A stretch of DNA of 64,000 nt. It comes from Tannerellaceae bacterium. Its GTDB lineage: Bacteria > Bacteroidota > Bacteroidia > Bacteroidales > Tannerellaceae. The notes below the pieces were generated by a model that did not search any database, was not told where the DNA came from, and saw only the letters and a list, made by a program, of their open reading frames with translations. Below, in pieces: positions 1-64,000 of this stretch (the stretch's first letter is position 1; every line of letters begins with the position of its first letter). The translations under genes and the position numbers were made by a program. The DNA is taken from contig JAISWO010000015.1 of NCBI GenBank assembly GCA_031271045.1, positions 1 to 64,000 on the forward strand, read 5' to 3'.

Positions 1-141
1 GTCCTGAAGGATGAGTTCCTTTTGGGAATAGCCTGCCGTAACATCCACCGTGATGAGGTCGTCTGTCGATCGTTGTTTTTCTGTACATCCTATCATTACA
101 GACAGGATCGTTGCTGAAAAAGTTATGAATATTCTACTCAT
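1..141 (-). CDS. Lipoprotein N-terminus, truncated by window edge (6-bladed beta-propeller-like)
   Basis: Minus-strand reading from 141: MSRIFITFSATILSVMIGCTEKQRSTDDLITVDVTAGYSQKELILQD; lipobox-like SVMIGC followed by 'DLITVDVTAxYxxKELxLQD', typical of Bacteroidales 6-bladed beta-propeller lipoproteins. Runs off the left edge. Confidence 0.6.
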   Translation of the reverse strand, partial: MSRIFITFSATILSVMIGCTEKQRSTDDLITVDVTAGYSQKELILQD

Positions 142-293
142 TTTTTTATGTTAAAAAAATTATTGCCGCTTATTTTACATGGCAAAGATACAAAACACAC
201 AATATATCCGTTTCGCAATCTTTTTTTTCCTTTTCTGCGACAAATTGGGCGGGGAAGGGTTCCTTTTGGAGGATTCCGGGGGGAGACGGGCAT

Positions 294-434
294 GTAGGGG
301 CGCACCTGCGTGTGCGCCCGCATTGTGTTTTGTCGGAAATGCAGGGGGCGCACACATATTATATCAGGGCGCACACGTATTATATCAGGGCGCACACATA
401 TTATATCAGGGCGCACACGCAGGTGCGCCCCTAC
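294..434. repeat. 21-bp tandem repeat (3 full copies of GGGCGCACACRTATTATATCA plus a partial copy) enclosed by a perfect 26-bp inverted repeat
   Basis: IR left 294-319 gtaggggcgcacctgcgtgtgcgccc; right 409-434 is its exact reverse complement. Direct units at 346, 367, 388, partial at 409. Confidence 0.9.
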
Positions 435-493
435 GGGGGTGATGGGGGAAGGGTATGTGTTGGGGGTATCCGATTATAATGAAATGTGGTTTA

Positions 494-703
494 CGTAGCG
501 CCGAAATTTGTTTTCGTAGCCCCAAAATTAGATTACGGTGTTACGTAATTTATTTGCGTAGCGCCAAAATTTATTTTTGTAATACCGGAATTAAATTTCG
601 TAATCCCGGAATTTATTTCCGTAGTACCGGAATCGAATTTCGTGACGCCGGAATTTGTTTTCGTAAGCCCGGAAATTATTTTCGTAGCTCCGGATTTTGT
701 TGT
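494..703. repeat. Degenerate 21-bp tandem array, 10 units (consensus ~CGTAGYRCCGGAATTTATTTT)
   Basis: Units start every 21 bp (494, 515, 536, ... 683) with no indel. Confidence 0.9.
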
Positions 704-749
704 TATAAAAAGATGTTGTATCTTGCGCGCAAATTTGGGAGGATATTAT

Positions 750-1460
750 ATGGATCAACGAATGAATGATTGGCTGCCCAGTAATCATCTGGAGTTATAT
801 AAAAAAGTGACGGGGTATACGGTGCCGTACTTAGATGCACATCTTGAGGAATTTGGAATGAAGCCCGGCACGCCCTTGGGAGACTGGTATGCGGGGACTT
901 TTAAGGTGGAAATATACGCACCTTATGTCGAAGCTTTTGAGAATTGGAGCAATTCGGCGCAGCGAACGCCGATATCCGCAGTCGCCTTGCGGGATGCGGA
1001 ACGAATCCTGATCCCTGCTTATCGCAACCTCTACCGGATGCTCAAGAACAATCCCTTAGTGGAAAACGCAGACCTCGCTCACATGGGCTATCCTGCCCGG
1101 ACAAACGGGAGCCGCAGCCCCGCACCGGTGGCTATCCACCCGCCCAATTTCCGGATTGCACCCCTCACGGCGCACCGCCTGGCCATCCATTACTACCGTA
1201 CCGATGTGAAAAAACGAGCCCGGCCCAAAGGTCAGCGCGGCGTAGAGATCCGGTGGGATTTTTATGACGGCACCGGCGACGCTACCGCCGACATGAACCC
1301 GGAGACGATGATCCATTCCAGAAGCGCCACCACCTCGCCGGCCCTCTTCGCCTTCGACCCCAAAGAGGCCGGGCGGCACGTCTGCTTCGCCCTCCGATGG
1401 GAAAATACCCGCGGCGAAAAAGGCCCGTGGAGCGTCATCCATGATATACACATCTGCTGA
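750..1460 (+). CDS. Hypothetical protein (236 aa)
   Basis: ORF; start MDQRMNDWLPSN chosen downstream of the repeat array, GGGAGGA just upstream. Confidence 0.7.
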   Translation: MDQRMNDWLPSNHLELYKKVTGYTVPYLDAHLEEFGMKPGTPLGDWYAGTFKVEIYAPYVEAFENWSNSAQRTPISAVALRDAERILIPAYRNLYRMLKNNPLVENADLAHMGYPARTNGSRSPAPVAIHPPNFRIAPLTAHRLAIHYYRTDVKKRARPKGQRGVEIRWDFYDGTGDATADMNPETMIHSRSATTSPALFAFDPKEAGRHVCFALRWENTRGEKGPWSVIHDIHIC

Positions 1461-1490
1461 AAATAATTACTCACCTATACAAAACAGATC

Positions 1491-2876
1491 ATGAAAAACA
1501 AATGGATGGCCGGCCTCTTGCTCTGCATCGGAAGCGTCGGCATGATGCAAGCCCAGGAGAAAAACACGCCGGCATGGGCCGTAGAAACGCCGGCTCAGAA
1601 ACAGGAACGCATGGCCTGGTGGACAAACGACCGCTTCGGAATGTTTATCCACTGGGGCATCTATGCCATGCCCGCCCGACACGAATGGGTGAAACGCAAT
1701 GAGAAGATCGCCGACGAAGTCTATCAGAACTATTTCGACCGCTTCGACCCCGACCTCTACAATCCCCGCCAATGGGCCGCCCAAGCTCGCGCCGCAGGAA
1801 TGAAATACGTCGTCGTAACCACCAAACATCACGATGGATTCTGCCTCTGGGACTCGGACGTAACCGATTATAAGGCCACCAATACGCCCTGCGGGAAAGA
1901 CCTCATCGCCCCCTTCGTCGAAGCCTTCCGCGCCGAAGGCATCCGCATCGGCTTCTACTATTCGCTCATCGACTGGCATCACCCCGATTTCCCCATCGAC
2001 CGCATGCACCCGCAATGGAAAGGCGCCGAAGCCGCCCGTACCGCCAACCAGGGCCGCAGCATGGAACGCTACCGCGCCTATATGAAAGCCCAACTGACCG
2101 AACTCCTCACCCGCTTCGGCCGCATCGACGAACTTTTCCTCGACTTCTCCTACCCCGGCGAGAACGGTAAAGGACACGAAGATTGGCAGTCGGAAGAACT
2201 CCTCCGCCTGATCCGCTCGTTGCAACCTCATATCATCGTCGACAACCGCCTCGACCTCGACCATACCGACTGGGGATGGGATTTCGTCACTCCGGAACAA
2301 TTCATGCCCCAGCAATGGCCCACGGTGCGTGGGAAAAAGGTTTATTGGGAAACTTGCCAGACTTTCTCCGGCTCCTGGGGTTACTACCGCGACGAATATT
2401 CCTGGAAAAGCGTCCATCAACTGGTCGTCATGCTCATCGAAACCGTCAGCAAAGGAGGTAACCTCCTGCTCAACGTCGGCCCAACGGCCCGCGGACGCTT
2501 CGACGACCGGGCGACGGAACGCCTCGAAGGACTGGCCCGCTGGATGCAATTCCACGACCGTTCGATCTACGGTTGCACCGCAGCGCCGGAAGGCTTCGTC
2601 GCCCCCCGCAACTGCCTCCTGACTTATAATCCGGAAAAGAAACGCCTGTATGTCCACGTCCTGGAGTGGCCCTTCAAATCCCTTCACCTGCCGGGCTACA
2701 AGGGTAAATTCAAGTACGCTCAACTCCTCAACGACGCTTCGGAAATCAAATTTACGGTCAACACAACGCCCGGCAGTCATACAACGGAAAATTCCGGCGC
2801 CGACGATGTCATCCTCGACCTTCCCGTCAGTCGCCCCGACGCCGAAATTCCTGTAATAGAACTCTTCCTCGAATAG
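1491..2876 (+). CDS. Alpha-L-fucosidase (GH29), secreted
   Basis: Signal peptide MKNKWMAGLLLCIGSVGMMQAQ; WWTNDRFGMFIHWGIYAMPARHEW, KYVVVTTKHHDGFCLWDS, NLLLNVGPTARG motifs. Confidence 0.93.
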   Translation: MKNKWMAGLLLCIGSVGMMQAQEKNTPAWAVETPAQKQERMAWWTNDRFGMFIHWGIYAMPARHEWVKRNEKIADEVYQNYFDRFDPDLYNPRQWAAQARAAGMKYVVVTTKHHDGFCLWDSDVTDYKATNTPCGKDLIAPFVEAFRAEGIRIGFYYSLIDWHHPDFPIDRMHPQWKGAEAARTANQGRSMERYRAYMKAQLTELLTRFGRIDELFLDFSYPGENGKGHEDWQSEELLRLIRSLQPHIIVDNRLDLDHTDWGWDFVTPEQFMPQQWPTVRGKKVYWETCQTFSGSWGYYRDEYSWKSVHQLVVMLIETVSKGGNLLLNVGPTARGRFDDRATERLEGLARWMQFHDRSIYGCTAAPEGFVAPRNCLLTYNPEKKRLYVHVLEWPFKSLHLPGYKGKFKYAQLLNDASEIKFTVNTTPGSHTTENSGADDVILDLPVSRPDAEIPVIELFLE

Positions 2877-2885
2877 CCTGAACCT

Positions 2886-3950
2886 TCAGACCGATCGCGC
2901 AATAAAGCCCCCCACGGCAGAGGTCCTGTAAGCCTCCTGCCCGGCGGGGGCTATGTCTTCGGTCACGATACCTGTCGCGATCGCCTCGGCTACGGCCCGA
3001 CGGATGGCTGCGCCCTCCTCAGGCAGGTTGAAAGCATACTCAAACATCAGGGCGGCGCTCAGGATCGTAGCCATCGGATTGGCAATATCCTGCCCCGCCG
3101 CCTGCGGATAAGAGCCGTGGATAGGCTCGAAGACCGACGTATGTACGCCGATCGACGCCGACGGCAGCATCCCCAGCGAACCGCTGATGACGGAAGCCTC
3201 GTCGGTAAGGATATCGCCAAACATATTCTCCGTCACCATCACGTCGAAGCTCTTGGGCGATTGCACCAGACGCATGGCGGCATTATCGACAAACATATAT
3301 TCTGTTTCCACACCGGGATATTCCGGCGCTATTTCCTGCGCTACCTGTCGCCAGAGGCGCGAGGTAGCCAGCACGTTGGCCTTGTCTACAACCGTCAGTT
3401 TCCTGCGTCGCTTCAAGGCATAGCCGTAGGCAAGACGAACGATGCGTTCGATCTCATCGCGCGTATAGACGCACGTATCGTAGGCCGTCCGACCATCTTC
3501 GCTACGCCCTTGCGGACGCCCGAAGTAGAGGCCACCCGTCAGCTCGCGGATACACAGAAAGTCGGCCCCTTCGACCAGCTCGGCGCGCAAGGGCGACTGA
3601 TGGATGAGCGACGGAAAGGTAACGACCGGCCGGATATTGGCATACAGTCCCAGTTGCTTGCGCATAGCCAGAAGCCCCTGTTCGGGACGTACGCTCGCCG
3701 AAGGGTCGTTATCGTACTTAGGATGCCCAATAGCTCCGAAGAAGACGGCGTCGCTTTCCATACAAAGGCGATGCGTCTCGTCGGGGTAAGGATTACCGGT
3801 GGCGTCGATAGCAGCCGCCCCGACTAAGCCTTCCTTTGCATGCAGTTCGTGGCCAAATACGGCGCATACGGCGCGTACGACCTTCATACCCTGTTCGATG
3901 ATTTCCGGGCCGATTCCGTCGCCCGGCAGTACGGCAATGTTCAGTTTCAT
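2886..3950 (-). CDS. leuB: 3-isopropylmalate dehydrogenase
   Basis: [25 protein letters not shown]...; [47 protein letters not shown]. Confidence 0.97.
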
Positions 3951-4396
3951 CCTTCGCGATTAAAATAAATATACTGCGGTTCGGTCGGGATGTAGTCCTC
4001 TTCGTCCCAGAGGGAGCTGGTGATCATCAGGTCGGCGCTGTAACGGTTGCAGGCAATCGGGACATTGTGCACCCGGCATTGGCGGAGTAGCATCTGAATG
4101 TCGGCCTCATGCGGCTGCGGGTTCAGGTCGTCGATCAGGAAGATAGCCAGATTGATTTGTTTGCGTACCACCATAGCGGCTATCTCGGCATCTCCCCCCA
4201 GCGGTCCGGAGTGCATGCAGGTTATTTCGGCATGGATGCCTTTATCTTCAAAAGCCTTGGAGATGAGTCCCCCGGTCGTACCGGTGCATACTAAATGATG
4301 CTGCGCGAGGAAGCGGTCGTTGTGCAAAGCCCATTCTACCATATCGGCTTTTCGTCTGTCGTGCGCCACGAGGGCGATTGTTAATTTCTTGTCCAT
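3947..4396 (-). CDS. mgsA: Methylglyoxal synthase
   Basis: [57 protein letters not shown] match the MgsA family; overlaps leuB by 4 bp. Confidence 0.93.
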
Positions 4397-4400
4397 TTGT

Positions 4401-5912
4401 TTATCCTTCTATTTTGTTTAACATTTTGATAGTTGCTTGTATGGCGGCTTCGGTCTGGTCGCCGTCGAGGCCGCGTGTTTTGAAATCTTTGCCTGCGAAG
4501 TTCCAACTGATGATGGTTTGTACGAAGGCGTCGGTACGTCCTCCCGGCGGGATGGAGACGGAGTAGTTCGTCAGCATCGGGAAAGGGCGCCCCAGCTCGG
4601 TATAGATCATCCGGAGGGCGCGTACGAAGGCGTCGTACTGTCCGTCGCCGGTGGCCGATTGCTCGTAAGTCTGTCCGTCGATCTCTATCTTGAGCGTAGC
4701 CACCGGCCGTAATCCCTGCGCCAGCGACAGGGCGTAGTTCAATATCCGGATCTTAGGCTCGGCGGTCGTATCCCGGTTGAGTACGTCGCTGATGATATAG
4801 GGCAAGTCTTCCTGGGTAACCATTTCTTTCTTGTCGCCCAGTTCAATGATGCGTTCGGTTACCTTCTGCATAGTTTCTTCGTCCATACCGATGCCCAGGG
4901 CTTCCAGGTTTTTGCGGATACTGGCTTTGCCGGAGGTTTTGCCCAGGGCGTATTCCCTGACGCGCCCGAAACGTTCGGGCAGGAGGTCGTTGTAATAGAG
5001 GTTGCTCTTGCTGTCGCCGTCGGCATGAATACCGGCGCATTGGGTAAAGACCGACTCGCCGACGACCGGCTGATTTGGGGCGATATGAATACCGGAATAA
5101 GTTTCTACCAGCCGGCTGACCCGGTTGATCTTCTCTTCCCGGAGGCGGGTATCTTCGCCCAACTGATCTTTGATGACGGCCAGCACGCTGCCCAAGGGCG
5201 CGTTACCGGCCCGCTCACCCAGTCCGTTGATGGTGGTGTGGATGCCTTTCACGCCGGCACGTACGGCCGAGAAGACGTTGGCAACAGCCAGGTCATAGTC
5301 GTTATGAGCATGGAAGTCGAACGTCAGAGCAGGATAGTGGCCGATCATCTGCTTGCAGTATTCGTAGGTATTGAGTGGATTGAGGATACCCAGGGTATCG
5401 GGCAGCATATAGCGGCGGATGGGCAGGTCCTTCAGTCCGTCTACCAGGCGGAAGACGTATTCCGGCGAGTGTATAATGCCGTTCGACCAGTCTTCCAGGT
5501 AGATGTTCACACCGATCTCCATCTTTTCCGCCAGGCGGACGCTTTCGCGGATATCTTCGATATGTTGGTCGGGCGTCTTGCGGAGTTGTTCGGTCACATG
5601 TTTGTGCGAGCCTTTGCACAGGAGGTTGACCGTACGGCATCCGGCTTGCTCTATCCATCGGAGCGACGTACCGCCGTCGAGAAATCCCAGGACTTCCAGC
5701 TTGTGAAGGTTGCCCGTACGCTCGGCCCAGGAGGCAACGCGCCTGACGCCATCAAACTCGCCGTCCGACACACGCGCCGAGGCTATCTCGATACGGTCGA
5801 CTCCCAATTCGTTGAGCAATATCTGCGCGATACTGAGCTTCTCATGGGCGGCAAAAGCGACGCCCGATGTCTGTTCTCCATCCCGGAGGGTGGTATCCAT
5901 TATTTCGATCAT
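4401..5912 (-). CDS. Alpha-isopropylmalate synthase-like / citramalate synthase-type protein with regulatory domain
   Basis: [20 protein letters not shown]..., HAHNDYDLAVAN, INGLGERAGNAPL; C-terminal LeuA dimer-like domain. Paralog of the leuA in the same operon. Confidence 0.88.
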   Translation of the reverse strand: MIEIMDTTLRDGEQTSGVAFAAHEKLSIAQILLNELGVDRIEIASARVSDGEFDGVRRVASWAERTGNLHKLEVLGFLDGGTSLRWIEQAGCRTVNLLCKGSHKHVTEQLRKTPDQHIEDIRESVRLAEKMEIGVNIYLEDWSNGIIHSPEYVFRLVDGLKDLPIRRYMLPDTLGILNPLNTYEYCKQMIGHYPALTFDFHAHNDYDLAVANVFSAVRAGVKGIHTTINGLGERAGNAPLGSVLAVIKDQLGEDTRLREEKINRVSRLVETYSGIHIAPNQPVVGESVFTQCAGIHADGDSKSNLYYNDLLPERFGRVREYALGKTSGKASIRKNLEALGIGMDEETMQKVTERIIELGDKKEMVTQEDLPYIISDVLNRDTTAEPKIRILNYALSLAQGLRPVATLKIEIDGQTYEQSATGDGQYDAFVRALRMIYTELGRPFPMLTNYSVSIPPGGRTDAFVQTIISWNFAGKDFKTRGLDGDQTEAAIQATIKMLNKIEG

Positions 5913-5979
5913 CTTCTTTTTTATGTTACGAGTTACACATTGTATGATTATTCGTTATTAGTTACGAGCGTGTCGCTAT

Positions 5980-6579
5980 TTACGTGTAACTCGTAACTAA
6001 ACCCTCATATTTCTCTATTTTTTCTTTGTTGGCTAAGAGGTAGTCGATGTCGTCGAGGCCGTTTACCAGGCAGTCCTTTTTGTAGGCATTGATATCGAAA
6101 TGTTCGCTGCGGCCGGTGGCGCGATTGGTGATGATCTGGGCGGGGAGGTCGATGGTGAGCGTCGTTGCAGCGTTTGCTTCGATGGAGACAAACAGTTCGC
6201 TCAGGAAGTCCGGCGAGACAACGACCGGCAGCAGCCCGTTATTCATTGAGTTATTCTTGAAGATGTCGGCAAAAAAGCTACTGACGACGGCCCGGAAGCC
6301 GTAGCCCGTGATCGCCCAGGCGGCATGTTCGCGACTGCTGCCGCTGCCGAAGTTCTTCCCCGCCACCAGGATGTCTCCCTTGTAGGCAGGTTGATTCAGG
6401 ACGAAGCCGGGATTGGGGCGGCCGGATTTGTCGTAGCGCCAGTCGCGGAAGAGGTTGTCGCCAAAGCCCTCGCGTGTGGTAGCTTTCAGGAAGCGTGCCG
6501 GGATGATTTGATCGGTATCCACGTTCTCCAGCGGGAGCGGCACGCAGGTGGACGTCAGTATGGTGAATGTATTACGCAT
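5980..6579 (-). CDS. leuD: 3-isopropylmalate dehydratase small subunit
   Basis: PLPLENVDTDQIIPARFLK..., VAGKNFGSGSSREHAAWAI. Confidence 0.97.
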   Translation of the reverse strand: MRNTFTILTSTCVPLPLENVDTDQIIPARFLKATTREGFGDNLFRDWRYDKSGRPNPGFVLNQPAYKGDILVAGKNFGSGSSREHAAWAITGYGFRAVVSSFFADIFKNNSMNNGLLPVVVSPDFLSELFVSIEANAATTLTIDLPAQIITNRATGRSEHFDINAYKKDCLVNGLDDIDYLLANKEKIEKYEGLVTSYT

Positions 6580-6592
6580 AATTTATTCCGGA

Positions 6593-7987
6593 TTACAGGG
6601 TTCTTGGATCGGTGATCTTACCTGTGACGGCGGCAGCGGCAGCTACCAGCGGTCCGGCAAGGATGGTACGTGCGCCGGGGCCTTGGCGCCCTTCAAAATT
6701 ACGGTTGGATGTCGAGACGGCATATTTGCCGGCAGGCACCTTATCGTCGTTCATTGCCAAGCAGGCCGAGCAGCCGGGCTGACGCAGTTCAAAACCGGCT
6801 TCCGTCAGGATGGCGTCGATACCTTCGGCACGTATCTGCTGCTCCACTTGCCGGCTCCCGGGCACTAACCAGGCTGTGAGGCCGGGAGCTTTCCGGTATC
6901 CTTTCACTGCGGAGGCGAAGGCTCGGAAATCTTCTATCCGTCCGTTGGTGCAACTACCGAGGAAAACATAATCGACCGGTTTGCCCAGCATCGGATCGCC
7001 CGGATGGAAGCCCATATAATCGAGTGCCTTGAGGAAAGAGATGCGGCCGGCCTCGTCGATATTGTCGAGCGAAGGGATCTGTTCCCGTATGCCTATTCCC
7101 ATGCCGGGATTGGTGCCGTATGTTACCATCGGTTCGATGTCTTCGGCGCGGAAGCGCACTTCTTTGTCGAACGTAGCGTCGTCGTCGCTGTAAAGGTTTT
7201 GCCAGGCAGCCAGGGCTTTCTCCCATCCGGTTCCCTGGGGAGCGAACTCCCGGCCTTTCAGGTAATCGAAGGTGACCTGGTCGGGAGCGATCATACCTCC
7301 GCGGGCACCCATCTCGATAGAGAGGTTGCAGATGGTCAGGCGTTCTTCCATCGTTGTACGGCGGATGGCCTCGCCGGCGTATTCGACGAAATAACCGGTC
7401 GCCCCACTGGTCGTCATCCGGGAGATGATATAGAGGGCGACGTCTTTGGCCGTTACGCCGGCGCGCAGTTGTCCGTCGAGGGTGATGCGCATGGTGCGGG
7501 GCTTGCGCTGCATGATGCATTGGGTGGCGAGGGTCATTTCTACTTCGCTGGTTCCGATGCCGAAGGCGATAGCGCCCAGCGCGCCGTGCGTAGAGGTATG
7601 CGAATCGCCGCAGACGATGGTCATGCCGGGGAGCGTCAGTCCGTTCTCAGGGCCTACGACGTGGACGATCCCGTTTTTGGGATGCTGCAAGCCATAGTAT
7701 GCGAGGCCGAAATCGGCGGCGTTCTTTTCCAGCGTGTCCACCTGTTTCCTGGAGACGGGATCTTCGATCGGTTTATCCTGGTTCAGCGTGGGGACGTTGT
7801 GATCGGGGAGGCAGGTGATTTGTTTGGGGCGGAAGGGAGTCAGTCCCCGTTCGCGCAATCCGGCGAAGGCTTGCGGACTGGTTACTTCGTGGCAGTAGAG
7901 CCGGTCGATGTAGAGTTGAGTCGTTCCGTCGGGCAGCGTGTCCACGATGTGTCGCTCCCAGATCTTTTCGAATAATGTCTGCTTCAT
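6593..7987 (-). CDS. leuC: 3-isopropylmalate dehydratase large subunit
   Basis: [15 protein letters not shown]..., [41 protein letters not shown]; start moved to MKQTLF (residue 34 of the ORF). Confidence 0.97.
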
Positions 7988-7988
7988 A

Positions 7989-9488
7989 TTAGTTATATGG
8001 TATCTTATTAATGGCATCAATGTAAGCTTTGACCGAAGCGGCGATAATATCGGTATGGGCGGCGAAGCCATAATAGATATTGCCATCGTATTCCACTTGT
8101 ATATGCACCTTGCCTATGTCGTCTCTTCCCTTATTGAGGGCCTGAATCAGAAACTCCTGTATTGTTACGGTGCGCTGGGTGAGGGATTCGACGGCTTTGA
8201 TGGCAGCGTCTACCGGGCCGTTGCCCGAGGCGGCAGCTTCGAGTTTTACGCCGGCAATACTGAGGCAGATGCTGGCTACGGGCTTCAGGCCTATGCCCGA
8301 AGAGACTTGCAAATATTCCAGTTTGATGCGTTGCGTGGTGGTTCGGTCTTTGCCTACGAGCATCAGGACGTCGTCGTCGTTGATGTCTCTCTTATTGTCG
8401 GCTAATTTCAGGAAGTCTTCGTAGACTTTTTCCAATTCATCTTGCTCCAGATTGACGTCCAACAGTTGGAGACGGTGTTTCAGGGCAGCCCGGCCGCTAC
8501 GGGCGGTGAGCAGGATGGCATTGTCGTCGATGCCGACGTCTTTGGGGTCGATGATTTCATAGCTTTCGCGGTGTTTGAGCACGCCGTCCTGGTGGATACC
8601 GGAGGAGTGGGCGAAGGCGTTTCGTCCTACGATGGCCTTGTTGGGCTGTATGGGCATATGCATCAGACTGGATACCATGCGGCTGATACCGTATATATTT
8701 TGGCTGTTGATGTTTGTTTCGATTTCTGTCTCGCGGTGGCTTTTGAAAATCATGGCCACTTCTTCGAGCGAAGTATTCCCGGCGCGTTCGCCTATGCCGT
8801 TGATGGTTACTTCGACTTGCCTGGCTCCGTTGAGTACGCCCTGGATCGTATTGGCGGTGGCCATACCCAGGTCGTTATGGCAATGGGTGGAGAGGATGGC
8901 TTTGTCTATGCAGGTTACGTGCTCCATGAGATAGCGTATCTTCGCTCCGTACTCATCGGGCAGGCAGTATCCTGTGGTGTCGGGGATATTGACAACGGTG
9001 GCGCCGGCATGGATGACGGCTTCGACGACACGGGCCAGGTATTCGTTGTCGGTACGTCCGGCGTCTTCGGCATAGAACTCGACGTCTTCTACATAGCGTT
9101 TGGCGTACTTCACACAGGCGACGGCTCGTTCGAGTATTTCTTCCCGGGTGGAGTTGAACTTATACCGGATGTGATAGTCCGACGTTCCGATGCCGGTATG
9201 GATGCGTTTTCGCCTGGCGTACTGCAAGGCTTGGGCGGCTGCGTCGATGTCTTTTTCTACGGCGCGGGTGAGGGCGCAGATGGTGGGCCAGGTGACGGCC
9301 TTGGATATTGCGACTACGCTTTGGAAGTCGCCCGGCGAGGAGATGGGGAAGCCGGCTTCGATGACATCGACACCCAGGGTTTCGAGGGCCTTGGCGACTT
9401 CAATCTTTTCGGTACTGTTCAGTTGACATCCCGGCACCTGTTCACCGTCGCGCAGGGTGGTGTCAAAAATAAATAATCTGTTTGCCAT
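7989..9488 (-). CDS. leuA: 2-isopropylmalate synthase
   Basis: [24 protein letters not shown]..., [32 protein letters not shown]; regulatory domain. Confidence 0.97.
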
Positions 9489-9513
9489 ATCTTTTTGTAT
9501 TTAATTATCCATC

Positions 9514-9550
9514 AAAAAAGCCCCTCTCATCCGGAAGTGAGAAGGGCTTT
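9514..9550 (-). terminator. Attenuator (Rho-independent) terminator upstream of leuA
   Basis: RNA (minus) AAGCCCUUCUCA-CUUCCGGA-UGAGAGGGGCUU followed by U-run; 12-bp stem with one G.U. Confidence 0.9.
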
Positions 9551-9577
9551 TGTTCGTTTTGGTCCTTTGTATTACGC

Positions 9578-9670
9578 TCAACTGACGCACGCCTCACTTC
9601 CATTCTGCTTCTGAAGTAGAATAATAATGCTTAGGGAGAGGAGGAGATTGTTTGCTGTATTGCGTGTCAT
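9578..9670 (-). CDS. Leucine/isoleucine-rich leader peptide of the leu attenuator
   Basis: ATG ACA CGC AAT ACA GCA AAC AAT CTC CTC CTC TCC CTA AGC ATT ATT ATT CTA CTT CAG AAG CAG AAT GGA AGT GAG GCG TGC GTC AGT TGA = MTRNTANNLLLSLSIIILLQKQNGSEACVS; 6 Leu and 3 Ile in 11 codons; followed by overlapping antiterminator/terminator segments. Confidence 0.88.
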   Translation of the reverse strand: MTRNTANNLLLSLSIIILLQKQNGSEACVS

Positions 9671-9693
9671 ATCGTTATAATTATTATTGGCGG

Positions 9694-9724
9694 CAAAGAT
9701 ACATTCATTTTTATAACATCCAAA
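9694..9724 (-). promoter_or_regulatory. Bacteroidetes-type promoter for the leu operon leader
   Basis: Minus strand TTTG (9724-9721) - 19 bp - TATCTTTG (9701-9694), matching the -33 TTTG / -7 TAnnTTTG consensus. Confidence 0.75.
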
Positions 9725-9833
9725 CAGGGTAAGTTGTTTTTTCATCACAATACTGTTACGAACAAAGTTTATCTTTGTCTCCGGAATAAAACTACTTGCG
9801 ATCCATATTGTTTAATCTAAATATCTTATCAAC

Positions 9834-10826
9834 ATGACACGACTTGTAACTCTCTACACCCTCCAGTGGGGTGACTTATCTCTGGAAACAATCTGCGCAA
9901 AGGCCCTTGGCTTTGGCTACGACGGGCTGGAACTCGGCCTTCCCAACCATGTAGACGTCCGGCAAACGGACGCCGCCTACTACCGCGGCATTACAGACCT
10001 TCTCGGCACGCACGGCCTGAAGGTCCGGACAATCTCCACACACCTGATTGGTCAGGCCGTCTGCGACCCGATCGACTTCCGGCATCGCTCGATCCTGCCC
10101 GATTACATCTGGGGCGACGGCGATCCCGAAGGAGTCCGCCAGCGGGCCTCCGAAGAACTGATTCGCACCGCCCATGCCGCTCGCGCGCTGGGCGTCGATA
10201 CGGTAGTAGGCTTCTGCGGAAGCCCCATCTGGCAGTACCTCTACTCTTTCCCGCCCGTTCCCGCATCGCTGATAGAGGACGGCTATGGCGAGTTTGCCCG
10301 CCGGTTCACTCCGATCTTAGACGAATACCAGCGTCTGGGCGTCCGTTTCGCCCTCGAAGTACATCCGACGGAGATTGCCTTCGACACCGTCACGGCCCGC
10401 CGCGCCCTCGAGGCCGTAGGCTCGCATCCGGCCTTCGGCTTCAACTACGATCCCAGCCATCTCGGTTACCAGGGCGTCGATTACGTCGACTTTCTCTACC
10501 AATTTCCCGACCGCATTTTCCATGTCCACATGAAGGATGTCTATTGGAGCGACGCCCCGAAGGCGGCCGGCGTCTTCGGCGGCTATGTCCCCTTCGGCGA
10601 TCCGCGGCGTTATTGGAATTTCCGCAGCCTGGGGCGTGGCAAGATTCGCTTTGAAGAGATCATCCGCGCCTTGAACGACATCGGCTATCAAGGCCCCTTG
10701 TCGGTCGAATGGGAAGACAGTGCGATGGATCGCGAGCACGGCGCCCGCGAGTCGTGCGCATATGTCCGTCGGATCGACTTCCAAGCCTCTGCCCACGCCT
10801 TTGATGCCGTCTTTGAAAGGAAGTAA
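9834..10826 (+). CDS. Sugar phosphate isomerase/epimerase (xylose-isomerase-like TIM barrel)
   Basis: LGFGYDGLELGLPNHVDV, GFCGSPIW, FALEVHPTEIAFD, FNYDPSHLGYQGVDY, HVHMKDVYW, PLSVEWEDS. Confidence 0.88.
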   Translation: MTRLVTLYTLQWGDLSLETICAKALGFGYDGLELGLPNHVDVRQTDAAYYRGITDLLGTHGLKVRTISTHLIGQAVCDPIDFRHRSILPDYIWGDGDPEGVRQRASEELIRTAHAARALGVDTVVGFCGSPIWQYLYSFPPVPASLIEDGYGEFARRFTPILDEYQRLGVRFALEVHPTEIAFDTVTARRALEAVGSHPAFGFNYDPSHLGYQGVDYVDFLYQFPDRIFHVHMKDVYWSDAPKAAGVFGGYVPFGDPRRYWNFRSLGRGKIRFEEIIRALNDIGYQGPLSVEWEDSAMDREHGARESCAYVRRIDFQASAHAFDAVFERK

Positions 10827-10894
10827 GCCTCTCCCCTACCCTGTTCCGGGAACAGCAAGCTTCCCTCCATACGTCTCCGGCATTTTCCTGTCAT

Positions 10895-10928
10895 AACCCC
10901 ATCAAGCCCGCTGCCTGATGGGGTTTTT
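10895..10928 (+). terminator. Rho-independent terminator
   Basis: AACCCCATCA-agcccgctgcc-TGATGGGGTTTTT. Confidence 0.85.
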
Positions 10929-10980
10929 CATAAGGATATACCGAAAGGCTTATAGAGCAAATTACCCTTCCGGAATTTGT

Positions 10981-11190
10981 GGCAAATAAGACATAATGCT
11001 ACGCTAACCTTGCCAATCTTGTGGCAAATAAGAAGAAATAATACGATAGCATTGCAAGTCTAATGGCAAATAAAACACATCTATACATAAGCCTTGCCAA
11101 TCTTATGGCAAATAAAGTGTCGTATTACCTTATATTTGCCACAAGATTGGCAAAGAATAAAAAAGTAAACGATAGATTTGCCGGATTATT
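10981..11190. repeat. 42-bp tandem array (about 4.5-5 units) with TTGCC...GGCAA dyads
   Basis: GGCAAATAA/GGCAAAGAATAA anchors at 10981, 11023, 11065, 11107, 11149, exactly 42 bp apart; units contain TTGCCAATCTTGTGGCAAATAA or its inverse TTTGCCACAAGATTGGCAAAG. Confidence 0.88.
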
Positions 11191-11219
11191 TGAAAAGAAA
11201 ACGTACCTTTGTGAGCAAT

Positions 11220-11924
11220 ATGAAAATTAATAAGTTTAACTACACTTACCTAAGGAACGAGACGCATGTTGAGTTTCACGCGACAATCAGTCTTCTGATC
11301 GAGAAAGTAACTGCCATTGCGCTGAATATCGTTGCCGAATACGCCGCGTATAAGGCTGCTTACGACCGGGAAACCGGACTGCTCGACCTGATCCGCACAA
11401 GCCGCTATACCCGCGAGATAAAAGAACAGGATCGAAAACGCAACGGCATCTATCGCGGATTCCTCCTCGCCGTTCGCTCGGCAATGGAACACTTCGACCC
11501 CGCCAAACGACAGGCCGCCAAGCATATCTACTTCGTCCTGCGCGCATACGGCAACATCTGCCGCAAGCCGCTCGACGCAAAAACAGCCGCCATCGACGAC
11601 CTCCTGCGCGAATTGAACGGCCACCCCGCCGTCGGGATCCTTGGCATTGGGGAATGGCTGACGGAATTGCAGGCCGTCAACCAACATTTCCGCAACTTGA
11701 TGGAAGCCCGTTACCACGAAACCTCCAGGCGCCCGACAGAGCAGATGAGAGCGACGCGCAAAGAAGTCGATAAACTCTATATGCAGATGATACGGCGCCT
11801 CGAAGCCCTGCTGATCGTCCAGGGAGACAGCGTCAGCGCCGGCTTTGTGAACGAATTAAACGTCGTTGTCGGCCGTTACAAAAACATCATCGCCCAGCAA
11901 GCCGGAGCCCGCCAGGCGAAATGA
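11220..11924 (+). CDS. DUF6261-like family protein
   Basis: MKINKFNYTYLRNETHVEFHATISLLIEKV... resembles the Bacteroidales DUF6261 family; TACCTTTG -7 box just upstream. Confidence 0.65.
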   Translation: MKINKFNYTYLRNETHVEFHATISLLIEKVTAIALNIVAEYAAYKAAYDRETGLLDLIRTSRYTREIKEQDRKRNGIYRGFLLAVRSAMEHFDPAKRQAAKHIYFVLRAYGNICRKPLDAKTAAIDDLLRELNGHPAVGILGIGEWLTELQAVNQHFRNLMEARYHETSRRPTEQMRATRKEVDKLYMQMIRRLEALLIVQGDSVSAGFVNELNVVVGRYKNIIAQQAGARQAK

Positions 11925-11926
11925 GA

Positions 11927-11958
11927 CAAAAAAGGCTGCGCCCCGTCCGGCACAGCCT
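11927..11958 (-). terminator. Rho-independent terminator of the DUF362 gene
   Basis: Minus strand AGGCTGTGCCGGACGGGGCGCAGCCTTTTTT. Confidence 0.75.
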
Positions 11959-11973
11959 CCGCATTTACGATTA

Positions 11974-12870
11974 CTATACGTAGCTCGATTCATCCCAGCC
12001 GAGCTTCACCAACTGGATCTTCGACGGGTCGGACGTCCCCAGGTGATAGCGCGTATCGGCCAGGGCAATGTGTTTTGCCGGAGGATTCAAGGGGCGATCT
12101 TCGCCGAAGTAATCCCTCCGTTTGCCCTCGATGATGCGCAATCCCACCGAATCGACCGCCACCGGATCGAAGCCAACGGCCAAGCCGCTGTATTTCCAGG
12201 TAAACTCCTCCGTAACGGTGTTCGCCGCCAGATGATGGAACTGGGGAGCGAGGAGGGCCAGGATATGCAGGCGGGTTTTCCCCTTTACCGCAGGCAGTTC
12301 CTGCAAGGTTGCCAGCGGAGCGCAGGAGTCATCATGATAGTCCGAAGGCTTTTCGGCAAACATGATGTAGTTCTTCAGCAGTGAACCGACGCCCGACCAG
12401 GCATGCGTCCGCATCGGACGGACATTGATCAGGGCCGTTGCACGCCGGAAGACAGGATTCGTTTTCACACCCCGGTCGTCGACGCTTACGTTCTCCTCGC
12501 CGACACCTGTGGCCAGGACGCGGGCCTTGATCAGTGCGTTCAATTCCGGCGGGGTCGGAAAGGAGTTCCACTCGTTCGTCTTGATACCCACAATGTCATT
12601 AGGGTGGATAATCGACGCCCAGGCAGCCTTGGCATCAGCCTGCCCGGTCAGCGTACGGACGGCCTCGTCCAACATGGCGGCACAGACCTCCGGGTCGGGC
12701 GAGGCGCCGTTAGCAAACAACTTTTGGTTGCGTATCAATACGACCTTGCTGGTCGCATCTTTCTGCTGGGCCCATGCCGTAACCGGGCGGCTCAGCAAGA
12801 GCGAACTGCCGACCGCCAGGGCAGCCGTCCGCTTCAGTAACTCACGACGGGTAATTGATTCCATAAACAT
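11974..12870 (-). CDS. DUF362-domain protein, Tat-type signal
   Basis: MFMESITRRELLKRTAALAVGSSLLLSRPVTAWA (RR motif); DIVGIKTNEW...VDDRGVKTNPVFRRATALINVRPMRTHAWSGVG. Confidence 0.75.
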   Translation of the reverse strand: MFMESITRRELLKRTAALAVGSSLLLSRPVTAWAQQKDATSKVVLIRNQKLFANGASPDPEVCAAMLDEAVRTLTGQADAKAAWASIIHPNDIVGIKTNEWNSFPTPPELNALIKARVLATGVGEENVSVDDRGVKTNPVFRRATALINVRPMRTHAWSGVGSLLKNYIMFAEKPSDYHDDSCAPLATLQELPAVKGKTRLHILALLAPQFHHLAANTVTEEFTWKYSGLAVGFDPVAVDSVGLRIIEGKRRDYFGEDRPLNPPAKHIALADTRYHLGTSDPSKIQLVKLGWDESSYV

Positions 12871-12882
12871 CAGATGTTTTAA

Positions 12883-13767
12883 TTACTTATAAATAGATTG
12901 ATAAAGATTCTCGACTTGCTCTCTGGTCTGACCGTTGAAGATCGCCGCCAGCTTGTTGCCCTGTACCCCAAGGGTAAACCAACTGCCGTCTTCGAGGCGG
13001 ATGGATGCAGTGTCGGCCGACAGTTCGGGCGCAAGCCCTTTGCGCATCTCTTCGCCTGCCTTCAGGGCCTCTTCCGGGTTAGGATACTGCACCAACAGGA
13101 GGTAGCAACGCGCATCCGCCTCGCCGTATTTAGCCAACAGCGCATCCGTCTGGTCGCTGATACCGGCAATGTTGTAATCAGCAATAAACAAATAGGCATT
13201 GAGCCAGATGTAATGGTGGAAATAAAGGTATCCACCGGGCACCAGGCCTTCCTTGGGGAGTTCGGCAACAAGGGCCGGAATCTCGCCTTCACCGGGGATA
13301 GCTTCCTCCGCCAATGCCGCCAGATGCAGGAGGGCATCCCGGCTTTCCGGCGTCGCTTTCTGGGCGGTAATGATCACAAAATAGCGGTCTTTCCAGAACA
13401 AGATAAAGTCATCATAACGTTGCGACCCCTGTCCGTAGTCGTATTCCTCGCGGTCTCGACTTTGGGTATAGACTCCAAAAGCATTTTTCGACGAGGTCAT
13501 CTCGTAGATCTCGACCGTCACCTGGGGCAGACCGTCGCCATTGTATTTGCATCCCGTCATCCCCTTAAGTCCGTAAGAGAGATAGAGCTCTGCCCCTCCA
13601 TTGATATAATCATACAAGGCCTCTCCTTCGAAGTCAAGCCATTGATCAGCCCGGTAGGACTGGTATTGTTCCGGAAAGTATTTCATCAGATTTATTTTTT
13701 GAGCATGAATAAACGCCAATGGCCCGGAGCCACAGAGTAAAAAGAAAAACAGATAAACATTCCGCAT
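12883..13767 (-). CDS. DUF6599-like secreted protein
   Basis: Signal peptide MRNVYLFFFLLCGSGPLAFIHAQ; EGEALYDYINGGAELYLSYGLKGM. Confidence 0.65.
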   Translation of the reverse strand: MRNVYLFFFLLCGSGPLAFIHAQKINLMKYFPEQYQSYRADQWLDFEGEALYDYINGGAELYLSYGLKGMTGCKYNGDGLPQVTVEIYEMTSSKNAFGVYTQSRDREEYDYGQGSQRYDDFILFWKDRYFVIITAQKATPESRDALLHLAALAEEAIPGEGEIPALVAELPKEGLVPGGYLYFHHYIWLNAYLFIADYNIAGISDQTDALLAKYGEADARCYLLLVQYPNPEEALKAGEEMRKGLAPELSADTASIRLEDGSWFTLGVQGNKLAAIFNGQTREQVENLYQSIYK

Positions 13768-13866
13768 GGTATTACTATAAGGGTTTTACTACTAACTTGA
13801 ACGCAAATATAAAACATTTCTGTTATTTTTGTTGTTTATTTACTACAAACCGTAAAAAAGAACACT

Positions 13867-14325
13867 ATGACATTAAAAAAAGGCGATCCAATCCCTGAAA
13901 TATTAGGGGTAAATCAAAACGGAAAAGAGATTAAGGCAAGTGACTTCAAGGGTAAAAAGCTAGTTTTATACTTCTATCCCAAAGACAACACATCCGGATG
14001 TACGGCCGAAGCCTGCAGCTTCCGAGATAACTATGCCAGCTTGCGGGAAGCAGGCTACGAAGTCGTCGGCATCAGCGTAGACAATGCAACATCTCATCAG
14101 GAATTCATTGAGAAGCAGCAACTGCCCTTCGATCTGATTGCCGACACCGGACAGTCGCTCGTTATGACATTCGGCGTATGGGGCGAGAAAAGCATGTATG
14201 GAAGGAAGTATATGGGCATCTTCCGCACCACCTTCCTTATCAATGAAGAAGGTATCATCGAACACATCTTCCTTCCCCAAGAAATCAAAACCGGCACCCA
14301 TGCCGAACAAATCCTGTCCCTATAA
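13867..14325 (+). CDS. bcp: Thioredoxin-dependent thiol peroxidase (peroxiredoxin, BCP)
   Basis: LYFYPKDNTSGCTAEACSFRDNYASLREAGYEVVGIS. Confidence 0.95.
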   Translation: MTLKKGDPIPEILGVNQNGKEIKASDFKGKKLVLYFYPKDNTSGCTAEACSFRDNYASLREAGYEVVGISVDNATSHQEFIEKQQLPFDLIADTGQSLVMTFGVWGEKSMYGRKYMGIFRTTFLINEEGIIEHIFLPQEIKTGTHAEQILSL

Positions 14326-14331
14326 ACAAAA

Positions 14332-14361
14332 AGAGGCGCCCCATAACAATGGGACGCCTCT
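14332..14361. terminator. Bidirectional terminator hairpin between bcp and pckA
   Basis: AGAGGCGCCCCATAACAATGGGACGCCTCT. Confidence 0.75.
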
Positions 14362-14384
14362 CTGATCAGTTCTCTTGTCAGTTA

Positions 14385-15974
14385 TTACAACTGCGGACCG
14401 GCGGCAATCAAGGCCTTAGCGTCTTCGTTATCGCAATACTGTTCAAAGTTTTTGATATACTTAGCGCCCAAAGATTTGGCTTTGGTTTCCCATTCAGCCA
14501 CGTTGGCATAGGTGGTACGCGGGTCGAGTATATCGGAAACGCCGGGCAGCGCCTTGGGAATCGTCAGATTCAGCACCGGGACATGCACCCTTTCGGCCTT
14601 TTCGATGGATCCGTCGATGATGGCGTCGATAATGGCGCGGGTATCTTTCAGCGAAATACGCTTGCCTGTCCCGTTCCAGCCGGTATTGACTAAATAAGCC
14701 TTTGCTCCGTGTTCCTTCATCTTCCCTCCCAGCGTCTTGGCATACATAGTAGGATGCAAGGTAAGGAAAGCTTCGCCAAAAGCAGGCGAGAAGGAAGGCA
14801 GCGGTTCGGTGATTCCCCGTTCCGTTCCGGCCAGTTTGGACGTATAGCCGCAAAGGAAGTGATACTGCGCCTGAGCGTCATCAAGGATAGATACCGGAGG
14901 CAATACGCCGAAGGCATCTGCCGAGAGATAGACAATCTTGCTGGCATGACCGGCTTTCGAAGGCAGCACAATCTTATTGATGTTATAGATCGGATAAGAA
15001 ACACGCGTATTTTCCGTGATAGAGCCATCGGCATAATCCGGCGTCCCGTCGTCTTTCACTACGACGTTTTCCAGCAGGGCGTCCCGTTTGATAGCACGCC
15101 AGATATCCGGTTCGTTCTCTTCGCTGAGGTTGATTACCTTCGCATAGCATCCCCCTTCGTAGTTGAACACACCGTTATTATCCCATCCATGTTCGTCGTC
15201 GCCGATAAGGAAGCGTTTAGGATCTGCTGAAAGGGTCGTCTTGCCTGTTCCGGAAAGTCCGAAGAAGATAGCCACATCGCCCTTGTCGCCCACATTGGCC
15301 GAACAGTGCATAGATGCCATTCCTTTAAGCGGCAGGTAATAGTTCATCATTGAGAACATCCCCTTCTTCATTTCTCCGCCGTACCATGTACCGCCGATGA
15401 TCTGCTGTTTTTCCGTCAGGTTGAAGAGTACGAATACTTCCGAATTGAGTTTTTGTTCTTTCCAGTTCGGGTTTGTCACCTTAGAGGAGTTGAACACGGT
15501 GAAATCCGGTTCTCCATAATGTTCGAGTTCATACAACGAGGGACGGATAAACATATTCGTTACGAAAGGAGCCTGCCAGGCCACTTCCACAATGAACCGC
15601 ACTTTCATGCGCGTATCAACATTGGTGCCGCAGAACGTATCCACAACGTAAAGTTTCTTAGCAGAGTTCAGTTGTTTCAGAGACAGGGCCTTCAAATCGT
15701 CCCACACCTCGGTGGTAACCGGCTTGTTGATATTCCCATCCCACCAGATCGTATTTTCCGTAACAGCATCTTTCACAATGTAACGGTCTTTGGGGGAACG
15801 TCCTGTAAAAACACCTGTTTTTACCGACACAGCGCCTGTTGTAGTAAGCTCGCCTTTTTCAAATCCCTGGTTTGCGGGATCCATTTCAGCTTGAAAAAGC
15901 TGTTCGTAAGTAGGATTATGCACCACTTCAATGTTGCCATTAATTCCATACTTACTCAAATCTAAATTTGCCAT
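14385..15974 (-). CDS. pckA: Phosphoenolpyruvate carboxykinase (ATP)
   Basis: [43 protein letters not shown]; start at [14 protein letters not shown]. Confidence 0.97.
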
Positions 15975-16147
15975 TTTAATCTCCAATAATTAATAATGAT
16001 TGATTTATAATAATTCACTAACACTCTTGAGTATCCTTTCTTTGTTTAAGGATTGCCTTTGTAAAATGCGCCACAAAAGTAGTACTTATTTTTGTTATTC
16101 GCCTTTCATTAAAGAAATCTTTCATTAAACAGCCCCCTGCTTGTATT

Positions 16148-17668
16148 CTAATTCTTCTTCATTGTGTAATCCGTCACACCCAAAGACTGGTAGGCTTGCA
16201 ACAAGGCTTTGTCATCATCAGATATCACAAGCAGTTTGTCTTTTTCCTTCAGAATAGTATTACCTTTCGGTATAAAATAATGATTGTCGCGCATGACCAT
16301 AACGACTAAGGTATGATCGGGCAGCGTAAAATCCATCAGCTTATTGCCATGTATCAAGACCTCCGGAGTAAGATCAATCTCGCTCATCGCACTTTTGATG
16401 CCATCGGGCAGTTCAATGCCAAAGACGTCTTTACGTTCAGGCTTTTCTACCAGTTTCAACCAGTTGGCTACCGAAACCACCGTTGTCCCCTGTATAAGCA
16501 AAGACAGAATGGTAATGAAAAACACGACATTGAAAATAAGTTCCGCATGTGTCAGGTTCGCCGTCAGCGGATAAAGAGCAAAGATAATAGGAACTGCTCC
16601 ACGCAAGCCTACCCACGAGATATAGAGTTTACCCTTAAATGAGAACTTTCGGAATGGAATCAAACTGATAAACACACTGAGCGGACGGGCAACAAGGATA
16701 ATAAAAACACCGATACTTACGGCAAGACCTGCTACCGGCAACAATTCATGGGGGTTCACCAGCAGGCCCAGCATAAGGAACATCACGATTTGAAACAACC
16801 ACGTAAACCCGTCGAAAAACATACCCGTTCGCTTTTTATGAACGATTTTCGAATTTCCAACTATCAGTCCGGCCACATAAACGGCCAGGTAGCCATTTCC
16901 TTTACAAAGTGTCGTTGCCGCAAAAATAAAGATGGCGCCTGCCAGTAAAAGAATTGGGTAATAAGACTCGTTATGAAGATGGATCTTATTAATCAGCGAC
17001 ACCAGCATTTTCCCCAGCAGATAGCCGGCAAGAATGCCCACCGACAACCCGATAGCCAACGATAGGATAGCATGAGTAACGCTCATATTCCCCTCCTGTA
17101 TATACACAATGAGCATAATGGTAAGCATATAAGCCATCGGATCGTTGCTCCCGCTCTCCAGTTCGAGCGCCGAATGAAGACGCTCCTTCAGATGGACCTT
17201 CCTGCCACGCAGAATGGCAAAGACAGATGCCGAATCGGTAGATGACATTACCGCCGTAAGCAAGAACGCTTCGGCAAAGCTCAGGATTTCTTTCCCTGTC
17301 ACCCAATAAAAAAGATAATACGTGAAAACACCTCCCAGAATGGCCGTAAGCAAAACGCCCAGTGTCGCAAGAATAAGCCCTTGCGCCATGACAGGACGTA
17401 CCTCGGAAAACTTCGTATCCATCCCCCCGGAAAATAGGATAATCGTGAGCGCCAGCATACCAATAAACTGTGCGATATCTGGATTACTGAATTGTATTCC
17501 CAGGCCATCACTGCCAAACAGCATGCCGACCCCCAGGAAGATAAGCAACGAAGGTAAGCCGAAACGAAAACCGGCCTTACCTGCAAATATGCTAAAAAAA
17601 AGGATCACAGAGGCAATTAGCAACACGACCTCCGAATGTTGAATCAATACATGCAGACTCTCTACCAT
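16148..17668 (-). CDS. Potassium/proton antiporter (CPA1 family, TrkA_C domain)
   Basis: Multi-TM CPA; AVMSSTDSASVFAILRGRKVHLKERLHSALELESGSNDPMAYMLT; C-terminal TrkA_C. Confidence 0.9.
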   Translation of the reverse strand: MVESLHVLIQHSEVVLLIASVILFFSIFAGKAGFRFGLPSLLIFLGVGMLFGSDGLGIQFSNPDIAQFIGMLALTIILFSGGMDTKFSEVRPVMAQGLILATLGVLLTAILGGVFTYYLFYWVTGKEILSFAEAFLLTAVMSSTDSASVFAILRGRKVHLKERLHSALELESGSNDPMAYMLTIMLIVYIQEGNMSVTHAILSLAIGLSVGILAGYLLGKMLVSLINKIHLHNESYYPILLLAGAIFIFAATTLCKGNGYLAVYVAGLIVGNSKIVHKKRTGMFFDGFTWLFQIVMFLMLGLLVNPHELLPVAGLAVSIGVFIILVARPLSVFISLIPFRKFSFKGKLYISWVGLRGAVPIIFALYPLTANLTHAELIFNVVFFITILSLLIQGTTVVSVANWLKLVEKPERKDVFGIELPDGIKSAMSEIDLTPEVLIHGNKLMDFTLPDHTLVVMVMRDNHYFIPKGNTILKEKDKLLVISDDDKALLQAYQSLGVTDYTMKKN

Positions 17669-17675
17669 AAAGCGT

Positions 17676-18458
17676 TTATAATGTTATTGTATTCGTTTTT
17701 ACCATTTCTTTCAGTTGTTCCATGAATCCATAATCGGTCACATCTATCTTACAGGGAACCAAAGAGGCGTATCCGTTATCAAGCGCCAGTATATCATTTT
17801 CAGGGAGATCCGGCACAATGTTATACAGCGAACCGGTAAGCCAATATACAGGCTCTTTATCTGCATTTTCCGAACGCATATATTCATTGATAAAACGCCC
17901 TTCCGCCTGACAGCATACCTGCATTCCTCTTACCTGCCGGATGTTGGGCACGTTTAAGTTAAGGTAAGTACCCTTGGGAAGGCCGTCTTTCAGCACACTG
18001 ACCGCTAACCTGTGCCCCAGAAGGCAACAAGCATCAAAGGTGGAATCTTCCGTATAATCAGTTAGGGAAACACCTATGGAAGGAATACCTTGAATACATC
18101 CTTCGATTGCAGCGCCCAATGTCCCGGAATAATGCACGCATATCGACATATTCCCTCCATGGTTGATCCCCGACATCAGCAAGTCGGGTTTTCTGCCCAA
18201 TATATCATTCACAGCCAGTTTCACACAATCAACCGGCGTACCGGTACACATATAAACAGTAAGTCCGTTTTTCCTTTCCAGTAGTGAATACGTAAGCGGG
18301 ACCCGTGAAGTTATCGCACCCGACATTCCCGATCGAGGCCCATCGGGTGCAAAGATCACCAACTCTCCCAGGTTTTCTAAACAGGCAGCTAATTCATGTA
18401 TCCCTCTGGCATTTACGCCATCATCATTCGTAACCAAAATAAGTGGTTTACCCTTCAT
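17676..18458 (-). CDS. surE: 5'/3'-nucleotidase SurE
   Basis: [24 protein letters not shown]..., [25 protein letters not shown]. Confidence 0.95.
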
Positions 18459-18541
18459 CATACGTTCATTTATAATTTGAATGGGTAAAGATAGCAAGGA
18501 TTTTGGACTTTCTTGCTAAAAAATCTTTTCCGACCGGAAAA

Positions 18542-19537
18542 CTACAAGGAAAAAGGCCGGAAACCGATGATTTCGCGCACCTCTCGGATGGTTTGGGCAG
18601 CACTTTCTGTGGCTTTCTCTGCGCCCAGGCGAGCTATCTTATCCAGATAAGACGTATCAGCTTCTATCTCCAGTATTCGTTCACGGATGGGGGCACAGAA
18701 AGATAAAATGTCTTCTGCCAGTTGTTTTTTCAAATCACCATACCGGATCTCACATGTATTGTATTTTTCGTTAAAATAATCATACGTATCCTGGGCAGAA
18801 ACAATTTCCATCATAATAAAGAGGTTAGCAATAGGCTCGGGCTTCTCGCTGTAGGGGGTGGTAGGGCCTGAGTCGGTTACCGCTTTCATCACTTTCTTCC
18901 GGATAGTCTTTTCGTCATCTGCCAGATAGATCGCATTCCCTTCGCTTTTGCCCATTTTGCCGGAGCCATCCAGTCCTGGTACTTTCAGTGCTTTATCTGA
19001 AAAATGGAAAGACTCCGGTTCATAAAAATAATCCACATTATATATTGTATTAAAACGCCTGGCAAATTTACGCGCCATCTCCATGTTCTGTTCTTGATCT
19101 TTACCTACAGGCACTTTGTTGGCTTTATGAATAAGAATATCCGCCGCCATCAGAGAGGGATAGGTCAAAAGTCCAGCATTAATATTATCTGGTTGTTTAC
19201 GCACTTTTTCTTTAAAGGAAGTCACCCGTTCCAATTCACCCAGATAAGCATTCATATTGAGATAAAGATAGAGTTCGAGTACTTCTTTCACATCACTTTG
19301 CACGTAGATAGTCGCCTTTTCGGGATCGATTCCACAAGCCAAATATTCTGCCAGGATGGTTTTGACACTTTGGCTGATATTTCCCGGACGCGGATGAGTA
19401 GTAAGCGAATGCCAGTCGGCAATGAAAAAGAAGCACTTATATGCATCTTGCAAATTCACAAAACTCCGTACTGCACCAAAATAATTTCCTAAATGCAAAT
19501 GACCTGTAGGCCGGATTCCGCTTAATACTGTTTCCAT
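18542..19537 (-). CDS. trpS: Tryptophanyl-tRNA synthetase
   Basis: METVLSGIRPTGHLHLGNYFGAV..., DGSGKMGKSEGNAIYL. Confidence 0.97.
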   Translation of the reverse strand: METVLSGIRPTGHLHLGNYFGAVRSFVNLQDAYKCFFFIADWHSLTTHPRPGNISQSVKTILAEYLACGIDPEKATIYVQSDVKEVLELYLYLNMNAYLGELERVTSFKEKVRKQPDNINAGLLTYPSLMAADILIHKANKVPVGKDQEQNMEMARKFARRFNTIYNVDYFYEPESFHFSDKALKVPGLDGSGKMGKSEGNAIYLADDEKTIRKKVMKAVTDSGPTTPYSEKPEPIANLFIMMEIVSAQDTYDYFNEKYNTCEIRYGDLKKQLAEDILSFCAPIRERILEIEADTSYLDKIARLGAEKATESAAQTIREVREIIGFRPFSL

Positions 19538-19677
19538 ATTGTTCTGATATTTATTTCCGCGCAAAGTTATATTTCTAATTCGCTCCCTATCTTCATACAC
19601 ATAAAAAAACTTATCATGAAAAACAATGCTACTTCATGACAAACTTATAAACCGTAAACAGTCCGGAACGAAAATAA

Positions 19678-19702
19678 GGATTCTATTAATAAAATAGAAC
19701 CC
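19678..19702 (-). terminator. Terminator downstream of rpsT
   Basis: Minus strand GGTTCTATTTTATTAATAGAATCC followed by T-rich sequence. Confidence 0.6.
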
Positions 19703-19728
19703 TCCAATGAGAGAGAATTTAGACTTAC

Positions 19729-19983
19729 TTAGGCAAGTGCATTGACATGCTTAGCTAATTTGGACTTCAAATTAGCGGCTTTGTTCTTATGGATAATATT
19801 CCGCTTTGCTAACTTATCCAATAAAGAACACACTTTTGGATACAAAGTCTGCGCTTCGCTCTTTTCTCCAGTTGCACGCAGATTCTTTACGGCATTTCTT
19901 GCCGTTTTTGCATAATATCTATTGTGCAGACGCTTTACATTAGTCTGTCGGATTCTTTTAAGCGCTGATTTATGATTTGCCAT
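19729..19983 (-). CDS. rpsT: 30S ribosomal protein S20
   Basis: [36 protein letters not shown]. Confidence 0.97.
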
Positions 19984-20012
19984 CTTTAGCTATCTTTTTT
20001 AATTAAAATTCG

Positions 20013-20084
20013 TAGCCCATAGGGGAATCGAACCCCTCTTTCAAGAATGAAAATCTTGCGTCCTAACCGATAGACGAATGGGCC
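20013..20084 (-). tRNA. tRNA-Glu (UUC)
   Basis: Minus strand GGCCCATTCGTCTATCGGTTAGGACGCAAGATTTTCATTCTTGAAAGAGGGGTTCGATTCCCCTATGGGCTA; cloverleaf with anticodon loop TTTTCAT (UUC); CCA not encoded. Confidence 0.95.
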
Positions 20085-20240
20085 AACAATAAGTCAAAAA
20101 CACTCACTTTTGACGTTGTGAAAAAACTTTTCTCAAACGCGAGTGCAAAGATAAATCATTTCTGGAAACCACCAAAACTTTTTCAGAAAAAAACGAACAT
20201 CCTTACCTAAATTCTTCTTGACTGAAACAATCCAGGCGCC

Positions 20241-20870
20241 TTAACGTCGTGTAGTTCTTTTAAGTTCTCCCATTTCAATCGCTTTTTTCACTAATTCGGT
20301 AGGGTTGTTTGCATCAATCTTTTGATTGAGGCTTTTATGGTAGCTTTTAATAGTCTGGATACTCAGCCCAAGGCGGTCGGCTATCTCCTGATTGGTGTAT
20401 CCATCCGCTATGCCTTCGAGGACTTGCCGCTCACGCATAGTAAGCCAGACAGGCCGTTCTTCTATTTTTCTTACTCTCTTTTCGATTTCGAAACTCACAA
20501 ATGCCTGACCGCCCATTACCGTTTCAAGCCCCATGATCAACTCTTCTGCCAGATCGGCTTTCAACAGATAACCGGCAGCGCCGTTGAGCATTGCACGCCG
20601 AATGGCTGAATATTCTTCATGTGAAGTAAGTATCACCACCTTAAGGGTGGGATAGCGGGACAATATTTCGGCACAAAAATCAATCCCGTCGCCGTCGGGC
20701 AATTCCAAGTCAAGCAACAGAACATCAGGCTGTCCAAAAGCCAAAGCCTTCCTACATTCGGCAAGCGAGTAGGAAACACCCGACACCATGGCTATATCCG
20801 ATTCTTTAATCAGAAGAGAGATTCCTCCTACTACCAGTTTATGATCATCTGTAATGTGCACACGTATCAC
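20241..20870 (-). CDS. LuxR/NarL-family response regulator
   Basis: MIRVHITDDHKLVVGGISLLI..., LLDLELPDGDGIDF, LTSHEEYSAIRRAMLNGAAGYLLK; HTH LTMRERQVLEGIADGYTNQEIADRLGLSIQTIKSYHKSLNQKI. GTG start. Confidence 0.93.
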   Translation of the reverse strand: MIRVHITDDHKLVVGGISLLIKESDIAMVSGVSYSLAECRKALAFGQPDVLLLDLELPDGDGIDFCAEILSRYPTLKVVILTSHEEYSAIRRAMLNGAAGYLLKADLAEELIMGLETVMGGQAFVSFEIEKRVRKIEERPVWLTMRERQVLEGIADGYTNQEIADRLGLSIQTIKSYHKSLNQKIDANNPTELVKKAIEMGELKRTTRR

Positions 20871-21003
20871 GACTGTATTCTTTTTATAATGGAATAGATT
20901 TCATGTCTCACAAAGTTTTGACACAAATATATCTGTATGTTTTTCTACACAATACCCCCCATATAGGGTGTGCAGAAAATTATTCTTCCGGGTTGTTATT
21001 CCA

Positions 21004-22587
21004 TTATAACAAGTCTTTTCCTTTTTCGGTAGTGAAGTATTTTTGCAGTGGACTGGAAGGCTTAGTAGGAATGCGCATAGCTAAAAGACCTTCTTCGAGT
21101 AGAGGACGGATGATATTTTTCCGAAAACGGGTACGATTAGATTGTTTAACTATCCGCATCATATCTTGTATGGGAAGAGGTTTCACACAGGCTTTCAGGA
21201 CGCTCTCGGCCTTGTCTACATACGAGATGTCAATGGCAGGACAAGCATCCGACAAGCGAGAGTCATAAACCGCCCATTCTTTCCTTACCGGAAGAGAGGA
21301 ATGAGACGGATGGGATCTTTCAAGGAAAAAGGTCGCAGAGGAGGTCAACAGGCTCAGATCGTCGAGCCCTTCTTCATTTCCATAAGAGATAGAAAAGACG
21401 AATCGTTCGGCATTTTGTATTTCCACTCCTACTTCATAGCTTTTATCATAAAAAGGAGCATATTTAAAGATATTCTGTTTCCCCGATCCGGGTTTTTCAA
21501 TCCATCCCATCTCTTGAAAAACCTTAGTGATAAGTGGGTTGATACGCTGTACGTCGAATGAATCAAACGTTTTCTTCGTTTCCGGAAAAGTACGCATCCC
21601 ATTTTCCGTGATCAGCTTATCCGAGAAGACAAGTAGCCGGCAAGGATATTTATGGGTATATTCTCTATGTATAAGGAGATTGGTGACGATTTCGCGGAAT
21701 AGTTTTTCCCGGATATTAACCGACAGTCCGCCTTTGTTTAATACTCTTTTGGGCAGGTTGCGCTGAACAAATTTCATTAGGCGGAGGTACGAATCAATCA
21801 GATTGGAGAAAATAATATCTCTGTCATCATAGCGACTTTCCGGATAATCGAGAGCAGGGGAGGAAAATTCGTCGTAACGTATATTCCGGTAAATGGCATC
21901 CGTACGATAAGTAACCGGGTTATAGTTTTGAATAGTTTCTTCCTTTCCAAACAAAAGGACGGTTGCCAAGACAAAGCCTTCTTTTTTGCTTACCGGGTCT
22001 TTGCCCCAGAAGCCGTTCATGTGCAAAAATTCTTCGTTGGTTAAGCTCAGCCAGGGATGAGCAGGATTGGAGTCGGCAAGGTGCTTACGCATAGTACGAA
22101 AGGCCATTTCATCCAATTCCGACATTCTCAGGAAAGGACAAACAATATTCTCGGAAGACTCATTGTTCTTTCTTAAGAAGACACTACCTACAAGATTGTA
22201 ATTATAAGTAATGTCGCAGACTTCGCGACCTATCCTGTCGTAGACTTTATTTTTGTAGCGACATACTTCCTTGCTTTTCGGGATAGCTACATAAAGTAAT
22301 TTTCTCTGGTTGATCTCAATTACTTCAGGTGCTAAGTCCAATGAGGGAGAAAAATCTTCTTCCATTGCATTGGCAAACTTTTTGAGCATACTATCAACGA
22401 ATAATTCTGACACTCCTACAATTTCCCCATAATCGTGCACCCCTACAATTAAAGATCCACCTTCTTTGTTCAGAAAAGAACAAATAGATTGAAATACGGA
22501 ATCAATCAATTCCGTAGTACATTTGCTGAAATCAACAAAAGGGCTTTCCCCTTTATTAATAATCTGTTTTAATTCCCTGACATCCAT
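21004..22587 (-). CDS. AlbA_2/Schlafen-type putative DNA-binding / ATP-dependent helicase-like regulator
   Basis: FNKEGGSLIVGVHDYGEIVGVSE..., VYDRIGREVCDITYN, REIVTNLLIHREYTHKYPCRL. Confidence 0.75.
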   Translation of the reverse strand: MDVRELKQIINKGESPFVDFSKCTTELIDSVFQSICSFLNKEGGSLIVGVHDYGEIVGVSELFVDSMLKKFANAMEEDFSPSLDLAPEVIEINQRKLLYVAIPKSKEVCRYKNKVYDRIGREVCDITYNYNLVGSVFLRKNNESSENIVCPFLRMSELDEMAFRTMRKHLADSNPAHPWLSLTNEEFLHMNGFWGKDPVSKKEGFVLATVLLFGKEETIQNYNPVTYRTDAIYRNIRYDEFSSPALDYPESRYDDRDIIFSNLIDSYLRLMKFVQRNLPKRVLNKGGLSVNIREKLFREIVTNLLIHREYTHKYPCRLLVFSDKLITENGMRTFPETKKTFDSFDVQRINPLITKVFQEMGWIEKPGSGKQNIFKYAPFYDKSYEVGVEIQNAERFVFSISYGNEEGLDDLSLLTSSATFFLERSHPSHSSLPVRKEWAVYDSRLSDACPAIDISYVDKAESVLKACVKPLPIQDMMRIVKQSNRTRFRKNIIRPLLEEGLLAMRIPTKPSSPLQKYFTTEKGKDLL

Positions 22588-22740
22588 ACCAGTCAATATC
22601 TTATTTTTTGCAAAATCAACCCCTTATTTATAGGGTATATTTTATGCTAAAAGATTAGCGCTTAAAGATACAAAGTTTTTCTAATAGACGCACAGGAAAT
22701 CAAAAAACGGGAGGATATTCAACAAAAAACGGAGATATGC

Positions 22741-24483
22741 TTATTTCCTTTTGCGCCAAGGTTTTTCTTTGTTTCTTTCGCTTGCATCGAAACGATCATA
22801 GAAACGCGGGGTTTTATTTCGTTCGCGATTGTTTTTGCGGCTTCCTCCTTCTCCTTTTTTGCCTTGTGCTGGTTCCACCGAGATGCGACGTCCATCTACT
22901 TCAAAACCATTCATCCGGTTCATCACACGCTGGGATTCTTTCTCTTCCACTTCAAAGAAGGAGAAACTGTCTCTCAGATCAATCTTTCCGATACGAACCT
23001 TACCCGGTACACATTTGTTGACCATCTCTATCAACTGATTCGGAAACAAGCCGTCCGATTTTCCAAAGTTGATGAAAAAACGCACAAAACCCTGCTCTGC
23101 CACATGACGTCCGTTGCGATCTATCGATGTTTTCTTCCCTTTTTCCGAATGTTCTTCTACCGATTGTATTTCCCCGGCTTCTTTATAATAATCAATCATT
23201 CGATTAAATTCGAGAGATACCACCCGTTTGATAATGTCTTCCTTGTCTAACCATTCTAATTTGCGGAAAATGGGAGGCATCAGGGAGGCAATTTCTTCTT
23301 CATTCACTTCTACTTTTTCGATCTGGTCGATGAGGTTGAACATCTGTTTTTCGCAGATTGCTTTTCCTTCGGGTATTTCAGCTTTCTCAAACGTTTTGTT
23401 GATGGAGCGTTCGATCTCCCGGATCTTTCCTTTTTCTTTCACATGGCAGATAGAGATGGAGATGCCGGTCTTTCCGGCGCGTCCGGTACGCCCGCTACGG
23501 TGGGTGTACGACTCGGAGTCATCGGGCAAGCCATAGTTAATCACATGCGTCAGGTCGTCCACATCCAATCCGCGGGCTGCCACATCGGTAGCCACCAGCA
23601 GTTGGATATTCTTGATGCGAAATTTCTGCATGACATAATCCCGTTGTGTCTGGCTAAGTTCTCCATGCAAGGAATCTGCATTATAGCCATCCTGGATGAG
23701 TTTGTCGGCAATTTCTTGCGTTTCTTTGCGGGTGCGGCAAAAGACAATACCATATATATTGGGATAATAATCGGCAATACGTTTCAACACGAGGTATTTG
23801 TCTTGCGCCCTTACCATATAATATATGTGGCGGATGTTTTTGTTTCCTTCGTTTTTCTTCCCGATAATGATTTCTTTCGGTTCGCGCATGTATTTACGTG
23901 TAATCATGGCAATTTCCTGCGGCATGGTTGCCGAGAAAAGCAGCATATTGCGCGAAAGCGGCACTTCGGCCAGGATAGCGTTGATGCTGTCCGAAAAGCC
24001 CATATTGAGCATTTCATCCGCTTCGTCCAGAATGACATTTCTAATTAAACTTAAATTTACCGTTTTACGGTTCATCAGATCCAGCAGGCGTCCCGGCGTA
24101 GCGACGACTACATGCACGCCTCGTTTGAGGGTTTTAATCTGACTTTCAATGCTTGAACCTCCATATACGGGTAATATTTTCAATTGCTCCATATATTTGG
24201 AGTAATCGTTCAGATCGTCAGCAATCTGTAAACAGAGTTCACGTGTAGGACACAAGATGAGTGTTTGAGGTTGGGTGACAGATATGTCAGTTTTTTGCAA
24301 GATTGGTAAGCCGAATGCGGCTGTTTTCCCTGTTCCTGTTTGCGCCAGGGCTATTACGTCGTTGTCTTCGCCCAGTAAAAAAGGAATCACTTCCTCTTGT
24401 ACCGGCATGGGTGATTCGAAACCCATTTCGCGGATTGCCTTAATGATAGGTGCAACAACACCTAATTCTTCAAATGTTTTCAA
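22741..24483 (-). CDS. DEAD-box RNA helicase with C-terminal DbpA-type RNA-binding domain
   Basis: AQTGTGKTAAFGLPIL, LDEADEMLNMGF, FSATMP, HRSGRTGRAGKTG; C-terminal FFINFGKSDGLFPNQLIEMVN domain. Confidence 0.95.
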   Translation of the reverse strand: MKTFEELGVVAPIIKAIREMGFESPMPVQEEVIPFLLGEDNDVIALAQTGTGKTAAFGLPILQKTDISVTQPQTLILCPTRELCLQIADDLNDYSKYMEQLKILPVYGGSSIESQIKTLKRGVHVVVATPGRLLDLMNRKTVNLSLIRNVILDEADEMLNMGFSDSINAILAEVPLSRNMLLFSATMPQEIAMITRKYMREPKEIIIGKKNEGNKNIRHIYYMVRAQDKYLVLKRIADYYPNIYGIVFCRTRKETQEIADKLIQDGYNADSLHGELSQTQRDYVMQKFRIKNIQLLVATDVAARGLDVDDLTHVINYGLPDDSESYTHRSGRTGRAGKTGISISICHVKEKGKIREIERSINKTFEKAEIPEGKAICEKQMFNLIDQIEKVEVNEEEIASLMPPIFRKLEWLDKEDIIKRVVSLEFNRMIDYYKEAGEIQSVEEHSEKGKKTSIDRNGRHVAEQGFVRFFINFGKSDGLFPNQLIEMVNKCVPGKVRIGKIDLRDSFSFFEVEEKESQRVMNRMNGFEVDGRRISVEPAQGKKGEGGSRKNNRERNKTPRFYDRFDASERNKEKPWRKRK

Positions 24484-24545
24484 TGTAATTTGTATGTGTA
24501 AAATATTTCAGAGGCGCAAAGGTAGGTAAATTATTTGGGATCAAG

Positions 24546-25598
24546 TCAAAAAAGCAACATCTCTTTTAGCTTTTCTTTTTGTTTGTCTGTCAATTGTAGT
24601 TCTTCGCTCAGATATTTGTCCATAGAGCCGTATTCTTTTTTTATTTTCCGGAGGGCCAGGTTGAGGAAGGTTTCATTGGCCGAAAGGATCACGGTCAAAG
24701 CTTCCTGGGCGTCCGAATCTAATTCTTGCACCAGGTTGGCGTAGCGTGTAAGGTTAAGATAATCGTTTGTGACCACATAATCGCTGAGGATGGTTTCTTC
24801 CGGCATATCCAAAGCTGCCAGCAAAAGGGCGGCAAGGAAACCGGCCCGGTCTTTTCCCAGCGAACAGTTAAACAGGATCGGATAATTGTCTTCATCCAGA
24901 AAGAGGTTGAGCGCCTGGGCAAATTCTTTGCGATTTTCCGTAACGTACCGCAAGTACAAATCCTGCATAAACAGCGAACCATCGCCTTTGCGCACTTTGC
25001 CTTTCCTGATCTGACCGACGATATCGCTCATATCGGAGTCTATGGGGATATGCACAATCTTTGCCTTGGAATAGCCTATGGGTGAACGCATCACTTCGGG
25101 CATTGAACGCAAGTCAATAATCGTTTTAATCTTCAGCTTGTTCAGTCTCAGGGTATCCCATGCGCTTATCCGGCCTATTTCACCCGATCGGTAGACTTTG
25201 CCCCAACGCATGAACTTGCCCTGTGAAGAGAGATAGCCTCCTATATCGCGGAGGTTCTGCACGCTGTCCATCATCACCAAGCGCGAGGCGGTGGTTTGCT
25301 CGTACGTGTTATCAAACAAGAGGCGGAAATATTTCCGTGAGATATTATCGTTTGTGATATAAGTCATGACGCCGTTGTGGATAGGGGTATAACCGGCAGG
25401 CGAGGCTTGGCTCATATCGGGGTTATCGGAGACATAGAGTTTCATCTCTCCGTCCAGTTCCGGATGAGTCTCCCATTTGATGATGTAATTGCCTATGCCG
25501 TCGCGTTGACAAAGCGAGTAGATTTCGGGCATTTGAGATGCACATCCTGTTGTCAGGAAAAGAATACCTGTCGATATAATCCATGCCTTTGTTGCCAT
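24546..25598 (-). CDS. Tyrosine/dual-specificity protein phosphatase lipoprotein
   Basis: Lipobox LFLTTGCASQ; NLRDIGGYLSSQGKFMRWGKVYRSGEIG; CSLGKDRAG P-loop (CX5R). Confidence 0.85.
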   Translation of the reverse strand: MATKAWIISTGILFLTTGCASQMPEIYSLCQRDGIGNYIIKWETHPELDGEMKLYVSDNPDMSQASPAGYTPIHNGVMTYITNDNISRKYFRLLFDNTYEQTTASRLVMMDSVQNLRDIGGYLSSQGKFMRWGKVYRSGEIGRISAWDTLRLNKLKIKTIIDLRSMPEVMRSPIGYSKAKIVHIPIDSDMSDIVGQIRKGKVRKGDGSLFMQDLYLRYVTENRKEFAQALNLFLDEDNYPILFNCSLGKDRAGFLAALLLAALDMPEETILSDYVVTNDYLNLTRYANLVQELDSDAQEALTVILSANETFLNLALRKIKKEYGSMDKYLSEELQLTDKQKEKLKEMLLF

Positions 25599-25610
25599 AT
25601 TGTTCGATAT

Positions 25611-26540
25611 TTAAGCCTGACGTCCGTAAGCGGCGGCAAATTCTTTGGAGATATAGTTATTGTTGCTCAAGCAGGATTCGGCGGCCAGGTCGAGTCCGCA
25701 ATAGATGATTGCTTCCCATTTCTCCTTGCCGGCGACGGGCAGAGTGTTGTGTCCTATTTCGTATTTCAGCAATCCGTAAAGGACTCCCGCATTGAAGTTG
25801 TCGCCTGCGCCGATGGTACTTACGGGAGTCAGGGGAGGCGTTTCAAAACGGGCGGACAGGGTTTCCGTAAAAAGGACGACATCGCCGGCTCCTTGCGTGC
25901 CGATGAAGCGTGGACAATAAAACCGGATATGCTCTTTGTAAATATGCTCCATGTCGCGAATACCGAAGAGGTTGAAAAAGTCTTCGTCCGATCCTCGTAT
26001 GATATCGGCGTATTCAAAGTTTTCGATAATCGTGGGCCGCAGCTTAACGACTTCGTGCATGTGCGCGCTACGGAAGTTAAGGTCGTAATAGATGATGGCC
26101 TTTCGTTCGCGGGCATACTTCAGGAGTTCCAGGATACGTTCTCGCAGCGCCGGGTTGAGGGCATAGTAAGAGCCTAATATAAAGATGTCGTCTTCTTTGA
26201 TCGGAGGCAGGGCGACTTCTAAGCGTTGGGCGGGATAGTCTTTGTAAAAAACATAATCGGCATCATTGCTTTCATTCAGGAAGGCTAAGGAGATCGGGCT
26301 TTTTCCATCGGGAAAACAATCTACGTAGTCGGTAGATATATGATTATCCTCCATAAAGTGGCGGATGATCTGCCCGACCTTGTCGTTGCCCAGTTCGCTG
26401 ATGAAAACTACCGGGACGCCGAGCCTTCCCAGCGAGACAAAGCCGTTGAACACAGAACCGCCCGGCAAGGCTATTTGCGGCTGATTGTTTTTGAACAAGA
26501 TGTCCAGGATGGTTTCTCCTACTCCGATCACTTTTCTCAT
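25611..26540 (-). CDS. PfkB-family carbohydrate kinase
   Basis: GGSVFNGFVSLGRLGVPVVFISELGNDKVG; TIGAGDNFNAGVLYGLL. Confidence 0.92.
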   Translation of the reverse strand: MRKVIGVGETILDILFKNNQPQIALPGGSVFNGFVSLGRLGVPVVFISELGNDKVGQIIRHFMEDNHISTDYVDCFPDGKSPISLAFLNESNDADYVFYKDYPAQRLEVALPPIKEDDIFILGSYYALNPALRERILELLKYARERKAIIYYDLNFRSAHMHEVVKLRPTIIENFEYADIIRGSDEDFFNLFGIRDMEHIYKEHIRFYCPRFIGTQGAGDVVLFTETLSARFETPPLTPVSTIGAGDNFNAGVLYGLLKYEIGHNTLPVAGKEKWEAIIYCGLDLAAESCLSNNNYISKEFAAAYGRQA

Positions 26541-26555
26541 ACGTTTCTCTCTCCT

Positions 26556-27173
26556 TTATTCTTTTACGCTCTGGGCCCGGCTTTTGGAGCCTAAGTAGCC
26601 TCCGTGGTGGCGTTTGGCGTAGTCTTTACAGTTGAATTGTATGCGTTTCATTGTATTGACGACTAAGATGTCGCCGATGACGGTCATGACGGTGGTCGAG
26701 GTGGTCGGCGTCAGGCCCAGGGCACAGACTTCTTTGGGGGCGCCGGTCAGCAGGCATACGGTGGCTTGTTGGGCCATTTCGCTGTCGGGGTTACCGGTTA
26801 TGACGATGAACCTCATTTCCGGCGCCAAGCCTCGCGTCAGGTCGATGAGTTCGAGCAATTCGCGTGTCTTGCCCGAATTGGAGACTAAGAGCATGATGTC
26901 ATTTGTGCGCACGATTCCCAGGTCGCCGTGCTGGGCTTCGCTGGGATGCAGGAAGAAGGCCGGCGTCCCGGTCGAGCTGAATGTGGTCGCCATATTCATG
27001 GCGATCTGTCCGGCCTTGCCCATGCCGCTGGTGATTAATTTCCCGGCCTTTTGGTGGACGTATTCGACGATTAATTCCACGGCTCTTTCGTATTCGTGCG
27101 TGACCGGGATATTCATCACGGCTTCTGCTTCCTGGCTGAGTATTTGTTTTATTTCATCAATCATGGCCATCAT
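26556..27173 (-). CDS. SIS-domain sugar-phosphate isomerase (KdsD/GutQ-like)
   Basis: ITSGMGKAGQIAMNMATTFSSTGTPAFFLHPSEAQHGDLGIVRTNDIMLLVSNSGKTRELLELI. Confidence 0.85.
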   Translation of the reverse strand: MMAMIDEIKQILSQEAEAVMNIPVTHEYERAVELIVEYVHQKAGKLITSGMGKAGQIAMNMATTFSSTGTPAFFLHPSEAQHGDLGIVRTNDIMLLVSNSGKTRELLELIDLTRGLAPEMRFIVITGNPDSEMAQQATVCLLTGAPKEVCALGLTPTTSTTVMTVIGDILVVNTMKRIQFNCKDYAKRHHGGYLGSKSRAQSVKE

Positions 27174-27199
27174 CCTTGCATCTACATCCCATCTGCGGT

Positions 27200-28051
27200 T
27201 CAAAGGTAATCGCAGACGGCCTTGAAGTAACCGATTGACTCGGCGATTCCGAGGAAGGGGTCTTTCATGTCTTTTTCGTACTCGAGGCTGCACGAGCCGG
27301 TGTAGTTTACTTCGCGCAGCGCTTGGACGAAGGCGGGGAAGTCGATCTTTCCACGTCCTATTTCAATGCCGACGCCGGCTTTGGAGGAGTCGGTGACATC
27401 TTTAATATGTACGTCGAAGACGCGCGTATGGTACTTCTTCAGGTCGGCGACCGGGTCGCATCCGTTGCGCAGGTCGTGCCCAATGTCCAGACACATGCCG
27501 ATGCGGGGGTCCAGGTCTTTGGTATGGTTCCAGACGTCGGTGGCGTCGGGGTAGGTTACGATGTCCGGGCCGTGGAGGTGGATGGCGAAAAGGAAGTCGT
27601 ATTCCTTCACTTTGGCGTCGACGTAGGGCAGGAGGTCGTAGTTAGGGACGCCGACGATGAGTTTGACGCCTACTTTGCGGGCATAGGCGAAGGCGCGGTC
27701 GATATCGGCTTTGCTTCGCATATAGATTGGGCCGACGGCATAGCCGGTGACGCCGTAGGAGGCGCATTGTTCATGGAAGGCCCGGATTTGTTCTTCGTTG
27801 CTGTCGAGGGGCAGGTGAAAATCTTTGATGCAAAGATATTTTACGTCTAAGCGCTGCAAGGTTTTCAGGGTTGTTTCCAGGTCAAAGTTGACGAAGGTAT
27901 AGCCGGCCATACCGAGGAGGAAGGGGTTGGTTTTCTTCGGCGCTTTCGGGGTAACGGGGTCGGGGCGGGAGGCTTTCAACAGGGATGTTGAGCCCAGGAG
28001 GAGGGCGCCGGCCAGTCCTTGTTTAAAGAATTTTCTTCTGTTTGATTTCAT
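27200..28051 (-). CDS. Sugar phosphate isomerase/epimerase (TIM barrel), exported
   Basis: N-terminal MKSNRRKFFKQGLAGALLLGSTSLLKA Tat-like signal; GMCLDIGHDLRNG, VFDVHIKDV, GSCSLEYEKD. Confidence 0.85.
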   Translation of the reverse strand: MKSNRRKFFKQGLAGALLLGSTSLLKASRPDPVTPKAPKKTNPFLLGMAGYTFVNFDLETTLKTLQRLDVKYLCIKDFHLPLDSNEEQIRAFHEQCASYGVTGYAVGPIYMRSKADIDRAFAYARKVGVKLIVGVPNYDLLPYVDAKVKEYDFLFAIHLHGPDIVTYPDATDVWNHTKDLDPRIGMCLDIGHDLRNGCDPVADLKKYHTRVFDVHIKDVTDSSKAGVGIEIGRGKIDFPAFVQALREVNYTGSCSLEYEKDMKDPFLGIAESIGYFKAVCDYL

Positions 28052-28147
28052 ATTCCTGTTGGGGTTATATATGTTATTTTGTGTTGTGCAAACTTACGAT
28101 ATGTTGTTAGAAACGGGATGCGCAGCATGTTAATTATTCGTAATGTA

Positions 28148-29944
28148 TCACATTCTTTCGGGCGCTTCGATGCCCAGGAGGGAGAGGGCGGAGCGGATGA
28201 TGTGCGCGACGCTGGCGGAGAGGAGGAGTCGGAAATGTTGGAGGCCGGGGTCTTCTTCGCGCAGGATGGAGAAGTCGTGATAGAATTGGTTGTACTCCTT
28301 GACCAGCTCGTAGACGTAGTTGGCGATGATGGCCGGGCTGCAGGTGGCGGCGGCTTCGTGCACGGCGGCGGCGTAGGCGGCGAGGAGTTGTACGAGGGCT
28401 TCTTCTTTTTCGGAGAGGGGCAGTTGGGGCGGCAGGTTGCCGGAGAAGTCGATTCCTTGGGCCTCAGCTTTGCGCAGGACGGAGCTTATGCGTGCGTGGG
28501 CGTATTGGATGAAGGATCCTGTGTTGCCGTTGAAGTCGATAGATTCGCGCGGGTTAAAGGTCATGTTTTTGCGCGGATCTACTTTAAGGATAAAGTACTT
28601 GAGCGAGCCCAGTCCTACGGCGCGGACGAGGCGTTCGACCTCGTCGGGTTCCATTTCTTTGACTTTGCCCAGCTCTTGCGAAATTTCACGGGCTGTTTGC
28701 AGCATTTCGTCGATCAGATCGTCGGCGTCGACTACGGTTCCTTCGCGGCTTTTCATTTTTCCTTCGGGCAGTTCGACCATTCCGTAGGAGAAATGCACCA
28801 GTCCCCGTCCGAAGGCGAAGCCCAATTTATCGAGGAGGATGGACAGGACTTGGAAATGGTAATTCTGCTCGTTGCCTACGACGTAGATCATCCGGTCGAT
28901 CGCGAAATCATCGAAGCGCAGTTTGGCAGTTCCTATATCCTGCGTCATATAAACGGAGGTTCCATCGGCACGCAGGAGGAGTTTTTCGTCCAATCCGTCC
29001 TTTGTCAGGTCGGCCCATACGGATCCATCGTCGCGTCGGTAGAAAGCCCCTTCGGCTACGCCGCGCAATACTTCGTTCTTGCCTTCGAGATAGGTTGCGG
29101 ATTCGTAATATATTTTGTCGAAGTCGACGCCCAGCTTCCGGTAGGTTTCATCGAAGCCGGCGTAGACCCATTCGTTCATTGTTTTCCACAGCGCGACGGT
29201 GCGTTCGTCGCCGGCTTCCCATGCGCGGAGCATTTCGCGAGCTTCCTGCATCAAGAGGGAGGCGGCCTCGGCTTGGGCTCGGAGGAGGCCTTGGGCTTCG
29301 AGGCTGGCGAGCTCTTTTTTATAGTGTTGGTCGAAGAGGACGTAGTATTTGCCGATCAAATGGTCGCCTTTTTGGCCCGACGACTGCGGGGTCTCGCCAT
29401 TTCCCCATTTCTGCCAGGCAAGCATGGACTTGCAGATGTGTATGCCGCGGTCGTTGACGATGTTTGTTTTGACGACGCGGTATCCGTTGGCTTTCATGAT
29501 CTCGGCCAGGCTGTATCCCAAGAGATTGTTGCGCACATGGCCCAGGTGGAGGGGCTTATTGGTGTTCGGCGAGGAATATTCGATCATCACCAGGGGCGAG
29601 GCGTCGGTAGCGGGCGTAATTCCGAAGGAGGCTCCGGCGCTGTGGATGTCTTCCAGCAGGCGGATCCAGTGCGAGGTAGTCACGGTGAGGTTCAGGAATC
29701 CTTTGATGACGTTAAATGTTGCCACGGCAGGTTCATGTTCGGCGAGGAAGCGTCCGATTTCTTCGGCTGTCTGTTCGGGGGATTTTTTCGACATCCGCAG
29801 GAAGGGGAAGACCACCAAGGTGAGATGTCCTTTGAACTCTTTCTTTGTTTTCTGAAGCTGTACCTGCTCCGCGGTCGGCGTCGTGCCGTAGAGGGCCTCT
29901 ATGGCGGCGATAATACGGTCGGTAAGCTGTTGTTCGATGCTCAT
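28148..29944 (-). CDS. argS: Arginyl-tRNA synthetase
   Basis: EYSSPNTNKPLHLGHVRNNLLGYSLAEIMKANGYRV; start at MSIEQQLTDRI. Confidence 0.97.
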   Translation of the reverse strand: MSIEQQLTDRIIAAIEALYGTTPTAEQVQLQKTKKEFKGHLTLVVFPFLRMSKKSPEQTAEEIGRFLAEHEPAVATFNVIKGFLNLTVTTSHWIRLLEDIHSAGASFGITPATDASPLVMIEYSSPNTNKPLHLGHVRNNLLGYSLAEIMKANGYRVVKTNIVNDRGIHICKSMLAWQKWGNGETPQSSGQKGDHLIGKYYVLFDQHYKKELASLEAQGLLRAQAEAASLLMQEAREMLRAWEAGDERTVALWKTMNEWVYAGFDETYRKLGVDFDKIYYESATYLEGKNEVLRGVAEGAFYRRDDGSVWADLTKDGLDEKLLLRADGTSVYMTQDIGTAKLRFDDFAIDRMIYVVGNEQNYHFQVLSILLDKLGFAFGRGLVHFSYGMVELPEGKMKSREGTVVDADDLIDEMLQTAREISQELGKVKEMEPDEVERLVRAVGLGSLKYFILKVDPRKNMTFNPRESIDFNGNTGSFIQYAHARISSVLRKAEAQGIDFSGNLPPQLPLSEKEEALVQLLAAYAAAVHEAAATCSPAIIANYVYELVKEYNQFYHDFSILREEDPGLQHFRLLLSASVAHIIRSALSLLGIEAPERM

Positions 29945-30022
29945 GTTCGTAAAATGGATACTGTTTGTTTTGCCCGCAAAGGTACGTTTTCCGTTCAGAA
30001 CCTCCAACAGCGGCTTAATAAA

Positions 30023-30440
30023 GGTTGCGCATTTGTGCGCGATGCACATTAGCCTGTCATAGAGGTCGCGCGAAATGGCGCGATGCACATTAGCATGCTA
30101 TTGGAGGTCGCGCGAAATGGCGCGATGCACATTAGCATGCTATTGGAGGTCGCGCGAAGTGGCGCGATGCACATTAGCATGCTATTGGAGGTCGCGCGAA
30201 ATGGCGCGATGCACATTAGCATGCTATTGGGGTCGCGCGAAATGGCGCGATGCACATTAGCATGCTATTCCGGGTCGCGCGAAATGGCGCGATGTCCATT
30301 AGCATGCTATTGTGGGTCGCGCGAAGTGGCGCGATGTCCATTAGCATGCTATTCTGAGTTGCGCGAAATGGCGCGATGTCCATTAGCATGCTATTCTGAA
30401 TCGCGCGAAATGGCGCGACCTTTATCAGGATGCTAATCGT
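30023..30440. repeat. 42-bp tandem array, about 10 units (GGTCGCGCGAAATGGCGCGATGCACATTAGCATGCTATTGGA)
   Basis: GGTCG-type anchors at 30023, 30064, 30106, 30148, 30190, 30231, 30273, 30315, 30357, 30399 (spacing 41/42); each unit carries the hairpin TCGCGC-gaaatg-GCGCGA. Confidence 0.93.
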
Positions 30441-30527
30441 GGTTCCGCACGTTTTTTTATGGATAACCGGGCGCCGCTTAACGTATAAATTATATATTTG
30501 CACCTTATATTGTTTAAATCATTTGTT

Positions 30528-32468
30528 ATGAAAAAATACCTTATCCTCGTTACCTTGCTTGCCGCCGCCTGTACTTTGACAGCACAGGTCAACATCGACT
30601 CCCTCCTGAACGAACTTCACAACGGGGCGCACCCGGCCGCCGAACGCCTCCGGCTGTACGACCGGATCAACGCATTCTACATAGATCGCGATCCGGTAAT
30701 GGCTGCGCGCTATCTGGATGAAGGCCTCGTGCTCGCCACCCAGGAGAAAGACCAGTCCCGGATGGCCCGGTACAATAATTTTCGCGGCGCGGTCGCCGTC
30801 AGGCAGGTTCAGTACGACACGGCGTTCATCTACTTCAACAAATCCCTCGACATCGCCCGGAAAAGCGGCATCGAAGAGATGTCCGTCAACGTATACGGCA
30901 ATATGGCCATGGCATACTCCCAACAAGGCAACTACGTCGCCGCCCTCGAATATTATATGAAATGCCTGGCCTACTACGAAGCCGCCGGCAACAATCCGGA
31001 ACGCTATATGACCGCCATGGCCAATATCGGCGGCATGTACCGCACGGCCGGCAACGAAGATCAAGCCATCCTCTACCTGGAAAAGGCACGCAAGATAGCC
31101 GAAGAACAGAACTTCACCCGCGGAAAGATCAAAACCTGGTACGACCTCGGCGTCATCTATATGGACCGGGGCGAAAGCCAGCGGGCGCTCGACTTTATCA
31201 CCCAAGTGCTCGAGCTCAGCCGCTCGACCGGTGAAACACTCTTTGAAGTGGCCGCCACACAAGTTCTGGCAACCATCTACTATTCCAATACCACCCCCGA
31301 TGTGCGCGACCTCAACAAAGCCGAACAATATGCCGAAGAATTTCTACGCCTTGCCAACGAATACGGCGCGCCCTACTACCAATATAATGCCTGGAGCACC
31401 CTTGCCGCCATTTACCGCGACCAAAAGCGATACCGCGAAAGCGAAGACATGGCGCTCAAGGCATGGGCTATGGACTCGACCAACCTGAATGAATCCATCG
31501 CCCTGGCCTCCACCATCGTCATCGCCAATATCGCCATGGGAAACACCGACCGGGCCATCTCCTTCTTCTGGAAATACAACGATCTGAAAAACGAATACGC
31601 CAACACCAGCTACCACCAAACCACCGCCGAGATGGAAGTCAAATACGAAACCGAGAAAAAAGAATTTCGCATCGCCTCGCTCGAAAAGGCCCGCACGCTC
31701 TATATCGGACTCGGCACAGCCATCACCCTGATCATCCTGCTCGCCTTCGCGCTCCTCCTCAACCGCCACCGCCTCAACCTGCAAAAACGCCGCTTAGCCG
31801 AACAGCAGATCGAGACCCTCGAACAGGAAAAACAATTGGTCGCCACCCAAGCCGTTCTCGACGGCGAAAATGCGGAACGCTCCCGCCTCTCGCGCGACCT
31901 GCACGATGGCCTGGGCTGTATGCTCTCGATCATCAAGGTAAATCTGAAAAACATGAAATCCATCGCCGCCATGGACCTTCCCGACCGCGAACGCTTTGCC
32001 GGCGCCATGGATGCTCTCGACGAAGCCATCGACGAACTGCGCCGCATTGCTCACCACATCATGCCCGAATCGCTGGCGCGCGAAGGCCTCCAAGCTTCGC
32101 TCGACGACTTCTGCCGCGTCGTTCCGGGCGCCCGCTTCTGCTACGTCGGCTCCGAACGCCGGCTGGACTATAATATGGAGATACTCCTCTACCGCTGCAC
32201 CTACGAATTAGTCAACAACGCCCTCAAGCACGCTCAGGCTACGCATATCGACGTCCAACTGATCATCGACCGCGACCTGATCTCGCTCAGCGTGCACGAC
32301 GATGGCGCCGGCATCCCCGACACAGTCGTTTTTGCCGCCAATTCGGGACTGAACAATATCCGCGCACGCGTAACCGCCGCTAAAGGTAAACTGAACATCT
32401 ACTCCGCCCCCGGTCAGGGCACGGAAATAAGCATCGAGATTGTCCCCTCTCCGGCCGGGGAGGGATAA
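30528..32468 (+). CDS. TPR-containing sensor histidine kinase (HisKA_3 / NarX-type)
   Basis: Signal peptide MKKYLILVTLLAAACTLTAQ; TPR repeats; TM helix; ERSRLSRDLHDGLGCMLSIIKVNLK; HATPase_c NNALKHAQATHI, SVHDDGAGIPD. Confidence 0.92.
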   Translation: MKKYLILVTLLAAACTLTAQVNIDSLLNELHNGAHPAAERLRLYDRINAFYIDRDPVMAARYLDEGLVLATQEKDQSRMARYNNFRGAVAVRQVQYDTAFIYFNKSLDIARKSGIEEMSVNVYGNMAMAYSQQGNYVAALEYYMKCLAYYEAAGNNPERYMTAMANIGGMYRTAGNEDQAILYLEKARKIAEEQNFTRGKIKTWYDLGVIYMDRGESQRALDFITQVLELSRSTGETLFEVAATQVLATIYYSNTTPDVRDLNKAEQYAEEFLRLANEYGAPYYQYNAWSTLAAIYRDQKRYRESEDMALKAWAMDSTNLNESIALASTIVIANIAMGNTDRAISFFWKYNDLKNEYANTSYHQTTAEMEVKYETEKKEFRIASLEKARTLYIGLGTAITLIILLAFALLLNRHRLNLQKRRLAEQQIETLEQEKQLVATQAVLDGENAERSRLSRDLHDGLGCMLSIIKVNLKNMKSIAAMDLPDRERFAGAMDALDEAIDELRRIAHHIMPESLAREGLQASLDDFCRVVPGARFCYVGSERRLDYNMEILLYRCTYELVNNALKHAQATHIDVQLIIDRDLISLSVHDDGAGIPDTVVFAANSGLNNIRARVTAAKGKLNIYSAPGQGTEISIEIVPSPAGEG

Positions 32469-32471
32469 GGG

Positions 32472-32493
32472 AAGACCGGGCAAGCCCGGTCTT
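32472..32493. terminator. Short bidirectional hairpin between convergent genes
   Basis: AAGACCGGG-caag-CCCGGTCTT. Confidence 0.6.
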
Positions 32494-33058
32494 ATTTGCG
32501 AATGAGATTCATAAACTCGTCGCGAGTCTTGGCTTGCTGAAAGAAGCCGGTGAAGTCGGACGTCGTCGTCAAGGCGCTTTGTTTGGATACGCCACGCATC
32601 TGCATACACATGTGTTGGGCTTCGATGACGACCATGACGCCCAGGGGATTCAGCGTTTTTTGTATGCAGTCTTTAATTTGCAGCGTCATACGTTCCTGTA
32701 TCTGCAAGCGCCTGGCAAAGATGTCAACCACTCGCGGTATCTTGCTCAAGCCCGTGATATACCTGTTCGGGATATACGCTACGTGAGCTTTGCCGAAAAA
32801 CGGCAACAGGTGATGCTCGCATAGCGAAAAAAAGTCGATGTCTTTGACGATCACCATCTGCTTGTATCCTTCTTCCCTGAACATAGCAGAGGCGAGCGCC
32901 TCTTCGGGGTTTTCTTCGTATCCACCGGTAAGGTATTGCATGGCTTTGGCTACGCGTCCGGGCGTTTTGAGAAGGCCTTCCCGTTCGGGATCTTCCCCCA
33001 GCAGGGTAATGATGTCCTTGTAATGGCAGGCCAGTGTTTCTTGTGTTTCCGTATTCAT
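32492..33058 (-). CDS. folE: GTP cyclohydrolase I
   Basis: [46 protein letters not shown]. Confidence 0.97.
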
Positions 33059-33068
33059 CTGTTGGTCG

Positions 33069-33593
33069 TTAAAATGTCTCGTCCAAGTGTATCTGGATGT
33101 CTTCCCTTACGATATACATTTCTTTTCCATAGCGCGGGAAGGCAGCCATAAGCTGGCGCTGGATATGGAAGGCTTCTTCTTGCGAGTTGAAGTCCCCTAT
33201 GCGCAAACGCCAGAAGGGCGCGTTGTAGGTTACATATGTGGGAATCGTAGGGATGAGTTCTTTGATTTCTTTTTCCCTTCTGAACGCTTCATCTTTGGAG
33301 GTTCGCTGGCTGTTGCCTGCAAAGACTTGTACGCGGAATCCCTGGAGCTTCATATAGGATCTTCCGTCGGCTGTTGTGACGGTCTCCGCATCGAGTTGCC
33401 TCGCTCCTATCAGGCGCAGGATAGCGTCGGGCTGGTTGATGCGCACGCCGCCTTTGCCGGGCCTCGGCGTTTGCAGCTCGTCGACGATAGTGTATCGCGG
33501 AGGAGGCGTATAAGGTATGATCTGCGCCACCACATCGGCCAGAGCGACGCTAATCGCCCAGCAGGCGATGGTATAAAAGCATTTTTTCATCAT
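33069..33593 (-). CDS. SPOR-domain protein
   Basis: Signal peptide; [26 protein letters not shown]...[21 protein letters not shown]. Confidence 0.85.
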
Positions 33594-33608
33594 CCAATAT
33601 CTTATGGG

Positions 33609-33651
33609 AACCGGTTGCAGGGCCTCTGGGAGGCAAAACCTGCAACCGGCG
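33609..33651 (-). other. Intercistronic long hairpin between tpiA and the SPOR gene
   Basis: CCGGTTGCAGG (33611-33621) ... CCTGCAACCGG (33639-33649), with an inner GCCTC/GAGGC pairing. Confidence 0.8.
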
Positions 33652-33661
33652 TTTTCAATTT

Positions 33662-34417
33662 TCAGAAAGCTTCAATGATGGGGAGGAATTTCCCGACCGA
33701 GAGGGAAGCACCGCCGATCAATCCGCCGTCGACATCCGGTTTGGCGACCAGGTCTTTCGCGTTTTCGGCATTCATACTCCCTCCGTAAAGGATCGTCGTC
33801 TCGGCGGCAAGGTCATCGCCATATTTGGCGGCGATCGTTTGCCGGATATGGGCGTGTATCTCCTGCGCCTGGTCGGCGGTGGCGGTTCTGCCTGTACCGA
33901 TGGCCCAAACGGGTTCGTAGGCGATCACCAAGCGGGCGAACTCTTCGGCCGGGAGGTCAAACAGGGCGTTGCTTATCTGCTCGTCCACCACGTCGAAATG
34001 CTTGCCTTTTTCCCTTTCTTCCAGTACTTCGCCGATGCAGAAAATGGGGGTGAGACCGTTGGCGAGGGCCAGGTTCACTTTCGTTTTCAGCGTTGCGGAC
34101 GTTTCGTGGTAATACTGCCGGCGTTCCGAGTGTCCGAGGATGACGTACTTGGCTCCCGTGGAGGCGATCATGGCGGCCGATACCTCTCCGGTATAGGCTC
34201 CTTTTTCCTTATCGGCGCAGTTCTGTGCGGCTACGCCTATCTTCGCGGTGTCGATCGCTCCGGCGATGGTCGCCAGATGAATAAACGGAACGCCGATAAC
34301 GACATCGCATGCAAGGGCTTTCCCTATCAGCGCTTCATTAAGTCCTTTTGCCAGCGCCAGACCTTCGGGAAGTGTTGTATTCATCTTCCAGTTTCCGGCA
34401 ATGATGTTCTTTCTCAT
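33662..34417 (-). CDS. tpiA: Triose-phosphate isomerase
   Basis: [18 protein letters not shown]..., [37 protein letters not shown]. Confidence 0.98.
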
Positions 34418-34453
34418 AATTTTGATATATATTTAGTTGTGAAACATGATTTC

Positions 34454-35740
34454 TCAGATCGTCGTTCCCTTCCGTTCTTTCTTCGGGCGGAAACATATAA
34501 AATCGCAGACCCAAACCAGCAGCAAAGGTAAAGTAAAAGTGAATACGCCGACATAGATCCAGCCCATTCCCTTCCCGCTTGCGGTTGTTCCGTCCCGGTA
34601 AGCGGTTGTGCGGAGTTGGCTTATTTCTTCTTCTCCCGGCAGGTCGTTATAGTGCCACTTTCGCAGGATCGTTCCGCTCCTCATCCATACCAGTCCGGGG
34701 TTGGAGCGGATGATGGTCTTCAGCAGCGCCTCGTCGGCTTCCAGGAAAGGATATTCTGCTCCTGTCCGTTCGGTCCATGCGTCGATTGCTTCGTCGGAAG
34801 AGCCTGTGAGGCAATAGAAGGGCCATTCGTTTTCCTGCGCGTAGTCGTACAGGTTGCTGATCTCGTTCAGACGATGGAGATGAGCGTCCTCCAGCCTGGC
34901 GGCAATCAGCAAAAGAAGATCTCCGGGTTGTTCCAGTATCCGTTCGGCTGCCTGATTGCCTTCCCGGTCAAAGACGATGAAAGCGGGAATAGGAGGCGTA
35001 TAACCTTTCCTTACCAGTTCCATCTGCGACTCCACAAACGTCCAGGCGCTATCTTCCGCCGGATAATCATCAAGCGAAAACTCTTTCTTCCGACCGTCCT
35101 TTTCATACACGAAAGAATAGCGGTATTCATCTTCGGGAGCGCCTTCGGGTATGCTCATCTGTTCGGGGATATTTACACCCTCCTTATATGGACGGAAATC
35201 AATCGCCGGCAAATGGTTGTAATTCCAGTATGCAAAATACAGGCAACACGCATAGGCAAACAGGGGCACAAACCAACCGACCCTGGCGGTATAGCATGAC
35301 AGGAGTTCACGATGCCGGACATATACAAAGATAATGGCGGCCAGCAAGACTACGTTCTTAAAGAAAGTCTCCCAATTGGTGATGATAAGTGCATCGCCGA
35401 AACACCCACAGTCAGTCACCGGATTAAACAGGGCCAGATACAACGTCAAAGGCGTCATAAACAGCATAAGGGCAAGCGTCAGCAAAGTGGTATATCGACG
35501 GTAAACGCCCAGCAACAGACAGACTCCCAACGTAAATTCGGCAGCAATAAGGGCAAAAGCCGCCACAAGGGCCAACGAACGGAAATCGCCCATGCCCCAT
35601 ACAGCCAGGTATTCTCCTATCTTAATTTCGAAACCCATCGGGTCGACGGCTTTCACAAAGCCTGAAAACACAAATACCACTCCCACCAGCAGACGGCAAC
35701 CCTCGGCAAGTATTCTTGATATAGTTTCTTTGTCTTTCAT
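34454..35740 (-). CDS. DoxX/MauE-like membrane protein (BT_3928-type family)
   Basis: N-terminal TM bundle RLLVGVVFVFSGFVKAVDPMGFEIKIGEYLAVWG...NPVTDCGCFGDALIITNWETFFKN; C-terminal soluble domain. Confidence 0.8.
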   Translation of the reverse strand: MKDKETISRILAEGCRLLVGVVFVFSGFVKAVDPMGFEIKIGEYLAVWGMGDFRSLALVAAFALIAAEFTLGVCLLLGVYRRYTTLLTLALMLFMTPLTLYLALFNPVTDCGCFGDALIITNWETFFKNVVLLAAIIFVYVRHRELLSCYTARVGWFVPLFAYACCLYFAYWNYNHLPAIDFRPYKEGVNIPEQMSIPEGAPEDEYRYSFVYEKDGRKKEFSLDDYPAEDSAWTFVESQMELVRKGYTPPIPAFIVFDREGNQAAERILEQPGDLLLLIAARLEDAHLHRLNEISNLYDYAQENEWPFYCLTGSSDEAIDAWTERTGAEYPFLEADEALLKTIIRSNPGLVWMRSGTILRKWHYNDLPGEEEISQLRTTAYRDGTTASGKGMGWIYVGVFTFTLPLLLVWVCDFICFRPKKERKGTTI

Positions 35741-35744
35741 ACCT

Positions 35745-36293
35745 TCAGGATTGTTTTCCGTATTCCAACTGTATCAGTCCGAACAGGGCGTAGTTAATCA
35801 TATCCATGTAATTGGCGTCCACGCCTTCAGATACCAGCGTCTTCCCCTGGTTACTCTCTATCTGCTTGGCCCGGTATATTTTCATCAGGATAAAATCCGT
35901 ATAGGAACTGAGACGCATACCGCGCCAGGCTTCGTCATAGTCATGATTCTTGGCATACATCAGTTCTTTGGCCGCTATAATATGCTTGTCGTACAGGCTT
36001 AGGGCTTCTTCGAGCGACAAGTCGGTCGTATCGGCAAATCCCCGTTCCAATTGGATCAACCCGATAACACCGTAATTGACAATAGCCATAAATTCCGGCT
36101 TGATTCCTTCGTCCACCATCTGCACTTCTTTGATTTCCAAACTGCGGATACGGCTCGCCTTAATAAAGATTTGGTCGGTCACCGACTCCGGACGCAGGAT
36201 GCGCCACGAAGGTCCGTAATCTTTCAATTTCTTTTCAAACACCTCCCTGCATTGGGAGATTACATTGTCAAACTGTTCTTTTGTATCAAGCAT
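35745..36293 (-). CDS. DUF1599-domain protein
   Basis: MLDTKEQFDNVISQCREVFEKKLKDYGPSWRILRPESVTDQIFIKASRIRSLE, repeated KNHDYDEAWRGMR. Confidence 0.8.
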   Translation of the reverse strand: MLDTKEQFDNVISQCREVFEKKLKDYGPSWRILRPESVTDQIFIKASRIRSLEIKEVQMVDEGIKPEFMAIVNYGVIGLIQLERGFADTTDLSLEEALSLYDKHIIAAKELMYAKNHDYDEAWRGMRLSSYTDFILMKIYRAKQIESNQGKTLVSEGVDANYMDMINYALFGLIQLEYGKQS

Positions 36294-36461
36294 ATTATTG
36301 AGATATGGAAAGGTACGTATAGCAATAAACGAAATGCAAATATACAGGATAAAACCGGATTATCATCATGGAGGCAGGGGAGTTTATTTATGCAAGGCAT
36401 TTATTTATCGCGCATTTACACATATCTTTGCAGCGAAAAAAACATCAATACCAGACAGCTT

Positions 36462-37706
36462 GTGAACGAGAAAGATTTCGAAATCATGTCGCCCGTAGGT
36501 TCATACGAATCGTTGATGGCAGCAATACAAGGAGGGGCCGACTCGGTCTACTTCGGGATAGAAGGCTTGAATATGCGCGCTCGTTCTTCCCACAATTTTA
36601 CGAAAACCGACCTGAAACGGATTGCAACCATCTGCCGCGAGCATGGCGTCAAGAGCTATCTCACGGTAAATACAATTATTTATGACGACGATATGCCCCT
36701 GATGAGGGAGATCATTGATGCAGCCAAAGCTTCCGGCCTGTCGGCTGTTATTGCATCGGATGTGGCGGCCATGCGTTACGCCAACGAGATCGGACAGGAA
36801 GTACACCTCTCCACTCAACTGAATATTACCAATACCGAAGCCCTGAAGTTCTATGCCCGCTTTGCCGACGTCGTAGTTCTGGCACGGGAACTCAACCTGG
36901 ATCAGGTGAAACAAATACATCAACAAATCATCGACGAAGATATTAAAGGACCGGCCGGGCGGGCGGTACGCATTGAGATGTTCTGCCACGGCGCCCTGTG
37001 TATGGCAGTCTCCGGCAAATGCTACCTGAGCTTGCACGAAATGAATGTGTCGGCCAACCGGGGAGCCTGTATGCAGATCTGCCGGCGGGGCTATACGGTG
37101 AAAGACAAAGATAGCGAGATCGAACTGGACGTAGAGAACCAATACATCATGTCGCCCAAAGACTTGAAAACGATCCATTTCATGAACAAGATGATGGATG
37201 CCGGCGTCCGGGTTTTCAAGATCGAAGGCCGGGCACGCAGCCCGGAATACGTACGCATCGTGACGGAGTGCTACAAAGAAGCCGTAAAATCATATAGCGA
37301 AGGCTCGTATTCGGAAGAAAAAATCGCACTCTGGGACGAACGACTGCAAAGCGTTTTCAACCGCGGATTCTGGAATGGTTACTATCTGGGGCAGCGGCTG
37401 GGAGAATGGAGCAGTCGCTACGGCTCCAACGCCACAAAGCGGAAAGTGTACGTAGCCAAAGGCATCAAATACTTCAGCAAACTGGGCGTTGCCGAGTTCG
37501 AGATGGAATCACAGACATTGAAAGTAGGCGACGAAATCCTCATCACCGGCGCCACCACCGGCGCAGTGATGCAATCGGTTGAGGAAATCCGCGTAGACAT
37601 GAAGCCGGTCGGCCAGACGGTCAAAGGAGAGCGATTCTCTCTCAAAGTAAACAAGAAAATACGCCCGTCGGACCGTATGTATAAATTCGTAGCAAATAAC
37701 GAGTAA
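36462..37706 (+). CDS. Peptidase U32 family protein (GTG start likely)
   Basis: MSPVGSYESLMAAIQGGADSVYFGIEGLNMRARSSHNFT..., MFCHGALCMAVSGKCYLS, GACMQICRRGY; TATCTTTG -7 box at 36422. Confidence 0.9.
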   Translation: MNEKDFEIMSPVGSYESLMAAIQGGADSVYFGIEGLNMRARSSHNFTKTDLKRIATICREHGVKSYLTVNTIIYDDDMPLMREIIDAAKASGLSAVIASDVAAMRYANEIGQEVHLSTQLNITNTEALKFYARFADVVVLARELNLDQVKQIHQQIIDEDIKGPAGRAVRIEMFCHGALCMAVSGKCYLSLHEMNVSANRGACMQICRRGYTVKDKDSEIELDVENQYIMSPKDLKTIHFMNKMMDAGVRVFKIEGRARSPEYVRIVTECYKEAVKSYSEGSYSEEKIALWDERLQSVFNRGFWNGYYLGQRLGEWSSRYGSNATKRKVYVAKGIKYFSKLGVAEFEMESQTLKVGDEILITGATTGAVMQSVEEIRVDMKPVGQTVKGERFSLKVNKKIRPSDRMYKFVANNE

Positions 37707-37726
37707 CAAACAAAACTATATACTTT

Positions 37727-38128
37727 ATGGATTATGATTTTGAATTAGACATAAAAGTCCGCGATTACGAATGTGACCTGCAGGGCGTAGTAAACAACTC
37801 CAATTATCAGCGTTACATGGAACATACCCGCCATGAATACCTCGAATCGCTGGGAGAAAACTTCGGCGCATTGCACGAGAAAGGAGTCGACATCTTCGTG
37901 TCGCGCATAGATATTCAATTTAAGAGTCCACTGCGTAGCGGAGATAGCTGCCTTTCCGCCCTTCATGTCGCCAGGGAAGGGGCTAAATTAGTCTTCTATC
38001 AGGATATTTTCCGCACGTCCGACGGCGAGCTGGCGGCCAGAGGAAAAGTAGAAACGGTCGTCGTCCGGCACGGAAAACTGACACGAGGCGAAGACTTCGA
38101 CGACCTGCTAAAAAAGGCCAACCGATGA
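37727..38128 (+). CDS. Acyl-CoA thioesterase (hot-dog fold)
   Basis: VRDYECDLQGVVNNSNYQRYMEHTRHEYLESLG. Confidence 0.88.
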   Translation: MDYDFELDIKVRDYECDLQGVVNNSNYQRYMEHTRHEYLESLGENFGALHEKGVDIFVSRIDIQFKSPLRSGDSCLSALHVAREGAKLVFYQDIFRTSDGELAARGKVETVVVRHGKLTRGEDFDDLLKKANR

Positions 38129-39237
38129 CAGAACAATTGATCTACCAAATCGGCCTGACGATGGTTAACGGTATCGGAGATATACTGGGACGCCAACTTC
38201 TACAAACGTTGGGAGACGCAAAAACCATATTTACGGAGAAACCGCACGTATTGGAGAAAATACCCGGCATTGGACGAATGCTTGCCGGCGAAATCAAACG
38301 TCCCGACGTACTGAAACGAGCCGAAAAAGAACTTTCCTTCATCGAAAAAAACAAGATTACCTGCTATTTCCTCCCTGATCCGGATTACCCCGCCTACCTC
38401 CGGGAATTCAACGATGCGCCTTTGCTCCTTTATTTCAAAGGGAAATGCGACTTAAACTGTTCACGGAGTGTCAGCGTTGTGGGCACCCGCAAGCCAACAG
38501 ACTACGGGAGATCGCTGACCGAAACACTGATTGAAGACCTGGCGGCGCTCTGCCCCGACATGCTCATTGTAAGCGGCCTGGCTTACGGCATAGATGTGTT
38601 GTCGCATCAATGCGCATTAAAACATCAATTGCCAACGGTAGCGGTATTGGCTCACGGGCTGGATCGCATTTACCCTCCCCTACACCGTTCGGTTGCCGTA
38701 GAGATGCTGGAAAACGGAGGCTTGCTAACGGAATATCCCAGTGGCACCACTCCTGATAAGCCGAACTTTGTCAAACGTAACCGTATCATTGCCGGGCTGT
38801 CGAATGCTACGGTAGTCGTTGAATCGGCCAACAAGGGAGGGTCGTTAATCACAGCGGAGATCGCTTTTTCCTACAGTCGCGACGTCTTTGCCTTCCCTGG
38901 AAAGACCACCGACCCGTACTCGCAGGGCTGCAACCGGATTATCCGCGAGAACAGAGCCTGCCTTATACGCTGTGCGGCTGACCTGGTTGCATCCATGCGT
39001 TGGAACGTCGCCATCGACACAGAGAACAAGCCGGCCGTTCAGACGGAATTGGTTTTCTCCGGAGACGAAGACTCCGACCGGATGCTTGCCCTTCTGAGGG
39101 AAAAGAAGGAGATGCACATCAATCAACTGGCCGTCGAACTGGATATGCCGGTACAAAAGATCTTAGACCTCTTGTTCGAATTAGAGATGAACCAACAAGT
39201 AAAAAAGGCGCCGGGCAGTATCTATAAGCCCTTATAA
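38125..39237 (+). CDS. dprA: DNA processing protein DprA
   Basis: VSVVGTRKPTDYGRSLTETL, VSGLAYGIDVLSHQCAL, VLAHGLDRIYPPLH, GGLLTEYPSGTTPDKPNFVKRNRIIAGLS. Confidence 0.96.
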   Translation: MTEQLIYQIGLTMVNGIGDILGRQLLQTLGDAKTIFTEKPHVLEKIPGIGRMLAGEIKRPDVLKRAEKELSFIEKNKITCYFLPDPDYPAYLREFNDAPLLLYFKGKCDLNCSRSVSVVGTRKPTDYGRSLTETLIEDLAALCPDMLIVSGLAYGIDVLSHQCALKHQLPTVAVLAHGLDRIYPPLHRSVAVEMLENGGLLTEYPSGTTPDKPNFVKRNRIIAGLSNATVVVESANKGGSLITAEIAFSYSRDVFAFPGKTTDPYSQGCNRIIRENRACLIRCAADLVASMRWNVAIDTENKPAVQTELVFSGDEDSDRMLALLREKKEMHINQLAVELDMPVQKILDLLFELEMNQQVKKAPGSIYKPL

Positions 39238-39465
39238 CAAAACTTCTCCCCCCTCTCTGTGATGCTTTATAAAAAAATAATCATAACCCATCCCAATATA
39301 ACATTTATTGTATACTTTTGCCACGAGCAAATAGAACTAACCACAATGCTAACAAAAGGCTTTTTTACCATAAAATCAAAGGAAAGTGTGGGGAAAACAC
39401 AAAGTTTTTCCCATCTTAACCGTCTTGCGGTAAGTATTTTGCCTGCAATTACGCTCTCATTCGAA

Positions 39466-39496
<31 letters not shown>

Positions 39497-39651
39497 GCGC
39501 CTAACAACTCGCGCGTCAAGATATTTATTTTTTCTTTTCCACCAAAGATACCATACGATCAATTCCCGATTGAACCGTGCCGGCGTACCGACAAGGCCGG
39601 CTTTTACATGATCTTTCTTAGTTATTCACATATCTTAAACCCTTCAATTCA

Positions 39652-40674
39652 ATGAAACAATCTATTTTACTTCTTGCAATGCTCTTGCTGCCCGTAGCCG
39701 GATTCGCGCAGAATGGCAAGACGACGGGGACACTTACCTGGTCGGTATCAGGCTTTATCCTGTCGATCAGCGGCGACGGAGCGATGCCCGATTATGATGG
39801 GACGAACAAAGCTCCCTGGTACGATCGCAGCCAAGGCATCAAGGCTATCCGTATCGGGGCAGGCGTGACGCAGATCGGGACGCTGGCTTTCGCCCAGTGC
39901 ACCGCCCTGAGCGACGTAACCGTCGCAGGAGAGGCAGCGCCTTCCCTACCCGGCAATGCTTTTGACGGCGTGACGCTATCGAGAGTCATCCTTAGCGTCC
40001 CGCAAGGCAAAAAGGAGATCTACAAGGCAGCCGACGGATGGAAGGAGTTCGTCGCGATCGGCGAATTCTCTCCACAGTTGGTGATCAGTTCCGGTGTGTT
40101 AGACTTCACGGCAGCAGGCGGGGACAAGACCTTCACGATCGTTGCTAACGTAGACTATGCACTCGCAAACGCAGACAACGAATGGGTGGCCGTACGTGCC
40201 ACAACCCCCGGCGACAGGGAGATCACCCCGGTAAGGACCATTTTCGAATCCTACCCCTGGATGGTTGCCCCTCCCGGTGCGGCTTACGTGTCGGATATAT
40301 TCGGGACCTACACCGTCAGCGAGATCAACGTCAGCGTTTCGCCCAACAATAGCGCCGCGCGCGAGGTCAGCTTCACGATCCGGGGAACCGACGGACTCAC
40401 CCAAACGGTCGCCATCATGCAGGCCGCCGGAGGGTCGGACGGTGTTGAAAATATTGAACCCACTGAAAGGTTCGGCGTAAGGTACGAGAACGGCGTCTTG
40501 TACGTCTATTCGCCTGCGGCCGAACGGGTAGCGGTCTATTCCGCTGCCGGACAACAGCTTTACCGGACGCAAAAAGCAGCCGGCGAAGTTACTCTCCTAC
40601 TTCCTCGCCTGTCCTCCGGCGTCCTGATCGTAAAAGGCGACAGCGGCTGGGCGAAGAAGATTGCGATCTTCTAA
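39652..40674 (+). CDS. Secreted mini-LRR_5/BACON-like protein with C-terminal sorting-like domain
   Basis: Signal MKQSILLLAMLLLPVAGFAQ; GTLTWSVSGFILSISGDGAMPDYDG...ITQIGTLAFAQCTALSDVTV (LRR_5 unit); VISSGVLDFTAAGGDKTFTIVANVDYAL (BACON-like); C-terminal AVYSAAGQQLYRTQKAAGE...GVLIVKGDSGWAKKIAIF. Confidence 0.75.
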   Translation: MKQSILLLAMLLLPVAGFAQNGKTTGTLTWSVSGFILSISGDGAMPDYDGTNKAPWYDRSQGIKAIRIGAGVTQIGTLAFAQCTALSDVTVAGEAAPSLPGNAFDGVTLSRVILSVPQGKKEIYKAADGWKEFVAIGEFSPQLVISSGVLDFTAAGGDKTFTIVANVDYALANADNEWVAVRATTPGDREITPVRTIFESYPWMVAPPGAAYVSDIFGTYTVSEINVSVSPNNSAAREVSFTIRGTDGLTQTVAIMQAAGGSDGVENIEPTERFGVRYENGVLYVYSPAAERVAVYSAAGQQLYRTQKAAGEVTLLLPRLSSGVLIVKGDSGWAKKIAIF

Positions 40675-40701
40675 TTTATTTATTCCAAAAACAAAAAGCC
40701 A

Positions 40702-41433
40702 ATGAAAAGGTTTTATTGGAAAGCCTGGTTAAGGCAAAACTTTCTAACCAAGGATGTGGACAACGACTACGTAGCCGAAGTCTCCACCGTTGGTAGGACG
40801 TTGCGCAACAGTGACATTGCGCAAGAGGTGGTCAAGGAAGGCTCGGAAGTGAAGTACGAGACGGTGTTCGACATCGTCGAACGTACGGATCGGATCCGCC
40901 GCGAAAAGTTGCAGGAAGGATGTAGCGTGCAGACAGGCATTTGTCACCTGTCGCCCCGCATCACCGGCAACTGGATCGGCGCATCAACGGCCTTCGACCC
41001 CGAAAAGCACAAGAGTACCCTCGACATCACGCCGACGGCCGAAATGCGGTCAGCGCTTGCCGAAGTGGGCGTCGAAGTGTTAGGTATTCGCGAAGGCGGC
41101 GCTTACATCGGCCTTGTGACCGACGTAACGACCGGCCTTGTCGACGGTACGATCACCCCGAACGGGCAGATCCTCATCGCCGGCGAAAAGATCAAAGTAG
41201 AGCCCTCGACAGGGGCCGGCGGCGTAGGCGTCTTCGTGACCGATGGGAAGGATACGCACCAGATTGGTCCCCTGGCGGTGAATCACCCGAAGGAGATCAT
41301 CTCCGTCGTCCCTCCCCTTTCGAAAGGCACCTACCAGCTCTACATCCTCACCCGTTACACAAGCGGCGGCGATAGCCTCCTGAACGAGCCTCGACGAATC
41401 GAGTACGCCACGCCGCTCGTAGTGACGGAATGA
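40702..41433 (+). CDS. HU-like N-domain plus DUF4469-like Ig-fold protein
   Basis: N-terminal RTLRNSDIAQEVVKEGSEVKYETVFDIVERTDRIRREKLQEGCSVQTGICHLSPRITGNW; C-terminal GTITPNGQILIAGEKIKVEPSTGAGGVGVFVTDGKDT. Confidence 0.7.
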   Translation: MKRFYWKAWLRQNFLTKDVDNDYVAEVSTVGRTLRNSDIAQEVVKEGSEVKYETVFDIVERTDRIRREKLQEGCSVQTGICHLSPRITGNWIGASTAFDPEKHKSTLDITPTAEMRSALAEVGVEVLGIREGGAYIGLVTDVTTGLVDGTITPNGQILIAGEKIKVEPSTGAGGVGVFVTDGKDTHQIGPLAVNHPKEIISVVPPLSKGTYQLYILTRYTSGGDSLLNEPRRIEYATPLVVTE

Positions 41434-41438
41434 GGCGC

Positions 41439-41530
41439 CACTGCACAACGTCATTGTGCAACACTGCACAAAGGCATTGTGTAACCCTGCACAAAGGCGT
41501 TGTGCAACACTGCACAACGTCATTGTGCAA
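41439..41530. repeat. 23-bp tandem repeat, 4 copies (CACTGCACAACGTCATTGTGCAA)
   Basis: Unit starts 41439, 41462, 41485, 41508; each with the dyad TGCACAA...TTGTGCA; starts 6 bp after the preceding stop codon. Confidence 0.93.
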
Positions 41531-41644
41531 CGACTCCGGGCGACTCGTTACAGAACCTGATGATGCAAAGCACGTTAGAGACGAAACGGTCGCCCTTTGT
41601 TTTCCTTTATTCTTTTATTGCTCACTTAAACAATTTAACTTACA

Positions 41645-44600
41645 ATGAAACAAATTTTCTTCTTTATTGCAATGATTTTGCTTCCCGCCTCGACTTTCGC
41701 GCAGACGGGAGGGTTGATAACCTCTGACGGTACGCTGACAATCCTCGGACCCGGGGCAATGCCGGATTATAGTTATGATGCAAGAAGTCCTTGGGACGGT
41801 GACAAAGAAAGTATTACCACTGTGATTATCGAAAATGGGGTGACAAGCATTGGGAACTATGCTTTTTACCAGCACACCAACTTGACCTCCGTAACCATCC
41901 CCGGCAGCGTAGAAAGCATCGGACACAATGCTTTTTTGGGATGCTTCTCCCTGACCTCCATTACTATTCCTGAAGGCGTGAAAAGCATTGGAGTGTCTGC
42001 TTTTGGTAGTTGTAGCGGCTTGACGTCCTTCGCCATACCAAATAGTGTGACGGAGATAAGAGAGGGCATTTTGGGCGATTGCTCCAGCCTGACATCCATC
42101 ACGGTGGAAGCCGGGAACACATATTATTCTTCGGACGGCGGCGTATTGTTCGACAAGAATAAGACGAGATTGGTACTGTATCCGGCAGGAATAACCGGGC
42201 CTTATACTATTCCCGATGGAGTGCAGACGATCGGAGGGTCTGCTTTTTCCGGCAGCAGCATAACTTCCGTTACAATTCCCGCAAGCGTAACAACAATCGA
42301 ATCAAGTGCTTTCTCTAATTGCCACCTCCTGACTTCCGTTACAATTCCCGCAAGCGTAACAACAATCGGAACAAGTGCTTTCTCTTTTTGCCCTCTCCTG
42401 ACTTCCGTTACAATTCCCGCAAGCGTAACAACAATCGGAGTATCGCCTTTCCTTCAGTGCAACACCCTGACCTCCATCACCGTGGATGCAGGAAATCCTT
42501 CATTTTCCTCAGAGGACGGCGTTTTATTCAATAAGGATAAGACGATGTTGATCCAATGTCCGGGAGGGAAATCCGGAACTTACGACATTCCTAACACTGT
42601 GATAACGATTGAAAAAGGGGCCTTGGCCGGTTGCAGCATAACTTCCATTACAATTCCCGCAAGCGTGACAAATATGGGGGCCTCTGCCTTTTCGTCCTCA
42701 ACCCTGACCGATGTTTCGGTCGAATGGGCAACGCCTCTTTCAATTCCAGATTATGTGTTTTATGGATTGGACCTCCCCGCCGCTACCCTGCATGTCCCCG
42801 CCGGCACGAAGGCAGCCTACAAGGCCGCCGACGTATGGGGAAGCTTCGGCACGATCGTAGAGCCTATTGGCGGAACGACGGGAACCCTTACCTGGACCTT
42901 AGCCGATAGTATACTGACAATCAGTGGAACCGGGATCATACCGTACAACTCTCCCTGGAAAGATTATAGCGATGCTATCTCTGCCGTCTACATCCAGGAA
43001 GGCATAACAGGTCTTGAAGGAAGGGCTTTTGCTTTTTATAGCGATCTGGTTTACGCTTCTATCCCTGCCAGTGTGACAAGCATCGGAGATATGTCTTTCC
43101 TCGATTGCCCCCACCTGACCTATATCAACGTGAACACAGGGAATCCGTCTTACGCCTCAGAAAACGGCGTTCTATTCAATAAAGACAAGACGACGTTGAT
43201 CCAATATCCGGCAGGAATAACCGGGCCTTATACGATTCCCAGCGGAGTGCAGACGATCGGAGTGTTTGCTTTCAACGGAAGCCGCATAACTTCCGTTACA
43301 ATTCCCGCAAGCGTAACAACAATCGAATCAAGTGCTTTCTCTAATTGCCACCTCCTGACTTCCGTTACAATTCCCGCAAGCATAACAACAATCGGAGGAT
43401 CGGCTTTCTTTGGTAACGACGCCCTGCCCTCCATCACGGTGGAAGCCGGGAATACATCTTATTCCTCGGACGGCGGCGTTTTATTCAATAAGGATAAGAC
43501 GACGTTGATCCAATGTCCGGGAGGGAAGTCCGGAACTTACGACATTCCTAACACTGTGATAACGATTGAACCATACGCCTTTAGCTATTGCAGCGACATC
43601 ACGGCCATTTCCATTCCCAACAGTGTGACAAGTATTTGGGATCGTGCCTTTAGCTATTGCAGCGACATCACGGCCATTTCCATTCCCAGCAGTGTGACAA
43701 GTATAGGGGACTATGCCTTTGCGGGCTCAACCCTGACCGATGTTTCGGTCGAATGGGCAACGCCTCTTTCAATTCCAGATTCTGTGTTTTTTGGATTGAA
43801 CCTCCCCGCCGTTACCCTGCACGTCCCCGCCGGCACGAAGGCAGCCTACAAGGCCGCCGACGTATGGGGAGGCTTCGGCACGATCGTAGAACCTATTGGC
43901 GGAACGACGGGAACCCTTACCTGGACCTTAGTCGGCGGTACGCTGACCATCAGCGGAACCGGGACAATGCCGGATTATAGTTATGATTATGATGCAAGAA
44001 GTCCTTGGGACGGTCACAAAGAAAGTATTACCACTGTGATTATCGAAAATGGGGTGACAAGCATTGGGAACGATGCTTTTTACCAGCACACCAACTTGAC
44101 CTCCGTAACCATCCCCGGCAGCGTAGAAAGCATCGGAAGCGGTGCTTTTGGTTGTACCTCCCTGACCTCCATTACTATTCCTGAAGGCGTGGAAAGCATT
44201 GGAGTGAGCGCTTTTTACCTTTGCCACAACTTGACGTCCGTAACCATCCCCAACAGCGTAGAAAGCATCGGAGGCCAGGCTTTTTACTATTGCGACAACT
44301 TGACGTCCGTAACCATCCCCAACGGCGTGGAAAGCATCGGATACAATGCTTTCGCTGGATGCTCCTCCCTGACATCCATTACTCTTCCTGAAGGCGTGAA
44401 AAGCATTGGCTTTTGTGCTTTTCAGGATTGCAAGATGTTGACCTTCGCCATACCAAGTAGTGTGACGGAGATAGGAGTGGGCATTTTGAGCTATTGCTCC
44501 AGCCTGACATCCATCACGGTGGCAGCCGGGAATACATCTTATTCCTCGGACGGCGGCGTATTGTTCAACAAGAATAAGACGACATTGATACAGTATCCGG

Positions 44601-46870
44601 CAGGAAAAACCGGGCCTTATACGATTCCCGATGGAGTGCAGACGATCGCAGAGAGAGCTTTTTGCGGAAGCAGCATAACTTCCGTTACAATTCCCGCAAG
44701 CGTGACAAATATAGGGTCCAGTGCCTTTTCGGGCTCAACCCTGACCGATGTATCGGTCGAATGGGCAACGCCTCTTTCAAATATAGATGTGCCAAATGTG
44801 TTTTCTGGAATGGACCTCTCCACCGTTACCCTGCACGTCCCCGCCGGCACGTCGGCAGCCTACGAGGCCGCCGACGGATGGACGGAGTTCGGCATGATCG
44901 TAGAGCCCATTGGCGGAACGACGGGAACCCTTACCTGGACCTTAGACGGTGGCACGCTGACAATCAGCGGAACCGGGGCAATGCCGAATTATAACCCCAC
45001 CGAAGCCCCTTGGTTCACCTACCGCGAAAACATCGAGACCATTACGATCAACGATGGCGTGACAAGCATCGGAACCCATGCTTTTATTTCTTGTACCTCC
45101 CTGACGTCCGTAACCATCCCCGGCAGCGTGACAAGCATTGGCGGTGCTGCTTTTTATGGTTGTTTCCCCCTGACCTCCATTACTATTCCTGAAGGTGTGA
45201 AAAGCATTGGCAGTGGTGCTTTTGAGGGTTGGATGTTGACATCCTTCGCCATACCAAGTAGTGTGACGTATATAGGAGATGGCATTTTGAGCTATTGCTC
45301 CAGCCTGACATCCATCACGGTGGCAGCCGGGAATACATCTTATTCCTCAGACGGCGGCGTATTGTTCAACAAGAATAAGACGATATTGGTACAGTATCCG
45401 GCAGGAATAACCGGGTCTTATACCATTCCCAGCGGAGTGCAGACGATCGCAAACTATGCTTTCGCCGGAGGCAGCATAACTTCCGTTACAATTCCCGCAA
45501 GCGTAACAACAATCGGAGTATCGGCTTTCCTTCAGTGCAACACCCTGACCTCCATCACCGTGGATGCAGGAAATCCTTCATTTTCCTCAGAGGACGGCGT
45601 TTTATTCAATAAGGATAAGACGACGTTGATCCTATGTCCGGGAGGGAAATCCGGAACTTACGACATTCCTAACACTGTGACAACGATTGAAAAAGGGGCC
45701 TTTGCCGGTTGCAGCATAACTTCCATTACAATTCCCGCAAGCGTGACAAATATAGGGGCCAGTGCCTTTTCGTTCTCAACCCTGACCGATGTTTCGGTCG
45801 AATGGGCAACGCCTCTTTCAATTCCAGATTATGTGTTTTATGGATTGGACCTCCCCGCCACCACCCTGCACGTCCCCGCCGGCACGAAGGCAGCCTACGA
45901 GGACGCCAACGTATGGACGGACTTCGGCACGATCGTAGAGCCGCAACCCGAGCCCGAACCGCAACCGGAACCGGAAGTGATCTTGCCCCAAAGCGTATGG
46001 CTGAACGAAAGCAGTATCACAATCAAAACGCAAGGGACGTTCCAACTGACAGCAGAGGTTCTGCCCTCAGATGCCGATGATAAGACTGTCGCATGGACGT
46101 CGTCCGACCAGCAGGTAGCCACCGTAGCCGACGGCTTAGTCACAGCCATAGCGCCGGGAACCACCACCATCACCGTCCGTACCATCGAAGGCAGCTACAC
46201 CGCCTCCTGCACCGTCACGGTGGAAGAGCCGACCGTCGTTGTCGAAACACCTGCACCGGAAGGCAACGACGGTGTGATCGAAATATCCCTCAGCCTGCCG
46301 ACCGAGGAAACCTTCACAGCCTCCTTCGTCCTGACCCTGCCCAACGGCTTCACCCTGAACCAGGAGGCCACCTCCTTAGCCACCGACCTGATGGATGATT
46401 ACCAACTGTCCATCACGTTGCAAACGGGCAACACCTGGAAGTTCGACATCAGCCTGAAAGCCACCCGCAGCCTGCGCGCCGTCACCACCTACCGCAACTT
46501 AGTCGACGTCGCCTATACGATCGACGAATCAGTCGCCACCGGCGCCTACGAAGCGAAGCTGACAAGCGTAGAAGTACAGTTGAGCGATAACACCGTCATC
46601 CGCGAAGACGAGATCACGGTACAGCTCACCCGCGGCGGCACAGACGGCATCCAGCCGGTCGTTGACGGAGTTTCGGTCTATTACGCCAACGGCTCCCTGA
46701 TCGTTCACACGCCCCGTGCCGAACAGATCGCCATCTACACCGCCAACGGCTCCCTGGTCTACACCGCCCAGAAAGCCTCCGGCGAAGCCATCTACCGCAT
46801 CGACCACCTCCCGCAAGGCCTCCTGATCATTCAAGGCAGCAGCGGCTGGGTGAAAAAGATCCTGCGCTGA
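41645..46870 (+). CDS. Large BspA-like leucine-rich-repeat (LRR_5) surface protein with BIG2 domain and C-terminal sorting-like domain (1741 aa)
   Basis: Signal MKQIFFFIAMILLPASTFAQ; dozens of 'LTSVTIPxSVTxIGxxAFxxC' ~23-aa repeats; four 'TLTISGTGAMPxY' headers; QPEPEPQPEPE linker; BIG2 QSVWLNESSITIKTQGTFQLTAEVLPSDADDKTVAWTSSDQQVATVADGLVTAIAPGTTTITVRT; C-terminal AIYTANGSLVYTAQKASGE...GLLIIQGSSGWVKKILR. Confidence 0.93.
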   Translation: MKQIFFFIAMILLPASTFAQTGGLITSDGTLTILGPGAMPDYSYDARSPWDGDKESITTVIIENGVTSIGNYAFYQHTNLTSVTIPGSVESIGHNAFLGCFSLTSITIPEGVKSIGVSAFGSCSGLTSFAIPNSVTEIREGILGDCSSLTSITVEAGNTYYSSDGGVLFDKNKTRLVLYPAGITGPYTIPDGVQTIGGSAFSGSSITSVTIPASVTTIESSAFSNCHLLTSVTIPASVTTIGTSAFSFCPLLTSVTIPASVTTIGVSPFLQCNTLTSITVDAGNPSFSSEDGVLFNKDKTMLIQCPGGKSGTYDIPNTVITIEKGALAGCSITSITIPASVTNMGASAFSSSTLTDVSVEWATPLSIPDYVFYGLDLPAATLHVPAGTKAAYKAADVWGSFGTIVEPIGGTTGTLTWTLADSILTISGTGIIPYNSPWKDYSDAISAVYIQEGITGLEGRAFAFYSDLVYASIPASVTSIGDMSFLDCPHLTYINVNTGNPSYASENGVLFNKDKTTLIQYPAGITGPYTIPSGVQTIGVFAFNGSRITSVTIPASVTTIESSAFSNCHLLTSVTIPASITTIGGSAFFGNDALPSITVEAGNTSYSSDGGVLFNKDKTTLIQCPGGKSGTYDIPNTVITIEPYAFSYCSDITAISIPNSVTSIWDRAFSYCSDITAISIPSSVTSIGDYAFAGSTLTDVSVEWATPLSIPDSVFFGLNLPAVTLHVPAGTKAAYKAADVWGGFGTIVEPIGGTTGTLTWTLVGGTLTISGTGTMPDYSYDYDARSPWDGHKESITTVIIENGVTSIGNDAFYQHTNLTSVTIPGSVESIGSGAFGCTSLTSITIPEGVESIGVSAFYLCHNLTSVTIPNSVESIGGQAFYYCDNLTSVTIPNGVESIGYNAFAGCSSLTSITLPEGVKSIGFCAFQDCKMLTFAIPSSVTEIGVGILSYCSSLTSITVAAGNTSYSSDGGVLFNKNKTTLIQYPAGKTGPYTIPDGVQTIAERAFCGSSITSVTIPASVTNIGSSAFSGSTLTDVSVEWATPLSNIDVPNVFSGMDLSTVTLHVPAGTSAAYEAADGWTEFGMIVEPIGGTTGTLTWTLDGGTLTISGTGAMPNYNPTEAPWFTYRENIETITINDGVTSIGTHAFISCTSLTSVTIPGSVTSIGGAAFYGCFPLTSITIPEGVKSIGSGAFEGWMLTSFAIPSSVTYIGDGILSYCSSLTSITVAAGNTSYSSDGGVLFNKNKTILVQYPAGITGSYTIPSGVQTIANYAFAGGSITSVTIPASVTTIGVSAFLQCNTLTSITVDAGNPSFSSEDGVLFNKDKTTLILCPGGKSGTYDIPNTVTTIEKGAFAGCSITSITIPASVTNIGASAFSFSTLTDVSVEWATPLSIPDYVFYGLDLPATTLHVPAGTKAAYEDANVWTDFGTIVEPQPEPEPQPEPEVILPQSVWLNESSITIKTQGTFQLTAEVLPSDADDKTVAWTSSDQQVATVADGLVTAIAPGTTTITVRTIEGSYTASCTVTVEEPTVVVETPAPEGNDGVIEISLSLPTEETFTASFVLTLPNGFTLNQEATSLATDLMDDYQLSITLQTGNTWKFDISLKATRSLRAVTTYRNLVDVAYTIDESVATGAYEAKLTSVEVQLSDNTVIREDEITVQLTRGGTDGIQPVVDGVSVYYANGSLIVHTPRAEQIAIYTANGSLVYTAQKASGEAIYRIDHLPQGLLIIQGSSGWVKKILR

Positions 46871-46880
46871 CGCACAACGA

Positions 46881-46915
46881 GTAGGAGGAAATAAAAACAT
46901 TTCCTCCTACTTTTG
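46881..46915 (+). terminator. Rho-independent terminator after the LRR gene
   Basis: GTAGGAGGAAAT-aaaaac-ATTTCCTCCTACTTTTG. Confidence 0.9.
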
Positions 46916-46985
46916 TTTTCCAACCTCCCACACCACCTGGGATAAAGAACAGGCCACAATAAAGGGATTAATCCATGCACAGGGC

Positions 46986-47022
46986 ACACAAAAAACCATC
47001 CGGATATGGATGGTTTTTGTGC
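46986..47022. terminator. Second strong hairpin, probable bidirectional terminator
   Basis: CACAAAAAACCATCC-ggatat-GGATGGTTTTTGTG. Confidence 0.65.
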
Positions 47023-47168
47023 TTTCCAAAAAAACAATCTCTCGATTCCTTCTTTACAAAGACTTGTTAACCTTAGATCTAAAATACTATGAAAAAAACT
47101 CTATGCAAATATAGCACATTTCTCTCACCAAAACACTCATTTTTGTAACATATCATATAGAATATGTA

Positions 47169-48158
47169 TCAATTTTTCATTCCAGAGTGTCTGTCTATGC
47201 TGTCCATGATGCCAAACAAACTGTTTACATTTTCTGCACGAAGCATCTCAACACGTGTCTTTTTAAAATCGGGAATATGTTTAAAAATCGGGGTGGCAGC
47301 CAAATGCCGGCGAATATGCAGGATTCCTCTGCGTTCGTCGAGGCGTTCGACGCTTTGGAGAACTTGTTCCTTGAGGACGTTCAGATACCACGAAAAGTCT
47401 TCATTGGGTAGTTTGCTCCCTGTTTCCATGTAATGCTTTATCTCCCGGAATATCCAGGGTCGTCCAATACTTCCCCTTCCTACCATTACGGCATCGACGC
47501 CGCATGTATCGAAACGTTCTTTGCAGATTTCAGCCGAATCAATGTCTCCATTGCCTATAATGGGAATATGAATGTAAGGGTTTTCTTTGGTCCGACGGAT
47601 GAAAGTCCAGTCGGCCAAACCGGTATACATCTGGCTTCTCGTGCGTCCATGTATGCAAAGCGCCGCGATCCCACAATCTTGAAGCTTTTCCGCCAGATCA
47701 GCAATGATCAGATTGTCGGTATCCCAGCCCAAACGGGTTTTTACGGTGACCGGTATCTTCACGGCATCGACTACTTTTCTCGTTATTTCGAGCATTAAAG
47801 GGATGTTGCGGAGCATGCCTGCTCCGGCTCCTTTACCGGCCACTTTCTTTACCGGGCATCCAAAGTTGAGGTCTATTATGTCAGGATGTGCTTCTTCACA
47901 GATTTGAGCCGCCTCAGCCATCGAACTGGCGTCTTTCCCATATAATTGTATAGCTACGGGACGTTCGTCGGCAGAGATGGTTAATTTTAGTTTTGTCTTA
48001 TTCACGTGGCGTATCAACGCATCACTCGACACAAACTCCGTATAGACCATATCCGCTCCAAAGCGTTTGCACATCAAGCGAAAGGATATATCGGTCACAT
48101 CTTCCATCGGCGCCAGTAATACCGGATATTCTCCCAAATCAATATGTCCAATCTTCAT
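47169..48158 (-). CDS. dusB: tRNA-dihydrouridine synthase
   Basis: LLAPMEDVTDISFRLMCKRFGADMVYTEFVSS, IDLNFGCPVKKVAGKGAGAGML, IHGRTRSQMYTG. Confidence 0.95.
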   Translation of the reverse strand: MKIGHIDLGEYPVLLAPMEDVTDISFRLMCKRFGADMVYTEFVSSDALIRHVNKTKLKLTISADERPVAIQLYGKDASSMAEAAQICEEAHPDIIDLNFGCPVKKVAGKGAGAGMLRNIPLMLEITRKVVDAVKIPVTVKTRLGWDTDNLIIADLAEKLQDCGIAALCIHGRTRSQMYTGLADWTFIRRTKENPYIHIPIIGNGDIDSAEICKERFDTCGVDAVMVGRGSIGRPWIFREIKHYMETGSKLPNEDFSWYLNVLKEQVLQSVERLDERRGILHIRRHLAATPIFKHIPDFKKTRVEMLRAENVNSLFGIMDSIDRHSGMKN

Positions 48159-48163
48159 AGCCC

Positions 48164-50398
48164 TTAATCGGCGACACGTCCTACTGACTTTATGTTTTCA
48201 ATTTTAGAAAGGGTTACACACAATTGTTGCAGATCCTCCACATTATGCACCTTCAGTTTTATTTTACCTTCGAATACTCCGTCTTTGGCTTCTATCAGGA
48301 GACGCTGGATATTTACATTGAAATCATCGGAGATGATTTTGGTGATAGTGTTTAATACGCCCATAGAATCAATACCTTTTACTTCGAGCGTCGCTTCGAA
48401 CGAGGCGTTCCGATGGTTACTCCACTCGGTGGAAAGAAGGCGTTCGCCGAAACTGCTTTTCAATCGCATGGCGATCGGGCATGAACGCTTATGCACAACG
48501 ACAGTGTTATCGTCGTTGATAAAACCGAAGGCATCGTCTCCGGGTATGGGTTTGCAGCATTGTGCGATAACGTAATTATGTTCAAAGTCTTCTTCACTAA
48601 GGATGTAAGGCTTTGATTTGTCGAATTTGGCTTTCTCTTTTTTCCCTTCCGGAGAGGGAAGTTGACTGACGTTTGAATTTTTCGGAACCATTCCTAATGC
48701 ATTCCTTACATATTTAACCAGGGTATTACCGGTATTCTTCTTCAATAGTTTCTTGATATTATCCGGAAGTATCACATCCCCTTTCTCCACCGAATAAAAG
48801 AAATCCTCCCGTTTACGGAAACTGAAAAGGAGCGTCAGCTTATCCATATTGGTAGTGTTGATTTCTACGTCTGCTTTTTTGAGAATGGCTATCACTTTTT
48901 CTTCCCCTTTTTTCGCTCCCTCTTTCTTCATACGCTTGAGAGACCAGTCGATTTTTGTACGCGCCCGGGCAGTCGTGACAAAATTAAGCCATTCCGGTTG
49001 CGGCTCCTGCGAACGCGAAGTCAAAATTTCTATCTGGTCACCACTTGACAGGCGATGACTGAGCGGCGCCAAATGGTGATTTACTTTTGCTCCGATACAT
49101 TTATTCCCGATATTGGTATGCAAGGCGTATGCAAAGTCCAGCGCGGTAGCCCCCTGCGGCAGTGTTTTAATATCACCTTTGGGGGTGAAAACAAATATCT
49201 CGGAGGCAAAGAGATTCAATTTGATTGTATCTAAGAAGTCCAACGCGTTCGGATCGGGGCTTTCTAATATTTCGGTAATGGTTTGCAGCCATTTATCCAA
49301 TTCGGTATCTTCTTCTACATTGTTTTCTTTGTATTTCCAATGAGCGGCGAAGCCTTTTTCCGCAATATCATCCATTCTCCGGCTACGGATTTGTATTTCT
49401 ATCCATTGTCCGTCAGGCCCCATAACTGTAAGATGGAGAGCCTGGTATCCATTGGCTTTCGAGCGACTCACCCAGTCCCGGATACGATCAGGCCGTATGC
49501 GGTAAATATCGGTAATCACCGAATAAATATCCCAGCAAAGGTTCTTTTCGTCCACATTCGGCAGGGGTTCAAAGATAACGCGAACAGCATATAAGTCATA
49601 AATATCTTCAAAAGCCACCCCCTTGCTCTGCATCTTATTCCAGATTGAATAAGCCGATTTCACACGGGCACGCATCTCATAAGTAAGTCCCATTTTATCG
49701 AGTTTCGTACGGACAGGTTCGGCAAAATGGTCAAAGAGCAGCATGCGCGATTTTTCTGTTGCTTTCAGCTTTTCATGTATGAATGCATATTCCTGAGGGT
49801 GTTCGTATTTGAAGCTCAGATCTTCCAGTTCCGTCTTGATAGCGAAAAGCCCCAGGCGATGTGCCAACGGGGCGTATAAAAAAAGGGTTTCGCCTGCTAT
49901 CTTATATTGTTTGGCTGGGAGCATGGAACCCAATGTTCGCATATTATGCAGACGGTCGGCAATTTTAATGAGTATCACCCTAATATCGTTATTCATGGTC
50001 AGGAGCAGTTTGCGGAAGTTTTCCGCCTGCGCCGAGGCTTGTTCTCCAAATATAGCTCCGGATATTTTGGTCAGCCCGTCGACAATTTGAGCGATTTTTT
50101 CTCCAAACATATTTTTGATGTCGTCCACCGTATATTCGGTATCTTCCACCACGTCGTGCAAGAGAGCAGAGCAAATGGATGTAGAACCTAATCCCATTTC
50201 ACTGCATACCACGCGAGCGACAGCCAACGGGTGCATAATGTAAGGGTCTCCGTCTAATCTTTTCACTCCGGCATGTGCATGATTAGCAAAGTTGAACGCT
50301 TTTGTGATACGTTCAACTTTTCGGCGATGATTTGAGTTGATATAATCGTTCAGTAACTCATCAAATTCTTTTTGTATCAATAATTCTTCTTCGGTCAT
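48164..50398 (-). CDS. Bifunctional (p)ppGpp synthetase/hydrolase RelA/SpoT
   Basis: HD domain ALLHDVVEDTEYTVDDI; RelA_SpoT YDLYAVRVIFEP; TGS FVFTPKGDIKTLPQGATALDFAYALHTNIGNKC; ACT. Confidence 0.96.
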   Translation of the reverse strand: MTEEELLIQKEFDELLNDYINSNHRRKVERITKAFNFANHAHAGVKRLDGDPYIMHPLAVARVVCSEMGLGSTSICSALLHDVVEDTEYTVDDIKNMFGEKIAQIVDGLTKISGAIFGEQASAQAENFRKLLLTMNNDIRVILIKIADRLHNMRTLGSMLPAKQYKIAGETLFLYAPLAHRLGLFAIKTELEDLSFKYEHPQEYAFIHEKLKATEKSRMLLFDHFAEPVRTKLDKMGLTYEMRARVKSAYSIWNKMQSKGVAFEDIYDLYAVRVIFEPLPNVDEKNLCWDIYSVITDIYRIRPDRIRDWVSRSKANGYQALHLTVMGPDGQWIEIQIRSRRMDDIAEKGFAAHWKYKENNVEEDTELDKWLQTITEILESPDPNALDFLDTIKLNLFASEIFVFTPKGDIKTLPQGATALDFAYALHTNIGNKCIGAKVNHHLAPLSHRLSSGDQIEILTSRSQEPQPEWLNFVTTARARTKIDWSLKRMKKEGAKKGEEKVIAILKKADVEINTTNMDKLTLLFSFRKREDFFYSVEKGDVILPDNIKKLLKKNTGNTLVKYVRNALGMVPKNSNVSQLPSPEGKKEKAKFDKSKPYILSEEDFEHNYVIAQCCKPIPGDDAFGFINDDNTVVVHKRSCPIAMRLKSSFGERLLSTEWSNHRNASFEATLEVKGIDSMGVLNTITKIISDDFNVNIQRLLIEAKDGVFEGKIKLKVHNVEDLQQLCVTLSKIENIKSVGRVAD

Positions 50399-51933
50399 CC
50401 TACTGGAATTTTTAATATTTGTCCTGGCTTAATATTAGTGGTGGAAAGGTTGTTTGCTTTTTGCAAGACAGTAGCCGATACTCCCGGATATTTTCTGGAA
50501 ATAGAATACAGCGAGTCGCCGGATTTCACTTTATAGGTAACATATCTTTCCGACGAGGAGAGGGCTTGCGGTTGGGAAGCAGTGCTTGCGGCGGCGGTTG
50601 TAGTTGTAGTTGCAGTTGTCGTCTTCGCGGGCTTTGTTTCTGCTTTGGGTTGTTTCGTATTTTGGGCAAAAGCAATTCCACCGTTATCAACATTGAGGCG
50701 CAAGCGTTTTCCGGCGGCAATATTATTCGATTTTAATCCGTTCCAGCGTCGTATTTCCTGTGCTGTCACACCGTATTTATCAGCTATTCTAACGATGTTT
50801 TCACCGGATTGAACCACATGTGTAATCTGTTCGCGCGTAGAGGAGGTTCCGTTTGCTGCAGATCGATAATCGGCAAGCAAATCGTTCATCCGGTGGGCGT
50901 AAATAGTATCTTCTTTGTCGACAAAACTGTAGGTAGCTACGGCAGGGAGCTTCAAGACGGAAGGTTTACTATGCCCCGGTACAATATCGCGCCGGTATTG
51001 TGGATTTAGTATCCTAAGCAGTTCGACATCTATCTGCAACATCTCGGCGACCTGGTGCAGATGCAGCATCTTGCTTATCATAACCGTATCCGTGGCTAAA
51101 GGCAGATTCGTTTGTATAGGGCATATATTATGATCGCAATAATAGTTCATCACATAGCTGGCTGCGATAAACAGGGGCACATAGGAGCGGGTTTCACGGG
51201 GCAAGTAGGGATAGATTTTCCAGAAATCCCTTTTTCCTCCCGAACGACGTATAGCCTTATTTACATTCCCTGGGCCACAATTATAGGAAGCGATGACCAA
51301 ATGCCAGTCTCCATAAATATTGTACATATCCATAAAATAACGGCAGGCGGCATGGGTAGATTTGACTGGATCACGACGGTCGTCTACCAGACTGTTTATC
51401 TCCATCCCATAGTTTTTGCCGGTTGGTAGCATAAACTGCCAGAGTCCGCAGGCGCCCACTCTTGATACGGCTACGGGATTCAGGGCACTCTCTACGACTA
51501 CCAGATATTTTAATTCCAAAGGGAGATTATATTCTTCGAGTACTTGTTCTATGACCGGAAAATAGAAATCCGCCATTCCCAACATATAGCGCACTAAGTT
51601 GCGGCGACGGTCGGTATACAAATCAATACTTTTGCGCACAAGGGCATTATAGGTCATGGGGATGATATGCGGCAATCTTTCCAGACGTTCTTTAAACACT
51701 TCGTCGGAAAAGCGGACATTCTCATCTTCGTCGTGGCAAAACGCATCCGTTTTGGAGAAATACTGAACATGCCAGGTGCGCAGCAAGCTATCTACATTGG
51801 CATCTAAACTTTCAGGAATCAATCCAATGTCTTCCCAAAGGGTATCTTTGGGCAACACCTCTCCCTGGCTTTCCTGGGGCAAAAGAGAAACCGTCAAACC
51901 CAATATAACGGTCATATAATACATCTTCTTCAT
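50395..51933 (-). CDS. Membrane-associated lytic transglycosylase (MltD-like) with LysM repeats
   Basis: ESALNPVAVSRVGACGLWQFMLPTGKNYGM; LysM HVVQSGENIVRIADKYGVT and YKVKSGDSLYSISRKYPGVS. Confidence 0.93.
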   Translation of the reverse strand: MKKMYYMTVILGLTVSLLPQESQGEVLPKDTLWEDIGLIPESLDANVDSLLRTWHVQYFSKTDAFCHDEDENVRFSDEVFKERLERLPHIIPMTYNALVRKSIDLYTDRRRNLVRYMLGMADFYFPVIEQVLEEYNLPLELKYLVVVESALNPVAVSRVGACGLWQFMLPTGKNYGMEINSLVDDRRDPVKSTHAACRYFMDMYNIYGDWHLVIASYNCGPGNVNKAIRRSGGKRDFWKIYPYLPRETRSYVPLFIAASYVMNYYCDHNICPIQTNLPLATDTVMISKMLHLHQVAEMLQIDVELLRILNPQYRRDIVPGHSKPSVLKLPAVATYSFVDKEDTIYAHRMNDLLADYRSAANGTSSTREQITHVVQSGENIVRIADKYGVTAQEIRRWNGLKSNNIAAGKRLRLNVDNGGIAFAQNTKQPKAETKPAKTTTATTTTTAAASTASQPQALSSSERYVTYKVKSGDSLYSISRKYPGVSATVLQKANNLSTTNIKPGQILKIPVG

Positions 51934-51947
51934 ATTGACTGCTAAAT

Positions 51948-52697
51948 TTAGAACATTATACTACAACTTACTCCGACATTCCGTGCGTCGAAACGCGTTC
52001 CTGGCGAAAGCACAGGCTCAACCCGCATGGATAAATCCGGAGAGATATCGAAATCAAACAATTCGGCATCCACGTAAGCATCTACCATACAAACGAAGTA
52101 GAAGGCTACCGTAAGAATAATAGACAAGTCGCGATTGCGCCGGAAATAGTCTTTTCTATTTTTGAACAGATTCTGGTAATTTACGTTATTCACTGCCGAT
52201 TTATGATCGGCATTCGGTAAAAAATCCGTCCATGCCTTATTGAACTCATATTCCACATTCTCGCCATTGCTTTCTTTAATCAAGTTATTATATGCCTCTG
52301 AATCGGTCATAATGCTTTGATAGGCTCCCCAATAGTCCTGGTAATTTTTCCCATTCCAGGTAACGGCATACATAAACCCCATAAATCCACCATAGACAAA
52401 AGGCAGTTTCCAATATTTCCGATTGTACACCTGCCCCATTCCAGGAACAAGCGACCACAAAACCGCTTTCGTCGAATTGGGTTTAAAGACATTGTCAGGA
52501 GGGAATGTAATTGTCTGCATCGCTATCGAATCAGCCGTAGCCAGTACAGTCAGGATAAGTGAGTCAGGAGGCTCGCTGGTCAGCGTATCCGTTACCTGTC
52601 TGTCATTAACTTCCTGGGCATTCCCTTTTACAGGGAGACCCAACCAACAACATATAGGAAATAACAGAATACATATCTTTGTCGCTGCCTGTATCAT
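51948..52697 (-). CDS. DUF5683-like membrane protein
   Basis: KPNSTKAVLWSLVPGMGQVYNRKYWKLPFVYGGFMGFMYAVTWNGKNYQDY. Confidence 0.85.
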   Translation of the reverse strand: MIQAATKICILLFPICCWLGLPVKGNAQEVNDRQVTDTLTSEPPDSLILTVLATADSIAMQTITFPPDNVFKPNSTKAVLWSLVPGMGQVYNRKYWKLPFVYGGFMGFMYAVTWNGKNYQDYWGAYQSIMTDSEAYNNLIKESNGENVEYEFNKAWTDFLPNADHKSAVNNVNYQNLFKNRKDYFRRNRDLSIILTVAFYFVCMVDAYVDAELFDFDISPDLSMRVEPVLSPGTRFDARNVGVSCSIMF

Positions 52698-52711
52698 TCC
52701 CTCTCCTGTTT

Positions 52712-53616
<905 letters not shown>

Positions 53617-53620
<4 letters not shown>

Positions 53621-54384
53621 ATCTTATTCTTATCAATTAATTCCTGTGCCAACTGTATATGGTTCAATGATCCTTTAGATTCTGCGTCATACAATAAGAC
53701 TGGCTTACCGTAGCTGGAAGCCTCGCTCAGTTTGATGTTACGCTGGATAACGGTGGTAAAGACCAAATCACGGAACGGGCGTTTCACTTCTTCATATATC
53801 TGATTAGCCAAGCGTAGACGGGCGTCATACATCGTGAGAAGGAATCCTTCTATTTCAAGGGCAGGGTTCAGCTTGGATTTAATAATTTTGATTGTATTAA
53901 GCAGTTTGCTGATTCCTTCCAATGCAAAATATTCGCATTGTACGGGAATCATAACGGAATCCGCTGCTGTGAGGGCGTTGACGGTAATTAATCCCAGCGA
54001 GGGAGAACAATCAATTAGAATGAAATCGTACTTATCTTTCAGGGGGAGCAGGACGCGCTTCAAGATCTGTTCCCGGTTTTCCATATTCAGCATTTCAATT
54101 TCGGCGCCGACCAAGTCTATATGCGACGGGATAACGTCTAATCGCTCTACTTCCGTCGAAACGATTGCGCTGGATGGTTCATCTCCATTGATGAGACATT
54201 CATAAATAGACAGATTCACACTCCGGATATCCACACCTAAGCCTGACGAGGCATTCGCCTGAGGGTCGGCATCCACGACAAGCACTTTCTTCTCAAGAAC
54301 GGCCAGCGACGCAGCTAAATTAATTGTAGTAGTAGTCTTTCCTACACCACCTTTTTGGTTTGCAATTGCAATAATTTTTCCCAT
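53617..54384 (-). CDS. parA: Chromosome partitioning ATPase ParA
   Basis: MGKIIAIANQKGGVGKTTTTINLAASLA..., VDADPQANASSGLG. Confidence 0.97.
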
Positions 54385-54505
54385 ATTAATGTTTGTCTAA
54401 CTAATTCGTGTACAAAGCTACATATAAATATACACATAACAATAGTACCTGTTGATAAGTACCTGAAATTGTCAATAACTCGCAAATGTAAGGATTCTCC
54501 TCATA

Positions 54506-55588
54506 TTATCTTGCTTTTTGAATCAGCAAATAATCCAAAAGTGTGATTGCAGTCATGGATTCTACGATCGGGACTGCGCGGGGGAGGACGCAGGGATCGT
54601 GGCGGCCACGGGCTTTCAGTGTGGTTACTTCGCCAGCCACCGTTACCGTTTCCTGTTCCGTCAGCAGGGTTGCCACAGCTTTGAATGCCACGCGAAAATA
54701 GATGTCTTCGCCATTAGATATGCCTCCCTGAATCCCGCCGGAATAGTTTGTCCGGGTACGGATCATTTCTTGATCGTGGCTTTTATCGTTGTAAAAACGA
54801 TCGTTATGCTCGGAGCCTCGATAAAGCGCCGCTTCAAAGCCATCTCCGTATTCAAATCCTTTGGCGGCATTAATGGTTAGCATGGCATGAGCCAGGGCGG
54901 CCTGCAATTTGCCGAACACCGGTTCGCCTATGCCGACGGGTGTGCCCTGGATAACACAACTGATAATGCCTCCAATCGTATCACCCTGGGCTTTTACTTC
55001 CTTAATAAGGGCTTCCATTTCCAAAGCCGTTGCCGGATGCGGGCAACGCACCGGATTCGTCTCCGCCAGACTCAAATCATAATCGTTATATGAGCCTTTC
55101 AAGCGGATCGTTCCTACTTGCGACGTGTATGCGCGGATAGTGATACGATAGTCTTGCAATACGATTTTGGCAATGGCGCCCGCCACGCAACGGGCTACGG
55201 TTTCGCGTGCCGATGAACGACCGCCGCCGCGGGGATCCCTGATGCCGTATTTTTGCTGATAGGTGTAATCAGCATGTGACGGACGGTAAACCGTTTTCAA
55301 GTCATCGTAATCCGAAGAATGTTGATTTTCATTAAGCACGAGAAATCCGATCGGTGTTCCTGTCGTCTTCCCTTCGTATATACCTGAAAGGAACGTTACC
55401 TCATCGGCTTCTTTGCGCGGGGTCGTCAATCCGGATTGTCCAGGCCTGCGCCGGTTTAATTCTTTCCGGATAAAATCCATATCCAGCCAGACACCCGGCG
55501 GACAACCATCAATAACACCTCCAATGGCGCTACCATGTGATTCGCCAAAGGTTGTTAGCCGGAATACATTTCCGAAAGAGTTGAACAT
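54506..55588 (-). CDS. aroC: Chorismate synthase
   Basis: [46 protein letters not shown]-type motif. Confidence 0.97.
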
Positions 55589-55595
55589 ACAGGAG

Positions 55596-56132
55596 TCAAT
55601 GGCAGCCTTGGCACGTACCGCAATCATCATCACCACATCCGCAGCCGCCAGATGAGAGGCTTGCCAAGTCTTCCTGCGTAGGATCGTGCACATCGATCAC
55701 TTCTCCCGAAAAGTGCAAGGTCTCTCCTGCCAAAGGATGATTAAAGTCGATACATACTGTATCTCCTTTCACTTCCATGACCGAACCATTCAAGCGGTTG
55801 CCGTCTGAATCGACCATCGGAACGATATTTCCTTCTTTCACCATCTCGGCATCAAACTGTCCGTCTACTTCAAACACAGTTTTGGGTAATTCCATCAGAT
55901 ACTCCTCATTGTATTCTCCATAGGCATCGGAAGGGAATATCGTAAATTTGAACTTGTCGCCGACTTTACATCCTGCTAATTCATCTTCAAAAGCCGGGAG
56001 CATCGACCCCGTGCCGAAAAGAAAGCTCAAAGGCGCTTCCCTCGTCGCTTTTTCCATTAATTCACGCTCGTCCTCTTCTCCCACATTTAAATCATAAATC
56101 ACTGAGACAAATTTGTTTGTTGCAATCCTCAT
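55596..56132 (-). CDS. slyD: FKBP-type peptidyl-prolyl isomerase (SlyD-like)
   Basis: [20 protein letters not shown]..., [42 protein letters not shown]; Cys/Gly metal-binding tail [17 protein letters not shown]. Confidence 0.92.
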
Positions 56133-56298
56133 ATTGTTTTGTTTATTATTATAACTATTTATAAAAGCAAACAAAAGTAACGATTATTTTTGATATCGAC
56201 ACTGACCGTTCTTGCTTTGCAACCACAATCATCCGAAATGGAAGCAAGAAAGTTGAAATGATCGCCACAAATATGGTTCTATAACGAAAGAATGTGGG

Positions 56299-56411
56299 TA
56301 AAAGCAGCTTGTAATTCAACGAGGCTCCGGCAAAAGATGAGGGGTTCCCACGCGAAACGTCATAGGCCCATAAATTCGAACATGAAGCAGGTTATATAGA
56401 AGCTGCTTTTA
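56299..56411. other. 113-bp element bounded by perfect 12-bp inverted repeats (candidate structured RNA or MITE)
   Basis: TAAAAGCAGCTT (56299-56310) and AAGCTGCTTTTA (56400-56411); no ORF inside. Confidence 0.45.
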
Positions 56412-56487
56412 GGAATAATCAACATCCGGAAAGGAAACTTTAGCAGACAACGGAGTTTTTGCTATCTTTGGGGGCTATTATTAAAGA

Positions 56488-57207
56488 ATGGAAAACGATT
56501 ACAAAACATTATCAATCATTATTCCCGTTTATAATGAAGAATCGACACTGGAACACCTTCTGGAGAAAGTGATCCACTTAGAGTTGTCAAACGGGGCAGG
56601 GAAAGAAATCATTATCGTCAACGATTGCTCGCGCGACAGGAGCGAAGCCATCGCCAAGGAAGTGATCAACCGCCATCCGGACGCATCCATCAAGTATACC
56701 CGGCACGAGGTCAACTCCGGCAAAGGCATGGCCATCCGGACAGGACTACAGTTGGTGACGGGCGATTATGTCGTCATCCAGGACGCCGACCTGGAATTGG
56801 ACCCGGAAGACCTGAATCCGCTGCTGGAGTACTTAATGGCCAATGACGCCAAGGTCGTATACGGCTCGCGGTTCCTCAACTTAGAGAACACGCACCTGTC
56901 CAAGTCCTTCTACTTGGGAGGAAGGCTGGTCTCGTGGGCTACAAACATTTTGTTCTTCCAGCATCTGACCGACGAACCCACCTGCTACAAGATGTTCGAC
57001 ACCACTCTCCTGAAGTCTATCCCCCTGCGATGCACCGGTTTCGAGTTTTGCCCCGAAGTAACGGCCAAAGTATCGAAGTTAGGCTACAAGATCAAGGAAC
57101 TACCCATCCACTACTACCCACGCAGCACCCAGGAAGGCAAGAAAATAAAATGGCACGACGGCGTCGAAGCCATCTGGACGCTCCTGAAGTACCGGTTCAT
57201 CAAATAA
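56488..57207 (+). CDS. Glycosyltransferase family 2 (dolichyl/polyprenyl-phosphate sugar synthase-like)
   Basis: LSIIIPVYNEESTLEHLLEKV, IIIVNDCSRDRS, VIQDADLELDPEDL, VVYGSRFLN, LPIHYYPRSTQEGKKIKWHDG. Confidence 0.92.
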   Translation: MENDYKTLSIIIPVYNEESTLEHLLEKVIHLELSNGAGKEIIIVNDCSRDRSEAIAKEVINRHPDASIKYTRHEVNSGKGMAIRTGLQLVTGDYVVIQDADLELDPEDLNPLLEYLMANDAKVVYGSRFLNLENTHLSKSFYLGGRLVSWATNILFFQHLTDEPTCYKMFDTTLLKSIPLRCTGFEFCPEVTAKVSKLGYKIKELPIHYYPRSTQEGKKIKWHDGVEAIWTLLKYRFIK

Positions 57208-57210
57208 ACG

Positions 57211-57810
57211 ATGGCTACAATAAAGCAGAAACATATCAAATCTATGGGAAAACATAACAGCAACAAGAACTACAAACCGAAAAGCCCGCCACAGGCTAAA
57301 CAACCACAGCAGACGGGCATCTCCCCGGCAGGTGTGGTGAAAAACATAGCGCTCGCCCTTGTAGCAGGATTTCTCCTGTCCAAATGCTTAGAAGTGCAGC
57401 AAGGATACAACTGGGCCTATCACAGTCTGCTCAAAGGCAATATGGCCACCATCCGGGCATATCCCAACCTGACGATAGAACAGAGGAACGAACAGAAATT
57501 AGGCAATGACTACGCCTACCTACAGTTCGTGAAAAACTCGACGCCCGAAGACGCCGTCATCCTTTATCCCGCCCGCGAAGACTTCTTCCCCGAAGGCATT
57601 GAAAGCCCTTTCAAGCAAGATATTGCCAACAAAACATTCGGCTTGCGCTTCCTCTATCCCCGCAAATTAGTGCTCCCTTCGGAAATGGAAACCAATCGCT
57701 ACGCCAAAGACATCACCCACGTAGCTATCGTCAACGGGCGGGGCCTCGAACGATTGAAGTACGAAATAGAGACCCCTATCGAACACGGTGTATTACCCCT
57801 TAATCGTTGA
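57211..57810 (+). CDS. Hypothetical membrane-anchored protein
   Basis: ORF with basic Pro/Gln-rich N-terminus then one TM segment VKNIALALVAGFLLSKCL; 4 bp after the GT2 stop. Confidence 0.75.
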   Translation: MATIKQKHIKSMGKHNSNKNYKPKSPPQAKQPQQTGISPAGVVKNIALALVAGFLLSKCLEVQQGYNWAYHSLLKGNMATIRAYPNLTIEQRNEQKLGNDYAYLQFVKNSTPEDAVILYPAREDFFPEGIESPFKQDIANKTFGLRFLYPRKLVLPSEMETNRYAKDITHVAIVNGRGLERLKYEIETPIEHGVLPLNR

Positions 57811-57815
57811 TCATT

Positions 57816-59204
57816 ATGCTATACCTCGGCCTCTTTCTTACTATCGCATCAGGCTTTATCTTTATTCATTGCCTTTCGGTGAAATTTACGCTGATCGAAA
57901 AGGCAGGCTTATCCTTCCCGCTTGGGATGGCGCTCACCTGCTTCCTGATGCTGCTGCTCGACCAGGCACATATACCCTTGGCGGCAGCGCCCCTTCTGAC
58001 TACCCAGGCGTTGCTTGTAACAGGCCTGTGCGCCTTTGTCTATTTCTATCGTAAAGACGCTTTCGCATCCCTGCGGGAGCCGGCCTTGCTGCCTTCGCTG
58101 AAAGGCGCCAACTTAGTATGGCTGCTCTTTATCTTAGCCACGGCTTATGCGGAGTATATGAACTTCTCCAAATGTATGTACTTCCCGCCCTCCGACCGCG
58201 ACAGCCTGACGGCCTTCGATACGATCGGCTATATCGCAGCCCAGGAGCAGACCTTCAAAGGAATCAGCCTCTTCGATGCAAGCTATATGCCGGACATCCA
58301 CGGGCCGGCCAGCAGTATCACCTATGCCCCTTTGGTGCAGCTCAGTTATGCGTATGTCTATGCGCTGGGAGCTGCAACGTCGAAGATCATTCCCGGCCTG
58401 ATGTATCTGTGCTTCCTGGTGGCCTTTTACGGAGCCACGTTGCGGGTAGCCGGACGGACGGGAGCTGCCGTTGCTACCTTCTTTGTGCTGCTGACGCCCG
58501 AAATGCTGGGCTTCTCGTCCCTGTCGATGACGAATGTGATCCATGCCGTTTTTGCTTCCCTGAGCGTTATCTATATGTCGCTCTGGTTCCGAACCAGGGA
58601 GAAGAAAGACTTGTTGCTTTGCGGAGCTTTGCTGGGGGGGAATATCCTGTGCCGCACGGAAGGGATTGTGTTTACCGGTGCCGTCATGCTGTTGCTGTGG
58701 GTCGACGCCTTGCGGAGGAAGCAATACCGGGGCCCGGCGCTGTCGTCCCTGCTGGCTTTTGTGCCGCTGGTTGTTTGGACTCTGTACTCGAAGCTGAACG
58801 GATTGTATGCCGAGAGCATTGCCATCACTCATCCGTTCTGGGATGCAGAGAAGATAGGGACTATCTCATCCTATATGTGGTTGCTGTATACAAATACGCT
58901 GTATTACGGATGGACATTCATCGTCTTCCTGATTGCTTTCCTGGCCAACCTTTGGTTTCTGGTCAGGAAAAGAGACAGCCTGTGGCTATTGTTGGGCATC
59001 GGGTTGTCGATGCTTTTCTACATGATGGTTCTCTACCAGATTGATTACAAATGGGACACGATTCATAACGTCATGTCGTACTCATCCAAGCGCTTCCTGT
59101 TTTGCTTTATTCCGATGATCTGGTATTTCTCGCTCACGAACCATGCTGTGAGCAGTCTTTTCCGGAGGCTGGAACAGTTCTTAGTCATACGTCAGACCCG
59201 ATAA
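57816..59204 (+). CDS. Polytopic membrane protein (GT-C / PMT-like glycosyltransferase candidate)
   Basis: About 10 or more predicted hydrophobic segments; adjacent to DPM1-like GT2; ATG at 57816 (the listed 57807 start is TTG). Confidence 0.7.
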   Translation: MLYLGLFLTIASGFIFIHCLSVKFTLIEKAGLSFPLGMALTCFLMLLLDQAHIPLAAAPLLTTQALLVTGLCAFVYFYRKDAFASLREPALLPSLKGANLVWLLFILATAYAEYMNFSKCMYFPPSDRDSLTAFDTIGYIAAQEQTFKGISLFDASYMPDIHGPASSITYAPLVQLSYAYVYALGAATSKIIPGLMYLCFLVAFYGATLRVAGRTGAAVATFFVLLTPEMLGFSSLSMTNVIHAVFASLSVIYMSLWFRTREKKDLLLCGALLGGNILCRTEGIVFTGAVMLLLWVDALRRKQYRGPALSSLLAFVPLVVWTLYSKLNGLYAESIAITHPFWDAEKIGTISSYMWLLYTNTLYYGWTFIVFLIAFLANLWFLVRKRDSLWLLLGIGLSMLFYMMVLYQIDYKWDTIHNVMSYSSKRFLFCFIPMIWYFSLTNHAVSSLFRRLEQFLVIRQTR

Positions 59205-60404
59205 ACGGGCAGGGGCAAAGACTTCGTTGGCGACTTCGAGGATTTCGCCGGCGGAGATACGCTCTATCTTTGCAAACACTTCGGGAAGGGTTTCATAGCG
59301 GTCGTGGTGGAGGAATTGTTTACCGAGGAAGAGGAAGAGGGTTTCGCGATTATCGGCCGACAGGGCCATCTGTCCTTTCACCTGCTTTTTGAGGGCTGCT
59401 AACTGAGAGGTCGAGAGCCGGGTTTCACACACCCGGCTCAGTTCTTTGCCGACCAGGTGGAGCGCCTTGCCGACATGTTTGGCGTCTGTGCCGAAATAGA
59501 TCGAAGCCAGGCCGGTGTCCGTATAGGCGGTCAGGTTCGACTCTACGCCGTAGGTCAATCCATGTTTTTCGCGCAACGCAAGGTTCAGCCGGCTGTTCAT
59601 GCCTCCTCCCAGCAGGCTGTTGAGCAGAAAGAGGGCGATGCGCTTGCGGTCGTCTTCATACATACTGTAAGCCGTTCCACCGAGGATGAGGTGCGTTTGG
59701 TGCGTCTCCTTCGACAGGCATTTGTTTTGCGCCGGGAGCACGGGGGGCGGCGTACGGCGATGCAGGGGCACAGGGGAGCAGCTTCCGTTCCAGGCCTCTT
59801 CCGCCAGGCGGAGTATTTTCTCCGGCCGAAAGCGTCCCATCGAGAAGAAGACCATATTGCAGGGCAGGTAGAAGCGGCGGGTGAAGTCAAGCCCTGCCGC
59901 AGAGGTAAAGCTCCGGAGCGAGTCTTCGTTTCCGAGGATATTATGCCCCAGGGGATGCCCGCAGAAGAGGAGGTCTTCAAATTCGTCGAAGATCAGTTCC
60001 GAGGGATTGTCATTATAGGTTTCGATTTCGTCGCGGATGACGTTTATTTCCTTCTCTATCTCCGCAGGGGGGAAGGTGGAGCGGAAAACGATGTCGGTCA
60101 GCAGCTCGAAGGCGCGGCCGAAGTGTTCTTCCATAAAGACGGAATAGACGAAGGTATCTTCCTTGGTTGTATAGGCGTTCAGTTCTGCGCCGACAGAGTC
60201 CATGCGGTTCAGGATATGCCGGGCTTTCCGCCGGGCGGTACCTTTGAAGAGGAGATGTTCGACAAAATGCGCCAGTCCGTATTCGCCGGGATCTTCGTCG
60301 CGGGCGCCGGCGTTCACAGCAAATCCGCAGTAGGCGACCGGCGAGTCGGAAGGCAGGTGTATCAAGCGCAAGCCATTGGGGAAAGTATGTGTAAAACAGG
60401 TCAT
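59181..60404 (-). CDS. M16-family zinc metallopeptidase
   Basis: GLAHFVEHLLFKGTARRKARHILNRMDSVGAELNAYTTKEDTFVYS (HXXEH motif HFVEH). Confidence 0.94.
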   Translation of the reverse strand: MTCFTHTFPNGLRLIHLPSDSPVAYCGFAVNAGARDEDPGEYGLAHFVEHLLFKGTARRKARHILNRMDSVGAELNAYTTKEDTFVYSVFMEEHFGRAFELLTDIVFRSTFPPAEIEKEINVIRDEIETYNDNPSELIFDEFEDLLFCGHPLGHNILGNEDSLRSFTSAAGLDFTRRFYLPCNMVFFSMGRFRPEKILRLAEEAWNGSCSPVPLHRRTPPPVLPAQNKCLSKETHQTHLILGGTAYSMYEDDRKRIALFLLNSLLGGGMNSRLNLALREKHGLTYGVESNLTAYTDTGLASIYFGTDAKHVGKALHLVGKELSRVCETRLSTSQLAALKKQVKGQMALSADNRETLFLFLGKQFLHHDRYETLPEVFAKIERISAGEILEVANEVFAPARLSGLTYD

Positions 60405-60458
60405 AAGGGGGAGGTTGTTTAAGTTAGGAAGATCTTCCGGCAAACGACCGGATATTTG

Positions 60459-60546
60459 CAGCCGCCCGACTGAACTTTCTCAGCCGGGCGACTGAACTTT
60501 CTCAGCCGAACGGCTGAACTTTTGCAGCCGGGCGGCTGAGAATGTT
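60459..60546. repeat. 22-bp tandem repeat, 4 copies (CAGCCGGGCGRCTGAACTTTCT)
   Basis: CAGCCG/CAGC anchors at 60459, 60481, 60503, 60525, 60547, exactly 22 bp apart; dyad CAGCCG-GG-CGGCTG. Confidence 0.92.
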
Positions 60547-60576
60547 CAGCAAAGGTCCGGCCTTCGTCAACGTGCC

Positions 60577-62781
60577 TCAACCGAAGAGGCTCCAGGCGAC
60601 GGTCAGGCCGGCCATCACGATGGCGACCATGCTCATCAGTTTGATGAGGATATTCAGGCTCGGACCGGAGGTATCTTTGAAAGGATCGCCTACGGTATCG
60701 CCCACGACGGTAGCTTTGTGCACATCGCCACCCTTGCCTCCGAAGTTGCCTTCTTCGACGTACTTCTTGGCGTTATCCCAAGCTCCTCCGGCATTGGCCA
60801 TAAAGACTGCCAGGACAAAGCCGGTGCTCAAACCGCCGATCAAGAGTCCAACAACGCCGGTCACGCCGAAGATCAGCCCCGTCAGTATCGGCGTCACAAT
60901 GGCCAGGACAGAGGGTACGATCATTTCCTTCTGGGCGCCTTTGGTGGATATTTCCACGCAACGAGCGTAATCAGGTTCTGTTTCACCGGTCAGGATACCT
61001 TTTATTTCGCGGAACTGGCGGCGTACTTCTTCCACCATGTGTCCGGCAGCACGGCCAACGGCGTTCATGGTCAGACCACAGAACACAAAGGCCATCATAG
61101 AGCCGAGGAAAATACCTACCAACACCTTGGGGTTCATCAGCGTGATGTCGTAGTAAGCCATAAAGTCGGTGAAGGTAGCCTTCGCTATTTCGACGGAGCG
61201 TTCGCCAATAACCAATGTAGTTTCTCCCAAGCGGATCAGACCGATCTTGATCTCTTCGATATAAGAAGCCAGCAAGGCCAGACCGGTCAGAGCGGCCGAG
61301 CCGATAGCAAAGCCTTTTCCTGTGGCAGCGGTTGTATTCCCTAAGGAGTCGAGGGCATCGGTACGTTTGCGTACTTCCTTGCCCAGTCCGGCCATTTCTG
61401 CGTTCCCGCCGGCATTATCGGCAATCGGGCCGTACGCATCGGTAGCCAGCGTGATACCTAAGGTGGAGAGCATACCTACGGCAGCAATCCCAATACCGTA
61501 AAGTCCTTGCGTGGTATTGCTGAAATCGAATCCGGAGGCAAAGAGGAAGGAGGCTATGATCCCTATGGCAACAGCTAATACGGGGATCGCCGTAGAGAGC
61601 ATACCCAAGCCGAGACCGGAGATAATAACGGTAGCCGGCCCGGTTTGTCCGGAGGCCGATACGCGCTGGGTAGGTTTATAAGACTGCGAGGTATAATACT
61701 CGGTGGCTTGCCCGATCACAATCCCTACCAGCAAACCGACAACCACAGAGCATCCCAGCCAGAGCCAATTTTCAACACCCAACAGATAAAGAATGGCGAA
61801 GGAGGAAACGGCAATCAGTACGGAACTGAGATTGGTTCCCGTAGACAAGGCTTTCAGCAATTGCTTGACACCGGCATCTTCCTTCGTCCGTACGGCAAAG
61901 ATGCCGATGATGGAAAGGACAATGCCCACAGCGGCAATCAGCATCGGCGCCATGATGGCTTTGTACTGAAGCTCCACATTGCCTGTCGAGGCAAAAGCGG
62001 CAGCGCCCAGGGCGGCCGTAGCCAGGATGGATCCGCAGTAGGATTCGTACAAGTCGGCACCCATACCGGCAACATCACCCACGTTGTCACCCACGTTGTC
62101 GGCAATCGTCGCCGGGTTGCGCGGATCATCTTCCGGGATACCGGCTTCTACTTTCCCTACCAGGTCAGCGCCCACGTCGGCTGCTTTCGTATAGATACCG
62201 CCTCCCACACGGGCAAAGAGCGCCTGCGTTGATGCGCCCATACCGAAGGTCAGCATGGTTGTCGTAATAATCGCCAGCTTATGCGTCGGATCGACTGCTT
62301 CGGCCGGAATCATCCAGTTCAGGAACAGATACCAGAAAGAAATATCAAACAGCCCCAGCCCTACGACCACCAGCCCCATCACGGCGCCGCTGCGGAAAGC
62401 CACCTGCAACCCCTTATTGAGCGACTTAGAAGCGGCATGAGCCGTACGGGCAGAAGCATACGTAGCCGTCTTCATCCCCAGAAAACCGGCCAGGCCCGAA
62501 AAGAACCCTCCCGTCAGGAAAGCAACAGGCACCCAGTGATTCTGCACATCGAAGCCAAAAGCCATAATGGCAAACAAGATAACCAGCACGGCAAACACCA
62601 TCGTCACCACCTTGTACTGCTGCCAGAGATACGACATAGCTCCCACCCTCACATGCGAAGCAATCTTCGCCATCAAAGGGGTTCCTTCACTCTCTTTCAT
62701 CATCTGCCTGAAGAAATACCAGGCAAAAAGCAACGCCAGAATCGACGCTGCCGGAATAAACCAAAAAATGTTTGTAATCAT
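60577..62781 (-). CDS. hppA: Membrane-bound ion-translocating pyrophosphatase
   Basis: [72 protein letters not shown]. Confidence 0.97.
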
Positions 62782-62917
62782 GATAATAATAATTTGAGAT
62801 TAAAGTTCGAAAATGTTGCAAAAATACAAGAGAAGTAAAACAATTCTTCCACTATGAGTGTTAATTAAAGAAAAAGACGCATCTTTGGAAAAGCAAACAG
62901 AAGTATTTTTACGCAAT

Positions 62918-64000
62918 ATGATTCACCAACATTCACCCAGATACAAATTAGGGCTGGCCCTCAGCGGAGGCGGCGCCAAAGGATTCGCCCATATCGGCGT
63001 CTTCCGCTTGCTGGAAGAGCACAAGCTGAGACCCGACATCATTGCCGGCACAAGCGCCGGAGCGCTGGCCGGCGTCTTGTTTGCCGACGGCTACTCGGCA
63101 GCAGACATACAGGAATTGTTTACAGGCAGGGAGTTCTCCGAATTTGCCCAACTGCAGATCCCCAAAGACGGCCTGTTCGACAACAAACGCTTCCACTCCT
63201 TCCTCGCACATTGCCTGAAAGCAAAACGGTTCGAAGATCTGAAGATACCCTTGGCCGTCGTAACCACCGATCTGGATAACGGCCGGAGTCATACGTTCCG
63301 CAGCGGCCCGGTCGTAGAAGCCGTTGTCGCCTCCTGCAGCATCCCGATTATCTTCAGCCCGGTAGAGATCAACGGCCTGCATTACGTAGACGGCGGACTA
63401 TTCCGCAACTTCCCGGTCTCGGTCATCCGCGAAGAATGTGAGCAGGTCATCGGCGTGAACGTAAGCCCGCTCATCTCGCAGAAATACAAACAAACACTCT
63501 GGGGTATCGCCGAACGTTCCTATCACTATATCTTCAGGGCCAACACCATGGAAGACCGCATGATGTGCGACCTGCTGATAGAAACCGAAGAAACGAACAG
63601 CTACAAAACATTCGACCTGGAAAACGTCGAATCCATTGCCGACATCGGGTATGATGCCGCCCTTCAGGCCTTCAACCGGGCGGAAATGGAACAGGAAACA
63701 AAGAAGTACGAACTTTCTAACAACGGAAGAAAAATGAAAAAAATGATTATTTATCAAGTCCTCCCCCGCTTATTCGGGAACCTGAACGAGTCACCGGTAA
63801 AAAACGGAAGTATACAAGAAAACGGCACAGGAAAATTCTCCTTCTTCACACACGACCGGCTGAGGCAGATCAACGCCCTCGGAATCACTCATATTTGGTA
63901 CACCGGCATCATCGAACATGCAACACAGACCGACTACACCCGGCAAGGGATCCGCAAAAACCATCCCGGCATTGTGAAAGGAAAAGCAGGCTCACCCTAC
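62918..64000 (+). CDS. Patatin-like phospholipase reading continuously into an alpha-amylase-like (GH13) N-terminus; truncated by window edge
   Basis: MIHQHSPRYKLGLALSGGGAKGFAHIGVFRLLEE..., AGTSAGALAG, YVDGGLFRNFPV (patatin); the same frame continues without a stop into MKKMIIYQVLPRLFGNLNESPVKNGSIQENGTGKFSFFTHDRLRQINALGITHIWYTGIIEHA. Confidence 0.85.
   Translation, partial: MIHQHSPRYKLGLALSGGGAKGFAHIGVFRLLEEHKLRPDIIAGTSAGALAGVLFADGYSAADIQELFTGREFSEFAQLQIPKDGLFDNKRFHSFLAHCLKAKRFEDLKIPLAVVTTDLDNGRSHTFRSGPVVEAVVASCSIPIIFSPVEINGLHYVDGGLFRNFPVSVIREECEQVIGVNVSPLISQKYKQTLWGIAERSYHYIFRANTMEDRMMCDLLIETEETNSYKTFDLENVESIADIGYDAALQAFNRAEMEQETKKYELSNNGRKMKKMIIYQVLPRLFGNLNESPVKNGSIQENGTGKFSFFTHDRLRQINALGITHIWYTGIIEHATQTDYTRQGIRKNHPGIVKGKAGSPY

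Follow-up and report, generated by a model that had tools for sequence, protein, structure and literature searches.

The leuACD-cimA-mgsA-leuB operon of a Tannerellaceae bacterium is very probably controlled by a ribosome-mediated transcription attenuator, as judged from sequence comparisons. We also consider it rather probable that this attenuator is a dual sensor of leucine and isoleucine, that the Ile codons of its leader are kept or lost together with the cimA gene of the operon, and that antitermination captures the part of the terminator where it nucleates, namely the loop and upper stem, rather than its base. The attenuation reading is based on the in-frame Leu/Ile leaders, the covarying alternative helices and the ribosome-sized spacing between codons and helix, together with the use of a rare Leu codon, the conservation of a dedicated promoter and the presence of a matching Ile/Val/Leu leader upstream from ilvD. 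Only ribosome-mediated attenuation would account for all the comparative evidence, and we regard this conclusion as supported. An earlier note on this DNA had proposed such control for a Bacteroidetes leu operon, and conservation, covariation, spacing and codon bias all speak in favor of that proposal.

The leu operon, its promoter and its leader ORF

The DNA studied is a stretch of 64,000 nucleotides (hereafter referred to as the window) from a Bacteroidales genome of 2.79 Mb in 74 contigs, assigned to family-level group f1; the closest named leuA loci are those of Tannerellaceae MAGs. The operon lies on the minus strand and contains, in order, leuA, leuC, leuD, a citramalate-synthase-like gene, mgsA and leuB (Table 1). 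The product of the cimA-like gene scored 621 bits against NF042433, below the curated cut-off of 950, and is considered here as a putative citramalate synthase, the activity of which is predicted from the family match. A methylglyoxal-synthase-like gene is placed between cimA and leuB within the operon. The gene at 9834-10826 (+), beyond the promoter, is oriented divergently, and the terminator between the promoter and leuA therefore serves no upstream transcript.

Table 1. Positions of the operon genes and leader elements in the window, and of the sister attenuator in the same genome.
Feature	Position	Strand	Description
leuB	2886..3950	-	NCBIfam TIGR00169, E 3e-136
mgsA-like	3947..4396	-	NCBIfam NF003559 methylglyoxal synthase, E 1e-48
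cimA-like (citramalate synthase family)	4401..5912	-	Best NCBIfam NF042433 (R)-citramalate synthase CimA, E 1e-186, whole length
leuD	5980..6579	-	NCBIfam TIGR00171, E 2e-61
leuC	6593..7993	-	NCBIfam TIGR00170, E 2e-184
leuA (2-isopropylmalate synthase), first operon gene	7989..9488	-	NCBIfam NF002086, E 1e-219
Intrinsic terminator	9514..9551	-	Hairpin AAAAGCCCUUCUCA/UGAGAGGGGCUUUU + U run; 14 bp, loop of 8
Region 3, antiterminator 3' strand	9533..9541	-	CUCACUUCC (DNA CTCACTTCC); overlaps terminator upper 5' stem and loop
Leader peptide ORF	9578..9670	-	30 codons + TGA, MTRNTANNLLLSLSIIILLQKQNGSEACVS; ATG 9670-9668, TGA 9580-9578
Region 2, antiterminator 5' strand	9593..9601	-	GGAAGUGAG (DNA GGAAGTGAG); pairs with 9541-9533
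Control codons (Leu and Ile)	9613..9646	-	CTC CTC CTC TCC CTA AGC ATT ATT ATT CTA CTT
Bacteroidota-type promoter	9694..9724	-	TTTG-N19-TATCTTTG; TTTG 9724-9721, 19-nt spacer, TATCTTTG 9701-9694
Sister ilvD attenuator	L165 588-747 (own genome, G000:C22)		

The promoter and the 30-codon leader ORF described in the earlier note were both found in place, the ORF being in frame in relatives and the promoter conserved in the leuA leaders. The TAnnTTTG sequence was present 5' of the ATG in 132 of the 145 leuA leaders with sufficient upstream sequence (12 of 145 after shuffling), with a TTTG spacing of 18-20 nt in 112 of the 145 and a peak at 19. A generic promoter/terminator scanner, with a sigma-70-type promoter pattern only, called neither a promoter nor a terminator on the minus strand of the window. 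The Leu/Ile density of the window leader was reached by none of 1000 dinucleotide shuffles and its pairing score by one of 1000, and no shuffle (0/1000) attained both.

Conservation of the leader in Bacteroidales

The leuA gene was taken from 198 relatives, about 125 of the upstream regions were read, and the arrangement was kept in most of them (corresponding to about 100 Bacteroidales leuA orthologs). In a typical relative, a leader of about 24 codons precedes (A)GGAAGTGAG(A), which is followed by CCTTTCTCACTTCC..GTGAGAAAGG-TTTTT. The leader peptides of the relatives are of the M..N..NSLIISLSIILLWERDRK type, that of Parabacteroides distasonis (L214) being MTRNLQNSLIISLNIILLWERDRK. The length of the leader segment was a multiple of three in 69 of 76 sequences, versus only 20 of 76 for the linker. 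The leader ORF of the window and of closely related sequences continues through region 2 (..GSEACVS); in most other relatives it stops inside region 2 (..DRK*), the nucleotides of region 2 remaining unchanged. Alignment of the leuA leaders, put forward in the earlier note as a check, revealed conserved Leu/Ile codons and covariation in both helices. A covariance model of the element (R1) detected it in 117 of 394 Bacteroidales genomes; the same sample has leuA in 164 genomes and cimA in 146. No recognizable leader was found directly upstream from the leuA genes sampled outside Bacteroidales.

Alternative helices and spacing

The complementarity that had been claimed between 9601-9593 and 9541-9533 is present and is accompanied by compensatory changes in relatives. 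Across 76 leaders, the antiterminator was 93.4% paired, with both-side changes in five of its 10 pairs, a result matched by one of 500 shuffles that ignore relatedness; slid registers were only 36-67% paired. The terminator was 93.1% paired in the 76 aligned leaders, with both-side changes in six of 16 pairs. In the window, the terminator hairpin extends from 9551 to 9516 and the T run from 9519 to 9514, and the hairpin has a folding energy of -21.2 kcal/mol (z = -4.1). The description of CTCACTTCC as the 5' arm of the terminator holds for its CTCA, which forms stem, but not for the remainder (CUUCC), which forms the loop. Conservation does not support the alternative pairing proposed for CUACUUC and GAAGUG, the sequence in relatives being CUACUC. 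A conserved 1:2 stem or pause hairpin, of the type that synchronises polymerase and ribosome in such attenuators, was sought across the leader family and was not found, the leader having no consensus structure. The window taken alone has a weak 1:2-like fold.

RNA folding, which had also been suggested, yielded both the terminator hairpin and the antiterminator. When the sequence from 9601 to 9533 was folded, with region 4 not yet transcribed, the antiterminator was the best structure (-19.0 kcal/mol); with region 4 included, the terminator reached -27.1 kcal/mol, versus -20.7 kcal/mol for the antiterminator. The terminator is thermodynamically favored, and the switch must therefore be kinetic. 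With regions 2 and 3 paired, about 10 base pairs in the lower part of the terminator remain unoccupied in the window, and a median of six, counted from the first G/C, in the leuA set, so that a crossing helix (pseudoknot) could conceivably form; the simplest reading would be that this pairing blocks nucleation of the terminator.

The distance from the end of the last Leu/Ile codon to region 2 had a median of 12 nt (interquartile range 11.5-13, n = 167 leaders) and is 11 nt in the window; a gap of 12 nt corresponds to about the reach of the ribosome 3' of the A site. Stop codons are located inside region 2 or approximately 21-26 nt past its start, and from these positions a terminating ribosome would be expected to cover region 2. 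The locus has a leader ORF with control codons, a terminator before the first gene and an antiterminator mutually exclusive with it, all features of an attenuator, and the placement of stall and stop relative to the antiterminator fits by position.

We propose that transcription would start about 20 nt ahead of the leader ORF. A shortage of charged Leu-tRNA or Ile-tRNA would make the ribosome stall within CTA AGC ATT ATT ATT CTA CTT, its leading edge ending just short of region 2 (GGAAGUGAG). Region 2, left free, could then pair with the emerging region 3 (CUCACUUCC), capturing the terminator's loop together with its upper stem, and the polymerase would continue into leuA. With both tRNAs charged, the ribosome would reach the stop codon and cover region 2, allowing the terminator at 9551-9514 to form. 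Stalling, the dependence of termination on amino acids and the sign of the response are, in this scheme, predictions from the nucleotide sequence.

Codon content and its association with cimA

The rare codon CUA (CTA) accounts for 31% of the Leu codons of the leaders (n = 772). Its share is 2.2% in the coding sequences of leuA at these loci and 0.6% in those of the window. Per leader, the averages are 4.62 for Leu, 4.46 for Ile and 0.57 for Val before leuA, and 3.96, 3.27 and 4.0, respectively, before ilvD; leader codons appear to follow the amino acids that the downstream genes help to make. LeuCD and LeuB also process intermediates of the citramalate pathway, leading to 2-oxobutyrate, a precursor of isoleucine. 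This makes the CimA-like gene the likely link to isoleucine, the synthesis of which is probably also fed by the leu operon via the putative CimA. The multivalent branched-chain sensing that the earlier note had read from the Ile run is supported as well, and the presence of this gene in the operon is the likely explanation for the Ile codons of the leader.

Where cimA is linked to leuA, the leaders (n = 78) had a mean of 4.46 Ile codons, and 64 of them contained Ile-Ile. The eight leaders without linked cimA had 0, 0, 2, 1, 2, 1, 1 and 2 Ile codons, none of them with Ile-Ile, and their Leu content stayed at 5-9. The difference in Ile content gave p = 1.6e-6 in a Mann-Whitney test and p = 2e-5 after thinning to six lineages, values that are optimistic, as the linked set is not phylogenetically independent. 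The unlinked group is small (eight loci, about six lineages, with L120 from a fragmented assembly) and was compiled by reading outputs, the leader start of L353 being a choice; several leuA loci lacking cimA have no leader at all and consequently fall outside the Ile scoring. The linked leaders L230, L237 and L285, with just one or two Ile, are exceptions, and the split is strong but not perfect.

These data bear on the possibility that leucine alone is sensed, through the Leu codons, with the Ile residues as incidental hydrophobic filler. Leu codons, including the rare CUA, do occupy the last positions before region 2, which constitute the best stall site for freeing it. Nevertheless, we consider a leucine-only attenuator unlikely: Ile is as frequent as Leu in the leaders (4.46 versus 4.62), it drops to 0-2 in the absence of linked cimA with no such drop in Leu, and neither Val nor other beta-branched or hydrophobic residues serve as filler in the leuA leaders.

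The alternative helices would by themselves suit any attenuator, including one controlled by a metabolite (a riboswitch) or an RNA-binding protein, with an ORF present by chance. However, it is the codon run that sets the spacing, and no structure is conserved beyond the alternative helices. Searches of the leader against Rfam, with gathering and permissive thresholds, gave no family match (weak hits, among them PyrR at 17.8 bits, were far below cut-off), and the T-box covariance model gave no match either; control of this kind is highly improbable. The hydrophobic nature of the peptide and its conserved length (about 24 aa) would be compatible with a functional micro-protein followed by an ordinary terminator or processing signal, but we give this very little credence, given that peptide composition tracks the downstream operon (Val, 0.57 before leuA and 4.0 before ilvD), that the tail past the Leu/Ile run shifts in frame and sequence with the GGAAGTGAG nucleotides retained, and that CUA bias and antiterminator covariation are observed.

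Related leaders

Besides the leu attenuator, R1 identified a second element in the same genome, upstream from ilvD-ilvB-ilvN-(thioesterase-like)-ilvC, with the Ile/Val/Leu leader MTNSFSHSIILVVVILLSISR. A third match in this genome (G000:C64, 28 bits) and a match on the + strand over the window terminator consisted of the hairpin only and were taken as chance or palindrome. Tandem attenuators precede ilvD at L173 (approximately 420-770), L317 and L325; L173 and L325 have two consecutive Leu/Ile/Val-type leaders and terminators, and at L317 an ATG start is confined to the second leader.

Weak R1 matches outside Bacteroidales (L367, L368, L369 and L371) were located upstream from branched-chain and threonine genes, and the leaders there match these genes. 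The genes, named from reading of the translations without a family search, are thrA-like (Thr/Ile leader, MYNSTIIITIIITTGRNLAEE), ilvB-like (Ile/Val leader, MKISTKNIISVVVVVS), ilvE-like and ilvN-like, and their matching leaders suggest that the class makes general use of attenuation. A further weak match (L174, 2979-3119, minus strand) lies before a gltB-like gene; the codons of its leader, MKTKHTSFANKHAYKHNKIVQ, have no obvious fit to glutamate synthesis.

Implications and comparison with known systems

With this attenuator, Bacteroidales, an order dominant in the gut, would have a means of regulating the synthesis of leucine and isoleucine. Translation initiation in the phylum of this order occurs largely without Shine-Dalgarno sequences, and the proposed mechanism implies that ribosome position controls RNA polymerase there. 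The element may serve as a natural reporter, making transcription-translation coupling in that phylum directly testable, and the link between cimA and Ile codons offers a comparative route for predicting the amino-acid products of an operon from its leader.

The enteric ilvGMEDA (Ile/Val/Leu) and thrABC (Thr/Ile) leaders are known cases in which one leader senses several of the amino acids produced by its operon. The Bacteroidales leader shares with them multi-amino-acid sensing matching the operon products, but here the Leu/Ile mix is found on a leu operon and apparently follows the presence of cimA. With leuL of Escherichia coli and Salmonella, it shares Leu control codons including the rare CUA, antiterminator/terminator alternatives and the control of leuA. 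It differs from leuL in its mixed Leu and Ile run, its Bacteroidota promoter, an antiterminator that takes the loop and upper stem of the terminator, and the lack of a conserved 1:2 stem among the leaders searched. There is no detectable sequence or Rfam relation between the two, the Rfam Leu_leader model (enteric leuL) giving no match either at its gathering threshold or with E<=10. CUA is the control codon in the leu leader of Salmonella, and its replacement with CUG lowers sensitivity there (PMC1183508).

Within the same class or phylum, attenuation before amino-acid operons has been proposed: in the parts of these reports available, leader-peptide attenuators are suggested in general terms for Flavobacterium psychrophilum (PMC9723704) and leader-like sORFs are noted in Bacteroides thetaiotaomicron (PMC7366714). 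In the accessible main texts of both, neither the leu/ilv element itself nor its structure, distribution or codon logic is described, and no description of a leu attenuator in Bacteroidales was found in the literature covered, which comprised main texts, as far as available, from outside subscription journals. In other phyla outside Proteobacteria, the portions available describe ribosome-mediated control of branched-chain genes by the ilvBNC leader of Corynebacterium (PMC10272879) and a leucine-rich attenuator of ilv-leu in Staphylococcus aureus (PMC5794164), systems likened to ours by description rather than by sequence. The kind of mechanism, ribosome-mediated attenuation, is already known; what is new is the leader family, its distribution across the order and the co-occurrence of Ile control codons with cimA.
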